Source of the DNA: a virus
Reading direction: 5' to 3' (one strand)
IMG/VR virus record: IMGVR_UViG_3300010391_000174
Coordinates: 1 to 64,000 of that record
Length of the DNA: 64,000 nt
Shown here: piece by piece, positions 1-64,000 of the stretch
Position numbering within the stretch: the stretch's first letter is position 1
How the letters are laid out: every line of letters begins with the position of its first letter
Program-made: the position numbers and the translations under genes
Notes under the pieces: model-generated
Seen by the model: only the letters and a program-made list of their open reading frames with translations
What the model was told of the DNA's origin: nothing
The model's database searches: none

Positions 1-1
1 A

Positions 2-322
2 AAAAAAAAAGAATTAAATGAAATATTTGGGTTTAGTATAAAAGAAAAATTTGCAAAATTAAATCCAAATGATGCTAATGAAGTTGAAAACTTCTTATTA
101 AATACTTTTGATATTCTTAGAAATCCACAATATGCAAGTGCTTTACTTAAAGCAAGAAAAATGACTTCCACACCCGAAAAATATGAAATATTAAAACAAT
201 ATGTTCAAAATAATGGTGGTACTCTTAGAACTTCAGGTGGTAAATTAGTATATGCACCTAAATCGATAGAAAATAAATCAATTCCAAGTGGTGGTGGACG
301 TATGTTTGGAAGTGGGGCATAA
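2..322 (+). CDS. C-terminal part of an unknown protein (5' end outside window)
   Basis: An open frame enters from the left edge and ends at TAA 320-322, giving the last 106 residues. The fragment is basic, with a predicted helical part followed by a Gly/Ser-rich tail ending in Met-Phe-Gly-Ser-Gly-Ala. A strong terminator follows 9 bases later, so this is the last gene of its unit. No family is recognised. It lies in the same orientation as the terminase, 1.9 kb upstream. Confidence 0.75.
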   Translation, partial: KKKELNEIFGFSIKEKFAKLNPNDANEVENFLLNTFDILRNPQYASALLKARKMTSTPEKYEILKQYVQNNGGTLRTSGGKLVYAPKSIENKSIPSGGGRMFGSGA

Positions 323-330
323 CACATAAA

Positions 331-360
331 CAAAAAACCCGAATTATTTCGGGTTTTTTT
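331..360 (+). terminator. Rho-independent terminator
   Basis: An A-rich arm with AACCCGAA pairs with TTTCGGGTT across a short loop and is followed by a run of seven T. It closes the unit ending at 322. Confidence 0.85.
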
Positions 361-389
361 GTAACATAATTTCTATTTTTTCGTATAAT
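355..389 (+). promoter_or_regulatory. Sigma70-like promoter, second promoter class
   Basis: TTTTTGTAACA is followed by 15 bases and CGTATAAT. The same two blocks with the same 15-base spacing occur at 37175-37208, and with CGTATTAT at 36293-36326. It lies about 20 bases before the gene at 409 and partly overlaps the terminator's T-run. Confidence 0.5.
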
Positions 390-408
390 CCATAAATAAC
401 ACTATATT

Positions 409-846
409 ATGATAGTAAGAAATTATTGTTGTCTAAAATTACGAAGAACATATATTGGTGGTTCGAAAACTGAGGAACTTAAAATATTTATGAATGTTCA
501 AGGTATAAAAAACAATAAGATTTGTAATGACCCACAAATTGACTGGTTTGAATTTCGAAGATTGAGTATTAAAAATTTTGAAGATGTGATATGTGTTACA
601 TTTTCACGTAAAATATTTACCAAAATAACATCATATATGCTTCTTTTACTATCTTTTAATATAATGCTTTTAAATTATGATATTTTATTTTTTATTTGTT
701 TTGGATTATCTTATATTTTTCAAGCATTTTTTCAGTATTTCAAATGGAAAGAAAAAAAAGAAATATCTAACTATAATCTCGTAATTACTCTCACCAACAA
801 TATGATTCGAAAAGAATCTGGATTGAACCTCATGTGTATTAAATAA
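409..846 (+). CDS. Small membrane protein of unknown function
   Basis: 145 residues. Two hydrophobic stretches in the middle (about residues 74-90 and 92-110) look like a helical hairpin crossing the membrane twice, flanked by charged parts. A possible later start is Met28 (490). The gene has its own sigma70-like promoter rather than the late motif, so it may be expressed before the virion genes. No family is recognised; an inner-membrane accessory or exclusion protein is possible, but that is a guess. Confidence 0.55.
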   Translation: MIVRNYCCLKLRRTYIGGSKTEELKIFMNVQGIKNNKICNDPQIDWFEFRRLSIKNFEDVICVTFSRKIFTKITSYMLLLLSFNIMLLNYDILFFICFGLSYIFQAFFQYFKWKEKKEISNYNLVITLTNNMIRKESGLNLMCIK

Positions 847-856
847 TCTATATTAT

Positions 857-866
857 AGTATTTATG
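857..866 (+). promoter_or_regulatory. Late-type promoter motif AGTATTTATG
   Basis: Matches the recurring sense-strand motif AGTATTTAT and lies 22 bases before the ATG at 880. Confidence 0.65.
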
Positions 867-879
867 TGAAAATCATAAT

Positions 880-1365
880 ATGGACAATGAAGAAGATAAG
901 TTAAAGTTAATTTATATTAACAAAGTTGGTTATAATGCAAAGGGTGAAGGTATTTACGAATTCATTTTCTCATACAATGAAACTAATATTGATATTGAAG
1001 GATGGTGTTGGGATATGTCGCCCGCTTGTGACAATGCAACACCGCCAATTGAAGAATATATTGATGCTATTTTTAATTTAAAAAAAAATTCTTTTGATTT
1101 ATTTTGCTTACATGAAGCAGTTGATAGAGAATATATGCATGGGTATTATACAATACATGCCTTGGCATATGAGATTGAAAAACAAGATGAAAACGGCAAT
1201 GGTGTTAGTGACTATCAAAAGATGTTTGAGGGTGATAAAGATGATGTTCCATTATTAGTGTTTCATTATAGTATGACACTTGCAAAAGTTAAAGATTTAT
1301 TAAATGCAAGAAAAATAATTTTAAAAAATAATGATTTTGTCGAAATATCTTCGATAAAGTTTTAG
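880..1365 (+). CDS. Hypothetical phage protein
   Basis: 161 residues, acidic and soluble, with no signal peptide or membrane segment. Aromatic and acidic residues are frequent in the first 60 positions, including a Trp-Cys-Trp-Asp-Met stretch near residue 42. It starts 22 bases after a late-type promoter motif and has no Shine-Dalgarno sequence. No family is recognised. A second copy of the promoter motif overlaps its stop codon. Confidence 0.7.
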   Translation: MDNEEDKLKLIYINKVGYNAKGEGIYEFIFSYNETNIDIEGWCWDMSPACDNATPPIEEYIDAIFNLKKNSFDLFCLHEAVDREYMHGYYTIHALAYEIEKQDENGNGVSDYQKMFEGDKDDVPLLVFHYSMTLAKVKDLLNARKIILKNNDFVEISSIKF

Positions 1366-1373
1366 TATTTATG
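1364..1373 (+). promoter_or_regulatory. Orphan late-type promoter motif
   Basis: AGTATTTATG overlaps the stop codon of the upstream gene but no convincing plus-strand gene follows. Only a 20-codon frame starts within it, and the next 150 bases end in a hairpin at 1491-1522. Transcription from here would yield a short RNA or run antisense into the GIY-YIG pseudogene. Confidence 0.4.
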
Positions 1374-1428
1374 GTTGCCCATCTTACCTTGATTGGAAGA
1401 AGCGGGTTTCGAGGTCACGATAATTCAC

Positions 1429-1456
1429 GATAATTACCTTGCCTTGCGGTTTTATA
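1429..1456 (+). repeat. Imperfect direct repeat, copy 1
   Basis: A block containing TTGCGGTTTT resembles 2125-2152 at about 24 of 28 positions. The two copies flank the broken GIY-YIG gene. A tandem ten-mer (cacgataatt twice, 1417-1436) overlaps the left end. Confidence 0.4.
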
Positions 1457-1490
1457 AAAGTTCATCTTTCCATATGGAAGAAAGAAATCA

Positions 1491-1522
1491 AAATGCGATA
1501 CATCAAGATATGTGTCGCATTT
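1491..1522. terminator. Hairpin between convergent units
   Basis: A 13-bp stem with one G-T wobble (AAATGCGATACAT with ATGTGTCGCATTT) and a 6-base loop lies just beyond the stop of the minus-strand GIY-YIG pseudogene. It is followed by short T-rich tracts on both strands, so it is probably a weak or bidirectional terminator. Confidence 0.5.
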
Positions 1523-1526
1523 TGCA

Positions 1527-2117
1527 TTATTTAGAAATCGAGTGTATTATGTTAAGGACAGTTGTTTTACTTACTTTATATTCTCGTGCCAACATATTTG
1601 AATTATATTTTCTTGGTATATATTTGTTTCGTATTTCATTAATTTCTTCCTTACTTAATTTAGTCATGCCTTTGTTAGCTGGAGCATTTTTCTGGTTTTT
1701 AAGTTTATTAATGGTTTCTGCGGTATGTTTATGTCCTAATCGATTTTTATTTCCGGTGCTTGCAATTCTCATTTTATCTGAAAATTCCTTGTTCATTTTC
1801 TTGTTTTTATTCCAAGGTTCTCTACCGATACAATTTCCTGCAATTTTACAAATATTAAAATAGACGGGTATAGTATTTAAATAAAATTGCTCCCTAAATA
1901 ATAACAATTCTTTAGGGCATTCCTCAATTAATGTGAAGACTAAATCATCTATACCATATTTATTACAATGTCTTTGTAGTTTTAATGAGTGATGTTTGTT
2001 GTTTTTCAAATCATTACGATGTTGATTCCATCTTCTGTTTATATTCACAGCACTTCCAATTTAGATTCTATTTGAAAACCTATTTGACTGTATTTTATAT
2101 ATACCAATCTTTACCAT
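1527..2117 (-). pseudogene. GIY-YIG homing endonuclease, nonsense mutation in the YIG motif
   Basis: From the ATG at 2117 the frame reads a perfect start of a GIY-YIG domain (Gly-Ile-Tyr-Lys-Ile). It then meets TAA (2063-2061) exactly where the Tyr of Tyr-Ile-Gly-Ser should be. The frame continues for 173 more residues with Ile-Gly-Ser-Ala, an Arg-Arg-Trp motif, Asn-Lys-Tyr-Gly, a NUMOD-like middle and a C-terminal helix-turn-helix. Everything but one codon is intact, so inactivation looks recent. Reinitiation at the internal ATG at 2048 would give a protein without its catalytic tyrosines. The gene has its own minus-strand late-type motif and lies beside the terminase. Confidence 0.85.
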
Positions 2118-2124
2118 TGCATTA

Positions 2125-2152
2125 GATAAATACCGTGCTTTGCGGTTTTTAT
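2125..2152 (+). repeat. Imperfect direct repeat, copy 2
   Basis: Partner of 1429-1456 on the other side of the GIY-YIG pseudogene; the shared core is TTGCGGTTTT. It may mark the edges of the inserted segment. Confidence 0.4.
2126..2135 (-). promoter_or_regulatory. Late-type promoter motif GGTATTTATC for the pseudogene
   Basis: Read on the minus strand, the motif lies about 10-17 bases before the ATG at 2117. Confidence 0.4.
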
Positions 2153-2159
2153 GAGATGG

Positions 2160-2169
2160 AGTATTTATT
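2160..2169 (+). promoter_or_regulatory. Late-type promoter motif AGTATTTATT
   Basis: Located 23 bases before the terminase ATG and followed by an A/T-rich leader without a Shine-Dalgarno sequence. Confidence 0.65.
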
Positions 2170-2183
2170 ATAAATATTTATAA

Positions 2184-4340
2184 ATGAGTCCCCAAAAGAA
2201 TTTAAATAATATTCCAGAAGAAGACGATTCATTACTTCCAGAACATATTCCTGTAATTCCCTTTGATGTACGGAAAGAAAGAGAAAAAGAAGAAGCGAGA
2301 AGACAAGCAAATAAACTTCGAAAACAATATGGTAAAGTTGAACCCATTATTGTAACAAGAGAAGGAATTGCAAAAAAGGCCAGTGAGTTGACCTTAATGG
2401 AACGAAAATTCGAAATTATTCGATGTGGACTCGACCCATTTTATTTCATTGAAACTTATTTAACAATTTTTGACCTGACTCAAGGTAAAGATGGTCTCAT
2501 TGTTCCCTTCAAATTATTTGATTTTCAAAGAGAATTAATTCAAACATATTTGGATGAAAGATTTATTGTTGCAAATAAATATCGTCAGGCGGGTGTTTCA
2601 ACAACAACATGTGCATATATTGCATGGTATATTATGTTTAATCCAAATAGACAGGTTGCTATTGTTGCCGATAAACTTGAAACTGCACGTGATGAACTTA
2701 TGAGTGATGTGGTTCTTTTTATCGAAGGTTGCCCAGAATGGTTGAGACCAAAAACAGGTAGAGATGCAAAAGAAAGAAATTTAAAAGATACTCAGAAAGA
2801 TAAAATATACGATAATAATTCAAGATTAGGTGCTTTTAGTTCAAAGGGTCTTCGTGGTATGACACCAACCTTGATTTTCTGGGATGAAACAGCATGGACG
2901 GAAAAGGCTGATAAATTCTGGACTGCTGCAAAACCAACATTAGGTACTGGTGGTGGAGCTATCATGGTTAGTACTCCTTCAGGTCTTGATGCTGTATTTT
3001 ACAAACATTTTGATGGTGCACGTAGGGGAGAAAATAACTTTAAAGCAGTTGAATTATGGTGGTATAATGACCCCAGATACAATAAAGATTTAGTTTGGCT
3101 TAAAAATAAAGACAAAGAAAATGAAATACGTTTAGTTGACGAAAATTGGGATAAGAAGAAAAGAATTCAAATGATGGATGATGGATGGGAAGCCAGTTCG
3201 CCTTGGTTTAAAGAACAGGTTAAGGATGCGAATGGTGATATGCGAAAAATTGCACAAGAACTTTTATGCTCATTCTTGGGTTCTGGTGATAATTTCATTT
3301 CAGAAGAATATTTAAAACGTATTCAGGAAAATGAAATCCAGACCCCAATTAGTCAAGAATATATCGATAAGAATATGTGGATTTGGGAAGAAGCAAAAGT
3401 TGGTGAAGAATATATTATGGCGATTGATGCATCACCGGGTCATGGTGAGGACAATTCAACAATTAATATGTTGAAAACAATTGAAATTATTGAGGAAAAA
3501 GTAATCACAAAAGGTAATAAAGTAAAAAAAGTTAAAATAAAAAGGCATAAAGTTGAACAGGTTGCTGAATACTATGGTAAAATAACACCACAAATGCTTG
3601 CAGAAATTGCATATCAATATGGAAGGCGATATAATAATGCGTATTGTGTTGTAGATATTACTGGTGGATATGGAATACAAACTATTGAAAAATTACTTGA
3701 ATTTGGATATGAGAATATTCATTATGCCGAAGTAACACATAAACCTTCAAGAGATAGATTACAAGGATATATTAAAAAAGGACAGAAAACTATGTCTGAT
3801 GGTAATGTGATTAATGTTGACCTGATTCCCGGATTTTTTATTGGTAATAATCGTGCTTCCGTTGTTCTTGAAATGCAAAGAGCAATTCATTTAGAAGATG
3901 TTATAATTAGGTCATTTAGATTATTAAATGAATTGAAAACTTTTGTGACTGTTCCCGGAAATCGTGTTGCAGACCATAAACGTTCATTTCATGATGATTC
4001 AATTATGGGATTATCAATTGGTTTATATGTTTTGAATTTTGATATGATGAGATTCAAACAAAGTAAAGGAGTAACAGAAAAAATGCTCAATGCTATCATA
4101 ACATTAAATGATATAAAAGAATTTGAGATTAAAGTCAGGGAACGTGATGAAAGATTAAAAATAGAAAGGCAAATAAAATTATCTGGAAATACTGAAACAG
4201 ATAATATTTCAGTAGAGGAAATAAAAACAATTAATTATAAAAATAAACCAATGATTTCTCCCAATAGCACATCGCTATTAAATCCATATATTGTAAATGC
4301 TTGGTTATTTAATGGAATAAAAGAGAAAAAGAAAACATAG
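2184..4340 (+). CDS. Terminase large subunit (gp17-like)
   Basis: 718 residues. This is the packaging motor ATPase and headful nuclease, which docks on the portal. A Walker A-like loop reads Arg-Gln-Ala-Gly-Val-Ser-Thr-Thr-Thr at residues 134-142. Walker B with its catalytic Glu (Leu-Ile-Phe-Trp-Asp-Glu) is at 230-235, and the coupling motif Ser-Thr-Pro-Ser-Gly at 263-267. The C-terminal RNase H-like nuclease carries acidic residues in Ala-Ile-Asp-Ala-Ser, Val-Val-Asp-Ile-Thr and His-Asp-Asp-Ser. A Lys/Glu-rich insertion lies between the first two nuclease strands. It has its own late motif and is followed by the portal gene, as in other T4-like phages. No small terminase is recognised next to it. 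Confidence 0.95.
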   Translation: MSPQKNLNNIPEEDDSLLPEHIPVIPFDVRKEREKEEARRQANKLRKQYGKVEPIIVTREGIAKKASELTLMERKFEIIRCGLDPFYFIETYLTIFDLTQGKDGLIVPFKLFDFQRELIQTYLDERFIVANKYRQAGVSTTTCAYIAWYIMFNPNRQVAIVADKLETARDELMSDVVLFIEGCPEWLRPKTGRDAKERNLKDTQKDKIYDNNSRLGAFSSKGLRGMTPTLIFWDETAWTEKADKFWTAAKPTLGTGGGAIMVSTPSGLDAVFYKHFDGARRGENNFKAVELWWYNDPRYNKDLVWLKNKDKENEIRLVDENWDKKKRIQMMDDGWEASSPWFKEQVKDANGDMRKIAQELLCSFLGSGDNFISEEYLKRIQENEIQTPISQEYIDKNMWIWEEAKVGEEYIMAIDASPGHGEDNSTINMLKTIEIIEEKVITKGNKVKKVKIKRHKVEQVAEYYGKITPQMLAEIAYQYGRRYNNAYCVVDITGGYGIQTIEKLLEFGYENIHYAEVTHKPSRDRLQGYIKKGQKTMSDGNVINVDLIPGFFIGNNRASVVLEMQRAIHLEDVIIRSFRLLNELKTFVTVPGNRVADHKRSFHDDSIMGLSIGLYVLNFDMMRFKQSKGVTEKMLNAIITLNDIKEFEIKVRERDERLKIERQIKLSGNTETDNISVEEIKTINYKNKPMISPNSTSLLNPYIVNAWLFNGIKEKKKT

Positions 4341-4378
4341 AATGTATTTATGTTTAAATAACTTTTCGAAAAAATCGA

Positions 4379-4388
4379 AGTATTTATA
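4379..4388 (+). promoter_or_regulatory. Late-type promoter motif AGTATTTATA
   Basis: Consensus copy 32 bases before the portal ATG. A weaker variant TGTATTTATG lies at 4343-4352. Confidence 0.65.
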
Positions 4389-4411
4389 AAAAAATATAAA
4401 AATTTATAAAA

Positions 4412-6415
4412 ATGGCTGACAACGAAAATAAAAATACAATATATCAACAGCTTAACAAGATGTTAAATCTTGATGGTTTTGGTTTTCAAGACCAACAACC
4501 ATCTATTGCACAAAGTACCCCAGCAAAAGAAACAAGAGTAATTATTAAGGGTAACAGTCCTGAAGAAATACATAGAAAGGGTTTGGAGTTAGAGCAAAAA
4601 AGAGAACTTCAGAACAAATTCTTTAGAACAACTGATAGGGGTTTTCAAAAGGCTTTACAATATGAAGCAGCTAGACTTCCAGCATATATTGATTATGAGG
4701 GAATGGAATATTATCCAATTATCAGTAGTGCATTGGATTTATTCATGGAAGAAGCAACAACCATTGGTTTAAATGGTAAAATGTTGAACATCTATTCTAA
4801 TAAAGAGCGTATTAAATTGATGCTCGAAGAGTTTTTCTATGATGTGGTGAATGTTAATGTAAACTTACCTTTCTGGGTAAGAAACACCGTTAAATATGGC
4901 GATAATTTTGTTTTGTTATATGGTGAAAGAAAAAAGGGTATTACTCATGTGAAACAATTGGTTAATTACGAAATTGAGAGATTCGAAAGAATTCAAAATG
5001 GTAAACCACTTGTAAAATTCAAGGAAAGAATGACTGGTGATGAATTCAATGTGTTTGAAATTGCACATTTTAGACTATTGGGTGATGATAAGTATTTACC
5101 GTATGGGTCCTCTGTTTTAAATAAGGTACGTAGGGTTTTTCGACAGTTAGTTATGGCAGAAGATGCTATGTTAACATATCGTATTATACGTGCGGGTGAG
5201 AAAAAGATATTTAGGATTGATGTTGGTAATATTGATGAAGATGATATTGAAGAATATATCATGAAGGTTGCAACTAAATTTAAAAAAACAGCACAAGTAC
5301 AAGCAAATGATGGACAAATAGATTATCGTTTTAATATACTTGGTAATGATGAAGACTATTTTTTACCAGTAAGAAATGCAAATACCCAAACTGGTATTGA
5401 TACACTTCCCGGTGCATCCAATCTCGACCAAATACAGGACATTGAATATCTTCGTGATAATTTATTTATTGGTCTTGGTATTCCGAAACCATTTTTATCA
5501 TTTCAAGATGCTGCGGGTGCTGGAAAAAATATGGCACAATATGATATACGTTTTTCTAAAAAAATAAATCGTATTCAACAAGCTATGATTCAGGAACTCA
5601 ATAAAATGGCAATGATACATTTGTATTTATTGGGTTATAGTGGCGAAGACTTGAGTAGTTTCACATTAACACTCACAAATCCAAGTACGCAATCAGAATT
5701 ATTGAAATCTGAATTGATGCGTGATAAAGCTCAAACATATACTGAATTAACACGTTCTGAAAGTGGTATTGCAGCAATGTCACACACAAATGCAAAGAGA
5801 ATGTTATTCAATATGAGTGATAGAGAAATTGTTGATGATTTGAAACAACAAAAAATGGAAAAGGTTGTTATGCAAGAACTTCAAGATTCTCCAATAATTA
5901 TTAAAAAAAGTGGTTTATTTACTGATATTGATAAGAGATTTGGTGAACCAGTTGAAGGCATGCCAATCGGTGCTGAATCTGGCACAACTGAAGGTGGTGG
6001 AGCACCAGCAGGAATACCACCAGCAGGTGGTGGAGCACCGCCAGCAGGAGCACCGTTAGCAAGTAATGCAGGTGGAGCACCATTAGGTGGTGGAGCACCA
6101 GCAGGTGGTGGAGAATTACCACCAATGGCTGAAGGACGTAAAAAATTAAGTGAAGAAGAATTCGATAGACATATTGAAAAAATGGTTTTCGGTAATAGTT
6201 CAGAACCAGAACATAAAAAAGAAGTAAAACATAAAAAAATTATAAAAGAAAATAATGCAATTAATGAAACGCTGAATAAAAATGCTATGAAAATGGTCAA
6301 TGAAATTGACCAATTATTAAATGGTAGTAAAAGCATAAATACAGAGCAAAAAGATGGTGAAAGTGAGGATATTGATTTTGAAACACTTGAGAACATTAAT
6401 TTAAATGAAAACTAA
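4412..6415 (+). CDS. Portal protein (gp20-like)
   Basis: 667 residues. It forms the dodecameric head vertex through which DNA enters and on which the terminase docks. The middle of the protein has the family's conserved region (a Gln-Asp-Ile-Glu-Tyr-Leu-Arg-Asp segment followed by Leu-Gly-Ile-Pro-Lys-Pro-Phe) and long helices typical of the portal crown and stem. Unusually, about residues 527-572 are a Gly/Ala/Pro-only low-complexity stretch, followed by a charged Lys/Glu-rich tail, making the protein longer than T4 gp20 (524 residues). It starts 32 bases after a late motif. Confidence 0.9.
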   Translation: MADNENKNTIYQQLNKMLNLDGFGFQDQQPSIAQSTPAKETRVIIKGNSPEEIHRKGLELEQKRELQNKFFRTTDRGFQKALQYEAARLPAYIDYEGMEYYPIISSALDLFMEEATTIGLNGKMLNIYSNKERIKLMLEEFFYDVVNVNVNLPFWVRNTVKYGDNFVLLYGERKKGITHVKQLVNYEIERFERIQNGKPLVKFKERMTGDEFNVFEIAHFRLLGDDKYLPYGSSVLNKVRRVFRQLVMAEDAMLTYRIIRAGEKKIFRIDVGNIDEDDIEEYIMKVATKFKKTAQVQANDGQIDYRFNILGNDEDYFLPVRNANTQTGIDTLPGASNLDQIQDIEYLRDNLFIGLGIPKPFLSFQDAAGAGKNMAQYDIRFSKKINRIQQAMIQELNKMAMIHLYLLGYSGEDLSSFTLTLTNPSTQSELLKSELMRDKAQTYTELTRSESGIAAMSHTNAKRMLFNMSDREIVDDLKQQKMEKVVMQELQDSPIIIKKSGLFTDIDKRFGEPVEGMPIGAESGTTEGGGAPAGIPPAGGGAPPAGAPLASNAGGAPLGGGAPAGGGELPPMAEGRKKLSEEEFDRHIEKMVFGNSSEPEHKKEVKHKKIIKENNAINETLNKNAMKMVNEIDQLLNGSKSINTEQKDGESEDIDFETLENINLNEN

Positions 6416-6451
6416 AAGTAAATAAGAAAGTAAACGTTTATAATTATCCAC

Positions 6452-6461
6452 AGTATTTATA
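6452..6461 (+). promoter_or_regulatory. Late-type promoter motif AGTATTTATA
   Basis: Consensus copy 29 bases upstream of the ATG at 6481. Confidence 0.65.
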
Positions 6462-6480
6462 ATAAATCGAATAATATCAT

Positions 6481-7260
6481 ATGAAAAATGTCAACATAGG
6501 AACAGTTAATTTGATTATTTCGAATAAATTAAAAGACTCTTATTTTAATAATAATTTAATTGAAGAGTCTAAGAAATTAACATTTGACTTTTTCGATATT
6601 GTAAAAGAATCACCAATATTGCAATTGGAATTCAAAGTGTTTAATAATATTGAAAATAAGCACATTGAAAACGATATTGTTGCAACACATTATATTGATA
6701 ATAATATTAAGTTATTTGAGGTTTATACAATTGAGGAAATTGAAAGAGAACGTGAAAAGCTAAATATTTTTATTAATGAAGAAAACATTCCAGTTGACGA
6801 TAATCATGTGCAATTGTATACAGCAATTGATAATTTAATTTACGAATCTTTAAATGATTATAATAAAATTGATGTTGATAAAATGCATGAATCATTTAAT
6901 TTTGTATTAAATCATGTGAAATCTCCAAAGAAAAAATTATTTAAAGATATTGATGATAAAACAATAAACGAAGAAGTAATTGAAATTGCTGTTGATAAAT
7001 TTAACGAAAAATATGACACACTAAACGAAGACGATAAGAATTTATTTCAAAAGCTTATTAAATCAACTGATAATGAAAAGGAAATATTACTTGAAACTTA
7101 TAAAAATGAAACCCTAATAATTTTAGATGGTCTGAATAAAGATAATATAAAAGATAGTGTTACTAAGGCAATTCAAAAAATCAAAGAAATGATATATAAT
7201 CGAGAAGAAGTCGATGATAATATTATCACTTTGCATGAATTAAAAAAAGAATTACTATAA
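6481..7260 (+). CDS. Acidic hypothetical protein downstream of portal
   Basis: 259 residues, rich in Asp, Glu, Asn and Lys, with no membrane segment and mostly predicted helix in the second half. It has its own late motif and ends at a strong bidirectional terminator. Its place between portal and protease suggests a prohead core or head-assembly role by position only; no family is recognised. Confidence 0.75.
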   Translation: MKNVNIGTVNLIISNKLKDSYFNNNLIEESKKLTFDFFDIVKESPILQLEFKVFNNIENKHIENDIVATHYIDNNIKLFEVYTIEEIEREREKLNIFINEENIPVDDNHVQLYTAIDNLIYESLNDYNKIDVDKMHESFNFVLNHVKSPKKKLFKDIDDKTINEEVIEIAVDKFNEKYDTLNEDDKNLFQKLIKSTDNEKEILLETYKNETLIILDGLNKDNIKDSVTKAIQKIKEMIYNREEVDDNIITLHELKKELL

Positions 7261-7281
7261 TGCCTCATTTGAGGCATTTTT
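7259..7281. terminator. Bidirectional terminator
   Basis: AATGCCTCA pairs with TGAGGCATT around a TT loop, with T-runs on both strands. It overlaps the stop codons of two convergent genes. Confidence 0.85.
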
Positions 7282-8209
7282 ATTGTGGAAACTTTGTGTT
7301 TGAATCAATTGCTTTGGCATCGAAAGCATTGAAATTATTATTTGCTGTCATACCCAAAAAATCATATCCAAAATATAATCCTTTAGTCTTAGTTCTTATA
7401 AGTTCATTATTTTTATCACCCAAAAGACTGAAAATTTTGAATACATAATCAATACCTTCTTGTTCATATCCCGGTTTTTCATTATTAATACAATGCTGAA
7501 TTGATTCGATATATGATGATTTTGCATATGCAGGTCCTCTACTATATCCAAATAATGTACTGCTTGATAATGAATTACATTTATTGGCAATATATTTCAT
7601 ATATCTGAATTGTGCTTTTATCATTATTTCTGGGTTATCAATTATGTTTTGATGTATTATTGGTCTATTTTGTCTACCTTGTAAAATACCTGTACTAAAT
7701 GTACCATCATAATCATTTATATTTCCAACAACATTTTTTGTAATAGCGTTGATTTCTGCAATAGTAAATAATGGTTTGACTTCAGGATGTTTATTGGTGA
7801 TAAGCATATCAAAAACCGCACGATTAGTAAATTGGCTGATTCCAGATGCTGTACTTGTTAAAGCATAATTCCAAATAAAATAACGAGATTCCTGAAATGC
7901 TTGTGCTACCATAACATTAGCATCCATTTCATAAATTTTTGCATATTTATTATACCAATTAATTATTGCTTCTGCTAATGACTGATTAGTTGTTACAGAT
8001 TTACCGCCATACGTTACATTTGCAGTCCATATTTTATTTGGTGATGTTGGTGGATTACAAAATGGTAATACACCATTTGGATTGTAATATTTTTTTGTAG
8101 GGTCTTCAATTTTTTGACTGCTTTTGCCAATAAGTAAAGAATTTTTACTTTTTTCACATTCAGTTCTAACGAATTTTTTACCCTCTTCGGTTAATTGTTT
8201 ATATGCCAT
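7280..8209 (-). CDS. Lytic transglycosylase/lysozyme-like tail protein
   Basis: 309 residues. Residues 90-135 resemble the catalytic core of SLT/goose-type peptidoglycan lyases. There is a Val-Ala-Gln-Ala-Phe-Gln-Glu-Ser-Arg segment with the likely catalytic Glu107, then Ser-Thr-Ala-Ser-Gly-Ile-Ser-Gln-Phe-Thr at 119-128. It probably cuts cell-wall glycan during DNA entry. There is no signal peptide, and it lies 2 bases after the 1506-residue structural gene in the same unit, so a virion-associated enzyme is more likely than an endolysin. Catalysis is inferred from the motif only. Confidence 0.7.
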   Translation of the reverse strand: MAYKQLTEEGKKFVRTECEKSKNSLLIGKSSQKIEDPTKKYYNPNGVLPFCNPPTSPNKIWTANVTYGGKSVTTNQSLAEAIINWYNKYAKIYEMDANVMVAQAFQESRYFIWNYALTSTASGISQFTNRAVFDMLITNKHPEVKPLFTIAEINAITKNVVGNINDYDGTFSTGILQGRQNRPIIHQNIIDNPEIMIKAQFRYMKYIANKCNSLSSSTLFGYSRGPAYAKSSYIESIQHCINNEKPGYEQEGIDYVFKIFSLLGDKNNELIRTKTKGLYFGYDFLGMTANNNFNAFDAKAIDSNTKFPQ

Positions 8210-8211
8210 AG

Positions 8212-11200
8212 TTATTGAATATTAAAATTATACATTGAAATGTACTGTACTTTTTTCTCAGTATCAATAATATCCGCAGCAGCAACAAGTTGTCCTGAAG
8301 ACATTGCACTAATATTTGTTTCATCGGATTCACCACCATCAAAGCCAATGAAAGCAATTGGACTTTTTACTCTTGGTACTGGATATCTCATTATTTTTGT
8401 TCCAGAAAAACTGGTCGTCATCTTATTTGCGCTAATATCGTGTTCAACACTCAAAATAATATATGCACCATTAAATAATGGAACATTTTCTAATTGAAAA
8501 TATTGTGTTGGTTGAATCATAGCATTTCCTAAACCAGTTATTGTTGCTTTATATGACCTATTTTCATATAGATTATATAAATTCTGTCCTTTTGGTACTG
8601 GTGAATATTCTTTATTATCACCAGCTAATCTCGATAATATTTGAATACTTTCGTTTGTTTCTGGATATTCTTTACTATCAATTTTAATACTGGAAAACAT
8701 TGATTGATTTTGTTCACCAAATCTAACCCTGAATGCTCGTACATCTCTATATGGAAAGTCTTGATTATTAACCACCTGATTATCATCATCTTGATTTGGA
8801 GGACAAGGTTGTGTTGTAAAATCTTTTGCATTAGTGTTACCTAAATCAACAATACCATCATCAGTAAAACCATTTCCAACATTTGTGGGATAACTTGATG
8901 TACCACCTATGTACATACATACGAAAGCTGGACGTTTATCAATTTTACCGCTTGTATCAATTCTAAATGCATCTTTCCATGATTCTTTACCGACAATAAA
9001 ATTTTGTAGTGGAAAGAATTCAAATCCATTTAACGATAATAATTGAGAAAGTGCACTAAATACAGTAACATTTGGGTCATCAAATAATTGTATGAGTAAT
9101 TCGGCATTAAGTATTGTATCTCCAATCGGATTCATTGCTCTATCTACAAAAACAAACGAATCAATTAATGCTTTACCAGCAACATTAAATGGATATCCAT
9201 GAATACCAATTACTGTAGGTCCTGAAATCCATTTATCATTAATGTTTTTAAATGAATAATATGTTTGGGTAATAATATCATTATCAGCTTTCTTTTTATT
9301 ATCTTCTTCTTCTTGTTTCTTTACTTCATTTTCTTTTGAAACAATTTCACCATAAAGTTTAGATAAAAATATTTTAAAATATTCATCATTAACTGCCTTA
9401 TTGGTATTAACAGCATTTAAAGATTTAAGCGAAACATAACCAACCGGATACACATCTGTCATCTTAAATGTATTCTGACTGAATACTATAATGTTAGTTC
9501 TTTCAATTAATGGTTGAAGTATACCTTTGTAATGTATTCCTTGTTCATCAGTTTTTGGATTTAAAAATTTCTCATATACTTTAGATTTATTTTCATCACT
9601 ATTTTTCACATCATTATATAATGTTTGAAATCTTGATAAAAGAATATAATAATCACCACTATCAGCACCATTAGCATAATAATCACTAAATGCTTGTTGA
9701 AGTAATTGTTTATCTTTTACGGATAAATATTTATTAACATCTGAATAATCCGCAAAAATTAACATATAAATATCATTAAATAGTTTTCCAGTACCACTAT
9801 GAAAAAAATTAATCACATCATTAATCCAATTATTTTCTTTTGCATCAATTAATGCTCCAAAATATAACGGTAAAAATTTAGGTACTTGAATTGCTGCAGG
9901 AATACTAAATATTAATTTATTTAAATTATTGGGAAATTGATTAAAAAATCCTGTTGCATGACCAAAACATGAAAGGATAAATAATGCACTTAATTTAGAC
10001 GGTGCTGCAATTATTTCATTATAAATAATATCATCAAAATATTGTTGAGGATTATCTCCATAAAGTTTCGATAATTGATTTGACCACGTACCAACAATAT
10101 TTTGAAATTTTGCCAAATTTTGTACATCCCTGCCAAATGCATCGCCAAATACTTTATTACCACCGCTTAATAAATTTGTAATTGATAGATTATAATTTGG
10201 ATTTAAATTTATTAAAAATCTTGTAATTAAATTATTTCCATCGTTATCATTAACATTATCATTAGTTTCATTACCTTTTTTATCGATTTGTATGTCTTCA
10301 ACATATTGTATATTTTCTTTTGTAAATTCATAATAAATTTCTTTAAATCTTCCAGCAAAAATTTCGGCAAAAAAACCTTTTTGAACGTTACTTTTAAATT
10401 TATCTACAGGTTTATCTGATGATGCTTCAATTGTTTGTTTTACAATTGGTTGTTCATAAATATTAAGTCCTTCATATTCTGGATTGTATTTATCAACATA
10501 CGCTCTTTTTGTATCAGATACACTTATTGATTCAATAGCATCATCATCAAAATCATAAAATTTACCGGCATTATTATTTAATTCACGATAAAATTTATCG
10601 ACATTATCTTTATTATTTTCGGCAAACGTTTTTAAATTGTTACCATATGTAGTATTATTTATTGATGATGCTAAATTAACTGCTTCTGATTCTGCGTATA
10701 ATTTAATATATGCTTTATCTGCGCCATCTCTTTTTCCATTAATTGTATTGTAAAAACTATTTGGAATTGAATTTTGTGATAATACATAGAATCTTTGTAA
10801 AACTATTTTAAGAATCTGCGACAATTTACTGTCTTGAGACGTATTTACAGAACCAGTTGTTGTGTCAACATCAATATATGGACTTTTTGAATCATCAGTT
10901 CCAAGAGTAGAATCAAATGGAGAAATTGGTAACCATTCTCGACTACCATCAGCATTTTCAGCATTTCTCATATCACTTAACTTTTCCCATCTTTGCTGAG
11001 TAAAAAATGTATCCACAAAATCATTAATAAATTGTATTTCAGGAAATGGTGTTCGTTTACTTAATTCAATTGGTGCTATCCTTTCTTCCTTATTTCCACC
11101 AGACACCACTTTTTCTCTATCAACGATAAGTGGAAATGCATATATCTTATTTTCTATACCGTCACGAAAATCGACAAAATTATCGCCAAGAATAATAGCT

Positions 11201-12732
11201 TTATTTGTGGCATCATTATGATTTTTTTCTGCTTCTGTTGATGCAGTACGTAATAGTTCGAAAAATGTATCAACATCATCCAATATGATTTTAAAAATAT
11301 TATAAATAGTTGGTAGCATTCCCAATCTTTCTGCAACCAAACTATTGATTTTAGCTGCAAGATTTTTTGAAATATTTAATTTTTCTTTATTTAATTGAAT
11401 TTTTTGTTTATATATATTAACATAATAATCAGTAACATCAAGTCCAACATATTTTGTTGTTGCAGCACCTTTTTTATTATTTTGAATATCGTAGGAATTA
11501 TCAAATTCAACTGTTGATGTTTGTGATTTTAACACTGCTTTATTTGCGCCAAGAATTTCACTTGTTCTATTTACCAATTTATTTTGATAATCAATTAAAC
11601 CAGAATTCATTATCTGTAATTTAACTGGGTCAGTTGAAAGGACAGGTCCTAAATTAAGTTTAACTGGAAATACAACAATAAGTCTATCAACGATAGTTGC
11701 TGGTGCACCTTCTACTCCAAGTCCCTTTATTTTTTCATTATATTCAAATAAACCATGTAGTTGTGTTATAGTATCTTCACCATCTTCTGTGACATCATCT
11801 TGTCTTAATATAAATGATTTTTTTGAAGTTTTTGTTATTAAATATGGCGTACCAATTTGTTTTAATACAATATCTTCTTGATAGTTTGCTAAAATAGATA
11901 TTATAGAATCAACACCATTTATGGTTTTTATTGTACTATCGTATTTTTTACTATCAATATCTGTTTTAATTTTATCTGCAACACCAGTATATAAATTTTT
12001 TAATTTTAGAATTAGTTGATAAGTATTTTGGGGTTTATTACTTGTTTCTGGTGATATATTATCGGCAGGTATTATCAAAGGAGAATTAATGATATATCTA
12101 AGTAATATATCAGTAAGGGGAGCATATGTAACAGCTATGAATTGTGCGTCAATAATAAAATTTCCAGTATCTGATTGAAATTCTGAAGTATATTTTACCA
12201 AATGTAATTGATATGATAATGTTTTACCATAATATCCTTTGATAGATAATTCAAAAATTGGTGGTGGAAAGTCAAAAAGTATTCTATAGGGCGAACTTTC
12301 TTGATTAAAGAATGATAATCCTCTTATATCAATAAACTGTATATTAACTTGTGGTACAAATGAAGAATTTATAACGACCTTAATGTTGTTTATACCAAAA
12401 CTCTCGTATTGTGTGTAATTACCCGTACTACCATCATAATAATTTGTAGTAAATTTTAAATAATTCGGATTATTATCATCTTGATTTTGATTTACACCCA
12501 ATAAATTAACTTCTTTTGGCTTTTCGAAACCAGTTTTGAATACGCCCTGACTAACATTACCGTCATTTGTTGTTACAATAACAGTTCTACCTTTACTTTT
12601 TGCCTTCAATTCGGCAAATATATACATATCTTGATATTGTGGAATACCATTTACAAATGGAATTCCATTATTATCAATTATTGTATTTATGTTAACACTA
12701 TTAGGGTCAATTAGATTTACATTACTTGCCAT
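8212..12732 (-). CDS. Large virion structural protein, probably baseplate hub or tail-tip
   Basis: 1506 residues, the longest protein of the window. The N-terminal 250 residues and the C-terminal part (Asn-Val-Pro-Leu-Phe-Asn-Gly-Ala-Tyr followed by Val-Glu-His-Asp-Ile) have the beta-rich character of tail hub proteins. The middle is Asn/Asp/Lys-rich. No membrane segment or enzyme motif is seen, apart from a Lys/Glu coiled-coil stretch near residues 1130-1155. A late motif lies 25 bases before the ATG and the cell-wall lytic protein follows directly, consistent with a penetration complex. The exact counterpart in T4 is uncertain. Confidence 0.7.
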   Translation of the reverse strand: MASNVNLIDPNSVNINTIIDNNGIPFVNGIPQYQDMYIFAELKAKSKGRTVIVTTNDGNVSQGVFKTGFEKPKEVNLLGVNQNQDDNNPNYLKFTTNYYDGSTGNYTQYESFGINNIKVVINSSFVPQVNIQFIDIRGLSFFNQESSPYRILFDFPPPIFELSIKGYYGKTLSYQLHLVKYTSEFQSDTGNFIIDAQFIAVTYAPLTDILLRYIINSPLIIPADNISPETSNKPQNTYQLILKLKNLYTGVADKIKTDIDSKKYDSTIKTINGVDSIISILANYQEDIVLKQIGTPYLITKTSKKSFILRQDDVTEDGEDTITQLHGLFEYNEKIKGLGVEGAPATIVDRLIVVFPVKLNLGPVLSTDPVKLQIMNSGLIDYQNKLVNRTSEILGANKAVLKSQTSTVEFDNSYDIQNNKKGAATTKYVGLDVTDYYVNIYKQKIQLNKEKLNISKNLAAKINSLVAERLGMLPTIYNIFKIILDDVDTFFELLRTASTEAEKNHNDATNKAIILGDNFVDFRDGIENKIYAFPLIVDREKVVSGGNKEERIAPIELSKRTPFPEIQFINDFVDTFFTQQRWEKLSDMRNAENADGSREWLPISPFDSTLGTDDSKSPYIDVDTTTGSVNTSQDSKLSQILKIVLQRFYVLSQNSIPNSFYNTINGKRDGADKAYIKLYAESEAVNLASSINNTTYGNNLKTFAENNKDNVDKFYRELNNNAGKFYDFDDDAIESISVSDTKRAYVDKYNPEYEGLNIYEQPIVKQTIEASSDKPVDKFKSNVQKGFFAEIFAGRFKEIYYEFTKENIQYVEDIQIDKKGNETNDNVNDNDGNNLITRFLINLNPNYNLSITNLLSGGNKVFGDAFGRDVQNLAKFQNIVGTWSNQLSKLYGDNPQQYFDDIIYNEIIAAPSKLSALFILSCFGHATGFFNQFPNNLNKLIFSIPAAIQVPKFLPLYFGALIDAKENNWINDVINFFHSGTGKLFNDIYMLIFADYSDVNKYLSVKDKQLLQQAFSDYYANGADSGDYYILLSRFQTLYNDVKNSDENKSKVYEKFLNPKTDEQGIHYKGILQPLIERTNIIVFSQNTFKMTDVYPVGYVSLKSLNAVNTNKAVNDEYFKIFLSKLYGEIVSKENEVKKQEEEDNKKKADNDIITQTYYSFKNINDKWISGPTVIGIHGYPFNVAGKALIDSFVFVDRAMNPIGDTILNAELLIQLFDDPNVTVFSALSQLLSLNGFEFFPLQNFIVGKESWKDAFRIDTSGKIDKRPAFVCMYIGGTSSYPTNVGNGFTDDGIVDLGNTNAKDFTTQPCPPNQDDDNQVVNNQDFPYRDVRAFRVRFGEQNQSMFSSIKIDSKEYPETNESIQILSRLAGDNKEYSPVPKGQNLYNLYENRSYKATITGLGNAMIQPTQYFQLENVPLFNGAYIILSVEHDISANKMTTSFSGTKIMRYPVPRVKSPIAFIGFDGGESDETNISAMSSGQLVAAADIIDTEKKVQYISMYNFNIQ

Positions 12733-12748
12733 TCTATTGATTTTAAAT

Positions 12749-12758
12749 ATAAATACCT
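12749..12758 (-). promoter_or_regulatory. Late-type promoter motif GGTATTTATA (minus strand)
   Basis: Sense-oriented to the 1506-residue gene, about 25 bases before its ATG. Confidence 0.6.
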
Positions 12759-12803
12759 CTCAATGTAAAATGTAAAATTAATGGGTCTAATCAACATATT
12801 TAA

Positions 12804-12813
12804 ACTATTTATT
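12804..12813 (+). promoter_or_regulatory. Variant late motif ACTATTTATT
   Basis: One mismatch from consensus, 22 bases before the ATG at 12827; divergent from the minus-strand motif at 12749-12758. Confidence 0.45.
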
Positions 12814-12826
12814 AGAAAGTAAAAAA

Positions 12827-13324
12827 ATGATATTATTACAAACATTATTAACCATTAACTATCCTATTTGGCAAAATGTATTCTTTTATTTATTTATTGG
12901 ATTGGCAATCCTTACAATGATTGCTGCTCTTATAATTACAAAAAGAATAGCTAAAAAAATTACAGAAGTGAAAATAATGCAACAACAACATGCTGCAAAG
13001 ATAGACTTAATAAGAAAAGAACATTCAGAGATATCAGAAATAATAAGATTGGAAATGCTCAAACGTGAGGATGAAAGAATTCATCAATGGATTGAATCTG
13101 AAAAAGAAACATTACATGTTTTGAATGGTGTTTCAACATTATTGGATTTGAACGAAAAAGTTGGTAGAGTAGACTCCAATAAAATTATGAAAAAACTTGA
13201 TGAGATTCATGAAAAAGTGGAAAATTTAACTGATTTTAATGAAGTATTGGCGATAATTAAAGAAAGGGTTGAAATATTATCGGTAATTAAAGAAAATATT
13301 GAAAAATTAACAAAATCTGAATAA
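12827..13324 (+). CDS. Membrane-anchored coiled-coil protein
   Basis: 165 residues. A hydrophobic segment at about residues 17-40 is followed by Lys-Arg (stop transfer) and a long Glu/Lys/Ile heptad-rich coiled coil to the C-terminus. This layout (one anchor plus a coiled coil) resembles spanins or tail-associated anchors, but there is no lysis cassette next to it, so the function is open. It precedes a 51-codon gene and the prohead protease. Confidence 0.65.
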   Translation: MILLQTLLTINYPIWQNVFFYLFIGLAILTMIAALIITKRIAKKITEVKIMQQQHAAKIDLIRKEHSEISEIIRLEMLKREDERIHQWIESEKETLHVLNGVSTLLDLNEKVGRVDSNKIMKKLDEIHEKVENLTDFNEVLAIIKERVEILSVIKENIEKLTKSE

Positions 13325-13336
13325 TTTTTAAGCCTT

Positions 13337-13492
13337 ATGATAAAAATGAAAAAACTTAAGGAAGTTAATTCAATGCTTAATAATGTATTAAATAAATTAG
13401 AAACTCAAATGTTTATCGAAAATATTAATGACATTAAAGACAAGAAGATTAGTGAAGAAAAGCCAGAACACATTGTTGAGATAAAACAATAA
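13337..13492 (+). CDS. Small helical protein, 51 residues
   Basis: ATG 13337 to TAA 13490-13492. Highly charged with Leu/Ile/Met spacing of an amphipathic helix over residues 5-35. It lies 12 bases after the coiled-coil gene and ends 31 bases before the protease, in the same direction. Small head-core proteins occupy similar places in T4-like phages, but no homology is recognised. Confidence 0.5.
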   Translation: MIKMKKLKEVNSMLNNVLNKLETQMFIENINDIKDKKISEEKPEHIVEIKQ

Positions 13493-13497
13493 TTAAC

Positions 13498-13507
13498 ACT
13501 ATTTATA
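13498..13507 (+). promoter_or_regulatory. Variant late motif ACTATTTATA
   Basis: One mismatch from consensus, 26 bases before the protease ATG. Confidence 0.5.
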
Positions 13508-13523
13508 TAAAAGATAATATATT

Positions 13524-15428
13524 ATGAGTAAGATATTACAAGCGGGCGAAACTGGATTTGGAATTCTGATAGAATCAGATGCTGGCTATATAAACACTGA
13601 AATCAATAAAGATATTCTCAATGAGAATTTCGAATTAAAACCAAATGAACCCGTATTAGTTAATTGTATTTTACAGAAATGGGGAGTAAAAAATAAAAAT
13701 GGTCGCATCTATCCCAAAGATGTATTAGTACCACAAGTTAATGAATATCAACAATTAGTTAGTACCAATAGTGCTGTATCAGAAGCAGACCATCCTGACT
13801 GTGTAAATGCTTCCGAATCAATGATTTGTACAAAAAATGGTTGGAAATGGTTTAATGATATTTCAAATAATGAAGAAATATTAACACTTAATACCATTAC
13901 AAATCAAATTGAACCACAAAAAATTGATAAGAAAATTTATTTAGATTATAAAGGTAAAATGTATAAATTTTCTGGTCAAAATATTGATTTAACAGTAACT
14001 GGTAATCATAGGTTTTTGCTTGAAAATAGAATGGGTAGGAGAGAATATTATTTTGCAAAAGATATTTTTGAAAACAAATATAATATTTTTTCTTCTGGTC
14101 AGTATAAATTATTAAAAACGGGTAAGTGGATTGGTCAATATGATAAGTATTTTATGTTAAATGGTGTTGAGCAAAATATTTTTAGTTTTAATATGAAACA
14201 TGATTTAATTGAAAAATATAAACAACCAATTAATATAAAATCTGAAGATTGGTTTGCATTCATGGGAATATATTTAGCAGAAGGACATTGTGGTGGCACA
14301 AAGTCTAATCAATATAAATTAAAGGGATATGATGTAGTTATTACGCAAAAAAATGAAGAAAAAAAGAAAATTATTATAAACCTATTAAATAAATTGCCTT
14401 TTAATTATTGGATTGATGAACATGATGATGGAAAATACCAATATCATATAGCAGATGCAAGATTATATAATTATTTGTTTCCATTGGGATATTCACATAA
14501 TAAATATATTCCAATTGAATTAAAGCAAGCATCTTTTGATTTATTAAAAATATTGTTCAAGTGGTTTGAATTAGGTGATGGAAGATTAGTAAAAAATAAA
14601 ATAACTGGTAAAATACATAAAGAATCAGTTTTCTCAACATCAAAACAATTAATTGAAGACTTGCATGAAGTTTTAATTAAAATTGGTGGTTGCGGTAATA
14701 TTAATACTTATCAACCAAAAGACAGAGAAATTATTGACCATAAAATGTTAAAAAAAGAAATGGTTCTTTCAGATGGAACTGTTGAATATATTAATGAAAC
14801 TATTAATAATAAAAGATTAATTAAATCTGAAAATAGTCATATTCAATATAATTTAAATATTTCAAGAACAAAAAACATTTATTTGGATAAAAGAAGTATA
14901 AAAATAACTGAGATTGATTTTAATGGTGATATTGCTTGTGTTAGAGTTAAAAACGGTAACTTTTTAGTTAAAGTAAATGGCAAGTCACATTGGACAGGTA
15001 ATTCAAGTATTATTTCGTTACAGAATATCTCACATATGATTACAAAAATGTGGTGGGGTAAAGGCACAGAAGAAAATGTATTGTTTGGACAACTTAAAAT
15101 AATTGTATCACCGGGATACATTAAATATGGTGTTGTTTCAGTTGTAGGCGATAAAATTGTTCTTTATTTACAAAATAAAATAAAGATGGGCGTTTCTTCT
15201 CGTGGTGTTGGTACACTTAAAGAAATTAATGGTGAAAATCTTGTTCAAAATGATTTTGAACTTATTGGTTTTGACTTAGTTGCTACTCCAAGTACTCCGG
15301 GTGCTTATTTGTTTCCAGATAAGCAAAGTAGTGTGGGTTTTGAAGAAAACTATGTAAATAAAAATGGTATATATCTTAAAGAAGAGGATAACAAGCTATT
15401 AACAGCTTTAAATAAATTTTTACTTTAA
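13524..15428 (+). CDS. Prohead core protease (gp21-like) interrupted by an intein
   Basis: 634 residues as translated. Residues 1-92 and 494-634 join to a 233-residue protease, close to T4 gp21 in size. The joined sequence has the family's Ala-Asp-His-Pro motif (His90), then Ser-Ser-Ile-Ile-Ser-Leu and Met-Gly-Val-Ser-Ser-Arg-Gly, containing the expected catalytic His and Ser regions. The enzyme should mature the prohead by cleaving scaffold and capsid proteins. An intein sits between Asp92 and the following Ser, inside the most conserved motif, so the protease would be inactive until splicing. Scaffold and capsid genes follow. Confidence 0.9.
   Translation: MSKILQAGETGFGILIESDAGYINTEINKDILNENFELKPNEPVLVNCILQKWGVKNKNGRIYPKDVLVPQVNEYQQLVSTNSAVSEADHPDCVNASESMICTKNGWKWFNDISNNEEILTLNTITNQIEPQKIDKKIYLDYKGKMYKFSGQNIDLTVTGNHRFLLENRMGRREYYFAKDIFENKYNIFSSGQYKLLKTGKWIGQYDKYFMLNGVEQNIFSFNMKHDLIEKYKQPINIKSEDWFAFMGIYLAEGHCGGTKSNQYKLKGYDVVITQKNEEKKKIIINLLNKLPFNYWIDEHDDGKYQYHIADARLYNYLFPLGYSHNKYIPIELKQASFDLLKILFKWFELGDGRLVKNKITGKIHKESVFSTSKQLIEDLHEVLIKIGGCGNINTYQPKDREIIDHKMLKKEMVLSDGTVEYINETINNKRLIKSENSHIQYNLNISRTKNIYLDKRSIKITEIDFNGDIACVRVKNGNFLVKVNGKSHWTGNSSIISLQNISHMITKMWWGKGTEENVLFGQLKIIVSPGYIKYGVVSVVGDKIVLYLQNKIKMGVSSRGVGTLKEINGENLVQNDFELIGFDLVATPSTPGAYLFPDKQSSVGFEENYVNKNGIYLKEEDNKLLTALNKFLL
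13800..15002 (+). mobile_element. Intein with LAGLIDADG homing endonuclease (in the prohead protease)
   Basis: 401 codons from Cys (TGT 13800) to Asn (AAT 15000-15002), followed by a Ser as the +1 residue. The N-terminal splicing block begins with Cys. A Thr-Val-Thr-Gly-Asn-His motif matches block B. The C-terminal block ends in Asn-Gly-Lys-Ser-His-Trp-Thr-Gly-Asn. Two dodecapeptide motifs are visible (Met-Gly-Ile-Tyr-Leu-Ala-Glu-Gly and Lys-Trp-Phe-Glu-Leu-Gly-Asp-Gly), so the homing endonuclease looks intact. Penultimate Gly instead of His is a known variant that may slow Asn cyclisation. Confidence 0.9.
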
Positions 15429-15502
15429 GATGGTGAAATATAAGTATAATAATTGAGAATAGCAAGATTTTTGGTAAAAAATATACTTTTTTGTAAAGAT
15501 TA

Positions 15503-15512
15503 TGTATTTATA
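15503..15512 (+). promoter_or_regulatory. Late-type motif TGTATTTATA
   Basis: About 45 bases before the scaffold ATG; likely drives scaffold and capsid together, because no motif lies between them. Confidence 0.55.
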
Positions 15513-15548
15513 TAAAAATTATAGTATTAGATACTATTTGTTAACAAC

Positions 15549-17141
15549 ATGAAAGACGATAAAAAATCATCGATAATTAAAGAAGCTTTAACTGATTATA
15601 ATGCAATCATGGAAGCTGCAGATACTAATGCTAAAAATAAATTAGCGGAAGAATTTCCTGAAAAGTTTAAGGACTTATTAAAAGAAGAATTAGAAAATAA
15701 AAATAAATCAAAAAAAGAATCCTACAAAAAATTGGATGAAAGTAAAGAATCTGAAAAGTCAGATGATGTTGAATCAAATAAAGAATCTGTTATGAAGAAT
15801 CAAACTAAAGAGACCAAAAAGGTCGTAAAAGAAAATGCTGGAGAAGGTAAACCCTTCGATGAAAAAGCAAAAGAAGTGGCTAAAGTAGAAGAAGATGTTA
15901 AAATCACTGATACTGTTGGTAAAGGTGACCCATTTAAAGAAAAGGCAAAAAATGTCCAAAAAGTTGAAGAAACTGCTGGCGATGGTAAACCATTTGGCGA
16001 AAAGGCAAAAAAACCACTTCAAACCGAAGAATTTGATGTAACAGAACTCGATGTGAATAGTGTGGGTTCTGCTTTGGAAAATGCTGACCAAGAAGATGAA
16101 GTCATTACAATGGACGAAATCGAAAACGAAATTGCTAACATGGAAAATTTAGGTGAAGAATTAGAAGGAATTGAATCTTCCTCACCTTCATACATGGAAA
16201 AAGGCAATAAAGGTATAGCATTTGACCAACTTGTTAATATGAGAAATCAAATTGATGAAATGATTAAGGGTATGGGTAATGTTGAGGAAATGCATCAGGC
16301 AGGTCAGGAAACATTTGGTGGTACAGCACAAGTTGCTGGATTGCATAATGACGGTCCTACTGATAAGCTTATTGACGAAAAACCAGTTGAAGAAATGCAT
16401 CAAGGCAATTTCCCTCTCGATAAAATGCATCAAGGTAATTATGATAACAAGTTAATTGACGAAGAAAATCCGGTTACTGATATTACTGATGCTGATATTG
16501 AAGCAGTATTGGGTGCTGAAAAACCAGTTGAAGAAACTCATGGTGTAGATTATGCTAAGAGACGTAATGTAACTGGTAGACATTTACCACAGGCTGAATA
16601 TTTAAGCCAAGGTGAATTAGACCAATCACCTGAATGGGTTCAAGAAGCAAAGAAAAAACTTGGTGGTTTAATCGAAGAAAACAAAAAGTTAACTAAGAAA
16701 GTAAACGAAACTAAGAAATTCAGAGAATCGATGACAACTTTAGTTGAAAGCTACAAGTCCGCACTTGAAAAATATCGCAATCAATTGAAAGAAATGGCAA
16801 TATTCAATACCAATTTGGCACATGTAAATAACCTTTTGGTAAATGAAGAATTGGCATTAACTCAAGAAGATAAAATTAAAATTATCAACGAATTTAAAAA
16901 AGTTGATAGCATTACTACATCACAGAATAAGTATAAAGCATTCTTATCAGAAATGAAAGAAGGCAAAAAAACTTTAACCGAAGCTATTGAGACTAAAGTA
17001 GGTGCTTCTATACAGCCGTCTTCAAAGCAAAAACTTGATGAAGTAGTTGAAAAAACTGCCTACGAAAATGATGAGCATATTAAAAGAATGAAAAAGCTTA
17101 TTGAATACGTAGAACATAGAGGCAAAAAAAATAATCTTTAA
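15549..17141 (+). CDS. Prohead scaffold/core protein (gp22-like position)
   Basis: 530 residues, strongly charged, Glu/Lys-rich and largely helical, as expected of a scaffold cleaved by the prohead protease. Residues about 95-160 contain three degenerate 20-residue repeats built on Gly-Lys-Pro-Phe-x-Glu-Lys-Ala-Lys. Residues about 235-330 contain short repeats of Glu-Met-His-Gln-Gly and Lys-Leu-Ile-Asp-Glu. The C-terminal 180 residues are coiled-coil-like. It is about twice the length of T4 gp22. The protease lies upstream and the capsid gene 19 bases downstream. Assignment rests on position and composition. Confidence 0.75.
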   Translation: MKDDKKSSIIKEALTDYNAIMEAADTNAKNKLAEEFPEKFKDLLKEELENKNKSKKESYKKLDESKESEKSDDVESNKESVMKNQTKETKKVVKENAGEGKPFDEKAKEVAKVEEDVKITDTVGKGDPFKEKAKNVQKVEETAGDGKPFGEKAKKPLQTEEFDVTELDVNSVGSALENADQEDEVITMDEIENEIANMENLGEELEGIESSSPSYMEKGNKGIAFDQLVNMRNQIDEMIKGMGNVEEMHQAGQETFGGTAQVAGLHNDGPTDKLIDEKPVEEMHQGNFPLDKMHQGNYDNKLIDEENPVTDITDADIEAVLGAEKPVEETHGVDYAKRRNVTGRHLPQAEYLSQGELDQSPEWVQEAKKKLGGLIEENKKLTKKVNETKKFRESMTTLVESYKSALEKYRNQLKEMAIFNTNLAHVNNLLVNEELALTQEDKIKIINEFKKVDSITTSQNKYKAFLSEMKEGKKTLTEAIETKVGASIQPSSKQKLDEVVEKTAYENDEHIKRMKKLIEYVEHRGKKNNL

Positions 17142-17160
17142 AATTTAAAAAAACAATAAT

Positions 17161-18825
17161 ATGGGATTTTTAATGGAAAGTGCCGAAGTTGGTAATATTG
17201 GATTAAAACAACTTCGTGAACAAAGAGAGATTACTACAAACAGATGGGAAAAAATCGGTTTGTTAGAAGGTCTTGAAGGTAATGTAAAAGAAAACTGCGC
17301 ACAGTTATTCGAAAACCAATTGTCCTACATGATTAACGAATCGTCAGATTCTTCTTCAAGTGGTCAATTTGAAACAGTTGCATTCCCCGTAATTCGTAGA
17401 GTATTTGCTAAACTTTTGGCAAATGACATCGTGTCTGTACAGGCACTGAACTTACCGATTGGTAAATTGTACTACATCAATCCAAAAACAAGCGTTAGAG
17501 TTAATGAAAATGTAAATCAATATGAACATACATCACCTGATGGTGCATATGGAAATGCTGCATCAAAAGCTCTTTCAGCAAGAACACAATTTGAAACACG
17601 TTCATTATATGATGCATTCTATGCAACTGAATACAATCAGGAAGGTACATCATTATTTGACCGTTCAAAAGGTGAAATTACTATTGTAACTGGTACTACA
17701 CTTATCGTAAGTGGTGTTCCGGGTGTTGATAAATTCATTGTAGTAGCAATTACTGGATTTACTTCAACAAACGAAGGTAAATTGATTGGTCCTGCTGGTG
17801 TTCCGGTAGACACTGAATCATTCCTTGCTGGTTTGAGAATTTATTCTGATAGCAGTTTTACTGCTTATGTTGCTGCTGACAGCATTGCTGCTGGTGCTCA
17901 ACTTCCTTTCAATGTAAAGGTTCAGAAATACGGACAAGCAATTGTTGACAATACTGGTAGAATTACTCTTATTGTTGATTTACAGTCTCCTGCTCCTAAT
18001 GGCTACGATGCTATGACTGGTTCGAGTGCTGCTACTTTCAACTATGCATACAGAGTATATTCAGACCTTGAAGAAGACTCACAGATGGCAGAAGTAACTT
18101 TCGTACTTGACCAAGTTACAGTATCCGTAGAAACACGTAAAATGCGTGCTATGTGGACACCTGAATTGGCACAGGACGTTAGTGCATTCCATAACATCGA
18201 TGCAGAAGCTGAATTGACTGCTTTATTGTCAGAACAAATGGCTGCAGAAATCGACCGTGAAATTCTTCGTGACCTTAGACGTGGTGCTGCTTGGACTGCT
18301 CGTTGGGACTATAATGGTCTTCGTAAACAAAGCAATACTTACTACGGTGTACAGAAAGACTGGAATCAGACTTTGGTAACAAAGATTAACCAGATTTCTG
18401 CTCAAATCCACAAAGCTACTCTTCGTGGTGGTGCTTCATGGGTAGTTGTATCTCCTGAAGTTAGTGCTGTATTCGATGACCTTGAATATTTCCATGTAAG
18501 TAATGCTGCTCCTGAACAGGATAAGTATAACATGGGTATTGAAAAAATCGGTACATTGGGTGGTCGTTATATTGTATATCGTGACCCTTATGCACCAGCT
18601 AACACAGTGTTAATTGGTCATAAAGGAACAAGTATTCTCGAAACCGGTTACATATACGCTCCCTACGTTCCAATGCAGTTAACTCCTGTAATGTATAATC
18701 CATTCGACTTTACTCCGATTCGTGGTATCATGACTCGTTACGCAAAGAAAATGGTTCTTAACCGTTACTTCGGTAGAATTTTCTGCGATGGTTTAACAAC
18801 TTTCGGAATTGGTGATTTGAGATAA
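17161..18825 (+). CDS. Major capsid protein (gp23-like)
   Basis: 554 residues. The block from about residue 320 to 385 (Val-Ser-Val-Glu-Thr-Arg-Lys-Met-Arg-Ala, then Trp-Thr-Pro-Glu-Leu-Ala-Gln-Asp, then a Glu-Ile-Asp-Arg-Glu-Ile helix) is the hallmark of T4-type HK97-fold capsid proteins. The N-terminal 60 residues include a helical segment expected to be removed by the prohead protease. The gene is visibly richer in G and C at third positions than its neighbours, fitting very high expression. A strong terminator follows. Confidence 0.95.
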   Translation: MGFLMESAEVGNIGLKQLREQREITTNRWEKIGLLEGLEGNVKENCAQLFENQLSYMINESSDSSSSGQFETVAFPVIRRVFAKLLANDIVSVQALNLPIGKLYYINPKTSVRVNENVNQYEHTSPDGAYGNAASKALSARTQFETRSLYDAFYATEYNQEGTSLFDRSKGEITIVTGTTLIVSGVPGVDKFIVVAITGFTSTNEGKLIGPAGVPVDTESFLAGLRIYSDSSFTAYVAADSIAAGAQLPFNVKVQKYGQAIVDNTGRITLIVDLQSPAPNGYDAMTGSSAATFNYAYRVYSDLEEDSQMAEVTFVLDQVTVSVETRKMRAMWTPELAQDVSAFHNIDAEAELTALLSEQMAAEIDREILRDLRRGAAWTARWDYNGLRKQSNTYYGVQKDWNQTLVTKINQISAQIHKATLRGGASWVVVSPEVSAVFDDLEYFHVSNAAPEQDKYNMGIEKIGTLGGRYIVYRDPYAPANTVLIGHKGTSILETGYIYAPYVPMQLTPVMYNPFDFTPIRGIMTRYAKKMVLNRYFGRIFCDGLTTFGIGDLR

Positions 18826-18840
18826 TCATAAATAATTAAT

Positions 18841-18872
18841 AAAAAAGGGTTGGTAATTCCAACCCTTTTTTA
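18841..18872 (+). terminator. Strong Rho-independent terminator after capsid gene
   Basis: A perfect 13-bp stem (AAAAAAGGGTTGG with CCAACCCTTTTTT) with a TAATT loop. Confidence 0.95.
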
Positions 18873-18877
18873 TATAT

Positions 18878-18908
18878 TTGTCGTGCATTAACATATATGT
18901 TCTATAAT
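18878..18908 (+). promoter_or_regulatory. Possible sigma70-like promoter
   Basis: TTGTCG, 19 bases, TATAAT. The ATG at 18913 is so close that the transcript would be nearly leaderless, which lowers confidence. Confidence 0.3.
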
Positions 18909-18912
18909 AAGA

Positions 18913-19275
18913 ATGAAAAATTTAATTAAAGTAATAATTGATTGTTTAAGTGATGATTTATTAAAAAAAGAATATAAATCATTAAATAATGATAATAAAT
19001 TATATGGACATTGTTATGTTGCAACTGAAGCGTTATATCATTTAATGGATGATGAAACTAAATATAAATATACACCAGCAATATTAAAAGTTAATGATGT
19101 TGTTCATTGGTTTTTAAAAGAAAAAAAAACCGGAAATATTATCGATATAACAAAAGAACAGTTTGATTTTGAATTGGATTATTCTAAATCAAGAAATTGT
19201 TTTTTTCTTACCAAAAATCCATCTAAAAGAACATTAATTTTAATTAATAGAATATATGAAAAAAATTGTTATTAA
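18913..19275 (+). CDS. Small phage protein with a possible Cys-His-Asp triad
   Basis: 120 residues. Three spaced motifs stand out: Tyr-Gly-His-Cys-Tyr-Val-Ala (Cys34), Val-Val-His-Trp-Phe-Leu (His65) and Ile-Ile-Asp-Ile-Thr (Asp78). The order Cys, His, Asp with hydrophobic strands around His and Asp is that of papain-like or transglutaminase-like folds. Proteins of this pattern are frequent in phages and usually left as hypothetical. No signal peptide. The 3' end overlaps the start of the next gene by 20 bases. Enzymatic activity is inferred. Confidence 0.7.
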   Translation: MKNLIKVIIDCLSDDLLKKEYKSLNNDNKLYGHCYVATEALYHLMDDETKYKYTPAILKVNDVVHWFLKEKKTGNIIDITKEQFDFELDYSKSRNCFFLTKNPSKRTLILINRIYEKNCY

Positions 19276-20749
19276 TAAAACTATTATTCTTTTTTTAAAT
19301 ATTAATGATATGATATCATTAAAACAAAATGAATTAAAAAAAATAAAGGAACAATATTTATTAGAATATGATAATTGTATTATATATAATTATTATAATT
19401 TAAAAAATCATAAATCATTGATAAGAGATAAGATTAATAAACTTAAATTTATAAATCAAATAAGAATTAATGCAAGAGATTGTATTATTAAAATAATAAA
19501 TAATATTGAAAAAAACAATTTTCTTAATATGTATCACATTCAAGGTACTGATAAATCTCAAATACTTTATGGTGCATTTCATAATGAAATATTAATTGCT
19601 GTAATGACATTTGATAATGTAAAAGGTATGAATGGTGGAATAAAAAATAACGAATTTGATATGTCGAGATTTTCTGTAAAATCTGGACATATTGTTGTTG
19701 GGATATTTAATAAAATATTAAAGAAATTTATAAATGATTATAAACCAAGTAAAATAATATCATTCGGTGATTTGAATTTTATGAATCGAGATAATAATAT
19801 ATACGAGAATAATAGTTTTAAAATTATAAAAAATATACAACCAGATTTTAAAATATTAATAATAAATCGAAATGAATTATATCATAAATTTACGTATGGT
19901 TATAAATTTTTTAAGAATAAAAATATTAATATTGAAACAAAAAACAATATAAAAAATAATTCATTTCGTGTTTGGAATTGTGGTAAATTAAAATTTGAAT
20001 TATATATTAATGATGGTAATGTTGTTTTTGGTTTTGTATATGTGATAGTAAACAAAATAAATAATAAAAAATATATTGGACAAACCAGTAGATGTCTTAC
20101 TAAAAGAATATATGAATATAAAGCAGCTCTTAAATATAATAAATTTTATAATCAACATTTATTGAATGCGTTTAATAAATATGGTTGGGATAGTTTTGAA
20201 TTTAAAATTATAGATACTGCACAAACAATTGATGAATTAAATAATAAAGAAATTAAATATATTAACGAATATAAAACAACTGATAAGGAAATTGGATATA
20301 ATATTGAATCTGGTGGTAAAAATGCAATTCCTGATATCGAGACATTAAATAGAATGTCAAAATCTCATTTAGGTATTAAACAAACAGACAATTGGATTGA
20401 TAAAAGAATTTCAAAGGCTGGAACAGAAGAGGCCAAGAAATATGGTAAAGCAAAAACCGAAGAAGAAAAATATACACTAAGTATTAAATCGCCAAAATAT
20501 TGGCAAGGTAAACAAAGAGATGATAAGACTAAAGAAAAAATTAGCAAAACAAAAAAAGAAACGGGTTTATCTTCAAAACAAAAAGAAATATTATGTAAAA
20601 AAGTATATAGGGTCAATACAATAACAAATCAAATTCTTGAATTTGAATCAACAGCACATGCGTCTAAAATAGAAAATGTTAATCAATCAACAATATCAAG
20701 GTGGTGTAGTAAAAATAAAATAATTGGGGATATTCTTTGGAGATATTAA
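19256..20749 (+). CDS. GIY-YIG homing endonuclease fused to an accessory 'HIQG' domain
   Basis: 497 residues. Residues 88-250 form a domain starting Tyr-His-Ile-Gln-Gly and ending Trp-Asn-Cys-Gly-Lys-Leu-Lys-Phe-Glu. The same domain is found at the C-terminus of the Vsr-like endonuclease at 31496-33274. Residues 259-345 are an intact GIY-YIG nuclease (Tyr-Val-Ile-Val-Asn-Lys, then Lys-Lys-Tyr-Ile-Gly-Gln-Thr and the catalytic-helix Arg). NUMOD-like repeats and a DNA-binding tail with Asn-Gln-Ser-Thr-Ile-Ser-Arg-Trp follow. The gene overlaps the upstream gene by 20 bases and the convergent downstream gene by 4, as expected of a free-standing homing gene squeezed between phage genes. Confidence 0.85.
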   Translation: MKKIVINKTIILFLNINDMISLKQNELKKIKEQYLLEYDNCIIYNYYNLKNHKSLIRDKINKLKFINQIRINARDCIIKIINNIEKNNFLNMYHIQGTDKSQILYGAFHNEILIAVMTFDNVKGMNGGIKNNEFDMSRFSVKSGHIVVGIFNKILKKFINDYKPSKIISFGDLNFMNRDNNIYENNSFKIIKNIQPDFKILIINRNELYHKFTYGYKFFKNKNINIETKNNIKNNSFRVWNCGKLKFELYINDGNVVFGFVYVIVNKINNKKYIGQTSRCLTKRIYEYKAALKYNKFYNQHLLNAFNKYGWDSFEFKIIDTAQTIDELNNKEIKYINEYKTTDKEIGYNIESGGKNAIPDIETLNRMSKSHLGIKQTDNWIDKRISKAGTEEAKKYGKAKTEEEKYTLSIKSPKYWQGKQRDDKTKEKISKTKKETGLSSKQKEILCKKVYRVNTITNQILEFESTAHASKIENVNQSTISRWCSKNKIIGDILWRY

Positions 20750-21078
20750 TCCTCAGTGGATTCTTCTTTGATTTCAATTAATTTTATTAATGTGAATCCT
20801 TCTGCAATATTTTCATATGCATCAAGTCTTCTTTTCATTTCATCATAAACATGAAGTAATATATCTTGAATCTTTTCTGCATCAATCAGAATAATATCGT
20901 TTATTATATGTTCAGATGGGTTTTCGACAAATAATCGTTGATTTCTTTCACTAAAATCAATCCATTCTTTATTATGTGGTTTATATTGTCCAATAAACAC
21001 TAATTGGTCATTTAATGGGTCAAATCTAACAATAATTCGTTGATTTGGTTTTTTTTCGATTTTAACTATCCATTCCAT
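20746..21078 (-). CDS. Hypothetical phage protein
   Basis: 110 residues, soluble and mixed alpha/beta. No family is recognised. It is the last gene of a minus-strand operon (23206 to 20746). Its start overlaps the end of the preceding gene fragment by 13 bases, and its stop overlaps the convergent endonuclease gene by 4. Confidence 0.65.
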   Translation of the reverse strand: MEWIVKIEKKPNQRIIVRFDPLNDQLVFIGQYKPHNKEWIDFSERNQRLFVENPSEHIINDIILIDAEKIQDILLHVYDEMKRRLDAYENIAEGFTLIKLIEIKEESTED

Positions 21079-21275
21079 ATATTTACTTTATTTATTAATT
21101 TCTCATATTCTTCGTAATCAAAACCTTTTAAATTTCGAATATCTTCAATCATATCCCTTGTCCATATCATTTGATATGCTTCATGTCTACGGGGAATAGA
21201 AAAAGACCAACCAACAAATGAATCATCAAATATTATAATATCACCGTTAATTTGATATTGCACAATCTTGCACAT
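21066..21275 (-). pseudogene. 3' part of a small gene split by a TnpB element
   Basis: As it stands a 69-codon frame starts at an ATG inside the 3' end of tnpB. The phage-derived part begins at about 21256. Joining 21256 directly to 22438 gives a continuous 76-codon gene starting ATG 22477, with the junction reading Arg-Ile-Leu-Tyr-Gln-Ile-Asn-Gly. The downstream part may still be made from the new ATG. The protein (Asp-Asp-Ser-Phe-Val-Gly-Trp-Ser-Phe) has no recognised family. Confidence 0.6.
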
Positions 21276-22389
21276 TAGTCAAATTCTTGTAACGAGCACC
21301 GTATTGTCCCGTGAGAAACCGATTCAAAATGTTCTTACCTGCATTTATATCTGCATTGTCTTTGTGACCACATGATAGACACAAGAACATTTCTCCACTA
21401 CGATTTCCCCTATCGGAATGACCACATACTGGACAGGTTGTACTGGTGTAATAAGGTGCTACGCTGCGAAAACTAACACAGTTAATCTCGCATTGTGCTT
21501 CTAACCTTTTGAGCCAATATTTCCAATTCCAAGTTCCGATAGAACGCCTGATATTTTTGGTCAACAAGCGTTTGACCTTTGATTTATTTCCCATCTTCTT
21601 CAATTGTTCAACAACTATTAAATCTGGATTTTCCTTTGTTATAATTTCTTTGCTTATTTCATCAATCCTTTGTTTCAGTGCTCTCTTGGCTACATAATAT
21701 CCATTGGACTTTTGCTTACATCTTTTAACTCTCTCGATGCAACCTTTGATGTCCTTGCCGTATTGATTACCATTATTTAATGAAGCCAGTGCATTTATAC
21801 CTGTGTCTACACCAATACACTTCGTACCTTCTTTCTTTGTCTCAGTTACAATTTCGAAACTAAACTGAACATAGTTCTTGGTTATAATATATGAGTTCAG
21901 TCTCTTGCCGATGTTATTGTATTTGTTGAAATGTTTATGGTACTTGATGGGTAAATCCATTATCATTTTATTACCAACACTGGCGATATGTAACCAAGCA
22001 TCGAAAAGTCTACTGTCTTCGGTTTTGTAACCATTATTTTTAGTCGGTACTAAGTCAGCAATGGTACAACTAACATACATTATATTACCTTTATGAACTG
22101 GCATGACCAGTTTATTTGGTTTATCTTTCCACCTTACTTTTGTTGCCAACACCATATCAATTGCTTCTCTGGCTGCGACCTTTCTTAATCTTGCAGATAA
22201 CCATGTTTCGGGAATATCGACAATGGGTTTGAGAAGTTCACCTTTGCTTACTTTCTCAGAATTCAGCCAAAAGTATTGAATGAAGATATTAACCACCTTT
22301 GAGTATTCACTCAAAATAGTTAATAAATCATTTCTTTTCTTCGCTGTTGCGAATTTCAGACTACATTTGGTTGAACGGATTAGTTTCAT
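21247..22389 (-). CDS. tnpB: TnpB-type RNA-guided nuclease (element 1)
   Basis: 380 residues, IS200/IS605 OrfB family. The RuvC-like residues are present: Asp195 (Gly-Val-Asp-Thr-Gly), Glu261 (Val-Val-Glu-Gln-Leu) and Asp347 (Asn-Ala-Asp-Ile-Asn-Ala). A zinc ribbon has Cys319, Cys322, Cys337 and Cys340. TnpB proteins cut DNA next to a short TAM motif, guided by an RNA made from the element's right end. No tnpA is nearby. G+C is clearly higher than in flanking genes, suggesting recent arrival. The last three codons and stop appear to come from the target gene. The nuclease looks intact. Confidence 0.9.
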   Translation of the reverse strand: MKLIRSTKCSLKFATAKKRNDLLTILSEYSKVVNIFIQYFWLNSEKVSKGELLKPIVDIPETWLSARLRKVAAREAIDMVLATKVRWKDKPNKLVMPVHKGNIMYVSCTIADLVPTKNNGYKTEDSRLFDAWLHIASVGNKMIMDLPIKYHKHFNKYNNIGKRLNSYIITKNYVQFSFEIVTETKKEGTKCIGVDTGINALASLNNGNQYGKDIKGCIERVKRCKQKSNGYYVAKRALKQRIDEISKEIITKENPDLIVVEQLKKMGNKSKVKRLLTKNIRRSIGTWNWKYWLKRLEAQCEINCVSFRSVAPYYTSTTCPVCGHSDRGNRSGEMFLCLSCGHKDNADINAGKNILNRFLTGQYGARYKNLTNVQDCAISN

Positions 22390-22437
22390 TTATGAAAAGA
22401 TATGTTATTATCGTATAAAAAATTAATTAAATTAATT
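21257..22437 (-). mobile_element. IS605/IS1341-type TnpB-only element, inserted 3' of TTTTAT
   Basis: Bounds (plus or minus one base) come from reading-frame reconstruction. Read on the minus strand, the left flank ends GAAAGAATTTTAT and the right flank begins ATCAAATTAACGG. Joining them restores an open gene without gain or loss of bases, as expected of this transposon class, which makes no target duplication. The guide of its RNA would be the first bases of the right flank, and TTTTAT or TTAT the likely TAM. Confidence 0.6.
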
Positions 22438-22477
22438 ATAAAATTCTTTCTTGTTCTGGTGTTGGTCTATGATTCAT
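22438..22477 (-). pseudogene. 5' fragment of the gene split by TnpB element 1
   Basis: ATG 22477 opens a 13-codon frame (Met-Asn-His-Arg-Pro-Thr-Pro-Glu-Gln-Glu-Arg-Ile-Leu) that stops inside the element. The start overlaps the stop of the upstream gene by 11 bases, the usual spacing in this operon, which supports it as the original start. Confidence 0.55.
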
Positions 22478-22733
22478 ATTCAATTAAATCATTATCAGTT
22501 ATTAAAATTTCATCTCTTCCTTTAGTGATATATGATGACATGTCTTTATTCATTGCAGCACTTAAACACAAATTATAAATTTTGGTTTGAACTTGTGCAA
22601 ATGCAAATTTATTTTCATATGATTTACTTGTTATCCTGATAATCACATCATCAACAAATGTAATGTTTGATTGTAATCCAATTGAATATACCAATATATT
22701 TGCTTTTAATACATAAAGTTTATTTACTTCCAT
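22467..22733 (-). CDS. Hypothetical phage protein
   Basis: 88 residues from ATG 22733, chosen over an upstream in-frame ATG (22751) because the stop of the preceding gene and this ATG form the TAATG overlap common in this genome. Beta-rich with Asp-Asp-Val-Ile-Ile-Arg-Ile strands; no family recognised. Confidence 0.65.
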   Translation of the reverse strand: MEVNKLYVLKANILVYSIGLQSNITFVDDVIIRITSKSYENKFAFAQVQTKIYNLCLSAAMNKDMSSYITKGRDEILITDNDLIEYES

Positions 22734-23206
22734 TATTTTACTTCCCTCCAATTCTCATTTTCAATGCCATTTTTTAATTCATATAATTTATTTTCATCAA
22801 TTACAAGAACTTTTAAACCTTCTTGTCTGAAATAAAGTTTACCATCCTGAAGGATGCCCATATTATTGATATTATCCCTTTCTTCAATTGTTTGAACTAT
22901 AATATGATATTTATTATCAAATATATATGAAGTCTCAGCCATTAATTTCATATTTTCCCATAATAGTTTAGCCATTTCATCACCCACTTGTCCAAGTAAT
23001 CGTATACCTTTATCAAGTTCTATTACTGTTTCTGGGTCAAGGTCTGGACTTCTGCGATTAGACACATCTTGAAGAATATATCTCGCTAATTCAATTGAAA
23101 AAAACTTGTCTTCTGGTTTATCTTCATATTCTTTCGATAGTTCAATACATGGTCGTCCAGAAGCATTTAATTTTATCTCATATTCAATTCTTTGCATAAT
23201 TATCAT
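22733..23206 (-). CDS. Hypothetical phage protein
   Basis: 157 residues, first gene of the minus-strand operon ending at 20746. Met4 (23197) is an alternative start. It has a Ser-Pro-Asp-Leu-Asp-Pro-Glu-Thr stretch near residue 53 and is otherwise mixed alpha/beta. No late motif lies upstream, so the operon may be expressed earlier than the structural genes. No family recognised. Confidence 0.65.
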   Translation of the reverse strand: MIIMQRIEYEIKLNASGRPCIELSKEYEDKPEDKFFSIELARYILQDVSNRRSPDLDPETVIELDKGIRLLGQVGDEMAKLLWENMKLMAETSYIFDNKYHIIVQTIEERDNINNMGILQDGKLYFRQEGLKVLVIDENKLYELKNGIENENWREVK

Positions 23207-23267
23207 TGATTGTCACAAATATAAGATAAATTTTCCAAAACAAAACATTTTTTTAAAAAAACTTTTT

Positions 23268-23277
23268 AGTATTTATG
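23268..23277 (+). promoter_or_regulatory. Late-type promoter motif AGTATTTATG
   Basis: 30 bases before the neck gene ATG at 23299. Confidence 0.65.
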
Positions 23278-23298
23278 TAAAATGTAATATCTCACACT

Positions 23299-24417
23299 AT
23301 GGCATTAATTACAACAGTAGATAAAAATAAATTATATCTTCACATTAAACATGAATTAGGACATCCTTTGAGAACATTTGAACTCAATGATGAAATGATG
23401 GATTCCTATCTTGAAATGGTTATTGAAGATTATTCATCACTTGTTAATAGTTGGTTAATTCAACAACAATGGATTGGATTAGAAGGTTTGAGCAAAGAAA
23501 GCAGCGATTTTCTCAGTGCATTTACAACAAAATCAAATTCCTATATGGAATCATTTACATATGCATATTCAAAACAAGTGGGTCTTGGAACTAATGCGCC
23601 AGCAGCAACTGGATGGGAACTCAAGAGAGATTTTATTATAACCGAAGCAAATACACAACATTATATTATTCCTGCTGGTAGAGAAGTTAATGAAGTACTA
23701 TGGGAAACACCACCTGAAATTGATGCGGGTATGGTTGACCCGTTTGCATTGAACACATTTTCACCGGGAATGCTTGGTTGGTCTTATCTTGGTCGTCCTG
23801 CCATGTATGTACAACCCACATTTTCAACACTTTTATCTGCACAAGATAGAAGAATGAAACAAAGAGTAATGCAATCAATATTAACATATCGTATAACTGG
23901 TTTAGCAAGTGGTGAAAAAATACTACATCTATATCCAGTTCCCGGAAGTCGTGATGAAATCTCAGGTGCTTGGGGTAAACACATGGCTGGAAGAAAAGTA
24001 TGGTATTGGTATTACGATACAAATAAGAAAGGTAGAGATAAATGTTTAGAAGAAAATAGTGATGTAATTAAATTACCTTCCGACCCACCAATAAAAGTGC
24101 TGGAATGGGGTAAAATGAATGATGTTGCACATCAACAAATCAGAAATTTACTCATAGCCAAGGTAAAAATGGTAATTGGTGGTATTCGTGGTTTTTTCAG
24201 TGGCGAACTTGGTGTAACTGAAAAACAATTAACTATGGATTATCGTCATTTGCTTGATGAAGGTATTAAATTGAAAGAAGATACAGAAAAAATCATTCTC
24301 GAACAATTGATGAAACTAAGTCAGGAAATTATGACTGAAACCCGTGCAAAAATTGCTGAAAATGTTAACAAGGAAAGAGGATATCAACCACCAAGAACTC
24401 CAATTATTGCAATTTAA
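23299..24417 (+). CDS. Neck protein (gp13-like)
   Basis: 372 residues. The N-terminus (Leu-Gly-His-Pro-Leu-Arg-Thr-Phe-Glu-Leu, then a helix ending in Val-Ile-Glu-Asp-Tyr) matches the usual start of T4-type head-completion/neck proteins. A Trp/Tyr-rich central beta region and a long C-terminal helical tail follow. It is expected to sit between portal and tail. The next gene starts 2 bases after it. Assignment rests on recognised motifs and position. Confidence 0.65.
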   Translation: MALITTVDKNKLYLHIKHELGHPLRTFELNDEMMDSYLEMVIEDYSSLVNSWLIQQQWIGLEGLSKESSDFLSAFTTKSNSYMESFTYAYSKQVGLGTNAPAATGWELKRDFIITEANTQHYIIPAGREVNEVLWETPPEIDAGMVDPFALNTFSPGMLGWSYLGRPAMYVQPTFSTLLSAQDRRMKQRVMQSILTYRITGLASGEKILHLYPVPGSRDEISGAWGKHMAGRKVWYWYYDTNKKGRDKCLEENSDVIKLPSDPPIKVLEWGKMNDVAHQQIRNLLIAKVKMVIGGIRGFFSGELGVTEKQLTMDYRHLLDEGIKLKEDTEKIILEQLMKLSQEIMTETRAKIAENVNKERGYQPPRTPIIAI

Positions 24418-24418
24418 G

Positions 24419-24970
24419 ATGAAAAAGAAAAAACAAATAATTGACCTTGAGAATGATAGAATGGGTTTATTCATGACGGAAAATTCATTTGATTTAGATA
24501 TAATGTATGGTAGGGCATATTTAGAAACAGATAATGCACAAGAAGTTATATTACATAAAATCAATCTCATTGAAACCAAAACGCATGCATTATATGGTCA
24601 GGCAAAAACAAAAGATAAAAAATTCTTTACACCTGTCCGACTTAGAGTGATGGTTACTGTTGAAGAAGGAAAACAAGAAAATTATGGTGGTAATCCCGGT
24701 GGTATTGCTCGTGATGATACTGGAAATATCACATTTGGCGTATATATTAAAGAACTGGAAGAAAAGGGTGTTGAAATTGACCGTGGAGATATTATCGAAT
24801 ACAATCTCAGTGGAGAAAAAAATAGATATTATGAAGTTGAAAGTGCAAATAATGTTACAGATACAACAGCTAAAACAATTGGTGGGTTCAAATCGTACTG
24901 GAAACGTATAAGGGGCGTTCCAGTAAAATCTGATGTTGTTCCATTTTTAAGTGAAACTAAAGGAAATTAA
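24419..24970 (+). CDS. Neck/head-tail connector protein (gp14-like position)
   Basis: 183 residues from ATG 24419, two bases after the gp13-like stop. An in-frame upstream ATG at 24344 would overlap the previous gene by 75 bases and is less likely. The sequence has Asp-Ile-Met-Tyr-Gly-Arg-Ala-Tyr-Leu near residue 22 and Arg-Gly-Asp-Ile-Ile-Glu-Tyr near 124, typical of beta-rich connector proteins. T4 gp14 is longer (256), so identity is tentative. Confidence 0.55.
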   Translation: MKKKKQIIDLENDRMGLFMTENSFDLDIMYGRAYLETDNAQEVILHKINLIETKTHALYGQAKTKDKKFFTPVRLRVMVTVEEGKQENYGGNPGGIARDDTGNITFGVYIKELEEKGVEIDRGDIIEYNLSGEKNRYYEVESANNVTDTTAKTIGGFKSYWKRIRGVPVKSDVVPFLSETKGN

Positions 24971-24975
24971 ATATT

Positions 24976-26085
24976 ATGAAAAAAGATAGTAAACAAAGAC
25001 TTTTCGAAGTCATGGGAAAAGTTGATAAAACTTTCAAACCTAAATTAAATGAAGATTTTGGTGGTATTCCACCAGAATATCAAATTGAATTCGATAATTT
25101 AAAAAAAGAATATGGTGATAATGTTATTAATTCGTTTTTCACACATGGATTACCAGGATTTTATGATAGTCGAACCAGAGGTAATTATAGTCTTGACGCT
25201 ATAAAACAAAATCTAAATCATGTGAGTGATGAATATTTACCTATAACAACACCAATTGGAAGTGAAGATGACAAACTATTTGTTAGTATTGTAAATCAAG
25301 GAATTGATTCACATCTTGAAGGATTCAGAAAAAGTAAATTTAGTGATACTGCAGGAACGCTTGGTCGCAGAAGAGTTTTCAATTTTCATAAATCTGAAAT
25401 TCCTATTCTATTGAGAAGACTTGAAGAACTTGGAACGGAAGAAGCACTTCAATGGAAAGATGATATTGAAAATTATGATAAAAACATTAATGAAGTTCTT
25501 CAACAAAATGAAGAACTTGCTGTGGCATCTGATGGAGGATATTATGATAAACCAGAACATCAGGTTGTTGTTAGCAGAGAAGAAGCACAAAATATGAAAC
25601 AAATAACTGATTCAATGTTTAATGAGTTATTTTCTGGTGAAGGGGTTACCAAAGTCGATGTAAATGATAATTTAAAACAAGAAATTATTAATAAATTGAA
25701 AGAAAGTGGAATTAAAATTGATTATGATGATGAAGAAGGTCAATATTTTTATTGGATGAGTAAAGATGAAGATTTGGAATTAGCAAAAGATGAATTTAAA
25801 TTAATTGTTAGTAATTTATACAATAAAGTACAGAATGAACCACTAAGCGAAGCAAAGGCAATTAATCCCAAATACTCACATTTTGCAGTAACAAAAGCAG
25901 GTAAAATTGTAAATGGTTGGGATTATAGTGGTATGGACCCCGAAGAGTTAAAATCATTCAAAAAAGATTATTTCTTCAATGATATTGTTGAAATGGGAAT
26001 AGACCCCAAAACTGTTGCTATTTATACCACAAGAACATTGCAAAAAACAGGTATAAATCCATTTGATTCAAATAATTGGAATTAA
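24976..26085 (+). CDS. Putative virion-associated protein with a conserved C-terminal module
   Basis: 369 residues, soluble and charged. The last 75 residues (Asn-Pro-Lys-Tyr-Ser-His-Phe-Ala-Val, then Asn-Gly-Trp-Asp-Tyr, ending Ile-Asn-Pro-Phe-Asp) look like a small module that recurs at C-termini of structural proteins in phages of Bacteroidetes, as far as I can recall. It follows the neck genes by 5 bases and is the last gene of that unit. Confidence 0.6.
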   Translation: MKKDSKQRLFEVMGKVDKTFKPKLNEDFGGIPPEYQIEFDNLKKEYGDNVINSFFTHGLPGFYDSRTRGNYSLDAIKQNLNHVSDEYLPITTPIGSEDDKLFVSIVNQGIDSHLEGFRKSKFSDTAGTLGRRRVFNFHKSEIPILLRRLEELGTEEALQWKDDIENYDKNINEVLQQNEELAVASDGGYYDKPEHQVVVSREEAQNMKQITDSMFNELFSGEGVTKVDVNDNLKQEIINKLKESGIKIDYDDEEGQYFYWMSKDEDLELAKDEFKLIVSNLYNKVQNEPLSEAKAINPKYSHFAVTKAGKIVNGWDYSGMDPEELKSFKKDYFFNDIVEMGIDPKTVAIYTTRTLQKTGINPFDSNNWN

Positions 26086-26140
26086 GTCTGGTGATTATTG
26101 AATAAAAATTTTTCTAATCTACGACATTTTTATTATTCTC

Positions 26141-26150
26141 AGTATTTATA
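26141..26150 (+). promoter_or_regulatory. Late-type promoter motif AGTATTTATA
   Basis: Exact consensus, 49 bases before a 47-codon gene. Confidence 0.65.
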
Positions 26151-26189
26151 ATAAAGAAAAATAACATTAAAAACTAAAAAATTACGAAA

Positions 26190-26333
26190 ATGGTATTATC
26201 ACAAAGGTCTTATAGATTATTTCAAAGAACAGATATAGTAACTTATACTGGACTTGGAAGTGCAGCAGCAATTGCAGCAGCAATTGCAGTAATAGCAGCA
26301 ACCGCATTAGTAAGTGAACAAGCAGTTTATTAA
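26190..26333 (+). CDS. Tiny Ala-rich membrane protein, 47 residues
   Basis: ATG 26190 to TAA 26331-26333. Residues 1-16 are polar and basic. Residues 19-42 form one Ala/Ile/Val-rich hydrophobic helix that includes two Ala-Ala-Ala-Ile blocks. It sits alone between its own consensus late motif and a strong terminator, which argues for a real, strongly expressed late gene. A small virion membrane-interacting protein or holin-like function is possible but unproven. Confidence 0.7.
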   Translation: MVLSQRSYRLFQRTDIVTYTGLGSAAAIAAAIAVIAATALVSEQAVY

Positions 26334-26350
26334 TAATTAGCTTGAAATAA

Positions 26351-26392
26351 AACATAAAAAAGAGGATTACTATGTCCTCTTTTTATGTTTTT
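26351..26392 (+). terminator. Rho-independent terminator
   Basis: ACATAAAAAAGAGGA pairs with TCCTCTTTTTATGT (one bulge), followed by T-rich sequence; it separates convergent units. Confidence 0.85.
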
Positions 26393-26393
26393 A

Positions 26394-26648
26394 TTATTGA
26401 AATAAACCATCATCTATCCAGATAGGTGTTTTTTTACCCATATATACACCTTCTATATTAAAATCAAAAAATTCTTCGGCTTCATCAAATGTCATTTTAT
26501 CTCTATCCATGAGAATATGAATACATTTCGTTCTGGAATACACAATTTTTTCATTACAAACACCAATAATTGCATCGTCAAAACCATCTGCTGACATCCA
26601 TTTAATACCATCACAATAATGTTCTTTTATCTCCGTAAGTTTACTCAT
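26394..26648 (-). CDS. Conserved phage hypothetical protein
   Basis: 84 residues with the pattern Asp-Gly-Phe-Asp-Asp-Ala-Ile-Ile-Gly, a central Tyr-Ser, then Asp-Glu-Ala-Glu-Glu-Phe-Phe and Tyr-Met-Gly-Lys-Lys-Thr-Pro. Small proteins with this pattern are widespread in phages and have no known role. Its start overlaps the upstream membrane-protein gene by 8 bases. Last gene of the minus-strand accessory operon. Confidence 0.75.
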   Translation of the reverse strand: MSKLTEIKEHYCDGIKWMSADGFDDAIIGVCNEKIVYSRTKCIHILMDRDKMTFDEAEEFFDFNIEGVYMGKKTPIWIDDGLFQ

Positions 26649-26892
26649 GTGTTTTTGTTTTGAAATGTTTATTTTTTATTTTTTCGAGTTCTTCTGTGAG
26701 TTTTTTATGTTGTTCTTTTGATTCTATTCCCAAATCCGAACCATATTGAATAAATATATCAATAACAAAAATTATAAATTCCCTTTCCTTCTCCGAAAAA
26801 TACGTGCTTTTCTTTGCAAAAAGAAATAATGCCAGAGAAAGAAAAAGAATTATTGCTACCAATAATATTATTAATATGTATAATATTGTCAT
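26641..26892 (-). CDS. Single-span membrane protein
   Basis: 83 residues: a strongly hydrophobic helix at residues 3-27, then a charged, helical cytoplasmic-type tail. No signal cleavage site. It overlaps the following gene by 8 bases. Function unknown. Confidence 0.65.
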   Translation of the reverse strand: MTILYILIILLVAIILFLSLALFLFAKKSTYFSEKEREFIIFVIDIFIQYGSDLGIESKEQHKKLTEELEKIKNKHFKTKTHE

Positions 26893-26901
26893 TCAATAGA
26901 A

Positions 26902-27567
26902 TTAATATTCAATATCATCAAAAATAATTGGTATTTTATTTTTTAATTCGTGTAACAATGGTATTGTAATTTCTCTCATTTGTGGATGTGCTGGTGGAGC
27001 ACAACGTAAATTGAAAAAATGTCGCCATTCTCTCATATTCAATTTAACATTGATTTCAGTCTTTAATGAATTAGGTAAAATTGCTCTGGCTTGTTGCGGT
27101 TGCCAACCCAATTCAATTAAACGATTATATTGTTGTTCTGCATATAACATAGCATTATGCCAAATAATATATTCCTCATTTGAACTTGTTTCAATTGGAA
27201 TAAATGTTTTATATTCACCCTGAGTAATTTCAGTCCAATTGGGAATGATGAATGTAAGTTGATTATCGAATTTATCTTTTGAATAGTTACAATAACGAGT
27301 ACTTTCTTGTGCAAATGATGCTATACGATGTCTCACCAATTCATGCGAAACACCTCTATCACAAACAAATTTAACAGTAATGTCATAAAATTCAATCATT
27401 GCTTCATGACCTCTTTCAATTAATGATTTTATCATTTTATGTGCAGAATCTTCGGTTATCTTATCTTCTGATTTATAACAAGTTCTTGCTACTTTTTCAA
27501 TTGTTTTTAATATATCATCACCATTTATTAGCGTTAATATTTCATAATTTGGTTTAATTAATTTCAT
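26902..27567 (-). CDS. thyX: Flavin-dependent thymidylate synthase
   Basis: 221 residues, the usual length. It makes dTMP from dUMP using methylene-tetrahydrofolate and FAD/NADPH. The diagnostic ThyX motif Arg-His-Arg-x-x-Ser-x-x-x-x-Ser-Thr-Arg is at residues 79-91. The N-terminal Arg-Thr-Cys-Tyr and the C-terminal Arg-Glu-Trp-Arg-His-Phe segments also match. It starts in a TAATG overlap with the upstream gene and lies in a cluster with two dUTPases and MazG, which together would raise dTTP and suit AT-rich DNA synthesis. Confidence 0.95.
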   Translation of the reverse strand: MKLIKPNYEILTLINGDDILKTIEKVARTCYKSEDKITEDSAHKMIKSLIERGHEAMIEFYDITVKFVCDRGVSHELVRHRIASFAQESTRYCNYSKDKFDNQLTFIIPNWTEITQGEYKTFIPIETSSNEEYIIWHNAMLYAEQQYNRLIELGWQPQQARAILPNSLKTEINVKLNMREWRHFFNLRCAPPAHPQMREITIPLLHELKNKIPIIFDDIEY

Positions 27568-27878
27568 TAATTTTTTCTTTCTATAATAAATTCAAGTAAT
27601 TTACATTTTTCATTAAATAAATTCATATCCCTTTTTTCAAACGATAATATCATATATTTAATAATATCGTCCCATATCATATTTTTATCTTTTAAATAAT
27701 CATCAGGATTTTCTAAAAATGAATTTTTTATTATTATTTCTGCAAGTTGTTCATATGAATCGGGGTTAATATATTCCACAATATCAATAACATCATGCAT
27801 TTCCATTTTTGGTCTTGTCATATCCAAACAATCAAAAATCCAAAGACCGAAATCATAATAATTTTGATATTGTTTCAC
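27567..27878 (-). CDS. Hypothetical phage protein
   Basis: 103 residues, acidic, helical, with Trp-Ile-Phe-Asp and Trp-Asp-Asp-Ile motifs. Stop and thyX start form TAATG. No family recognised. Confidence 0.65.
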   Translation of the reverse strand: MKQYQNYYDFGLWIFDCLDMTRPKMEMHDVIDIVEYINPDSYEQLAEIIIKNSFLENPDDYLKDKNMIWDDIIKYMILSFEKRDMNLFNEKCKLLEFIIERKN

Positions 27879-27879
27879 T

Positions 27880-28146
27880 TTACTTATTTAATAATATTGT
27901 AGGTAAATTTACTTTTATCACTTCATTATAATGATACAAATCAAAATGTTCTTCTTTTAAAATAATAAGTTTAAATGTAGTATTTATGTTTCTTTCAACG
28001 CTATCGTCTTGAAGAAGTGCAAACAAAATTTTATCCCCTACTTTAACATCTTCACCATTATCATATTTTTTTACATTTAATTTCTGAAGCATTTCTTCTG
28101 TAACAATGTAATTTTGTTTGATTTGTGTTTCAAATAATTTTTTCAT
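27880..28146 (-). CDS. Small paralogous protein, copy 2
   Basis: 88 residues from ATG 28146 (Met-Lys-Lys-Leu-Phe), chosen because the paralogue at 28365-28646 starts the same way. Both share Asn/Thr-Glu-x-Leu-x-Lys-Leu-x-Val-Lys-Lys-Tyr-Asp-Asn-Gly, then Val-Gly-Asp-Lys-Ile-Leu and a C-terminal Leu-Pro-Thr-Ile-Leu-Leu. The Val-Gly-Asp-Lys-Ile stretch suggests a small beta-barrel (SH3-like), but this is inference. Confidence 0.7.
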   Translation of the reverse strand: MKKLFETQIKQNYIVTEEMLQKLNVKKYDNGEDVKVGDKILFALLQDDSVERNINTTFKLIILKEEHFDLYHYNEVIKVNLPTILLNK

Positions 28147-28150
28147 AATT

Positions 28151-28342
28151 TTACTTATTTTTTGGATTGGTAAGTATTTCCAATTCATGTGTAATGCGTT
28201 TTCTATCGCCTTCACTTAACGCAATCATCTTGGAAGTTGTCTTACCGTTTAATTTTTCTGGCTTTGTGCCACGTACTAATTGTGTGGTGAGTGCAGTTGC
28301 TACTCGCTGTCTACGCATCTTGACTCCAGTTGTACCCTTCAT
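28151..28342 (-). CDS. Small basic paralogous protein, copy 2 (63 residues)
   Basis: Starts Met-Lys-Gly-Thr-Thr-Gly and contains Arg-Gly-Thr-Lys-Pro-Glu-Lys-Leu and Gly-Lys-Thr-Thr-Ser-Lys-Met, all shared with the equally long protein at 28988-29179. Basic and helical. It lies 4 bases before copy 2 of the 88-residue family. Function unknown; DNA or RNA binding is plausible from charge only. Confidence 0.7.
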   Translation of the reverse strand: MKGTTGVKMRRQRVATALTTQLVRGTKPEKLNGKTTSKMIALSEGDRKRITHELEILTNPKNK

Positions 28343-28364
28343 AATCTCGATTTTTATTTAATTA

Positions 28365-28646
28365 TTATTTTTTTAATAATATTGTTGGTAATTGACCACC
28401 TTCCATTCTTTCATCATATGTGTATAAATTAAAATGTTCTTCTTTTAATATTATTACTTTCGAAGACATAACATTTACACCATTAGCTAAGTTTTCAAGA
28501 ATATCCCCTTGAAGCAATGCGTATAATATTTTATCACCTACTTTAACATCATCACCATTATCATATTTCTTCACTTTTAATTTTTCTAATATTTCATTTG
28601 TGATAATATTATTTTGTTCAATTTGTTTTTTAAATAAATTTTTCAT
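28365..28646 (-). CDS. Small paralogous protein, copy 1
   Basis: 93 residues; paralogue of 27880-28146 over its whole length, with a short insertion around residue 55. Likely part of a duplicated cassette with the 63-residue basic protein family. Confidence 0.7.
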   Translation of the reverse strand: MKNLFKKQIEQNNIITNEILEKLKVKKYDNGDDVKVGDKILYALLQGDILENLANGVNVMSSKVIILKEEHFNLYTYDERMEGGQLPTILLKK

Positions 28647-28668
28647 AATCTCGATTTTAATTTAACTA

Positions 28669-28761
28669 TTATTTATTTTTAAGTTCTTTCATTATTCTTT
28701 TAGCTTGATTTTCACAAAAATCTATTTCCCATTCATCAGGATTGTTTTGATATTGTTTCAT
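28669..28761 (-). CDS. Micro-ORF, 30 residues
   Basis: ATG 28761 shares its A with the stop of the upstream gene (TAATG), the coupling seen elsewhere in this genome. The product starts Met-Lys-Gln-Tyr-Gln-Asn-Asn-Pro-Asp-Glu-Trp-Glu and is charged and helical. No family; support is positional. Confidence 0.45.
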   Translation of the reverse strand: MKQYQNNPDEWEIDFCENQAKRIMKELKNK

Positions 28762-28982
28762 TATACGGGATTTATATCTTCTGGATAAACTGCAAGATAA
28801 TATCCGTTTTCAGTAACAAGGATATTATCTTTTTGTTCCCAGACTTCGATGTTATTATTTTTTAATTTTTCTTTAAATAAATCAATTGCATTTACTAAAT
28901 CAATATCATTATTCGCCCCCTTAAACACATTTTCTTTTTTCGAACTTAAGTCTGTGCTAATTATTATTGTAGATTTTTCCAT
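28761..28982 (-). CDS. Hypothetical small protein
   Basis: 73 residues, alpha/beta. A start-proximal Ile-Ile-Ile-Ser-Thr-Asp-Leu-Ser-Ser-Lys segment is followed by a helix and a C-terminal strand pair. It sits between the two halves of the duplicated cassette. No family recognised. Confidence 0.6.
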   Translation of the reverse strand: MEKSTIIISTDLSSKKENVFKGANNDIDLVNAIDLFKEKLKNNNIEVWEQKDNILVTENGYYLAVYPEDINPV

Positions 28983-28987
28983 AATAT

Positions 28988-29179
28988 TTATTTCTTTTTG
29001 GGATTTCCGATTACCAGAATTTCACGATTGATTCTTGTTTTATCAGCATCGGTTAAAGCAACCATTTTGCTGGTTGTCTTACCATCTAATTTTTCAGGTT
29101 TTGTGCCACGTAGAAGTTGTTCTTCCAAACGTTTCTTTGCATTTTCTCTTCTCATTTTAATTCCAGTTGTACCCTTCAT
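28988..29179 (-). CDS. Small basic paralogous protein, copy 1 (63 residues)
   Basis: Start placed at ATG 29179 (Met-Lys-Gly-Thr-Thr-Gly), matching the paralogue at 28151-28342. The two agree in length, in the Arg-Gly-Thr-Lys-Pro-Glu-Lys-Leu motif and in Gly-Lys-Thr-Thr-Ser-Lys-Met, and differ mostly at the C-terminal third. Confidence 0.7.
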   Translation of the reverse strand: MKGTTGIKMRRENAKKRLEEQLLRGTKPEKLDGKTTSKMVALTDADKTRINREILVIGNPKKK

Positions 29180-29212
29180 AATCAATTTTTATTTAATATA
29201 GTTATTTATAAA

Positions 29213-29647
29213 TTATTTTCCGCTTGAACCAAAACCGCCAGAACCTCTTTGAGTATTTGATAACGTCTCAACTACATTCCATTCGGCAGTTTCATGTTTT
29301 GAAATTATCATCTGTGCGATTCTATCACCATTTCTTACAATACAATTAATATCTTCATTTAAATTAACCAAACAAATCATAATTTCTCCACGATAATCAC
29401 TATCAACAGTACCGGGAGTGTTTATGATAGTCAAACCACTTTTTATTGCCATTCCTGAACGTGGTCTAATTTGTGCTTCATATCCCATCGGAAGTTCAAT
29501 GAAAATACCTGTAGGTATTAGTTCTCTTCGAAGTGGCAGAATAAGCACATTTTTATTTAGGTTAGCGTATAAATCCATTCCTGCCGAACCTTCAGTTAAA
29601 TAAGTGGGCAATGGATTTCCCGATTTGTTTATTATATTAATTTTCAT
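29213..29647 (-). CDS. dut: dUTPase, copy 1
   Basis: 144 residues, trimeric dUTPase family, dUTP to dUMP plus pyrophosphate. All five motifs are visible: Ala-Gly-Met-Asp-Leu-Tyr-Ala (22-28), Pro-Arg-Ser-Gly-Met-Ala (62-67), Gly-Thr-Val-Asp-Ser-Asp-Tyr-Arg-Gly-Glu (79-88), Gly-Asp-Arg-Ile-Ala-Gln (107-112) and Arg-Gly-Ser-Gly-Gly-Phe-Gly-Ser (134-141). It supplies dUMP to ThyX and keeps uracil out of phage DNA. It is followed by the duplicated small-protein cassette. Confidence 0.93.
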   Translation of the reverse strand: MKINIINKSGNPLPTYLTEGSAGMDLYANLNKNVLILPLRRELIPTGIFIELPMGYEAQIRPRSGMAIKSGLTIINTPGTVDSDYRGEIMICLVNLNEDINCIVRNGDRIAQMIISKHETAEWNVVETLSNTQRGSGGFGSSGK

Positions 29648-29652
29648 TACAT

Positions 29653-29775
29653 TTATTTAAATACTTTTTTAACTTCAGGTATTTCTACTGCATTATCCCT
29701 ACGTTCTTCAGGTATGCTTTCAAGAAGACCCAAATCTTCCCATTCTTTTTTCGTATAACCTATTTTTAATTCCAT
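29653..29775 (-). CDS. Micro-ORF, 40 residues
   Basis: ATG 29775 to TAA 29655-29653, lying neatly between the two dUTPase genes with 5 and 18 base gaps. Charged, with Lys-Lys-Glu-Trp-Glu-Asp-Leu-Gly near the start. No family; support is spacing and codon-like composition. Confidence 0.5.
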   Translation of the reverse strand: MELKIGYTKKEWEDLGLLESIPEERRDNAVEIPEVKKVFK

Positions 29776-29793
29776 AGTTATTTATTTTCCACT

Positions 29794-30228
29794 TTAACCA
29801 AAACCATCTGAACCTCTTGGGGTTTTGGATAACTCATATGCTTCAACTAAAGTTATTTTAGGTAGTTCAATAAATACCACTTGAGCAACCCGTTCACCTG
29901 TTTTAAATTCCTTTCTATTCACGTTTGGAGCACCAAATATAGTATGCATATTTGTTTGATGAAATCTGCAACGAATTTCTCCACGATAACTTGCATCAAT
30001 TACACCAACACAATTTTTTAACATTAAATCATATTTAGTCACTGAACTTCTTGGAAATACCAGTCCCACGTAACCTTCGGGTATTTCAACTGCAATTCCA
30101 GTTCTGTATTCAATAAAATCTGATGTTTCTTCAATCGCAACTGCAAATAAATCAAAACCTGCGTCAATTTCAATTGCTTTATATGGTGTTTGTGCTTCTG
30201 ATACTAATTTCTTAAATCTAATTTCCAT
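29794..30228 (-). CDS. dUTPase-family protein, copy 2
   Basis: 144 residues. It has Ala-Gly-Phe-Asp-Leu-Phe-Ala (23-29), Pro-Arg-Ser-Ser-Val (59-63), Gly-Val-Ile-Asp-Ala-Ser-Tyr-Arg-Gly-Glu (75-84), Gly-Glu-Arg-Val-Ala-Gln (111-116) and Arg-Gly-Ser-Asp-Gly-Phe-Gly (138-144). The catalytic Asp78 in motif 3 is kept, so it should hydrolyse dUTP or a related nucleotide. It differs from copy 1 enough to be an old duplication or separate acquisition and ends directly after motif 5. Confidence 0.85.
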   Translation of the reverse strand: MEIRFKKLVSEAQTPYKAIEIDAGFDLFAVAIEETSDFIEYRTGIAVEIPEGYVGLVFPRSSVTKYDLMLKNCVGVIDASYRGEIRCRFHQTNMHTIFGAPNVNRKEFKTGERVAQVVFIELPKITLVEAYELSKTPRGSDGFG

Positions 30229-30427
30229 ATTTTTCTTCCCAATTTTTAGACATTTGTTTACACCACCCTTTTAATTGTTTTTTTGTTAATCCAAAATATT
30301 TCCTTACGCTTTCACTCATTCCAAATACTGGTATTCCTTTTATTATTTTAATATTTGGAAATTTAATAATATTTGGTTCAACATAAACTGTTTTTAATTC
30401 GAGATTAATTTTTGGTATTTTATCCAT
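30218..30427 (-). CDS. Hypothetical small protein
   Basis: 69 residues, Lys/Ile-rich. The C-terminal half (Val-Arg-Lys-Tyr-Phe-Gly-Leu-Thr-Lys-Lys-Gln-Leu-Lys-Gly-Trp) looks like a small DNA-binding helix pair. It overlaps the second dUTPase by 11 bases. Confidence 0.6.
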   Translation of the reverse strand: MDKIPKINLELKTVYVEPNIIKFPNIKIIKGIPVFGMSESVRKYFGLTKKQLKGWCKQMSKNWEEKYGN

Positions 30428-30432
30428 ATTAT

Positions 30433-30837
30433 TTATCTATTATCTCCACTTCCATGTAATGTTCCACGGTCACGTCTGGATTGTAATTTTTCGATATTTC
30501 CAGTTGCAACATCTTCCATTTTAATTCCAAGACTGTCGCACATTGAAGCAACATACCAAAGAATATCTCCAAGTTCTTTTTTTATTTCAGTGACATGTTC
30601 ATGCGTGATTCTCCCACCTTCATCTCTAATAATTTTTTTAATTTTACCTTGAATTTCTCCTGCTTCACCCAATCCCAGACCATCATAAGCTATCGATAAT
30701 AACAATTTTACATCATCTGGTGTATCTGGATGTTTTTCTAAGAACTTATCCATAGATATTTTGAGAAAATTCGCTTCTCTTTGATAATCATCAAATGTCT
30801 TTATTTCCAATTCTTTCCATTTTCTGATAGTTTTCAA
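30433..30837 (-). CDS. MazG-like nucleotide pyrophosphohydrolase
   Basis: 134 residues. The all-alpha NTP-PPase pattern is seen: Phe-Asp-Asp-Tyr-Gln-Arg-Glu-Ala near 15, Gly-Glu-Ala-Gly-Glu-Ile at about 57-62, then Glu-Leu-Gly-Asp-Ile-Leu-Trp-Tyr at about 87-94, giving the metal-binding Glu/Asp set. It would hydrolyse (d)NTPs or alarmones such as ppGpp; phage MazG proteins are thought to tune nucleotide pools. The ATG start overlaps the upstream gene by 47 bases; an internal TTG is an alternative. Confidence 0.85.
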   Translation of the reverse strand: MKTIRKWKELEIKTFDDYQREANFLKISMDKFLEKHPDTPDDVKLLLSIAYDGLGLGEAGEIQGKIKKIIRDEGGRITHEHVTEIKKELGDILWYVASMCDSLGIKMEDVATGNIEKLQSRRDRGTLHGSGDNR

Positions 30838-31126
30838 TTATTTTTATGAATTCAGCACCGTTTTTTTCGTTCTTCAATAATTCGCCCAACCTATTAGTAA
30901 GATTTTCTTCTACTTCTTTAATTTCATTTACTTCTTTATTCAAATTATTGAATTCTTCAAGTCTTTCAAGTGCAAATCTGGCTTGTATACCACCATCTAA
31001 TTCAATCGATGAATATAATTCACCATTTACTGGATGATTTACTTCATAATGCTTTTTATTTGCATAATATAACAATGCTTGCTTGAGCAATCCAACAAGA
31101 TTTTGATATGTTTCTATATCATTCAT
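30791..31126 (-). CDS. Hypothetical helical protein
   Basis: 111 residues, largely helical with a Glu/Asn/Leu coiled-coil region at residues 50-90. The N-terminus (Asn-Leu-Val-Gly-Leu-Leu-Lys-Gln-Ala-Leu-Leu-Tyr-Tyr-Ala) resembles small phage proteins of unknown role. One of the few genes here ending in TGA. Its start overlaps the KTSC gene by 4 bases (ATGA). Confidence 0.65.
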   Translation of the reverse strand: MNDIETYQNLVGLLKQALLYYANKKHYEVNHPVNGELYSSIELDGGIQARFALERLEEFNNLNKEVNEIKEVEENLTNRLGELLKNEKNGAEFIKIIENYQKMERIGNKDI

Positions 31127-31464
31127 TCTTTGTCTTCTTCAATTGGTTTATGATTTTCAACAATCTGTTTTAAATCCCGTACTTCGTTAGGATATAGTGT
31201 GAATTCTTTACGAGAAGGATGTTTATAATTGTTGTTAATGTTTTTGTGAAAAAATTTACCTTGAGATTCAGCCTCTTCAAATTCTTTATATAATTCAGGA
31301 TTAACGTTTCCATATGAATATGTATGTCCTCTACCGAAAGCAATGTAGAGTCTTTGATTTCTGGGAAAATATGTGGTCTTCAATATATTGTCCGAATTAA
31401 ACACGGACTCGATATAACCAATACTTCCATCCTTTTCTTTAAATTCTTTGCGTTCTATTAACAT
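31123..31464 (-). CDS. KTSC-domain protein
   Basis: 113 residues. Residues 10-75 fit the KTSC pattern: a strand with Gly-Tyr-Ile-Glu-Ser, then Leu-Tyr-Ile-Ala-Phe-Gly-Arg-Gly, Tyr-Ser-Tyr-Gly-Asn-Val, and Glu-Ala-Glu-Ser-Gln-Gly-Lys-Phe-Phe. The domain occurs in phage and bacterial proteins and is suspected to bind RNA; no function is established here. Confidence 0.7.
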   Translation of the reverse strand: MLIERKEFKEKDGSIGYIESVFNSDNILKTTYFPRNQRLYIAFGRGHTYSYGNVNPELYKEFEEAESQGKFFHKNINNNYKHPSRKEFTLYPNEVRDLKQIVENHKPIEEDKE

Positions 31465-31495
31465 GTTAATATATTAAGCAGACAAATATAATGAA

Positions 31496-33274
31496 TTAAA
31501 TATTAAAATCAAAACATTTTTCGAATTTAATATGACCACAATCATAAATTCTTAAATATCCTCTTTCTTGCATTATTTGTTGTTCGGTTTTTTGAGCATC
31601 AAATCCTGCTTTAACTAAAACATCTTTCCTGAATTTAAAACGATGATGTCTAATCATTTCATTGGTTTTAAAATAAAAATAATTGGGTTCAGTATTTCCC
31701 TTGAAATTAAATCCCAATTGCTGGTATAAATTTCCTTGAGAATATCGTCTATCGGCAAAGGTTAAAATTGATTTTGGTTGATATGTTTTTATGAAATAAT
31801 TTAGTAATTTACTTGCACCACCAATAACACTTGTATTGAGTTTATTACAAAATCTCAACATTTCATATTCACCTTCAATACTGACTTTATTTCCCATTGC
31901 AATTCTTTTTTGGCCGAAAGTCATTGGTGATACCAAATCGTCATTATAAAATAAACCGATTTTAATTTTACTGTTAATTGAACCTTGAATATGATTATCA
32001 TTTAAAAAGTTATTACATGTTCTTGAATCAATTTCTTTAACAACACATTTTCTTGCAAACATCTTGTTTTCAATCAAACCTAATTTACTTTTAATTATTG
32101 ATTTAACAATTTCTTTTTTATAAATCCATTCATCCTCAAATATGTGTAATAGTTGGATTCCATGTTCAGCACATAATTCGGTTTTATTGAGGTGATAATT
32201 ATTTTCTTTATTAATATTTGAATGCCAATAAAGACCATTAAATTCAATTCCCAATTTATGGTCGGGCATATAAATATCAATTTCTTTATTATCTATTCTA
32301 ATCTTTTCGGTTTTTTTATTTAATTCGGTTTCAATAAAATCACGAACCTCATTTTCTTTAATTGAATTGTTTTCAGATATTGGATTACATAAGGTACAAA
32401 TATTTTCAAATGAACCCACAATTGTTCTATTATAAAGATTATATCGATTAATTTCAAAAGAATCGTGTAATTTACATAAATTTTTTATTGTAATTGTATT
32501 GCCACTAATAATTATATTTGAAGCATCAATTTTTAAATAATCCGACCAAAAAGATTTTCTTTTCAAATTCATACTATTTTTAATACATAATTTATTCTCT
32601 TTGGATTCTACATAATGGTCAACATTATATTTATTTTGTATTGTCGTACATATTTTATCTTTAATCTTTTCTGATTGAAAGCCATATTCAACATTATAAT
32701 TTTTTATGAATGTATTTTTCTTTCTTTTAGAAACAATGTCTGATTGTGATACATTTTTTACTCCCCAATGTTTAATATTTGTTTGAACCACACGTTCTTT
32801 AATTATATTGGATTTTAAGGGATATGTAACACCATAATTTTTTAATAATGTTTTTTCTTTTTTTTCTTTAATTGAATTCTTTTTAGAAATATTATCAACA
32901 CCGAATTTCTTATTTATTTTTTCATTAAAATTTTCTTTATATTTACTATTTTGCATTGGGTATTCAACACCATAATTTGCAATAGATGTGAGTTTTTTAT
33001 TTTTTTTCGTTATTGGCGAATTATTCGAACATTTGGTGGAACAAAATTTTCTGTATCCATTCTTATAGTTAATAAATTTAACATTATTATTACAAATAGA
33101 ACATTTAGGTGATTCGATAATATTATTAATATAGTTATATGTTTTACACGCCCAACTAATGTTATTAAAAGATAGGTTGAATTCAATAATTTTATTATAT
33201 AAAGAAATATCGTATTTTATTACGTATTTTTCATTATTTCTACCATTTACAATAATTAATATATCATTTTCCAT
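31496..33274 (-). CDS. Vsr/EDxHD-like homing endonuclease with zinc finger and 'HIQG' domain
   Basis: 592 residues. N-terminal zinc finger (Cys58, Cys61, Cys78, Cys82). Residues 95-225 hold about five DNA-binding repeats of the form Lys-Asn-Tyr-Gly-Val-x-Tyr-Pro. A Vsr-like nuclease core spans 328-382, with Asp-Ile-Tyr-Met-Pro-Asp-His, Gly-Ile-Glu-Phe-Asn-Gly-Leu-Tyr-Trp-His-Ser and His-Ile-Phe-Glu-Asp-Glu-Trp. Residues 425-587 are the same domain as in the GIY-YIG protein at 19256-20749, from Asn-His-Ile-Gln-Gly to Tyr-Asp-Cys-Gly-His-Ile-Lys-Phe-Glu. It overlaps an upstream ribbon-helix-helix gene by 11 bases and lies before a structural gene. Likely an active free-standing homing gene. Confidence 0.85.
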   Translation of the reverse strand: MENDILIIVNGRNNEKYVIKYDISLYNKIIEFNLSFNNISWACKTYNYINNIIESPKCSICNNNVKFINYKNGYRKFCSTKCSNNSPITKKNKKLTSIANYGVEYPMQNSKYKENFNEKINKKFGVDNISKKNSIKEKKEKTLLKNYGVTYPLKSNIIKERVVQTNIKHWGVKNVSQSDIVSKRKKNTFIKNYNVEYGFQSEKIKDKICTTIQNKYNVDHYVESKENKLCIKNSMNLKRKSFWSDYLKIDASNIIISGNTITIKNLCKLHDSFEINRYNLYNRTIVGSFENICTLCNPISENNSIKENEVRDFIETELNKKTEKIRIDNKEIDIYMPDHKLGIEFNGLYWHSNINKENNYHLNKTELCAEHGIQLLHIFEDEWIYKKEIVKSIIKSKLGLIENKMFARKCVVKEIDSRTCNNFLNDNHIQGSINSKIKIGLFYNDDLVSPMTFGQKRIAMGNKVSIEGEYEMLRFCNKLNTSVIGGASKLLNYFIKTYQPKSILTFADRRYSQGNLYQQLGFNFKGNTEPNYFYFKTNEMIRHHRFKFRKDVLVKAGFDAQKTEQQIMQERGYLRIYDCGHIKFEKCFDFNI

Positions 33275-33410
33275 TTATATCGTTTTCAAGTAAAATTCTT
33301 ATTCTTTTAGAAATTGAATATCCATTCATTTTACAATGTTTTTGAAATTTTTCATTTAAGTCAGAATCAATTCTAATATTAAGCATTTTATTTTTTATTA
33401 ATTTTTCCAT
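33264..33410 (-). CDS. Ribbon-helix-helix protein, 48 residues, overlapping the endonuclease
   Basis: ATG 33410, TGA 33266-33264. Residues 9-45 read Met-Leu-Asn-Ile-Arg-Ile-Asp-Ser-Asp-Leu, a helix with Lys-His-Cys-Lys, then Gly-Tyr-Ser-Ile-Ser-Lys-Arg-Ile-Arg, the layout of Arc/MetJ-type DNA-binding proteins. The 11-base overlap with the downstream endonuclease suggests translational coupling and a role as its regulator; that role is inferred. A minus-strand late motif lies 20-30 bases upstream. Confidence 0.7.
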   Translation of the reverse strand: MEKLIKNKMLNIRIDSDLNEKFQKHCKMNGYSISKRIRILLENDINGK

Positions 33411-33430
33411 ATCGTATATCTTTTGCTTTA

Positions 33431-33440
33431 CATAAATACG
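33431..33440 (-). promoter_or_regulatory. Late-type motif CGTATTTATG (minus strand)
   Basis: About 29 bases before the RHH start; divergent from the plus-strand motif at 33472. Confidence 0.45.
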
Positions 33441-33471
33441 ACAATATTACATAAATATATTTGAATCTACA

Positions 33472-33481
33472 AGTATTTATA
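33472..33481 (+). promoter_or_regulatory. Late-type promoter motif AGTATTTATA
   Basis: 22 bases before the GTG start at 33495. Confidence 0.6.
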
Positions 33482-33494
33482 AAAAAATGTTTAC

Positions 33495-34259
33495 GTGGCA
33501 CTTCCAAAAAAAATTAAACTAACTCTTGATACTAATCCACCACAAGTAGGTACTAATTATCTTAAATATGGAATGGAGAGAATTGAAGAATTGATGCGTC
33601 AAACTGATAGCAAAACCAAATATCTACCAAGAACAATTTTACTTGAAGATTTAGACCAAGCACTTTTTGATTATGTTAATCGTGATGGCATGAAGGCAGT
33701 GATAGATAATAAAATTGTGCCAACTTTTTATCTTGATAATGACCGTTGGGGTGAATTCAGTAAAACATGGAAATTTATGGATGGGGACCACAATGTTCCA
33801 ACACCATATATTACAGTAAGACGAATTGATAAACAACCCGGAACACGACTTGGTGGTAAGTACAGAATTCCACAGCCACGTAAATTCAGATATTTGGATG
33901 TTCCAATATTGGATAATGGTGAAATTATTTATTTGCGTTTCAAAATGCCTGAACCAACAAATGTTGATTTAACATATGAAGCTGCTTTATTTACTAAATA
34001 TAGAGTTGATGTTAATCTTTATGATGAACAAGTATTAAAGAATTTCGCCAGTCGTCAGGAATATCTTGGAATAAAAGGAAATCCGGTTCCATTAATTTTC
34101 GAAGGATTTGCTGAATCCAATCCTATTGAAAATATTGATGGTGACAGATTTTTCGTATCGAAATATGCACTTAAAATTCTCGGTTTCATTCAAGATGAAA
34201 AAGAATTTGAAATTGTTAAAACAACTAGAAGACCAAAATTCGGTTATGTTGTTAAATAA
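33495..34259 (+). CDS. Putative tail-completion/neck structural protein
   Basis: 254 residues. The start is GTG (33495); the ATG at 33487 is in another frame and stops quickly. The sequence is beta-rich with Asp-Asn-Asp-Arg-Trp-Gly-Glu-Phe near residue 76 and Arg-Tyr-Leu-Asp-Val-Pro-Ile near 132. The Lys-Thr-Trp-Lys-Phe-Met-Asp-Gly-Asp segment is typical of phage tail terminator-type proteins only in a general way. It is a single late gene facing minus-strand fibre genes, with a 16-base 3' overlap. Confidence 0.65.
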   Translation: MALPKKIKLTLDTNPPQVGTNYLKYGMERIEELMRQTDSKTKYLPRTILLEDLDQALFDYVNRDGMKAVIDNKIVPTFYLDNDRWGEFSKTWKFMDGDHNVPTPYITVRRIDKQPGTRLGGKYRIPQPRKFRYLDVPILDNGEIIYLRFKMPEPTNVDLTYEAALFTKYRVDVNLYDEQVLKNFASRQEYLGIKGNPVPLIFEGFAESNPIENIDGDRFFVSKYALKILGFIQDEKEFEIVKTTRRPKFGYVVK

Positions 34260-35092
34260 GTGGCATTTATATAATTAAATGTAGTTCCCGTTGGATAGTT
34301 TTGTTTAAGATTTTCAAAATTACTAAATGTTTTATTAATCCTATCAACATATAAACTATTAGCATTACTTGGAATTTCTTTTGCCTTAATTATTGGATAT
34401 GATGGGGTTATAATTCTCCATGTTTTGTTTACAAGATTTAATTCTGTTTGAAAAAACAATTTTTGTGGTGTATCAAGTCCATAATTATCGAAATTTGCAA
34501 AAAGAGCAATTTTACCGGTTTTTGCATTATAAAAACTAAATTTCGTATAACCAATTGCAGTAGTGCCAGTAAATAAATCCATATATGATACAGGAACATA
34601 CCAGCGATAGAATTGATTATTAACTACTGGACTGATTGTGTATGTTGGCACTTGACTTGTTGTGTTTACAATTTTTGTTAAGTACGTTGTGAATATTTTA
34701 TTTTGATTGTAAACATCAAATGAATCATAAAATTCCAGAATATAAAAACTATTTAATACGTTTGTGGTAGGACCTGATAATTCTGCTGAAGTATATCCAT
34801 TATTAAGTAATGAAGGTGAAAAAAAACCACCACTATTGTTATAAAAATGAAATTGTATTAATGTATTGGCATTGGTGAAATGTTTAAATCTTCTCTTCTC
34901 ACCATCTGTTACAGGATTAATTAAATCAGTTGTGGTGAAAGAAGTCAAGCCATCGATTTCTTGTTGATATCCAGTAAATGCATCGTCAGAACCTAATGAA
35001 ATTAGGATTGAATTTCCTATCATTCCAGTAGTTCCGGTTATTCCAGTGGAAGGGTATGGATTTACTAATATTCTTCTTCTAATTATTGACAT
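34244..35092 (-). CDS. Tail fibre/baseplate-like structural protein
   Basis: 282 residues, Thr/Ser/Asn/Tyr/Phe-rich and beta-rich, with Gly-Ile-Thr-Gly-Thr-Thr-Gly-Met near residue 17 recalling collagen-like or fibre linkers. It overlaps the upstream 392-residue gene by 10 bases and shares its composition. Probably part of the tail periphery; no enzyme motif. Confidence 0.6.
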   Translation of the reverse strand: MSIIRRRILVNPYPSTGITGTTGMIGNSILISLGSDDAFTGYQQEIDGLTSFTTTDLINPVTDGEKRRFKHFTNANTLIQFHFYNNSGGFFSPSLLNNGYTSAELSGPTTNVLNSFYILEFYDSFDVYNQNKIFTTYLTKIVNTTSQVPTYTISPVVNNQFYRWYVPVSYMDLFTGTTAIGYTKFSFYNAKTGKIALFANFDNYGLDTPQKLFFQTELNLVNKTWRIITPSYPIIKAKEIPSNANSLYVDRINKTFSNFENLKQNYPTGTTFNYINATYLTT

Positions 35093-36261
35093 GGTTTACC
35101 TATATTATTTAAATCATCAAGCGGTTGTGTGTTAATTATTTCTGGAGTACCATATAATATATGACTAAATGCATCCAATGTGCTGGCATCAGTTAAATCG
35201 GGTACGACTTCAAATATGATATTCGAAAATAAATATCTTTTTTTATTTACAAACGGATAATCTACTCCAATACCCGTTAATGGGTCAAAAAATCCTTGTG
35301 GAAGTATATTTCTCCATACATAATTACCAGTTCCTACAGGATATTCAGTTGCATAATAGGGTATGGTTGAAGTTTGTTCGTATGATGTACCGCTAATATT
35401 TGCACGACTCAATTCACCACTAAAATACGATAATCTCAAAGGAATAAATGGATTGTATTTCCAAATAAGTCTTTTTGGTGTTACTCCATCAAGATATGGT
35501 GTTTTAATATAAAAAGTCTGTGGTGTTAATTGTTCTTGAAGAAATTCCGATTTAGCATATTCTATAATATCACCAGTTTTAATATTAAATAATGCCTTGA
35601 CTTTATCACCAATATTAAGTACTATGGGTGTAATCGTTGTTTTATTTGCCACACCAGTATTTGACCATGTTGTTGCCGACAGTGTTTCTATTGGTGATAC
35701 TGCTGGTTTATATTGTGCATATAAAAATAATTCAGTTGCAGGAAAACCAAATTTATCTACATAACTCGAAACATCAAAATCCATGTTGAAATTAAATGCA
35801 TATGCTTGTTCGCCATATACATTATTTGCGAATCCAATTGGGTATATTTCAAAATCATTGGGGGTGGCTATTATTTCGAAAAATCTAATATATTCGATTG
35901 TACTTGGCGTGCTCGTAATATGTGTATAACCTGTACTTGCTTTTACCAGATAAAAATCAAATGAATTTAATAAATTTTTACTGTTTCCACTTGCTTGTGG
36001 TAAGAAAAAATCTTGAAATCGTAAATAATTAGTTTTTAATAAGTTCAGAAGCGAAAGATATTCAATTTTACCATAAATTCTATACACAGAATTTGCTTCT
36101 CGCTCAATATCAAATACTTCAGTTGCGCTCAATACATTTCGAATATCATATTCGGTAATTAAACCACGTTTATTTGATAAATCGATTTTATTGAATTCAT
36201 CAACATTAACTGAGTCAATATTTCTTGTGCTATTGAGTAATATTTTAACGTTTTCGTCCAT
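35083..36261 (-). CDS. Tail fibre/baseplate-like structural protein
   Basis: 392 residues, beta-rich and Tyr/Phe/Thr-rich without membrane segments. The first 70 residues are more helical and could be the attachment part. Its late motif ends only 4 bases before the ATG, so the transcript would be almost leaderless. Co-transcribed with the next structural gene. Confidence 0.6.
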   Translation of the reverse strand: MDENVKILLNSTRNIDSVNVDEFNKIDLSNKRGLITEYDIRNVLSATEVFDIEREANSVYRIYGKIEYLSLLNLLKTNYLRFQDFFLPQASGNSKNLLNSFDFYLVKASTGYTHITSTPSTIEYIRFFEIIATPNDFEIYPIGFANNVYGEQAYAFNFNMDFDVSSYVDKFGFPATELFLYAQYKPAVSPIETLSATTWSNTGVANKTTITPIVLNIGDKVKALFNIKTGDIIEYAKSEFLQEQLTPQTFYIKTPYLDGVTPKRLIWKYNPFIPLRLSYFSGELSRANISGTSYEQTSTIPYYATEYPVGTGNYVWRNILPQGFFDPLTGIGVDYPFVNKKRYLFSNIIFEVVPDLTDASTLDAFSHILYGTPEIINTQPLDDLNNIGKPCQ

Positions 36262-36265
36262 ATAA

Positions 36266-36275
36266 TATAAATACC
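36266..36275 (-). promoter_or_regulatory. Late-type motif GGTATTTATA (minus strand)
   Basis: Sense-oriented to the 392-residue gene, directly before its ATG. Confidence 0.55.
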
Positions 36276-36292
36276 TGAAAAATTTTTTACGA

Positions 36293-36326
36293 TTTTTGTA
36301 ACATTTTTTTATACTATACGTATTAT
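36293..36326 (+). promoter_or_regulatory. Second-class promoter, combined with a late-like motif
   Basis: TTTTTGTAACA, 15 bases, CGTATTAT. The -10 part overlaps GTATTATTTATAATAAA, a late-like variant, so the gene at 36348 may be transcribed in two phases. Confidence 0.45.
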
Positions 36327-36347
36327 TTATAATAAAAGAAAATATTA

Positions 36348-36989
36348 ATGAAAAATATATTAACTATAATTAAAGATACCATCTCTGAATGGTTAAAAGA
36401 ACAAAATATTTATGAAGGTGTCGGTGATAAATTTTTTCAAAGTAAAACGGGAAGACCTGATGATTTTAATGATTTTGAGAAAAACTTTGCACTAAAACAA
36501 TCTAAAGAAAGTAACTATGAAATTTTTTATAAAAGAAATTCCGATAATTGGACAATTATAAAAAATCCAAATTCTTTAAAAAACTTTGCACCAAGTGTTA
36601 GGGGCGTGATATCACAAAACGGTGATTTGTATCTTGAGCTAATTCCTAATGGAACAATTCATAATGACATTATTGACGTATTAAAAGAAATGGGAGTTCT
36701 TTCGGCTTCAATTAAAAAAAATTGGGGGTCAAAAATACCACAAGAAAGTGGTTTTTTAACGGTACAAAAATATAGAAATTATCCAATAATTGCAATCGGT
36801 GAAAGCAATCGTTTAATATATGATATTAATAATTATAATAATTTAATTAATTATTATAATGAATTTTTAAATAAAGCTAAATCAAAAAATCCAAACATAA
36901 ATTTTGTTAATAAACTTGTTGGAAGTAAATCAGTATCCACAACACATTCTAATATATTAATGAATGAAGCAATAGCTAAACAAAAATAA
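36348..36989 (+). CDS. Hypothetical phage protein
   Basis: 213 residues, soluble, Asn/Lys/Ser-rich. The N-terminal helix (Ile-Ile-Lys-Asp-Thr-Ile-Ser-Glu-Trp-Leu-Lys-Glu) and a central Val-Arg-Gly-Val-Ile-Ser region are followed by an Asn-rich tail. No family recognised. It is a single-gene unit between minus-strand fibre genes and a structured non-coding stretch. Confidence 0.6.
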   Translation: MKNILTIIKDTISEWLKEQNIYEGVGDKFFQSKTGRPDDFNDFEKNFALKQSKESNYEIFYKRNSDNWTIIKNPNSLKNFAPSVRGVISQNGDLYLELIPNGTIHNDIIDVLKEMGVLSASIKKNWGSKIPQESGFLTVQKYRNYPIIAIGESNRLIYDINNYNNLINYYNEFLNKAKSKNPNINFVNKLVGSKSVSTTHSNILMNEAIAKQK

Positions 36990-37036
36990 TTCATTAATTT
37001 TGTAACATTATATAATCAATATGTTTAAGTGAACTA

Positions 37037-37114
37037 CCAATTAATTGGCTTCGTAAGTCAATGCTCCAACTAATGTTGGCAACTCTTTATGATTTTCAAG
37101 TGTGCGTTCCACAC
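37037..37114 (+). other. Non-coding stretch with three consecutive hairpins
   Basis: Between genes ending 36989 and starting 37237, three small hairpins lie in a row. They are CCAATTAATTGG (37037-37048), CCAAC-TAAT-GTTGG (37066-37079) and GTGTG-CGTTC-CACAC (37100-37114). G+C is above the surrounding level and no frame is open across it. A small RNA or remnant of a mobile element's structured end is possible. Confidence 0.35.
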
Positions 37115-37174
37115 ACAATTTATTTTTTAAAGCAAATTTTTTAAAAGATATATCTTAATAAAAATAATACACCA

Positions 37175-37208
37175 TTTTTGTAACAAATTTTGAAATATTC
37201 CGTATAAT
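37175..37208 (+). promoter_or_regulatory. Second-class promoter before the lipoprotein
   Basis: TTTTTGTAACA, 15 bases, CGTATAAT; identical in both boxes and spacing to 355-389. The ATG lies 29 bases further. Confidence 0.55.
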
Positions 37209-37236
37209 TGATATATTTAACTAAAAAATTAAAAAA

Positions 37237-37644
37237 ATGAAAAAAGTAACTTATTTATTGGCTTTGGTTTTTGCTCTGACTCTTATGAGTTTTAGTTGTA
37301 CTGAAAAAGAAGACGACCCTCTAACATCGGGAGAACTCTATCCTGCTTATGTGGGTGTATGGGAATGTGATTCTACTAATCCTGCAAGAATTGGTGATAA
37401 ACTTGCATATCAGTGGGATATTACGATAAATGATGTTAATGCAACATTATATAGTGTTGATATTAATGTAATCCCAAATGATATTATTTCAACAACCAAC
37501 TATCTTTGGACTGTATCTGGTAACGAATTGATGTTTAATAACGAAACAAATACAAATCCCATTAATTTCATGGTAGTATCTGCCCCAACAGAATATAATA
37601 TGGTATTAAAACGAGATAATGTAATATATTACTTGAGTAAGTAA
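37237..37644 (+). CDS. Lipoprotein with Bacteroidetes-type surface export signal
   Basis: 135 residues. A signal peptide (Lys-Lys, then Leu-Leu-Ala-Leu-Val-Phe-Ala-Leu) ends in a lipobox with acylated Cys21. The next residues Thr-Glu-Lys-Glu-Asp-Asp fit the charged signal that sends lipoproteins to the cell surface in Bacteroidetes. The mature part is about 115 residues, beta-rich with Val-Trp-Glu-Cys-Asp and Tyr-Leu-Trp-Thr-Val, resembling small lipocalin-like domains. It has its own second-class promoter and terminator, the layout of an accessory gene. A surface-exclusion or host-modifying role is inferred. Confidence 0.85.
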   Translation: MKKVTYLLALVFALTLMSFSCTEKEDDPLTSGELYPAYVGVWECDSTNPARIGDKLAYQWDITINDVNATLYSVDINVIPNDIISTTNYLWTVSGNELMFNNETNTNPINFMVVSAPTEYNMVLKRDNVIYYLSK

Positions 37645-37646
37645 GT

Positions 37647-37677
37647 AAAAAAACCCCTCAATTGAGGGGTTTTTTTT
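37647..37677. terminator. Bidirectional terminator
   Basis: AAAAAAACCCCTCA pairs with its complement around ATTG-side loop, with A- and T-runs on both sides; separates convergent genes. Confidence 0.93.
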
Positions 37678-37679
37678 AT

Positions 37680-39854
37680 TTAAACGATATTCAGGTCAAA
37701 AAGAAGTTTCACACAATCATTTTGATACATGCCCTTGAAGATAAAGCTCGTAGGTTTATTACCATATTGAAGACCAGTATATGGATAATATGTGTCCCAT
37801 GCATTTTTCGTATATTCTCTACCAGTTGTTGCAAGAGAAGTTGGTATTTGATACATGTAAGGACTTGGGTCAAGTATTATACCCGGATTTGTAACACCCA
37901 TTGTTGGGTCATTATTATTCCACCTTCTAATATTTAATCCCTTATATGGAATATTATTTAATTTTGCTAATTCACTTCTTGGTACATTAACAAATGCTGT
38001 TCTGAATGCATCGCCCCTTAAGAAATATTTTGTATTTATGTTTCCTGCAAAGATATTCTGTGGATTATCATCTAAAAAAAAGTCGCCAGTATAATTATTA
38101 TAGAAAACATCTGCAACATCATATAGTCTATTAGGACCTGCACCGCCAGCGTGTACGATTTGTGGAAAAATGACTGCAAAGTTCAACCATTGTGCGCCAA
38201 AAAATTCATCACTGGCATTACCATCCAAAATTTTAGCGTTTGCTGGTGCATCATATCTGAAAAAATTACCTGTTCCACCAGTACTTGGTGAAACAATATA
38301 ATTATTTTCATCAAATAATGGTTGAATATCTCTGTTAATTTCGTCAATACCAGCAACTTTAAATAAAATACCACCGATATGTGAATAACCATATGTGGTA
38401 GGTAGTTTATTTTCTGTTTGGTCATTATCGATTGTATTTGGTGAACCCTCACCACCTTTTGTTGCCATAAATTGAGATATGCTGTAAATTTCTCCACCTT
38501 TAAATAATGCATATTCTTTTCTCCAACTATTATTAGCTGGCAGTGATTCATTTGAATCAAGGCCAAAACTTTGTGGAATTTTTAGTCTTCCTCTTATTTT
38601 TCTTGCCGAATTATTGCCTCTAAAATCATCACTAAATGTTTTACGAATAACAAGTTGTGTTGTGTCTGGATATTCAAAAATCATCATTCCATAGAATTCA
38701 GTAAATACCCCAAATGAATTATTATCATCAACATGTATTTCCGTACCAGTATCATCGGTTATAACTTTTGTTCTATTACATGAAATTGTCAATACAAAAT
38801 CACCATTGCTTTGAAATTCAAAATATTCTTCTTTACCCAATTCATAAATATTGGTAATAGGATTTACATTTCCACTTACAATATCAGCGATAGTTATATT
38901 TGGTAGATAGCTAAATACTCTAATTGTGAACGGATTAGGTCTATATGTTCTCAAGTCAATATTGTTCTGATGTTGTTTACTGATATAATAAAAACCATTA
39001 TTTTCATTATTTCTATCTGGGTCACCAATTGTAGTTAAATCACCCATTGTCATTGTTGTACCAAAAACAACAAAATTCGAAGTAAGTTGTGCTTTAATTC
39101 TAAAATCCTGACGAGTAATACCAATCTGAAAATTTTCAACATCGCCCCAGAAGGGAATAATATCAACACTAATTTCTTGTGTTTCGATATTAGGTAAATC
39201 GCTTAAATCAGTACTTGTTTTGATTGCTTCACCACCATCAGTAAATAAATTTTCTGGATATCCCGCTTTTATCATGCTCGCTGGTGTCATACTGAATTTA
39301 CCAATATCTGTAATATCAACACTTAAATGAACAGTTTGTGTACCTATTGGCACACCGAATATCATGTAATCACCGAATCCATTGGTTAATGCTGTGTATT
39401 TATAATATTTTTTATACACATTTAAAAATGATTGATTTACTACAATTTCTGGTTTGATTGGAAATGAACCAAATGGTTGCTTTGGTTTGAATAAACCCGT
39501 ACTTTGTTCAAGTTGTGCGACACGTGGTAATAAATTATACCTTTTTCCGTCAGCATTCTTATCTCTGGGCGTTTTATATGGATAAATGCTTGCAATACTA
39601 CTGTCTTCACTATCATCATCGCTTAAGGGAATAAAAATACTTATTTTAGCATTTGGAATACCAATTCCACCATTGGCAATTACTCTGCCAACCAAAACAC
39701 CATAATCTGCATTGAAATCTCTATATACATCTTTAGCATCTATGCTCATTGTGAGGAATTCGAGAGAATCAATATCTTGTTCAAGTATTATTTTTATGTT
39801 TTTATCCTGACTTAGTGATTCAACGTCCAAATAAATTCGTTGTGATTTATTCAT
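37680..39854 (-). CDS. Large tail structural protein with carboxypeptidase-like regulatory (Ig-like) fold near the N-terminus
   Basis: 724 residues from ATG 39854. An in-frame ATG at 39872 lies inside the promoter motif and is rejected. Residues about 50-85 (Gly-Val-Leu-Val-Gly-Arg-Val-Ile, then Gly-Ile-Pro-Asn-Ala-Lys-Ile-Ser-Ile) resemble the start of a carboxypeptidase-regulatory-like beta sandwich, and Gly-Asp-Tyr-Met-Ile-Phe-Gly-Val-Pro-Ile near 163 its last strands. The rest is beta- and Asn-rich. No enzyme residues. A tail fibre or baseplate appendage is likely. Confidence 0.65.
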   Translation of the reverse strand: MNKSQRIYLDVESLSQDKNIKIILEQDIDSLEFLTMSIDAKDVYRDFNADYGVLVGRVIANGGIGIPNAKISIFIPLSDDDSEDSSIASIYPYKTPRDKNADGKRYNLLPRVAQLEQSTGLFKPKQPFGSFPIKPEIVVNQSFLNVYKKYYKYTALTNGFGDYMIFGVPIGTQTVHLSVDITDIGKFSMTPASMIKAGYPENLFTDGGEAIKTSTDLSDLPNIETQEISVDIIPFWGDVENFQIGITRQDFRIKAQLTSNFVVFGTTMTMGDLTTIGDPDRNNENNGFYYISKQHQNNIDLRTYRPNPFTIRVFSYLPNITIADIVSGNVNPITNIYELGKEEYFEFQSNGDFVLTISCNRTKVITDDTGTEIHVDDNNSFGVFTEFYGMMIFEYPDTTQLVIRKTFSDDFRGNNSARKIRGRLKIPQSFGLDSNESLPANNSWRKEYALFKGGEIYSISQFMATKGGEGSPNTIDNDQTENKLPTTYGYSHIGGILFKVAGIDEINRDIQPLFDENNYIVSPSTGGTGNFFRYDAPANAKILDGNASDEFFGAQWLNFAVIFPQIVHAGGAGPNRLYDVADVFYNNYTGDFFLDDNPQNIFAGNINTKYFLRGDAFRTAFVNVPRSELAKLNNIPYKGLNIRRWNNNDPTMGVTNPGIILDPSPYMYQIPTSLATTGREYTKNAWDTYYPYTGLQYGNKPTSFIFKGMYQNDCVKLLFDLNIV

Positions 39855-39870
39855 ATAAAATATGTTTTCC

Positions 39871-39880
39871 ATAAATACTA
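39871..39880 (-). promoter_or_regulatory. Late-type motif AGTATTTATG (minus strand)
   Basis: Full consensus 17-26 bases before the chosen ATG at 39854. Confidence 0.6.
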
Positions 39881-40083
39881 AAACTAAGAATTCCTTACCA
39901 ATGGAAAATATTTTTAACTTTTTTCAAAAATATTTTTCAATAAATTTGAGAAAATCTGAGAATAAAAAATTAAAAAAATTAAAAATCTGTGGCAAAAAAA
40001 TTGAAAAACTCTGAAATTTGAATTTATGAATAAGAATAGCAAGGTGATAATAATTAAGTCAAACACCTTTTCAATTATTTTTT
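39881..40083. other. Divergent intergenic region, A/T-rich
   Basis: The gap between the minus-strand fibre gene and the sheath gene (about 300 bases including both promoters) holds A-tract-rich DNA with partial repeats of aaaatctg. A weak inverted pair AAGGTG (40041-40046) and CACCTT (40064-40069) is present. No open frame above 30 codons looks real. Confidence 0.4.
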
Positions 40084-40093
40084 AGTATTTATT
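40084..40093 (+). promoter_or_regulatory. Late-type promoter motif AGTATTTATT
   Basis: 73 bases before the sheath ATG, followed by a long A-rich leader without Shine-Dalgarno sequence. Confidence 0.55.
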
Positions 40094-40156
40094 GAAAAGC
40101 AATAAAGCATTGTTTATAACAAGAAAAAATAATAAAAAATTAAATAATTAAATAAA

Positions 40157-42892
40157 ATGGCTGAATTCGTATTTACCTCTCCGGGAGCAAAATTTAAAGA
40201 ACGTGACTTAACATTTGTAACACGTAATGTGGGCATAACAACATTAGGTCTTGTGGGTGAAACATTAAAAGGTGCGGCTTTCGAACCCGTTTTCTCTCAA
40301 GATAAAACTCAGTTTGCTCAGAGATTTGGTGCACAAAGCACAAAAAGATTTTCAAATGGAAATCTACAATATCAATTACCATATGTTGCCAATGCATATC
40401 TGGAAGAATCAAACCAATTATGGGTAACCAGAGTATTGGGTTTAAGTGGATATGAAGCGGGAACAGCATGGGCACTTACATTGAGTGCAGGTGTTGACCC
40501 AAGCACTGAAACTGGAACAACAGTAACTACAGGTGTAACATCTTTTACTGGTGGCTCATATTTAGGTGTTTCATTAGGTTATGTTGGTCAAACTGGTTCA
40601 ACATTTACCGGATATACCAAAGCTGCATATCCAAGTACTGATTTTCAAGGTGATTTACATGAATTTGTTGTATTAACATTTACTGGTAGTACCAATAGTG
40701 GTACTGTTTTAGATACTCTAACAGTAATGACGGGTACATCATATGCAGCATATGAAAATATGGTGCTTGCCGTTATTAGAAGTAGAGGTTATGTTCAAGA
40801 TAATCTAAATGCTACACCAACCACAATATTTGATGCTAATGTACTTCATATGAGTGGAAATTCTACAATTCTTGGTAGTGGTGATTTATTTGGTCAGTTC
40901 ATTTTAAAAGCATCAAGTGGTGTTACTAATGAATTATATACTGCAACATTAAATCCAAATGCAAGTAGTTTCTTACCAAATGTAATTGGTTTAGAAGCGA
41001 AAGATAAGAACACAATGATTTGGATTCAAGCAATATATCCCGATTTAATTAAATATTTAGATGCAACTGGTATTGGTTATGGTATTAACTCATCAATACT
41101 TAGTGGTGTGACATCTTTCTATACAAATTATAGAACACAATTCAAAACACCAGAAACTCCTTGGGTTGTATCTCAATTGAAGGGTAATAAGGTTGATAGA
41201 TTGTTCAAATTCATTAGTGTTTCTGATGGTGATGCTGCAAACCAAGAAGTTAAAATTAGTATTACAAATATTAATCCAATTTCATTAGAATTTGATGTTG
41301 TTATTAGAAATTTCAATGATACTGATGATAATGTCGTAATATTAGAAACTTTCTCAAGATGTAATTTAACAAAAGGAACAAATGGTTATATAGCACAACG
41401 TATTGGTACATCCGATGGCGAATATGATTTACAGAGCAAATATATTATGGTAGAACTTGCAACAGATATTGCACCTGATGTATTTCCTGCTGGTTTTGAG
41501 GGATATATGTTTAATAATTATGATACTGTCATAACTGGTGACGGTGATGGAATTGCTCCAAAAATTTTATATAAAACATCATATAATACTGACGAAAAAC
41601 TTAGAAAAGTATATTTGGGCGTATCAGAAAAGGGATATAGTACTGCAAATCTTGCTGGAACCGGAATTAATCAAAATTACTTTAATTTCAATGGTTTTGG
41701 TGCAACATCTGGTTTTACACAAACAGATGCTTTCCATATGGATATTGATGCAACTGGCGTTACATCATTTAATGGTGCTGTTCAAGTTGGTGCTGGTAAA
41801 TTTCAGACAGTTAGTGATGTTCTTGACCCAATAAATCCTTATTTTCAATTGATTTCAAGAAAATTCACATTTGTTCCCGCAGGAGGTTTTGATGGATGGG
41901 ATATTAATAGAACCAGCCGTTCATATGATGACAACTATCGTCAAGGTGGTGTTTATGATGGCGTTAATGTTGGTGTAACACCAATGAATGACTTCCAAGC
42001 ATGGGAAACCGCAATTAATACATTCAGTAATCCAGAAGAAGTTACAATTAATGTATTCGCAACTCCGGGTATTAATTGGAGTGACCAGAATATCTTGGTT
42101 CAAGACACAATCGAAATGGTTGAAACACAAAGAACAGATAGTTTATATGTAATTGATTCACCTGATAGTACAATTACACAAGTAATTGGTGAATCTAAAG
42201 TAGATGTTGTGGCAGCACAAGATATTGTTGATTTACTTGATGGAGCAGAAATTGATAGTAATTACTCTTGTACTTATTTTCCTTGGATTCAAATAAGGGA
42301 TACACAGAATAATGTTAATGTTTATATTCCACCAACAGGTGAAGTTGTAAAAGCAATAGCATTTACCGATAATAAATCATTTCCTTGGTTTGCACCAGCA
42401 GGTTTAACTCGTGGTGTAACTGATGCAAGAAAATCAAAATATAAATTAAGTCTTGAAGCACGTGATATTCTTTATGCTGGTAGAATCAATCCATTGGCTG
42501 ATTTTGCAGATGCAGGAACAGCAATTTTTGGACAGAAAACCTTACAAGTTAAAGAAAGTGCTTTGGATAGAATTAATGTTCGTAGATTATTACTTCAGAT
42601 TAAAGTTCTTATTGCAAATATTGCAATAAGACTTGTATTTGAACAGAACGACCAAGCAACAATTGACCAATTCTTACAAAAAGCAACTCCTGTTCTTGAT
42701 ACAATTAAGAGAGAAAGAGGCTTGTTTGAATTCAGAATTAAAATGGATGATAGTAATAATACACCAGAAAGTCGTGATAGAAATGAATTGTTTGGTGAAA
42801 TTTTCTTAAAACCAACACGTTCTCTTGAATTTATTGGTATTACGTTTACAATTACTCCATCTGGAGCATCGTTTGCAGATGTTGGTGCATAA
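40157..42892 (+). CDS. Contractile tail sheath protein (gp18-like)
   Basis: 911 residues, longer than T4 gp18 (659). The N-terminus Ser-Pro-Gly-Ala-Lys-Phe-Lys-Glu-Arg-Asp is typical. So is the C-terminal assembly domain: Ala-Gly-Leu-Thr-Arg-Gly, a Tyr-Ala-Gly-Arg-Ile-Asn-Pro segment, Phe-Gly-Gln-Lys-Thr-Leu, Ile-Asn-Val-Arg-Arg-Leu, and a final Phe-Ile-Gly-Ile-Thr-Phe strand. The extra length lies in the Thr/Gly-rich protruding middle (residues 90-560). Tube gene follows after a terminator. Confidence 0.95.
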   Translation: MAEFVFTSPGAKFKERDLTFVTRNVGITTLGLVGETLKGAAFEPVFSQDKTQFAQRFGAQSTKRFSNGNLQYQLPYVANAYLEESNQLWVTRVLGLSGYEAGTAWALTLSAGVDPSTETGTTVTTGVTSFTGGSYLGVSLGYVGQTGSTFTGYTKAAYPSTDFQGDLHEFVVLTFTGSTNSGTVLDTLTVMTGTSYAAYENMVLAVIRSRGYVQDNLNATPTTIFDANVLHMSGNSTILGSGDLFGQFILKASSGVTNELYTATLNPNASSFLPNVIGLEAKDKNTMIWIQAIYPDLIKYLDATGIGYGINSSILSGVTSFYTNYRTQFKTPETPWVVSQLKGNKVDRLFKFISVSDGDAANQEVKISITNINPISLEFDVVIRNFNDTDDNVVILETFSRCNLTKGTNGYIAQRIGTSDGEYDLQSKYIMVELATDIAPDVFPAGFEGYMFNNYDTVITGDGDGIAPKILYKTSYNTDEKLRKVYLGVSEKGYSTANLAGTGINQNYFNFNGFGATSGFTQTDAFHMDIDATGVTSFNGAVQVGAGKFQTVSDVLDPINPYFQLISRKFTFVPAGGFDGWDINRTSRSYDDNYRQGGVYDGVNVGVTPMNDFQAWETAINTFSNPEEVTINVFATPGINWSDQNILVQDTIEMVETQRTDSLYVIDSPDSTITQVIGESKVDVVAAQDIVDLLDGAEIDSNYSCTYFPWIQIRDTQNNVNVYIPPTGEVVKAIAFTDNKSFPWFAPAGLTRGVTDARKSKYKLSLEARDILYAGRINPLADFADAGTAIFGQKTLQVKESALDRINVRRLLLQIKVLIANIAIRLVFEQNDQATIDQFLQKATPVLDTIKRERGLFEFRIKMDDSNNTPESRDRNELFGEIFLKPTRSLEFIGITFTITPSGASFADVGA

Positions 42893-42908
42893 TATAAATT
42901 TAAAATGT

Positions 42909-42940
42909 AAAAAGACCCACATTTTTTGCGGGTCTTTTTT
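42909..42940 (+). terminator. Rho-independent terminator after sheath gene
   Basis: AAAAAGACCC pairs with GGGTCTTTTT across a T-rich loop. Confidence 0.9.
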
Positions 42941-42975
42941 TACTTTTCTTTATATGTGTAGTTTTTAATTATGGG

Positions 42976-42985
42976 AGTATTTATG
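42976..42985 (+). promoter_or_regulatory. Late-type promoter motif AGTATTTATG
   Basis: 50 bases before the tube ATG. Confidence 0.65.
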
Positions 42986-43025
42986 ATAAAATAAAAATAA
43001 GTTTTACTATTAAACAAATAAGAAC

Positions 43026-43517
43026 ATGGCAGGAGAAATGATAAGGGGTATCCCATTTGAATATGAACCATTAAGAGTTAATAGATTCTTTGCTGAATTT
43101 GCAGATGAATTAGGAATTGAAGTATGGAAAGTACAGAAATTTAAAAGACCTTCAATGAAAATTAATTCAGTTCCTATTCAGTTCATGAACGAACAAAACT
43201 ATGTTGCAGGAAGATATACTTGGGACACAATGTCGGTTACATTCCTTGACCCAATTGGTCCTTCAACATCACAGCAATTAATGGAATGGGTTCGTTTACA
43301 CGCTGAATCTCTAACTGGTCGTATGGGTTATAAAGCAGGATATGCAAAAAACATATTGTTAAAAGCAGTAGACCCAACAGGCGTAGAAGTACAGAAATGG
43401 TTTTTGGAACAATGTATGATTGTATCGATTGATTTCGGTGACAATGATTATACTAATGATGAATTAACAAATATTAGTTTGGAGTTGCAGCCTTGGCGCT
43501 GTATATTAAACATTTAG
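43026..43517 (+). CDS. Tail tube protein (gp19-like)
   Basis: 163 residues, same length as T4 gp19 (163). The Arg-Val-Asn-Arg-Phe-Phe-Ala-Glu-Phe start, the Gly-Arg-Tyr-Thr-Trp-Asp strand, Val-Thr-Phe-Leu-Asp-Pro-Ile and the C-terminal Ile-Ser-Leu-Glu-Leu-Gln-Pro-Trp strand are those of tube subunits of contractile tails. It forms the inner tube through which DNA passes. Single gene between two terminators. Confidence 0.93.
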   Translation: MAGEMIRGIPFEYEPLRVNRFFAEFADELGIEVWKVQKFKRPSMKINSVPIQFMNEQNYVAGRYTWDTMSVTFLDPIGPSTSQQLMEWVRLHAESLTGRMGYKAGYAKNILLKAVDPTGVEVQKWFLEQCMIVSIDFGDNDYTNDELTNISLELQPWRCILNI

Positions 43518-43547
43518 GTGGTGTTATTGAAAGCAATCCTTTAAGAT

Positions 43548-43586
43548 TAAGTCACAAAGTTTCTATAATTTTGTGACTTATTTTTT
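43548..43586 (+). terminator. Rho-independent terminator after tube gene
   Basis: TAAGTCACAAA pairs with TTTGTGACTTA and is followed by a T-run. Confidence 0.88.
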
Positions 43587-43598
43587 AAATTCATTTAA

Positions 43599-44228
43599 AT
43601 GATTAAAACTGGAATTTATAAAATATTGAATAAAATAAATGGTAAAGTATATATTGGCAGTGCCACTGATATTGCTAAAAGATGGCGTGACCATAAATGG
43701 CATTTAAATCATAATAAATAACATAATTCACATTTACAATCAGCGTGGAATAAATATGGTAGAGATTCTTTTGAATTTTCAATAGTTTTAGAATGTACGA
43801 TTGATGAATTGTTAACTAAAGAAAAAGAAATAATATTGGAGTATGATACTTTTGATAATAATCACGGTTATAATGTTAATGACCCTGAACATGTGTTTTT
43901 AAATAGAAAACATAGTAATATTACCAAAGAGAAATTATCGAAACAAAAGATGGGTGAAAAGAATCCAATGTATGGTAAATGTGGTAATAAGCACCCAAAT
44001 TTCAATAAAAAATTTTCAACTGAAATTAGAAACAAAATGTCTTTAAGTCATATTGGAATTCCAACTAATAGAAGAACTCATTCAAAGCTGACAATAGAAA
44101 ATGTAATCGACATACGTAAAATGTATCATGAAGACAAAGTTTCACAACCAAAAATTGCTGAAATTTTCAACGTATCATATACAGCAATCAATAAAATAAT
44201 AATGAAAAAAATGTGGGCGCAAATATGA
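43599..44228 (+). pseudogene. GIY-YIG homing endonuclease with an in-frame stop
   Basis: From ATG 43599 the frame encodes Gly-Ile-Tyr-Lys-Ile-Leu-Asn-Lys and Val-Tyr-Ile-Gly-Ser-Ala, then Lys-Arg-Trp. TAA (43719-43721) then appears at codon 41, after which the same frame stays open for 169 codons. The rest has Leu-Gln-Ser-Ala-Trp-Asn-Lys-Tyr-Gly, the catalytic-Glu region, NUMOD-type repeats and a C-terminal helix-turn-helix (Lys-Ile-Ala-Glu-Ile-Phe-Asn-Val-Ser). Both catalytic halves are thus separated by a single nonsense codon. It sits directly downstream of the tube gene. A downstream start (43809) gives a nuclease-dead DNA-binding remnant. Confidence 0.85.
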
Positions 44229-45020
44229 TTATGCTGCTAAATTAGCAATTCTTTCATTAATCAAAAGATTAATATAATACTTTCTATCTTTTGTTTCAAT
44301 AATTTGATAATTATCGTTGTTATGTGAAAACCATACTATATACGATTTTCCGAGTTTAATTGATGTATTTCTTTCAATTATTTGTTTATACAATTCTAAT
44401 TGCAGTGAATAAATTTCTAAATCACAATCTTCAAGTATACACAAATCTCCAAGCAAATGTCTGCTTTTCATTTCAAACGTAAAATCTTTATTACTTTTCC
44501 AATCATAAATTTGGAATTCACGTGCTCTTATGTTATAAAATAACATATCAAGCATTCCAGCAATAAGTGATTCTCGGTCATAAATAACAAATTCGGTTTT
44601 AATTGGAATTAATTTTCCCTGAGAATCACTATAAAAACTATCAACATGTTTTTTCGTTATATTATATTCATTCCAAACAGGGTCGAATCCGAATTCATTT
44701 AAAATTATTTGTTTTGGATATTCGAAATTTTTATTTTGAAATAAATTTTCAGCATAATCATGTATTGCAGAACCTTTTATAGTACCTTTTTTATTAATAA
44801 AATTCCATGCTCTAAGAATTTCTTTTTGTGTAACATGAAATTGTTCACTTTTATAATTTGACCAATAATCTTCATTAAATTCTTCCTGATACTTATGAAT
44901 CAGTGTTGTAACCGAAATTAATTCTTTATTATTAAGAAAATACTTATGTGGTTCGTCATAAAATGTAATATCATTAAATGCCGTGAATAATTCATTAGGT
45001 ATTATTATTTGAGAATCCAT
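44229..45020 (-). CDS. PD-(D/E)XK nuclease (RecB/Cas4-like exonuclease)
   Basis: 263 residues from ATG 45020. Residues 70-80 have Gly-Ser-Ala-Ile-His-Asp (the His of RecB-type nucleases). The core Ala-Gly-Met-Leu-Asp-Met-Leu is followed by Ile-Tyr-Asp-Trp-Lys-Ser-Asn-Lys (the D...(D/E)xK pair) and then Tyr-Ser-Leu-Gln-Leu-Glu-Leu-Tyr (the QxxxY-like motif). It probably trims DNA ends in replication or recombination. Oddly it lies downstream of baseplate genes in their transcription unit; 21 bases separate it from the spike gene. Confidence 0.85.
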   Translation of the reverse strand: MDSQIIIPNELFTAFNDITFYDEPHKYFLNNKELISVTTLIHKYQEEFNEDYWSNYKSEQFHVTQKEILRAWNFINKKGTIKGSAIHDYAENLFQNKNFEYPKQIILNEFGFDPVWNEYNITKKHVDSFYSDSQGKLIPIKTEFVIYDRESLIAGMLDMLFYNIRAREFQIYDWKSNKDFTFEMKSRHLLGDLCILEDCDLEIYSLQLELYKQIIERNTSIKLGKSYIVWFSHNNDNYQIIETKDRKYYINLLINERIANLAA

Positions 45021-45041
45021 GATGGACAAATATACAAAATT

Positions 45042-45929
45042 TTAATTAATTATAATATTGTTTTGTAAAATTGCCTCAAAATTAATATTTTCCAAATCCC
45101 TTATTATTGAATTTTTATCTGCAGGTAAATTAGAATAGCCATGAATATGTGTGATAAGTGCATTACGAACAATATTTAATGCTTCAACAAGAACATCGCC
45201 CCTTGCAATTGGATGACCCTCATCAAAAATTCTTTTTCTATCGTCATTATTTAGCCTTGCTGCTTTAAATTGTGGATTTCCACTATGTGATATTAAAGCA
45301 ATTTTATCGCTCATTATAAGTGTATTGCTTTGATATTCACCAGTATTGTTTTGTTGTTCATAAATAAGACTTATTTCGGCAGGATTTTTAACATTAAGTT
45401 TTAATATATCATCAACTTCATGCTTACCTGCTCGAATATGAACTTCGTTTATGCGCAAAATAACATCAGTGTTTACTTTACCAATAATTGCCACATCGCT
45501 TTTTAATGGAAATACGCCATCAGCATCAGGATATGTTGAAACTGCTGGTTCAGGATTTGTGATTGCAACATTTGTTGTTGAGAGTGCGGTATATACAGAA
45601 TCATATCCAACTTTTTGTAGTTGTGAAATAATACTACCAAGCCAATATCGACTTCTTTGAGGATATTTAATATCTTCAATAAAAATTCTAACCATTTCAC
45701 CAACTTGTGGACAGACATAAAAAAATTTAGGTAATAATGGATAGCACCAAGGTAAATCGGAATTTCCTGTTCTATTATCTAATTCCGGTATTTTTACTTT
45801 AATCATTCCCCCATCTGTCAAATCATCAATAGATATTACTTCACCATAATATATTGTTTTATTTAGTTCATATTTGGTGGTCTTTTTGAAAGGATTTGAT
45901 GTTTGTATTATTGGTTTATCGTATGACAT
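45042..45929 (-). CDS. Baseplate central spike protein (gp5/gpV-like OB-fold)
   Basis: 295 residues. Residues 25-110 fit the phage baseplate assembly OB fold: Tyr-Tyr-Gly-Glu-Val, Gly-Gly-Met-Ile-Lys-Val-Lys-Ile-Pro-Glu-Leu-Asp, Leu-Pro-Trp-Cys-Tyr-Pro-Leu-Leu and Gly-Glu-Met-Val-Arg-Ile-Phe. The remainder is likely a beta-helical spike shaft. A His-Ile-His motif near residue 264 could bind metal. No lysozyme domain is inserted, unlike T4 gp5. Starts in a TAATG overlap. Confidence 0.8.
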   Translation of the reverse strand: MSYDKPIIQTSNPFKKTTKYELNKTIYYGEVISIDDLTDGGMIKVKIPELDNRTGNSDLPWCYPLLPKFFYVCPQVGEMVRIFIEDIKYPQRSRYWLGSIISQLQKVGYDSVYTALSTTNVAITNPEPAVSTYPDADGVFPLKSDVAIIGKVNTDVILRINEVHIRAGKHEVDDILKLNVKNPAEISLIYEQQNNTGEYQSNTLIMSDKIALISHSGNPQFKAARLNNDDRKRIFDEGHPIARGDVLVEALNIVRNALITHIHGYSNLPADKNSIIRDLENINFEAILQNNIIIN

Positions 45930-46135
45930 TATCTTTTACTTATTTCCTCAATCAATTCAACATAATTTTTTTCAAGTTCGGTTAAAATTTCTAAATCATC
46001 ATTAATTTTTTTTTCGATTTCATCGACTTCTATTGTATGGTTAATAATTCCTTGCTTTAATGTGTCATGTTTTATTTTAACATCATTAATCATTTTAAGT
46101 AATTCAGTTGGTGAATATTTAGATAAATCTCCCAT
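45929..46135 (-). CDS. Short coiled-coil protein in baseplate operon
   Basis: 68 residues, almost entirely one amphipathic coiled coil. Both its start and its stop are shared with neighbours in TAATG overlaps. A small assembly or chaperone-like role is plausible; no family. Confidence 0.65.
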   Translation of the reverse strand: MGDLSKYSPTELLKMINDVKIKHDTLKQGIINHTIEVDEIEKKINDDLEILTELEKNYVELIEEISKR

Positions 46136-46542
46136 TATTGTGCAACTCCATAACCTTTAGCATAATATATTGTTGAACCAAATACCGAAACAGGTCCTGT
46201 TGGTGAAATACCTGCAGCCGTTATGGTAATTCCCGGTGGTACTGCCACAGTAATTATCATCTCTTGTTGAATTGCTTTAACAATTTCTTCAATTCTAATT
46301 CTTTCCATTATTTCATCTGGTGCAACACCGCCAGATGGCAATACGCCAACAGGTAATCCGGCTTCACTTTTTCTGGCAATAATGCGTGAAGCAATCTTAG
46401 TGGGTGATAATCCCGGACGTTTTGAAACACCAACCAATATAAGTGGTGCTGGTATGGGAGGAACACCGCCAACTGAAGAAAGTTTCAATATTTTATCAAA
46501 ACCACCAACAATTGCATCAACATTATTAAAATCTATTGACAT
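46135..46542 (-). CDS. Baseplate-operon hypothetical protein
   Basis: 135 residues, Pro/Gly/Ile-rich. Residues 25-55 read Pro-Pro-Ile-Pro-Ala-Pro, Ser-Lys-Arg-Pro-Gly-Leu-Ser, Ile-Ile-Ala-Arg-Lys. A C-terminal Val-Pro-Pro-Gly-Ile-Thr-Ile-Thr strand region follows. Short repeats of Gly-Val/Pro suggest an extended fibrous part. Likely virion protein by location; no family recognised. Confidence 0.6.
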   Translation of the reverse strand: MSIDFNNVDAIVGGFDKILKLSSVGGVPPIPAPLILVGVSKRPGLSPTKIASRIIARKSEAGLPVGVLPSGGVAPDEIMERIRIEEIVKAIQQEMIITVAVPPGITITAAGISPTGPVSVFGSTIYYAKGYGVAQ

Positions 46543-46545
46543 ATT

Positions 46546-46800
46546 TTATTTCTTACTAAAGTCTTTATTTAAAAATTCAATCAAATTTGCTTTATTTTTT
46601 ACATCTTGTGCAATTTTAATTTTTTCTTGATTTATTTTTAATTCGGTAATATTTATCCATTTCCAACCTAAAAACCATCTTGTCATCAATATTCTGAACC
46701 AATTTGGTTTAGATGTTGTTGCGAGTTGTGTGCCATCTACACTACCATCAATGAGATAAACACCAACAAACTGTTTGTTTAATTTCTGGTCTACTATCAT
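46546..46800 (-). CDS. Hypothetical small protein in baseplate operon
   Basis: 84 residues. A Trp-rich central part (Pro-Asn-Trp-Phe-Arg-Ile-Leu, Trp-Phe-Leu-Gly-Trp-Lys-Trp) is followed by a Lys-rich helix. Trp clustering suggests interface packing or membrane contact. No family. Confidence 0.6.
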   Translation of the reverse strand: MIVDQKLNKQFVGVYLIDGSVDGTQLATTSKPNWFRILMTRWFLGWKWINITELKINQEKIKIAQDVKNKANLIEFLNKDFSKK

Positions 46801-46804
46801 AATT

Positions 46805-48109
46805 TTAACTTATTAAGCTTTTTATTATACCTACGTACTGATTTATTTTTTCTCGAATTATTGTTTTTATTATTGGTGCAATCAATGCAATTAAAAATGT
46901 AACAACTAAATTGAAGATGAATTCATTTATCATTTTCATCGCTTCTTTTATAATACAATTTAAAAATATTTTAAATTTTTTCAAATCATCTTTTGGATTA
47001 CCTATTTGAACCACACCATTGTTTTCGAAAGCACTTATTATTACAAGAAGTGCTCTAATTTGTGGTGATACTGTCACTGCTTGTGCCAATATATTTGTAA
47101 TTGCTTTTATTAATCTCTGAAAAAATCCATCTTTAATTGTTGCTTTATTTTCATCTGCAGTTTCTTGTATACCAGTAGTACTTTTATCAATAGTTGCTTC
47201 AACAAGATTACCAACTGCAAAACTATCTGTTGACCCAGATATTTGTGCAATAAGATTTGTCATACCACTTAAGGGTAGTGTTGCACCAATTACACCACAA
47301 CCCATATCATAATAAACAATACCATCAACTAATTCTTTTGCTTTTTGTAATAATGCATCAAATTCATCTTGAGTAATTTCAAATGTATCCTTATCATTAA
47401 TTAATTGCTCAATTAATTTTGATATTTGTAATTCTTGATATATTTGTTCAACTGTTTTGCCTTGACTTGCACTAACACTACCATAAACAGCATTCATTGT
47501 GTTTGTTAAAAATTCTTTTTTATTAATAATAACCGCATCATCAACAAAATCACCCATCCAATTGCCAATAGTTCCGCTTGATGAAGCAATAGTTGGTTTG
47601 AAAATGAAACTATCACTTGGTGCATTATAGTTGATAATCATGTTATTATATATTGTATCAGTACCTGCATTTTGAATTGCTTGACGTGCCGAGTTATCAA
47701 AACTTGGTTGTGATGTATCATATAGTAAACTACCGCCTTGTGATGTTGGACTTGTTTTAAATTTTCCATAAATATCTATATTTTTAACCGGTACTGAAAT
47801 ACCTGTTGTTTTAAAATATGTTGGAAGTCCATCACCAGCATTATATTGAATCGTTTGTTTTTTAATTGAAGTTTTTAATTGAGGTTCCACATTATCAATA
47901 AAATTGGTAAATAATTCGCCTGTAAGTTGTTTTAGTGCGTCTGAACCAACAACAGTTTTAAGTACGTCAAGCAAAAATGGAACTACGTCCTTTTTATTAT
48001 TAACTGATGGATATAAATTGGTCGTATTGGGCAATTTTCTTTCCTGTTTTAAAGAAGTATATGCACTAATCGTAGTAAAAACGTTTTTTTTATTATCCAT
48101 TAAACTCAT
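46805..48109 (-). CDS. Baseplate-operon protein with hydrophobic C-terminus
   Basis: 434 residues. The first 250 are polar with Ser/Thr-rich strands. Residues about 265-300 are Gly/Ile-rich. A hydrophobic helix at about 400-418 (Val-Val-Thr-Phe-Leu-Ile-Ala-Leu-Ile-Ala) precedes a basic tail. A membrane-interacting baseplate component is possible. It lies 5 bases after the preceding small gene's stop in the operon. Confidence 0.6.
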   Translation of the reverse strand: MSLMDNKKNVFTTISAYTSLKQERKLPNTTNLYPSVNNKKDVVPFLLDVLKTVVGSDALKQLTGELFTNFIDNVEPQLKTSIKKQTIQYNAGDGLPTYFKTTGISVPVKNIDIYGKFKTSPTSQGGSLLYDTSQPSFDNSARQAIQNAGTDTIYNNMIINYNAPSDSFIFKPTIASSSGTIGNWMGDFVDDAVIINKKEFLTNTMNAVYGSVSASQGKTVEQIYQELQISKLIEQLINDKDTFEITQDEFDALLQKAKELVDGIVYYDMGCGVIGATLPLSGMTNLIAQISGSTDSFAVGNLVEATIDKSTTGIQETADENKATIKDGFFQRLIKAITNILAQAVTVSPQIRALLVIISAFENNGVVQIGNPKDDLKKFKIFLNCIIKEAMKMINEFIFNLVVTFLIALIAPIIKTIIREKINQYVGIIKSLIS

Positions 48110-48114
48110 TACTA

Positions 48115-48498
48115 TTATTTATTTTTTTCTTTTTTTTCGAGTTCTTGTTGAACAAAATTTAATAATTCTAATCTTGTATCACTTGTAATTACTTCACTTT
48201 CTTCTGACTTATTGAGAGATACAATACCACCAGCATTTGTCTTGTTTCCAAATACAGCATCATTTAAAAGTTTAAGTAATGCAATTTTTTGGTCTTGATT
48301 TTTGGCTTCTGCACCAATAAGTTTAACAATTTGGTCACCAATTGCTGCAATTTCACCACCTTCTTTTACTTTTAATTCCCATTTTGTGAAAAGTCTGACA
48401 ATTTTTGCTTTAATGTTATGAGATTCGTTGTAAATTTCTTGAAAAAGATTATTTACACTTTCTTCATCTAATTTTATTTTTTTTCTGTGTGGTCTCAT
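48115..48498 (-). CDS. Helical hypothetical protein, first gene of the baseplate operon
   Basis: 127 residues, mostly helical (Ile-Lys-Ala-Lys-Ile-Val-Arg-Leu-Phe, then Asp-Gln-Lys-Ile-Ala-Leu-Leu-Lys-Leu-Leu). A chaperone or small-terminase-like helical protein would look like this, but no specific match is recognised. A minus-strand late motif lies about 75 bases upstream. Confidence 0.6.
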   Translation of the reverse strand: MRPHRKKIKLDEESVNNLFQEIYNESHNIKAKIVRLFTKWELKVKEGGEIAAIGDQIVKLIGAEAKNQDQKIALLKLLNDAVFGNKTNAGGIVSLNKSEESEVITSDTRLELLNFVQQELEKKEKNK

Positions 48499-48568
48499 AT
48501 GCTTTTAATATGTTTTTTGTTCTTCTATAATTATTTTTACCAATATATTATTTATGGTTTTAGTACAT

Positions 48569-48578
48569 ATAAATACAC
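48569..48578 (-). promoter_or_regulatory. Late-type motif GTGTATTTAT (minus strand)
   Basis: Sense-oriented to the minus-strand baseplate operon; it overlaps the intergenic end just left of the peptidase-like gene. Confidence 0.4.
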
Positions 48579-48579
48579 A

Positions 48580-49077
48580 TTATTTAGAATTTATAATCCA
48601 TACATCAATAATACCATTATATTTCAAAATATTACTTAATGGATATTTTAAAATTTTTTCATATTCAGGATTGGGGTCATGTACAACGTTGAAATCTTTA
48701 TCGATAATTACTGCATGTGTGGTATTATTACTCCAAGTAAAATTTTTTGGAGATAATACGCTTGCAAAAAATAATCCATTGATTCCCTTTTCCTTATATA
48801 AACATTTTTTTGTTATTATTGAACGTCTATGCCATCTTTCTGATTTAAAACATTGGTCTGTTGGATGCCATAATGTAGTATAATTTCTATTGTGTCGCAT
48901 TCCGTGATATTCGGCATCATGTTCTTTAACGAAATTATATAATAATGAAAACCAACCATCTTTACATTCAATAAATTCAGGTATTACTTCAAGCGGTAAA
49001 TCAAAAAGACTGGCAATTACTGCTTGCATACAATTGCCATGTCCTTTATCAATAATAGTTTGATAAATTTTAATCAT
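48580..49077 (-). CDS. Cysteine-peptidase-like phage protein
   Basis: 165 residues. Motifs in papain-fold order: Lys-Gly-His-Gly-Asn-Cys-Met-Gln-Ala (Cys16), Thr-Thr-His-Ala-Val-Ile-Ile (His121) and Val-Val-His-Asp-Pro-Asn-Pro (Asp134). A Leu-Pro-Leu-Glu-Val-Ile-Pro segment after the Cys helix is characteristic of a widespread phage family of peptidase C39-like appearance. No substrate is known. It follows the sigma factor gene without a gap. Confidence 0.8.
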   Translation of the reverse strand: MIKIYQTIIDKGHGNCMQAVIASLFDLPLEVIPEFIECKDGWFSLLYNFVKEHDAEYHGMRHNRNYTTLWHPTDQCFKSERWHRRSIITKKCLYKEKGINGLFFASVLSPKNFTWSNNTTHAVIIDKDFNVVHDPNPEYEKILKYPLSNILKYNGIIDVWIINSK

Positions 49078-49830
49078 TTAGTCTTCCAGATAATCGATTT
49101 TTTCTATAAAATAAATATCTTTAAATGGTTTAATCGCAATTCTAATTTCCTTTGTACTCAAACCAGTCTGTTCCTTCAGAAATAACAAAATTTTATTCTT
49201 AGCGAATTTATTTGTGACTCTTTTAGCATATTTTCCTTCGGGACTGTCTTCCATAAACAATATGTGCCAGTTTTTTAAAACATTAACAATGGCATCTCCA
49301 ACAATAATTTCATTTTTTTTCATTGTTATATCATCATCAATTCTGATTTCAATTTTATCGACAACATTATTTATTAATTCTTCAAGATGATATTGATTTT
49401 CCATTTCAATTTCATATGAATATTCAATATTTTCATTGATTTCATCAACATAATCATCGTAAGAAAGATTAATTTTTTTTTCAGTATAGCTCCTTCTACC
49501 GTGGTCTTTAAAATAATTTCGAATTATTGTTTGACAATAACTATATGCTTTTGTTTTATTTCCCATTTTACCAATTTTATTGGGATTAAATTTAATCATG
49601 TGTTCGATTAAATGTGTGAGAGCATTTTCTTCAACTTCTTCCATAGTATAATTTCCAATATGAATTGGGTATCGTCTTAATATGGATTGTATCATTTTAC
49701 GAAAAGGTTCAATTAGTATTTCATTATAAATTCTATTCTTTTCTTCAGCAAAATTAGAATTAATATAATTTATTACTGCTTGTTCTTCTTTTTCCGCAAA
49801 ATACGGTATGTTTATTTCAGTTTCTTTCAT
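49078..49830 (-). CDS. Late sigma factor (T4 gp55-like)
   Basis: 250 residues. Residues 63-113 match sigma70 region 2: Glu-Glu-Val-Glu-Glu-Asn-Ala-Leu-Thr-His-Leu, Phe-Asn-Pro-Asn-Lys, Lys-Ala-Tyr-Ser-Tyr, Thr-Ile-Ile-Arg-Asn-Tyr-Phe-Lys-Asp-His. The rest, including an acidic middle and a basic helical tail (172-250), does not show a clear region 4, as in gp55-type sigma factors that need co-activators. It should direct host RNA polymerase to late promoters; the obvious candidate is the AGTATTTATA motif found throughout the window. Confidence 0.8.
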   Translation of the reverse strand: MKETEINIPYFAEKEEQAVINYINSNFAEEKNRIYNEILIEPFRKMIQSILRRYPIHIGNYTMEEVEENALTHLIEHMIKFNPNKIGKMGNKTKAYSYCQTIIRNYFKDHGRRSYTEKKINLSYDDYVDEINENIEYSYEIEMENQYHLEELINNVVDKIEIRIDDDITMKKNEIIVGDAIVNVLKNWHILFMEDSPEGKYAKRVTNKFAKNKILLFLKEQTGLSTKEIRIAIKPFKDIYFIEKIDYLED

Positions 49831-49867
49831 TTATTATAAATCAATACATATAGATTATTTATAATAA

Positions 49868-50695
49868 CTATTTTTGAAGTCTTGATATATCAATTGTTCT
49901 GTCATTGACAAAATTTGCTTCTTTTGTTGCTGTTTCAAACCAAAATTTTCTTTCATTAATTGGCATTGTTTTTTGATACATATTAAAAAGACTTCCCTCA
50001 CGAGTTGCAAGATGTTTGTAACCAATCTTGGGTATCGTAAAAATCTTACACGCATTATTTAATGCTCTAAGCAAGAACTCATACATAAAGGTTAATTTAA
50101 TATTTGATTTATATTTACCAAGGTTTTCAAATTCAGATTTTTTAATAACAGCACCTGATAATTTAAAATCAGTATATTGTTTAAGTGCATTAGCATTTAA
50201 ATAACCCATTTCACCATTTTCACCAACAAATTGTTGTGCCCAAACAGTTTCATTAGTTAATTTAATACCTTCATTTTTATTATTGACTTCAATCATCATG
50301 CTTAAAAAAACATCAATATCTGGATATGCTTCAACATGTTGACACGCATTTTTGAAAAATGTGGTACTATATTCATCATCAAATTCAAGTACAGTAAAAT
50401 ATTCAGTTTTTACTGTATCAACACCCATATTAACCTGTGACTGATAATCAGTCTTACCTTCGTGATTTACAAGTCTTAATTTTAATGTATCATTTTTTTT
50501 CTCCATAGAGAAAATAGATTCTTGATATTTACTACAATATTCAATTAGTCCATCTAAACCAAGTGGAGATACGATTAAAACCTCTGGTAACTCACTAATA
50601 CCTTCTTGTTTAACTATTGATTCAATTGCTTTATCTAAGTATCCAGCAACTACTTTATTAAATTCGTGTACTGGAATTATTACTGATATATTCAT
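49868..50695 (-). CDS. Glycosyltransferase, GT2 (GT-A fold)
   Basis: 275 residues from ATG 50695 (Met-Asn-Ile-Ser-Val-Ile-Ile-Pro-Val-His). An in-frame ATG at 50719 is also possible. The N-terminal strand is the nucleotide-sugar site start, and Phe-Asp-Asp-Glu-Tyr near residue 108 fits the metal-binding DxD-like motif. It transfers sugar from a nucleotide-sugar to an unknown acceptor, possibly a virion protein or modified base. It clusters with a split GT-B enzyme. Confidence 0.8.
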   Translation of the reverse strand: MNISVIIPVHEFNKVVAGYLDKAIESIVKQEGISELPEVLIVSPLGLDGLIEYCSKYQESIFSMEKKNDTLKLRLVNHEGKTDYQSQVNMGVDTVKTEYFTVLEFDDEYSTTFFKNACQHVEAYPDIDVFLSMMIEVNNKNEGIKLTNETVWAQQFVGENGEMGYLNANALKQYTDFKLSGAVIKKSEFENLGKYKSNIKLTFMYEFLLRALNNACKIFTIPKIGYKHLATREGSLFNMYQKTMPINERKFWFETATKEANFVNDRTIDISRLQK

Positions 50696-50721
50696 TATTA
50701 TATTTTTATTTAAAATCATTA

Positions 50722-51555
50722 TTATTTTTGTTCAACAACTGGTTGAATTGCACTTTCCAATAAACTAACTCTCTGATTAATAAAATTGGTGTAAATTTCA
50801 GCTAATGTTTTTTCACTACCTTCTTGAGTATATTTAGCAGATACCTTATCCATCGATTCATATAATGCAGGAGTAATACTATCGTCCAAAAATTTAACAA
50901 GAATCTCACCAATTAAAATAGGAAGGTCATAGTAATTATCAGTCCAGACACCAGCACCTTCAACTGCTTTTATCGGAACACCGTTTTCATTTCTTTCAAT
51001 CATATATTCTGGCATAATATCGGGTTTCAAACAAATTGGAATTGTACCTGACTTCATACACTCTAATGGAAACGTACCAAATGATGAAATTCTATCTACC
51101 CAAACAGCAGCAAAATTACCTTGCAATCTCTTTGCAAAGTCAACTCTTCTCATTGCCTGTGGTGGTTTACTTTTAGTAACCATAGGGTCAAAGGTCAACC
51201 ATGTATATTGTGGATATTTACTAAAAAACAACTTTACGAGTTTTGAAATTTCATTAGCATTTCTACCAATTACCGACATTATTGGTTTTTGAGGTAGTTT
51301 AGATTTTTCAAAATATTCAGGAATGCCTATATTATATATTTTAATGTTAAACTTATCGTTACCATAATATGTTTCGACCCATTCTTTAAGTGTTTGGGAT
51401 GTGGTAATAATATCATTAATACCAAATGATTTCCAATCAGTTCCCGGTATCAAACCATTTAACATATAGTCAGCAGATTGAAGTAATCCAATTCTCATAC
51501 AAGGAAGCTTTTTTGTTTGCTCCATAATATTAGAAAATACTTCAGGAATCACCAT
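50722..51555 (-). CDS. Glycosyltransferase GT-B, C-terminal part (split)
   Basis: 277 residues. The second Rossmann half of a GT-B enzyme is visible: Pro-Ile-Met-Ser-Val-Ile-Gly-Arg, then Phe-Gly-Thr-Phe-Pro-Leu-Glu-Cys-Met-Lys-Ser-Gly and Pro-Ile-Cys-Leu-Lys-Pro-Asp (the nucleotide-binding Glu region). The N-terminal half is encoded by the overlapping frame 51549-51869. Its ATG overlaps that frame's stop as ATGGTGA. It is either a two-polypeptide enzyme by coupled translation or a single enzyme broken by a frameshift. Confidence 0.7.
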   Translation of the reverse strand: MVIPEVFSNIMEQTKKLPCMRIGLLQSADYMLNGLIPGTDWKSFGINDIITTSQTLKEWVETYYGNDKFNIKIYNIGIPEYFEKSKLPQKPIMSVIGRNANEISKLVKLFFSKYPQYTWLTFDPMVTKSKPPQAMRRVDFAKRLQGNFAAVWVDRISSFGTFPLECMKSGTIPICLKPDIMPEYMIERNENGVPIKAVEGAGVWTDNYYDLPILIGEILVKFLDDSITPALYESMDKVSAKYTQEGSEKTLAEIYTNFINQRVSLLESAIQPVVEQK

Positions 51556-51869
51556 AATATCTCAGGACCTACAGTCAATTTAGGGTCTGCCATTGACATG
51601 TGTTTATGTGCCGTTAATTCTTTTTCAATCCATATTGGTGGTACATAATCACCCTTTTCAGTCATAATTATTACTTCATATCCCATGTTTTTTACAACAC
51701 TAGCATGAAAATAAATTTCATATACACTTGCTACAGGATTTTGTGATTCAGGCACACAGAATATAAATTTCGATTTTTTATTTGAAATTCTATCTAATGA
51801 TGTTTTAATTTTTTCAAATTTTTCTGATTCAGTTTTTTGTGCTTCATTATTTAATAATTCTTCAGTCAT
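51549..51869 (-). CDS. Glycosyltransferase GT-B, N-terminal part (split)
   Basis: 106 residues. After a Glu/Lys-rich leader it shows Lys-Phe-Ile-Phe-Cys-Val-Pro, Tyr-Glu-Ile-Tyr-Phe-His-Ala-Ser and Gly-Tyr-Glu-Val-Ile-Ile-Met-Thr-Glu-Lys, the first Rossmann strands of a GT-B fold. It ends at Val-Gly-Pro-Glu-Ile-Leu-Trp just where the next frame begins Val-Ile-Pro-Glu-Val-Phe. Confidence 0.65.
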   Translation of the reverse strand: MTEELLNNEAQKTESEKFEKIKTSLDRISNKKSKFIFCVPESQNPVASVYEIYFHASVVKNMGYEVIIMTEKGDYVPPIWIEKELTAHKHMSMADPKLTVGPEILW

Positions 51870-51873
51870 TTTT

Positions 51874-52611
51874 TTATTTTTTATATTTAATTATTTTTTC
51901 GAAATCAGGATTGTCAATTAAATCGGCAATCTGCAGTACTTCTAATGAACCTGCTTTAATATTTTCATTGTAAGGTCTTTTTAATTTTATTAGCTTCTTA
52001 CCCCAAGGAGTGCCCAATTCTAAAATCTTTGGGTCTGTGGTGATAAGAACATCAACATTTTTCCACATATCCAGAGCATCATCAACAAAACAAATATTTT
52101 TGAATCTTGAAGTCATTTTACTCAAGAAAAAAAGTGTTGGTGGTATGCTGAATTGATTTTCAACAGAAAATAATGTAAATTCGGCATTATTATTATATTT
52201 TAAATAAAAATTTTTAACATGTAAATCCATACCCTTGTACATAATTGGTGCACTGGCATGAATTTCAAACACATAATCTTCATACATAAATCGATTATAT
52301 ACTTCTTTTGCACTTAATTTATTTTGTTCAGGTTTTTTAAATAAAAAAACATCAGCATTTGCTTCGCCAGTTTTTTCATCCACCTGATATTCAATCGGAC
52401 TAATTTCTTCTGGCATTTCTCCGGGTTCTTTTAATTCTTTTATTGCTTCAATAGTATTATTCCATTGATAATATTGAAAATAATCATAAACATATTGTTG
52501 TTCTTTTGGTATTCCTTCATCACCAAATTCTTGTGAATAAAATCTATCAAATTGAAGCCATTTTGCTCTAAGAACTTCATTAATATCAATACCTATTCTT
52601 ACATTACTCAT
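51874..52611 (-). CDS. HAD-like phosphatase / 5'(3')-nucleotidase fold
   Basis: 245 residues. The start Gly-Ile-Asp-Ile-Asn-Glu-Val is the HAD DxDx(T/V) loop variant, and Cys-Phe-Val-Asp-Asp-Ala near residue 184 is the acidic motif IV, with Lys-Lys-Leu-Ile-Lys-Leu further on. The second Asp of motif I is present at position 10 only as Asn, so nucleophile geometry should be checked. Located between glycosyltransferases and an unknown gene; nucleotide or sugar-phosphate hydrolysis is possible. Confidence 0.6.
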   Translation of the reverse strand: MSNVRIGIDINEVLRAKWLQFDRFYSQEFGDEGIPKEQQYVYDYFQYYQWNNTIEAIKELKEPGEMPEEISPIEYQVDEKTGEANADVFLFKKPEQNKLSAKEVYNRFMYEDYVFEIHASAPIMYKGMDLHVKNFYLKYNNNAEFTLFSVENQFSIPPTLFFLSKMTSRFKNICFVDDALDMWKNVDVLITTDPKILELGTPWGKKLIKLKRPYNENIKAGSLEVLQIADLIDNPDFEKIIKYKK

Positions 52612-52885
52612 TCTTTTTTTCTTTTAATATCTCCAATTGATTTTGAAGTTCTTCTCGTAATTTTTTCATCATTTCCATATTTTCTCTGATTAATTCTTCA
52701 TTAGTAATATATTCTGGGTTAATACATTCAATCCTTGTATCGGGTGATTGTGTTGGAATAATAATTATTTCGCCTTGAAATGTTTCTGGCGAAATTCTTC
52801 GACATATTTTATGAACAAATTCTTCAATATCTTCTGAACGGATTCCAGCAACGCCCACATAAATAACTAAAATTTTATTCTCCAT
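52604..52885 (-). CDS. Hypothetical phage protein
   Basis: 93 residues. The N-terminal half is alpha/beta (Ile-Leu-Val-Ile-Tyr-Val-Gly, then Ile-Ile-Ile-Ile-Pro-Thr-Gln) and the C-terminal half a Glu/Lys coiled coil. It overlaps the HAD-like gene by 8 bases. First gene of the minus-strand glycosylation cluster. No family recognised. Confidence 0.6.
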   Translation of the reverse strand: MENKILVIYVGVAGIRSEDIEEFVHKICRRISPETFQGEIIIIPTQSPDTRIECINPEYITNEELIRENMEMMKKLREELQNQLEILKEKKNE

Positions 52886-53010
52886 ATTAATATTTTTATT
52901 TAATGTTTTACTTTAAATATTAAAATGATATTAAAACAATATCAGAATGATATCATATAGTAATACGTATATTAATTTAAAATCTTGAATTATGCAGAAA
53001 TTTTTTTTAT

Positions 53011-53020
53011 AGTATTTATT
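53011..53020 (+). promoter_or_regulatory. Late-type promoter motif AGTATTTATT
   Basis: 35 bases before the tail chaperone ATG. Confidence 0.65.
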
Positions 53021-53045
53021 AAAAAACAATAAAAATTTATAAATT

Positions 53046-53981
53046 ATGAATAATGACCTAAAAAAAGAACGTCTTCCAGATTCACCGCTAAAAGAAAGTA
53101 TTTCTGAAGTATTAAAAAAATATAAAGAAGGAACTGGTAATATTAACGAAGAAAAAATTCCAACAGTAATTGGTAATGCAATACCAAAACCATTTGTTTT
53201 TAATCCACAGGAATTTGAAAGGGCAATGTCGAAAGAAACTGACCCAGATTTAATGACTTCTTATGAAACAGTTAAATTACCATCAAAAGGTAAATTTTAT
53301 GCACATGGTATCTCAGAAGTTAGTGTTGAATATATGACTTCTAAAGACGAGGATTTGCTTACAACTCCATCATTAATTGATGGTGGTAATCTTATAAATA
53401 TTTTATTAAAAAGAAAAGTTAAAACACCAGAAATTATTATTGAAGACTTATTGGCTGGTGATAGAAATGCAATTATTTTGTTTCTTCGTACTTCAAGTTA
53501 TGGTGCAGATTATAGTGTACAAGTAACTGACCCAAGAACAGGTATACAATTTCCATCAAAAGTTGATTTGCTTAAATTAAACTATAAAGAGCCTAAAGAA
53601 TTTCCAGACCAATATGGTCATTTTACTGTTGAAATACCAATGCGTAAAAAAACCATTACATTTAAATTAATAAGTTCTGGTGAAGACAATCAATTATTTA
53701 AAAAAGCCGAAGCAATTAAAGAAGCATATCATGAAGAATATAGCCAATACAGTACAATGAAATTAAAAGCACATATTATTGCAATTAATGAAAAAACTGA
53801 TAGGTCATATGTTGATAAATTTGTTGATGCAATGCCAGCACTCGATTGTCTTACAATTCGTAGAAAAATTATGGATGTGAGTCCTGATGTTGATATGAAA
53901 TATGAGTTTGCAACTAAAGATGGATATAAATTTGATGCTTATTTATCTCTAGGTCTGGATTTTTTTTTCCCCGCAACTTAG
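53046..53981 (+). CDS. Tail assembly chaperone / baseplate assembly protein (gp26-like), zero-frame product
   Basis: 311 residues ending at TAG 53979-53981. The centre (Val-Lys-Leu-Pro-Ser-Lys-Gly-Lys-Phe-Tyr, Thr-Ser-Lys-Asp-Glu-Asp-Leu-Leu, Leu-Leu-Ala-Gly-Asp-Arg-Asn-Ala, Leu-Arg-Thr-Ser-Ser-Tyr-Gly) resembles the T4 gp26/baseplate-chaperone family. It sits directly upstream of the tape measure gene, the usual place of tail chaperones. An eight-T run and a GC hairpin overlap the stop, and the -1 frame continues into a 59-codon frame, so a longer 377-residue fusion is likely made too. Confidence 0.8.
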   Translation: MNNDLKKERLPDSPLKESISEVLKKYKEGTGNINEEKIPTVIGNAIPKPFVFNPQEFERAMSKETDPDLMTSYETVKLPSKGKFYAHGISEVSVEYMTSKDEDLLTTPSLIDGGNLINILLKRKVKTPEIIIEDLLAGDRNAIILFLRTSSYGADYSVQVTDPRTGIQFPSKVDLLKLNYKEPKEFPDQYGHFTVEIPMRKKTITFKLISSGEDNQLFKKAEAIKEAYHEEYSQYSTMKLKAHIIAINEKTDRSYVDKFVDAMPALDCLTIRRKIMDVSPDVDMKYEFATKDGYKFDAYLSLGLDFFFPAT

Positions 53982-53986
53982 CGGGG
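53960..53986 (+). promoter_or_regulatory. -1 programmed ribosomal frameshift signal
   Basis: In the zero frame, GAT TTT TTT TTC CCC presents U_UUU_UUU and U_UUU_UUC slippery heptamers (53960-53969). A perfect 6-bp G+C stem CCCCGC-AACTTA-GCGGGG (53969-53986) follows, with the zero-frame TAG partly in its loop. The -1 frame has no stop from 53960 through to the downstream frame. The stem starts closer to the slip site than usual. Confidence 0.7.
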
Positions 53987-53998
53987 GAATATAAAAAA

Positions 53999-54178
53999 AT
54001 GGTGAATGAAGAAATTTTTATATTAATTCATCATGCTAACTTTCAAGCAGATTATATTGAAAATTTACCCGTATATCGCAGACGACACTTTTTATTTTTA
54101 TTACAAAAAGAAAATGATGAAATAGAACGTTTGCAAGAACAAGCAAGAAACAAAAATAATTTTAGACCAAGAAAATAA
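53999..54178 (+). CDS. Frameshift extension (T-like part) of the tail chaperone
   Basis: 59 codons from ATG 53999, in the -1 frame relative to the gene ending at 53981; the upstream -1 frame is open back through the slippery site. The product has Ala-Asn-Phe-Gln-Ala-Asp-Tyr-Ile-Glu-Asn-Leu-Pro-Val-Tyr-Arg-Arg-Arg and a coiled-coil end, like the T part of phage G/GT chaperones. Independent translation from the ATG is also possible. The tape measure gene starts 41 bases later. Confidence 0.7.
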   Translation: MVNEEIFILIHHANFQADYIENLPVYRRRHFLFLLQKENDEIERLQEQARNKNNFRPRK

Positions 54179-54192
54179 AAATTCTTGGTCTT

Positions 54193-54202
54193 TGTATTTA
54201 TA
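54193..54202 (+). promoter_or_regulatory. Late-type motif TGTATTTATA
   Basis: 27 bases before the tape measure ATG; one mismatch from consensus. Confidence 0.55.
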
Positions 54203-54219
54203 TCTATACTGATACTTAA

Positions 54220-56691
54220 ATGGCAGCCGATAAAAAAACAGTACAAGAACTTCTTGATTTACAGAAACAATTAAATGTAGAACTTGATAGAGAAATTTCT
54301 AATGCTAAAGCAATGCGTGATTATAATACTGCCAGAGCATTGGAAGCCGATAAAATTGCTGCTAATCAAAGAATTATTAATGAGTTAAGGTCTCAAGAAC
54401 TTGATTTAACAATTGATGAAAGAAAACAATTAATTGATATTGAAAAAAAACAAAAAGATATTAATACTCAACTTAATCAAGAAAAAAATTCAAGACAAAG
54501 AATATCTAATATTCTTGGTGAAGCAAATCGTCAATTAAAACTTGGTTGGCAATATCTTCAACAATCAGATAAAATAATTCGTCAAACCATTCTTAATCTC
54601 GGTTTAAGTGGAACTAAAGCTGAAATGATGCGTAGTTCATTTGAACAATCTGCTGGATTTGTTGCGAGAATCGGTGGTAGTCTTGAAGATGTTCAGGGTA
54701 TTATGACGGGTTATGCTGATGAAACAGGGAGAGCACGTGTACTATCTGCTGAAATGGTTAAAGATATTGCACTTATAGGTAAAGGTACTGGTTTGGGTAT
54801 TGAACAGGCAACAAGACTTGGTGCACAATTTGAATTAATGGGTTTTGATGCTAAATCAACAATGGATTATGTTCAGGGTGTTGTCGATACCACAGAGAGA
54901 ATGGGTGTTAATACAACCAAAGTACTTAAAGTCGTTAATGATAATTTTAAAAAATTAAATACCTATACTTTTCAACAAGGTGTTAAAGGTTTTGCACAAA
55001 TGGCAAGTTATGCCGAAAAGTTCAGAATTGATATAACTCAGGCATTAAGTGCTGCAGATGTTGCTAAAAATCTTGAAGGTGCTATTGGATTAGCTGCTCA
55101 ATTACAAGTAATGGGTGGTGAATTTGCAAAGACAGACCCTTTTGAAATGCTTTTCTTAGCACATAATGACCCTGCAAAATTTACAGAAAAAATTGCAGAT
55201 ATGACCAAAGGTGTTGTAACCTTTAGAAAAATGGCAGATGGTAGTTTTGAAAAGTTTATAAGTCCTGCTGACCGTGATAGACTTGCTGCTGTTGCCAAAT
55301 CTTTGGGAATGGAAGCCAGTGAATTAACACAAATAGCTGAAAGACAAGCTGAAGTACAGAAAATGCGTCAGCAAATGGCTGGTATGGGCATTACTAAGTC
55401 TGAGAAAGAACTTATTGAAGGTGCTGCAATATTTAACAAACAAAGTGGTAGATTTGAAGTTATGCTTGCAGGTAGAATGAAAGATGTTGCCACATTAAGT
55501 AAAGAACAAGCAAATAGTTTTGTAAAAGAAAGTAAATCTCTGGAAGCACGAGCACTAGAAGCTCAGACATTTGAAGATGCATTTAAAGCTACAATAAATG
55601 AATTAAAATCAGCATTGCTGCCAATATTAAGAGCAGTGAATGGTGTATTAGTTGCAATTAGACCAACAGTTATTAAACTTACTGAATTTTTCACTGAAGG
55701 TCCTGCAGCATGGGCAAAAGTAGCTGCATTATTTTTAGGTGTTGGGGTAATGTGGAAAGGAATTTTACAACCATTCATGCAAAAAATGGGTGCTGCAACA
55801 ATTGGTAAAGTAGCAACAAGAGTGCGTGGCGGTGTTGCCACACCTACTGGTGTAGGTGGTGGTACTGCAGGTGGTGGAATGATGAATAAAATAAGCGGTA
55901 AAGCAATGGCAGGTGCGGGTGCAGGTATTGGTGCTGCTGCTTTGGGTGTTGGTGCAGGTATTGGTGCTGCTGCTGCGGGTATTAGTTTATTGGCAAATGC
56001 AATGAGTAAATTAGATGAAAAACAAGCTGAAACATTAAAAAGTGTTGTTAAAACTCTTGGCTGGTTTATTCTTGGTGGTGTTGGTGTTGCAATAGCAATC
56101 GCAGCTATTGGTGCTGCAGGTGGTGCAGTTGCTGTACCCTTAATAGCATTTGGTGGTGCAATCGCATTAATTGGCGCAGGTATTGGTATTGCTGCTGCAG
56201 GTATTGGTTTCATGGGAATGGGATTAGCTAAACTTGTTGAAAATAGTAAAGGTGCTGGTGAAGATATGCCAAAAGTTGCTCTTGGAATTGCTGGCATTGC
56301 TGCTTCGATGGGTATGGCTACATTGGCATTGCCCGGAGCAATTGGAATGTCATTAGCTGTAAGGTCAATAGGAAAACACGCTCCTGCACTTGCTCAAGTA
56401 GGTGCTGCTTTTAAAGAAATTAATACAACATTATCTGGAAGTAAAGAAAATTTTCTTGCAGTTCAAAATGCGGTTGAAAGTATATCAAAAATGAATGTAA
56501 AGGGTGGTGGCGCACTTTCGGACTTAGCAAATATGTTAAAAAAACCATTAAAAGTTGAATTTGTTGATAAACAAGTAGCTGTTGTTAGTAATATTACTAT
56601 GATGATTGATGGTCAGAAAATGTTTCAGAAAACCTATAATCCACAAGCTGCTGTACAAAAACATGAAGACCTGAGAATAGGAAAAGGTTAA
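54220..56691 (+). CDS. Tail tape measure protein
   Basis: 823 residues. The first 100 residues are a long coiled coil. The middle (100-430) has Gly-Leu-Gly-Ile-Glu-Gln-Ala-Thr, Gln-Val-Met-Gly-Gly-Glu-Phe-Ala and a tail-measure-like helical array. Residues about 530-720 are very Ala/Gly/Ile-rich with several hydrophobic helices, as in tape measures that insert in the host membrane. It determines tail length; by family experience about 1.5 angstrom per residue of the helical part would give a tail near 120 nm. Placement after the chaperone fits. Confidence 0.88.
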   Translation: MAADKKTVQELLDLQKQLNVELDREISNAKAMRDYNTARALEADKIAANQRIINELRSQELDLTIDERKQLIDIEKKQKDINTQLNQEKNSRQRISNILGEANRQLKLGWQYLQQSDKIIRQTILNLGLSGTKAEMMRSSFEQSAGFVARIGGSLEDVQGIMTGYADETGRARVLSAEMVKDIALIGKGTGLGIEQATRLGAQFELMGFDAKSTMDYVQGVVDTTERMGVNTTKVLKVVNDNFKKLNTYTFQQGVKGFAQMASYAEKFRIDITQALSAADVAKNLEGAIGLAAQLQVMGGEFAKTDPFEMLFLAHNDPAKFTEKIADMTKGVVTFRKMADGSFEKFISPADRDRLAAVAKSLGMEASELTQIAERQAEVQKMRQQMAGMGITKSEKELIEGAAIFNKQSGRFEVMLAGRMKDVATLSKEQANSFVKESKSLEARALEAQTFEDAFKATINELKSALLPILRAVNGVLVAIRPTVIKLTEFFTEGPAAWAKVAALFLGVGVMWKGILQPFMQKMGAATIGKVATRVRGGVATPTGVGGGTAGGGMMNKISGKAMAGAGAGIGAAALGVGAGIGAAAAGISLLANAMSKLDEKQAETLKSVVKTLGWFILGGVGVAIAIAAIGAAGGAVAVPLIAFGGAIALIGAGIGIAAAGIGFMGMGLAKLVENSKGAGEDMPKVALGIAGIAASMGMATLALPGAIGMSLAVRSIGKHAPALAQVGAAFKEINTTLSGSKENFLAVQNAVESISKMNVKGGGALSDLANMLKKPLKVEFVDKQVAVVSNITMMIDGQKMFQKTYNPQAAVQKHEDLRIGKG

Positions 56692-56824
56692 TTTTATTTA
56701 ATTTCTCACCTAATATCTAATACTTCCAATACTAATACTAAATAATTTAAAAATATTTTCGTGTTTTTGTAAAAACATAGTGATAATGTGAAAAAAAAAT
56801 TGTAACTTTGACAAGTTTTTTGCT

Positions 56825-56876
56825 AAACTTTAGCGGACTGTCTTCAGAGACAGAAAGTTAAAATCGCTCAAACTTT
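56825..56876 (+). ncRNA. Candidate structured RNA with alternative hairpins
   Basis: AACTTT (56826-56831) pairs with AAAGTT (56854-56859), enclosing CTGTCT-TCAG-AGACAG (56838-56853). The bulge AGCG (56832-56835) can pair with CGCT (56865-56868). AAAGTT can instead pair with AACTTT (56871-56876), which is followed by T-rich sequence. Mutually exclusive pairings of this kind are typical of attenuators, but this is a by-eye fold. Confidence 0.35.
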
Positions 56877-57133
56877 TTCTTCGTTATTTCAAACCAAAGA
56901 ACAAAATTACAAGATTTGTTATTCAATTCTTTGAATTCAATAAAAATTTGACAATATAGGATAATTATATTCATTTTCTTCAAAAATTCAAAAATAATAC
57001 TTTCTTACTTAATATTCAATAATTTTTATTTATTATACCCAATAATGGTTTAATAAAAAGAATATATTTAACAAAATCACGTTTAAACGGTTTTATCCAA
57101 AGGTAAATATAGTATTAAAAAAATCATTCTGCA

Positions 57134-57143
57134 AGTATTTATA
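57134..57143 (+). promoter_or_regulatory. Late-type promoter motif AGTATTTATA
   Basis: 20 bases before the ATG at 57154. Confidence 0.65.
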
Positions 57144-57153
57144 AAAAAAATTA

Positions 57154-60100
57154 ATGATAACTAACGGTTATACTACTTCGAGATTATTAACAAATTCTAA
57201 TAATATTAGAAATGTATTGTCTACCCGTAACTTATATACTCCTGATGTTGAATATCCTAATACTAATCAGAATTCAGTAAATAGAACAGTTGAAGCAATT
57301 AATAGCGTTATTACTGCAATTATACCATTTAAATCATTTAATTTAAAAAATACAATATTTGGTAGACTTGTAACTGATAGCACTCCATTAACCGAGATTG
57401 GGTTAATTATGTTAGGCAAACAATTTGCATTAAATGCAATGTCCCATCTTTCACAGCAAGTACTTCCAATTATTAAAATTTCAAATTTATTTGATGGTAG
57501 TAAGGACACAAAACTTTTCACAAAAAGAATTGACCTTAGAATTACAAAAAAAGAAGATGATACTAACTTTGAAAATTTTCTCGATAAAGTCATATATTAT
57601 TATCCAGCAAAAGATTATCCATTTACTAAAACCGCAAAAAATGCAGATTTTATAAGAAATACTGGTACGGGGCAATTAAACTTTTTATATTCAGCAATTA
57701 ATCAAAACATTTATAAACAAAATGACACAACATTAATTGATTATGGTGATATTGCTCAAAATCCAATTCAACCACGTGATAATATAACTGATAATAAAAT
57801 ATTTTTTAATTTTAGTAGTTCATTAGCATATCCATATATGATTAAACATCCTAATGTTGTCGCTGAAGATATTGCTAATAATAATATGAGTAGTTCGTAT
57901 TCATTAACTACAAATAATGGTCAGGAATATGCTCCAAATGCTGATTTTATAAATAATAATTTTGGTACAACAAATAAAACTGAAGTATATGGAGAAGGTG
58001 TTAAGGGGTCGTTCAATGATTGGATAGATACTAATACAGAATTTGTTGATGATAATATTCAGAACAAATTAGTTTGGGGTAGAGATGGTGTTGAAAAAGA
58101 CGCTAATGAAAGATTAGCTCAATTACATGGTGATTCTGATAGAGAAATAAATAATTTAAATAATATTGAATCATTAAGTAATTTTAAAATTAGGGGTGGA
58201 TTATTAGAATATACTAGAAATTTATTAAATGCAACTGAAGGTCAGGTTGGTGATATAACAAGAAAAGCATTTAGAACTAATGATAAATTAGTTGGTTTTA
58301 ATGGTTCTGGATTATGGAGAGCAAATTTTAGTAAATATGTTAAATACGGTGGTGCTGCTGGCAAACAGGGTATTCGTCAACACACAACATTAGACCAATA
58401 CGATAGATTCGCCAAAGCAATTAGATTTAATGGTAATAAAGTATATGGTGGAAATCCAAATTCAGTAATATACGATTCGGTTTTACCACGTATTCATCCA
58501 AGTCTTGATAAAATTGATAATAAAGATGTATTAAATAATAAGAACTTAATGTTTAGTATCGAAAATCTTGCGGTAGGCGTTATAAGTAAAGATACATATG
58601 GTATTATGGATGATGAATTTGGTTCACCAATTCCATTGAGTGAAGTGGGACCATTCAATGGTCGTATTATGTGGTTTCCACCATATAATATGGAAATAAA
58701 TGAAGTGGCAAGCGCAAAATACGAATCAACTGTTATGGTTGGTAGAAATGAACCAATTTATAATTACATTAATTCAGAAAGAAGTGGAACACTTGCATTT
58801 ACATTAATTGTGGATTATCCACAACAATTGAAGAATTTTAGAGGACAAAATAAACAAAAAGAAATTGCAGAATTTTTTGCCTTTGGTGGCGATATTGCAC
58901 CCGATTTGATAACAACAGTTCCAAATTTAGAAAAAAAACAGCAAGACCTTATAACAGATATTTCTAAAATTGGTGATAAAAAGGAAATTATTGAACCTAA
59001 ATTAATAAAACCTCAAGATATTAAAATTGTGTTTCCTAACGATGTACCAAGAGTAGGTGATGATGTCAATACAATTATTGATGATATGTATATAAAATAT
59101 CATTATGAAATTATTGGTAATTGTATTTCATCAGATGGAACTGCATTTGGATTAAATCAAAAAATATATTTTATTACTGGCTTAACAAAAGTGGGTGAAA
59201 ATTATATACTTAATGACCCTGCAATTACGGGTGGAAGTTTTTCACAATATTCACAAGCTGGAATCAAAGACCAATTTGGAGATTGTTTTTTAAATCAAAA
59301 ACTTAAAGAAGTTTTTGGTAATGAAGATATTAGACCATATTATAGTGTTTCTATTTATGGTAGTGCTTCTAAATTATTTACAGAATTAAATCCAAATGAT
59401 ATTCCAGCAGGAATTGCATATAATAATGCGCTGGGTAAAAGAAGAGCAGATGCTGTAATTAATTTTATTAAAAAAAGACTGGAAGCCATGTTTGGTAAGA
59501 GCATTGCTGATGGAATTGAAGTTACGTACTTTGGAACAGGCACTATTGGTGATGCTGAATCAATTGTTAGTAATGCAACAAAAGCAGCAATACCGGAAGA
59601 AGATACTAAAAATGAAAGGTATGCTTTAATTAAGATAGAAAGGAAGACAAAGCCGATTGAAACTAAAAATAGTAAATTAACACCAGATGAAGCATTAACT
59701 GTTCAACAAAAACAAATTGAAATTGATAAACTTCAGGATAGAATAAATCAAATTAAATCAATCGACAATATTAATATTTTGAATGAAAGAAAAGGTAGTC
59801 AAAGTAATACTGTAGAAGATGGCGCAATACTTACTGGTTTTAAATCAGTTAGTGGTAATTATTATTATCCTGTATTTCATACACAAACACCCGAAGATTT
59901 TCATAAGAGATTAACGTTTTTACAACAATGTACAAGACAGGGTGCAGCAAAAAGATTTAGTAGTGCTGATGCAGACGGTAATTTAACGGCAAGAAATTCG
60001 GTCTTTGGTCGTCAACCTATTTGTATATTGAGAATTGGTGATTTTTTCTATACAAAAATAATTATTGAGACTGTAACTGTTGATTATCATGATACCACAT

Positions 60101-60387
60101 GGGATATGAATCCCGAAGGTTTTGGTATGCAACCCATGATTGCAAATGTTACTATGAGTATTAAGATAATTGGTGGTCAATCATTGAAAGGACCTATCGA
60201 TGCACTTCAAAATGCGGTATCATATAATTATTATGCTAATTCAACATTCACAAATACAGGTATTTATTCATTGCCATCTAAAGTAGCTAATGAACAAGAT
60301 AGTTATAATGTTGGTATATTGGCTTCGAAGGTAAAGAATATAGGAACTGCATTTGATGAATTACAAAAGAAAAAAACTGAAAAATAA
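57154..60387 (+). CDS. Baseplate protein with an embedded OmpA-like peptidoglycan-binding domain
   Basis: 1077 residues. Residues about 500-580 (Met-Trp-Phe-Pro-Pro-Tyr-Asn-Met, Asn-Glu-Pro-Ile-Tyr-Asn-Tyr, Glu-Arg-Ser-Gly-Thr-Leu) form the beta domain found in contractile-tail baseplate/tube-cap proteins. Residues about 705-830 look like an OmpA C-terminal domain: Val-Ser-Ile-Tyr-Gly-Ser-Ala-Ser, Asn-Asn-Ala-Leu-Gly-Lys-Arg-Arg-Ala-Asp-Ala-Val, and a final Ala-Leu-Ile-Lys-Ile strand. The last 170 residues return to the baseplate fold. It is co-transcribed with a gp53/LysM-like gene through a TAATG overlap. Confidence 0.75.
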   Translation: MITNGYTTSRLLTNSNNIRNVLSTRNLYTPDVEYPNTNQNSVNRTVEAINSVITAIIPFKSFNLKNTIFGRLVTDSTPLTEIGLIMLGKQFALNAMSHLSQQVLPIIKISNLFDGSKDTKLFTKRIDLRITKKEDDTNFENFLDKVIYYYPAKDYPFTKTAKNADFIRNTGTGQLNFLYSAINQNIYKQNDTTLIDYGDIAQNPIQPRDNITDNKIFFNFSSSLAYPYMIKHPNVVAEDIANNNMSSSYSLTTNNGQEYAPNADFINNNFGTTNKTEVYGEGVKGSFNDWIDTNTEFVDDNIQNKLVWGRDGVEKDANERLAQLHGDSDREINNLNNIESLSNFKIRGGLLEYTRNLLNATEGQVGDITRKAFRTNDKLVGFNGSGLWRANFSKYVKYGGAAGKQGIRQHTTLDQYDRFAKAIRFNGNKVYGGNPNSVIYDSVLPRIHPSLDKIDNKDVLNNKNLMFSIENLAVGVISKDTYGIMDDEFGSPIPLSEVGPFNGRIMWFPPYNMEINEVASAKYESTVMVGRNEPIYNYINSERSGTLAFTLIVDYPQQLKNFRGQNKQKEIAEFFAFGGDIAPDLITTVPNLEKKQQDLITDISKIGDKKEIIEPKLIKPQDIKIVFPNDVPRVGDDVNTIIDDMYIKYHYEIIGNCISSDGTAFGLNQKIYFITGLTKVGENYILNDPAITGGSFSQYSQAGIKDQFGDCFLNQKLKEVFGNEDIRPYYSVSIYGSASKLFTELNPNDIPAGIAYNNALGKRRADAVINFIKKRLEAMFGKSIADGIEVTYFGTGTIGDAESIVSNATKAAIPEEDTKNERYALIKIERKTKPIETKNSKLTPDEALTVQQKQIEIDKLQDRINQIKSIDNINILNERKGSQSNTVEDGAILTGFKSVSGNYYYPVFHTQTPEDFHKRLTFLQQCTRQGAAKRFSSADADGNLTARNSVFGRQPICILRIGDFFYTKIIIETVTVDYHDTTWDMNPEGFGMQPMIANVTMSIKIIGGQSLKGPIDALQNAVSYNYYANSTFTNTGIYSLPSKVANEQDSYNVGILASKVKNIGTAFDELQKKKTEK

Positions 60388-60701
60388 TGCCATACGTAAG
60401 TTACAATAGATATGCAATTTTAAAGAATTCGGACGGTACTACTGATTCAATGCCGTTTATTAAATTGCCAATAAATTCAAGTGATAAATTTGAATACTGG
60501 AATTCTGAATTTAATAGATTAGAGAAACTTAGTCAAAAATATTATGGAAATCCATTTTATGATTTTCTGATACTCTATGCCAATCCAGAATATACTTCTG
60601 AATTTGATATACCCGATGGAACTCTCATAAGAATACCATTCCCATTGTCCAAAGTCAAAGCGGATTATGAAGCAATATTAACTGCATTTAAAAAACAATA
60701 A
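60387..60701 (+). CDS. Baseplate wedge protein, LysM/gp53-like
   Basis: 104 residues. Asn-Arg-Leu-Glu-Lys-Leu-Ser-Gln-Lys-Tyr-Tyr-Gly-Asn-Pro, then Leu-Ile-Leu-Tyr-Ala-Asn-Pro-Glu and Ile-Pro-Asp-Gly-Thr-Leu-Ile-Arg-Ile-Pro follow the LysM pattern used by T4 gp53-type wedge proteins. Starts in a TAATG overlap with the OmpA-domain protein, so the two may act together. Confidence 0.75.
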   Translation: MPYVSYNRYAILKNSDGTTDSMPFIKLPINSSDKFEYWNSEFNRLEKLSQKYYGNPFYDFLILYANPEYTSEFDIPDGTLIRIPFPLSKVKADYEAILTAFKKQ

Positions 60702-60755
60702 TCCTTGATTATTTGGTTTTATTTTATTATGTTTGCAGTTGCATAAATTGTAAAC

Positions 60756-62381
60756 ATGAAAACTAATATTGTAGTAGTATTTTCCTCACATTTATCTGAT
60801 GCTGAAAATCAAGAATTTATAAAACATATTGATGATACTATTGGTGTTAAACATAAAGTAGTTTCATATCAGAATTTCAATCAATATAGTCTTGCACAAA
60901 TATATAATAATGCAATAGCTGAACATAAAGCTGATGATTGCATTTTTGTAATGTGTCATAATGATATTGAAATTAAAACCAGAAATTGGGGTAAGATATT
61001 GTTGAATCATTTTAATTATAATGATTATGGTATTATTGGTGTAGCTGGTAGCACATATATTCCCGCAAGCGGAATGTGGTGGGAAGACCGAAGTAAAATG
61101 TATGGAATTGTTGAACATACTGATGGTGCTAAATCGTGGACGAATGAATACTCCAATCCAATTAATGGCATTCAATCAACACTTATGGTTGATGGTTTAT
61201 TTATGACATTTGACCCAAATAAAATTGTACATGGTTTTAATGAAAAATATGGTTTGTTTCATTTTTATGATTTAAGTTTTTGTGTTGATAATTATTTAGA
61301 TGGCATTAATATAGGTGTAATCACCAATATTCGTGTAAAACATAAATCCGTAGGTCAAACAAATCAGAGTTGGGAAGATAATCGTAAGAAATTCGCCAGT
61401 GAATATAATCTTCCAATGCGATATGTGTCTGAAGATAAATTAAAAGTACTGATTTGTTGTCAGTTTTTTAAGAACTATACTGGTTCTGAAGTTAGTAATT
61501 ATGAACTTAGTCGTGAACTCGTTAAGCTTGGTTGTGATGTAACTATTATTTCTTCTGTTGTTGGCGACCCGTTACTTAGTAAAGCACAGAAAAATGGTGT
61601 TAAGGTTTATTCGTATTACAATTTACCAAATTATGTTCTTGACCATGAACAAAAATTCCATTTTAAGAAAAATGAAAAGGATTTCGATATAATCCATATT
61701 AATCATAAACCAATTGGTCAGTTGATATTAAATTTATATCCAAATACACCTGCGGTTATGCATGTCAGAAGTGAAGTTATTCCGGTTTTTGAAGAACCGA
61801 TAGTTAATCCTGCAGTAAAACGATATATTTCCATCAGAGAATCAATTACAGACTATATAACGACATTTGGTGTACCAAGCGATAAGATTGTATTGATTGA
61901 TAATCCATTCGACTACAAGCGATTTAATTGCGAATATAAGCCAATTAAAAATGAAAAGGAAGTAGTATTATTTATTGGCAGTCTTGATTATTTAAGAAAG
62001 AATGTTCTACTTGATTTAGCAAAAACAACAAAAGAAAATAACCAGATGTTATGGATAATTGGTGCTGATAATGGTGGATATATAAAGGAAATATACGATT
62101 TAAATACCGAAAAGAATATAAAATATTATGGAGTTAAATCTAATGTTGAAGATTTTATTAAAAAGTGTGATTATACTGCTGGAATTTTTAAAGGCAGGAC
62201 GACAATTGAAGGATTTTTATGTGGAAAAACCGGATGGATATATACTGTAGATAAAGAAGGAAATATTTTAAATAAGGTCTTACAAACAGTACCAGAGGAT
62301 ATTGAAAAGTATAGAAGTGATTTTTCAGCTAAGAAAGTACTTGAATTATATAATAAAATAATTAATGAGGTTTGGTTATAA
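60756..62381 (+). CDS. Two-domain glycosyltransferase (GT2-like plus GT4-like)
   Basis: 541 residues. Residues 1-220 are a GT-A-like domain with Cys-His-Asn-Asp-Ile in place of a DxD motif and Gly-Ile-Ile-Gly-Val-Ala-Gly. Residues 230-540 are a GT-B domain: Leu-Ile-Cys-Cys-Gln-Phe-Phe, Gly-Cys-Asp-Val-Thr-Ile-Ile, Val-Met-His-Val-Arg-Ser-Glu, Leu-Phe-Ile-Gly-Ser-Leu, and a Thr-Ile-Glu-Gly-Phe-Leu segment carrying the nucleotide-binding Glu. The present stop TAA appears to be supplied by an inserted TnpB element; joining 62379 to 63711 would add 17 residues. A glycan-decorating role is inferred. Confidence 0.8.
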   Translation: MKTNIVVVFSSHLSDAENQEFIKHIDDTIGVKHKVVSYQNFNQYSLAQIYNNAIAEHKADDCIFVMCHNDIEIKTRNWGKILLNHFNYNDYGIIGVAGSTYIPASGMWWEDRSKMYGIVEHTDGAKSWTNEYSNPINGIQSTLMVDGLFMTFDPNKIVHGFNEKYGLFHFYDLSFCVDNYLDGINIGVITNIRVKHKSVGQTNQSWEDNRKKFASEYNLPMRYVSEDKLKVLICCQFFKNYTGSEVSNYELSRELVKLGCDVTIISSVVGDPLLSKAQKNGVKVYSYYNLPNYVLDHEQKFHFKKNEKDFDIIHINHKPIGQLILNLYPNTPAVMHVRSEVIPVFEEPIVNPAVKRYISIRESITDYITTFGVPSDKIVLIDNPFDYKRFNCEYKPIKNEKEVVLFIGSLDYLRKNVLLDLAKTTKENNQMLWIIGADNGGYIKEIYDLNTEKNIKYYGVKSNVEDFIKKCDYTAGIFKGRTTIEGFLCGKTGWIYTVDKEGNILNKVLQTVPEDIEKYRSDFSAKKVLELYNKIINEVWL

Positions 62382-62403
62382 ATAATAATTTTTCAGAAAC
62401 ACA

Positions 62404-62413
62404 TAGTATTTAC
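62404..62413 (+). promoter_or_regulatory. Weak late-like motif AGTATTTACA
   Basis: One mismatch in the most conserved part; 33 bases before tnpB. It may be chance in an A/T-rich left end. Confidence 0.25.
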
Positions 62414-62436
62414 AATAAAGTATATTTAATTTATAC

Positions 62437-63702
62437 ATGTTAAAAGCAATTAAAATACGAATCTATCTTAATAATGAACAAAAAGTTTATATTTCTAAAC
62501 TATTGGGTTCTTGTAGATTTGTATATAATAATTGCCTTGCTTATAGAATTGAAAAATATAATCAAGAAAAAATAACAATTGGCTTTGCAGAATTGGGAAA
62601 ATATTTAACTGAACTTAAAAAGAAAGAAGAATACGTGTGGCTAAAAGATAGTCATTCAAAGGTATTACAACAAACACTTATTAACTTAGAATACGCATAT
62701 AAATCATTTTTTAAAAATGATATGGGTTTTCCTAAGTTTAAATCAAAAAAAGATAATAAACAAAGTTGTAGATTTCCTGTTGATGCTATTGGTGGAATAT
62801 GTGGTAATAGAATTAACATCATTAAAACATTAAAGGATATTCACTACAAATGTAGTATTAATGATGAAAAATATTTAAATCATAATCAAAATTTAATTAA
62901 ATCAGCAACATTAACTCGAACAAAATCAAATAAATATTATTTTTCAATTTTAATTGATAAACCAAATATTAAATCATTACCAGAAATAGATAAAATTATT
63001 GGTATCGATTTAGGTATTAAAGATTTTGTAATTACATCTAAAGGCGATAAATTTGAGAACATTAAAACTATTAGAAATAATGAAAAACCATTAATAAAAT
63101 TACAAAGACAATTAAGTAAAAAACAATTAAATAGTAAGAACAGAAACAAATTAAGAATTAAATTAGCAAAAAAATATGAAAAGATAAATAATATAAAGGA
63201 AAATTATTTACATCAAATTTCAAATCAATTGCTTAACGAAAATCAAGTTATAGTAATGGAAGATTTAAATGTAAATGGTATGTTAAAAAATCATAAATTA
63301 GTTAAATCTATACGAGAATTATCTTTAAGTAGATTTAAAGAAATGCTTATATATAAAGCTGATTGGTATGATAGACAAGTTATTGAAATTGATAGATGGT
63401 ATCCTTCAAGTAAATTGTGTTCAATATGTGGTTATAAAAATAATGAATTAAAATTAAGTGACAGAAAATGGACATGTCCCGTTTGTAATACTATTCATGA
63501 CAGAGATTATAATGCTGCAATTAATATAAAAAAAGAGGGTCTGAGAATTTTATCTATTAAAGAGAATAAATTAAATAATATTAAAATAGGGTTGGGTTCA
63601 CCCGAATTAACGCTTGAGGACTATCCTCTGATGGATGACAAGGCAGAAATGCCCCTAAAAAGTTATGATAGAATGAGACAAGAAAAAAATGAATTATTAT
63701 AG
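62437..63702 (+). CDS. tnpB: TnpB-type RNA-guided nuclease (element 2)
   Basis: 421 residues, classical IS605 OrfB. The RuvC residues are Asp191 (Gly-Ile-Asp-Leu-Gly), Glu275 (Val-Met-Glu-Asp-Leu) and Asp357 (Asp-Arg-Asp-Tyr-Asn-Ala). The zinc ribbon Cys are 328, 331, 347 and 350. The C-terminal extension (Gly-Leu-Gly-Ser-Pro-Glu-Leu-Thr to Leu-Lys-Ser-Tyr-Asp-Arg-Met) is the part that overlaps the guide-RNA scaffold in this family. A+T content equals that of the phage, unlike element 1, suggesting long residence. Only about 20-25% similar by eye to the first TnpB. It looks intact. Confidence 0.92.
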   Translation: MLKAIKIRIYLNNEQKVYISKLLGSCRFVYNNCLAYRIEKYNQEKITIGFAELGKYLTELKKKEEYVWLKDSHSKVLQQTLINLEYAYKSFFKNDMGFPKFKSKKDNKQSCRFPVDAIGGICGNRINIIKTLKDIHYKCSINDEKYLNHNQNLIKSATLTRTKSNKYYFSILIDKPNIKSLPEIDKIIGIDLGIKDFVITSKGDKFENIKTIRNNEKPLIKLQRQLSKKQLNSKNRNKLRIKLAKKYEKINNIKENYLHQISNQLLNENQVIVMEDLNVNGMLKNHKLVKSIRELSLSRFKEMLIYKADWYDRQVIEIDRWYPSSKLCSICGYKNNELKLSDRKWTCPVCNTIHDRDYNAAINIKKEGLRILSIKENKLNNIKIGLGSPELTLEDYPLMDDKAEMPLKSYDRMRQEKNELL

Positions 63703-63710
63703 AATATTAT
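63583..63710 (+). ncRNA. Probable omega (guide scaffold) RNA overlapping the tnpB 3' end
   Basis: Consecutive hairpins lie in the coding tail: GGGT/ACCC (63589-63603), GAGGA-CTA-TCCTC (63616-63628) and GGCA-GAAA-TGCC with a GNRA loop (63642-63653). In characterised TnpB systems the scaffold lies here and the guide is the sequence just beyond the right end, here from about 63711. Confidence 0.5.
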
Positions 63711-63766
63711 GTAATTCGGAATCATTTAATTTATACGAAGATATTATAAATGAAACTTGGCAATGA
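63711..63766 (+). pseudogene. Detached C-terminal tail of the glycosyltransferase
   Basis: Codons for Asn-Ser-Glu-Ser-Phe-Asn-Leu-Tyr-Glu-Asp-Ile-Ile-Asn-Glu-Thr-Trp-Gln end at TGA 63764-63766, overlapping the next ATG. The Leu-Tyr-x-x-Ile-Ile-Asn-Glu-x-Trp pattern also occurs at the present end of the upstream glycosyltransferase, so this could alternatively be the tail of a lost paralogue. Confidence 0.45.
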
Positions 63767-64000
63767 AAAATCAATTAAATAAAAAAGAAACAATAAAAAA
63801 AAGATTGAGCTAAGACATCAAAAACTTAATTTCATAGAAAAACATATTCCAGTAGATAAATTAAAAGTAAATCAAACAAATAAATTAATGAATGAAAGAG
63901 ATAGATTAAGAATTTTCGGCAAACCCAATGTAAATCCATTAGCTAAGAGTTCTGCACCAATTTTAGAGCAAAAAATACCAATATCAATTATAATTCCAAC
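63763..64000 (+). CDS. Start of a glycosyltransferase (GT2), with a frame change at an A8 run; cut by window end
   Basis: ATG 63763 opens a frame that stops at 63811-63813, while a second frame, open from the A8 run (63795-63802), continues Ile-Glu-Leu-Arg-His-Gln to the window edge. It includes Pro-Ile-Ser-Ile-Ile-Ile-Pro-Thr, the usual first strand of a GT2 domain. Either a missing A, a -1 slip on A_AAA_AAA_G, or a later start at ATG 63888 explains this. Confidence 0.5.

Follow-up and report, generated by a model that had tools for sequence, protein, structure and literature searches.

The window, that is the whole 64,000-nucleotide stretch that was analysed, comes from a virus record of 64,772 bases and has a G+C content of 29%. 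The locus described here comprises a gp26-like gene that ends on a run of T residues, an extension that is open in the -1 frame, and a long open reading frame directly downstream. Its features are:

53046..53981, + strand: zero-frame coding sequence of the short chaperone form (gp26-like, TAC-N), 311 aa; an ORF with a PF12322 match and fold matches
53253..53909, + strand: PF12322 (T4_baseplate) domain, E=3.4e-11, the sole copy in the record
53960..53968, + strand: T9 run that holds both slip heptamers; T9 in 67/74 loci, T8 in 7
53967..54178, + strand: extension in the -1 frame (C-terminal T domain, putatively gp51-like) of 70 codons including the re-read Phe; open and conserved in 74/74
53969..53986, + strand: GC hairpin CCCCGC-AACTTA-GCGGGG over the zero-frame stop, of variable strength among relatives
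53999..54001, + strand: ATG that opens an annotatable 59-codon ORF, apparently unneeded as a start; ATG in 66/74 loci
54220..56691, + strand: presumed tape measure protein, 823 aa, called from its position directly downstream

The gp26-like gene terminates in the zero frame as GAT TTT TTT TTC CCC GCA ACT TAG, with the stop TAG at 53979-53981. An earlier, sequence-only reading of this DNA had pointed to U_UUU_UUU and U_UUU_UUC as slip sites at the end of this frame, and both heptamers are indeed present and in phase (53960-53966 and 53963-53969, respectively), with CCCC directly 3' of the T9 run at 53969-53972. The -1 frame has no stop codon from about 53933 (53936) up to the TAA at 54176-54178 and is thus open from the slip site into the 59-codon frame, as that reading had claimed; translation gives a fusion of 307 + 70 = 377 residues, in agreement with the length it had proposed. 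A T9 run is not rare by itself, as the 64-kb window contains three T9, three A9 and one A10 runs. Since runs of nine A or T are common in the window, the T9 site alone means little, and its conservation is the real test.

The short form matched PF12322 with E=2e-9 and 38 bits (cut-off 24.5) and phrog_150, 'baseplate hub', with E=5e-9, and its AlphaFold model (mean pLDDT 83.7) matched predicted structures of T4-like baseplate-hub-assembly proteins with E values down to 2e-23. The -1 extension was predicted to adopt a three-helix fold (pLDDT 90.7). A profile of this T domain aligned with those of the sister-clade extensions (hhalign P=97.6, E=4e-12), while direct hhalign comparison of the T domain of the window with the C-terminus of T4 gp51 was not significant (P=0.1); a chain of hhalign comparisons leads from the window to Mel-JY01 (97.6), from there to other T4-like phages (92) and from these to T4 gp51 (75). 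The T domain also gave a weak match to phrog_634 (E=0.11). A fold search with the T domain returned no significant match, with Gp51 of cyanophage P-HM1 at rank 3 (E=0.16); some of the lower-ranked matches carry a tail assembly chaperone annotation. A sequence search of solved structures gave no match for either the N domain or the T domain, and in the fold search against the PDB the HK97 chaperone 2ob9 (rank 4, E=1.8) and yqbN 3klu (rank 9, E=2.3), examined for an HK97 gp13-like fold, were both below significance.

The gene position, which had been likened to that of the G/GT chaperones of long-tailed phages, is shared by the relatives: an ORF of more than 300 codons occupies the tape-measure place in 63 of 65 of them, at a median gap of 45 nt, and an annotated tape measure lies at the same place in immuto and SP-15. 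The product of 54220-56691 showed only a weak match to the immuto tape measure (E=0.04) and no family match, and it is presumed to be the tape measure from its position. Other genes noticed in the window encode a TnpB-like protein near the tail genes (62437-63702, +; OrfB_IS605 E=7e-22; Cas12f1-like TNB domain E=1e-24), a fused glycosyltransferase (60756-62381, +; PF13712 + PF13439) and a family-2 glycosyltransferase (49868-50719, -).

A scan of viral contigs yielded 77 relatives, and the junction was reached by 74 sequences (the window and 73 relatives, the latter 51-78% identical). In all 74 viral sequences the phase of the T-run is the same, the zero frame stops soon after the run, and the -1 extension is open. 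The motif GAY TTT TTT T.. is in phase in 74/74 loci, and an in-phase X_XXY_YYZ heptamer (U_UUU_UUU and/or U_UUU_UUC) is likewise present in every one of them. Where the contig is complete, the -1 frame is 64-78 codons long, and 55 distinct extensions were observed. In the seven T8 loci, GAC TTT TTT TTC leaves U_UUU_UUC only and GAT TTT TTT TC. leaves U_UUU_UUU only, and every one of these loci retains one in-phase heptamer. A single continuous frame or a lost -1 frame in relatives had been named as outcomes that would speak against a frameshift; we looked for both and found neither (0 among the 74 viral sequences in each case). The same T-run site and out-of-frame arrangement were also seen in a Bacteroidota-binned contig, L350, with a 67% identical gp26. 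Its binning gives a weak hint at the host phylum; the bin is possibly wrong.

Beyond the zero-frame stop, the N/S ratio, calculated from single-base codon differences in pairwise counts uncorrected for shared descent, was 0.30 in the -1 frame in comparison to 6.43 and 12.13 in the other frames of 49 aligned sequences, a large contrast between frames. The same alignment has no stop codon in the -1 frame after the zero-frame stop, versus 93 and 295 in the other two. The six codons from the zero-frame stop to the ATG at 53999 gave N/S of 0.19 in the -1 frame, and the ATG position is occupied by TTA, TTG, GTA, GTT or ATA in 8/74 loci. Protein-level selection before the ATG, together with the replacement of this codon, argues that the extension is translated from upstream, as a fusion. 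These comparisons indicate that the -1 frame is under protein-level selection, including the part ahead of ATG 53999. The Leu codon across the stop is TTA or CTA in 54/54 sequences (background about 0.66), which keeps TAG/TAA. Of the third Phe codons, 51/54 are TTC (background 0.19), as required by the Pro codon CCC of the -1 frame. Both biases read as further marks of dual coding. We regard the sequence of the site, its phase and conservation, the selection on the -1 frame and the homology of the N domain as established.

A perfect CCCCGC/GCGGGG stem overlapping the stop had been described as exceptional in this DNA and as unusually close to the slip site, and both descriptions are borne out. 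Its arms (53969-53974 and 53981-53986) enclose a loop of 6 nt, it is the only perfect 6-bp all-G/C hairpin with a loop of 3-10 nt in the 64-kb window, and only 0-2 nt separate it from the slip codons, a distance too short for a canonical stimulator; as RNA, the hairpin could be extended by pairing of the T-run with the A-run at 53993-53999. The same reading had asked whether the T-run, the stem and the -1 extension are conserved together. This holds for the T-run and the extension (74/74) but not for a strong stem, which was found in 9 of 52 distinct sequences (<= -6.7 kcal/mol), and the predicted energies of the 20-nt region lie between 0 and -13.1 kcal/mol, the window having the strongest of all. 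The mean stem energy was -3.89, in comparison to -2.16 (SD 0.20) for a synonymous-codon null, and the Ala codon in the stem region is GCG in 33/50 cases against a background of 3%. The energy below the synonymous null and the GCG excess suggest that pairing is favoured, yet the strong stem is not conserved. A stimulatory structure at the usual spacing of 5-9 nt is not conserved downstream of the site in the 52 sequences either; in programmed -1 ribosomal frameshifting such a downstream stimulator is common, although not universal. The GC stem can thus be ruled out as a conserved core signal, while some synonymous selection for pairing remains, and the stem is probably a local modulator.

We consider it very probable that a G/GT-type pair of tail assembly chaperones, belonging to the T4 gp26/gp51 family, is encoded here and that the fusion is produced by a ribosomal -1 slip on the T-run. 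The -1 programmed frameshift in a tail chaperone, as originally proposed, draws support from homology and from the fact that slip site, frame and stop are conserved in all relatives. As judged from these features, most likely both the 311-residue short form and the 377-residue fusion are made, in a G/GT (TAC-N/TAC-NC) arrangement. The majority of ribosomes would stay in the zero frame and halt at the TAG at 53979, giving the 311 aa TAC-N. A minority would slip one nucleotide backward on the T-run, where two tRNA-Phe could re-pair on U_UUU_UUU or U_UUU_UUC, pass the stop and append the gp51-like helical T domain, giving the 377 aa TAC-NC. If the lambda model applies, the short form would coat the tape measure protein, presumably the product of the next gene, and a few fusion molecules would recruit the tube subunit and start its polymerisation. 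The arrangement proposed for the window is like that of lambda G/GT, where a minority fusion arises from a -1 shift shortly before the short ORF ends and the gene precedes the tape measure, which in the window is a presumed one; the slip sequence of lambda, however, differs from that of the window. We infer the ribosomal nature of the slippage, its rate and the function of the proteins. The same kind of slip site, NNT TTT TTC, occurs elsewhere in the family, in cyanophage gp26.

The same two proteins could alternatively be made from altered mRNAs, if RNA polymerase, on reaching the T9 run, added one U or dropped two. Nine T's are present in most loci (67/74) and are enough for polymerase slippage, and a conserved downstream stimulator is absent at the usual spacing. 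However, the run keeps an invariant phase relative to the codons, a constraint that polymerase slippage does not impose, the seven T8-only loci keep exactly one in-phase ribosomal heptamer, and in the cyanophage group, which belongs to the same family, there are six T's only. Because of these three features we favour ribosomal over polymerase slippage, and transcriptional slippage appears unlikely, although it deserves some weight.

The 59-codon ORF might also be a separate gene that starts at ATG 53999 and is expressed without any fusion, in the manner of the TAATG-coupled small gp51 genes of Cygsa01 and Vibrio K364. This would fit with the ATG in 66/74 loci and with the small gp51-like ORFs that are annotated separately in other T4-like phages. 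It leaves the T-run and the stop preserved by TTA/CTA without a role, though, and most extensions of the +1 clades described below lack an ATG (one is present within 10 codons in 4/79 and within 20 codons in 19/80). With the ATG missing in 8/74 loci and the -1 frame conserved as protein 5' of it (N/S 0.19), we rejected a separate gene as highly improbable. Finally, homopolymers are prone to error, and the true gene could be one continuous frame, with the T count an assembly or sequencing artefact or the gene a pseudogene. The same out-of-frame layout in 74 viral sequences and in the bacterial bin L350, with no continuous frame among them, excludes a homopolymer sequencing error; the 74 concordant loci refute this explanation and leave it practically no probability.

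The ribosomal -1 slip proposed for the window can be compared with the situation in T4, whose gp26 was said by the sequence-only reading not to be known to frameshift. PF12322 spans residues 1-206 of the 208 of T4 gp26 and residues 1-201 of the 249 of gp51, so gp51 consists of a gp26-like domain and about 48 further residues. Among the 26 records examined, two PF12322 genes were found only in T4 and Konradin, in place of the frameshift of the window. A single gene is present in the record of the window, in eight further IMG/VR records and in each of the other named phages with a match, and in immuto and Mel-JY01 the PF12322 match was below threshold. Judging by these domain matches, T4 appears to encode the short (gene 26) and the long (gene 51) forms as separate genes, which would explain why it is not known to frameshift gp26. 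Frameshifting is reportedly conserved in several T4-like groups, and T4 is said to use genes 26 and 51. In the Konradin record gp26, gp28 and gp51 are already named tape measure protein assembly chaperones. T4 gp26 also matched phrog_1140, 'baseplate hub distal subunit' (E=9e-4), which hints at a possible relationship between gp26 and this family of hub proteins. Phage G gp181/182, considered as a further PF12322 case, was rejected, being by eye a different short protein.

T4-like frameshifting members share with the window the N-terminal family PF12322 of TAC-N/TAC-NC (the gene 26/51 family), a poly-T slip where the short ORF ends and a C-terminal domain that in the window is putatively gp51-like. 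In the cyanophage group, gp26 genes end as NNT TTT TTC NNN stop in 80/80 cases, and in nearly all of the 80 the -1 frame continues for about 60 codons and is under selection (N/S 0.55 versus 4.7 and 10.4). The cyanophage site thus has T6 and one codon before the stop, whereas the clade of the window has T9, two overlapping heptamers and 19 nt from the start of the T-run to the stop. In Synechococcus phage ACG-2014b the gp26 -1 extension (L099 1706-1885, about 61 codons) is unannotated, and viral-contig relatives keep it. The cyanophage-type ending is common to phiAS5, ZPAH1, PhiW-14, Vibrio D484 and YB07, and Rhizobium I34 has TTT TTG at the corresponding ending. Cygsa01, K364 and SFP10 are without a heptamer, and Cygsa01 and K364 have TAATG at the stop, which is consistent with re-initiation.

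In Flavobacterium phage immuto, Microcystis phage Mel-JY01, Bacillus phage SP-15 and viral contigs, the N domains are homologous to that of the window and the FF.P position of the junction is unchanged; for the immuto and Mel-JY01 groups, homology extends to the T domain. These two groups differ from the window in having the extension in the +1 frame (+1 N/S 0.58 and 0.47 for the Mel-JY01 and immuto groups, respectively), with [TC]TT NNN TGG CCT in 156 of their 159 loci. A +1-frame extension can be reached by a +1 or a -2 shift, and the two look alike at the level of sequence. A +1 shift is also required in SP-15, LIS04, GXN1, RM378 and LR756508. Of the +1 extension of immuto (L080 4132-4437), only the stretch 4327-4437 close to its end is annotated, as a hypothetical protein of 36 residues. 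A Winogradskyella-binned contig, L360, which has TTT TTT TTC CCT and a +1-frame extension, looks intermediate between the -1 site of the window and the +1 TGG CCT sites. In a quick tree the -1 clade of the window adjoins the +1 Mel/immuto clade with support of 86, and three -1/+1 changes are needed, only one to two of them forced by the best-supported branches; long branches leave parts of this tree unsure, with several open forks.

The direction of the shift thus appears, from the tree and the reading frames, to have changed within this chaperone family. We think it probable, with somewhat less confidence than for the frameshift itself, that the route to the long form was switched repeatedly in one homologous family, between a -1 slip (cyanophages and the clade of the window), a +1/-2 slip (the sister clades), coupled re-initiation and gene duplication (T4). 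The clade of the window would then be a -1 lineage nested among +1 lineages, possibly since a long T-run at the conserved Phe-Phe can slip either way.

G/GT frameshifting was described as widely conserved in long-tailed phages 'except T4', and a haloarchaeal myovirus was described as very likely using +1 (Atkins et al. 2016, PMC5009743). T4-like phages with one short gene and one long fusion gene are mentioned in PMC10885494, and poly-T -1 signals in T4-like TAC-N genes in PMC12846349, both citing Vladimirov, Gautam & Davidson 2022 (Virology 566:9-15). As far as these citing papers convey, T4-like chaperones with poly-T slips were already published in 2022, and the window is a further case. 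The Vandenendeviridae TAC of phage Adele (PMC12846349) has a conserved -1 GTTTTT site, and the site of the window follows the same logic, with evidence of the same kind: a -1 frame that is never interrupted and an extension annotated as a hypothetical gene. The phage family differs. We found no description of a mix of shift directions in one chaperone family in the literature searched, outside which most subscription papers lie.

For this large group of uncultivated phages, the finding means that the DNA in front of the presumed tape measure contains a protein extension that is under selection and easily overlooked. It also adds to the published case that gp26 and gp51, the hub chaperones of T4, are its short and long tail assembly chaperones. 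Sister clades with -1 and +1 extensions offer a natural series in which to ask whether selection acts on the presence and the ratio of the two forms or on the recoding mechanism itself.
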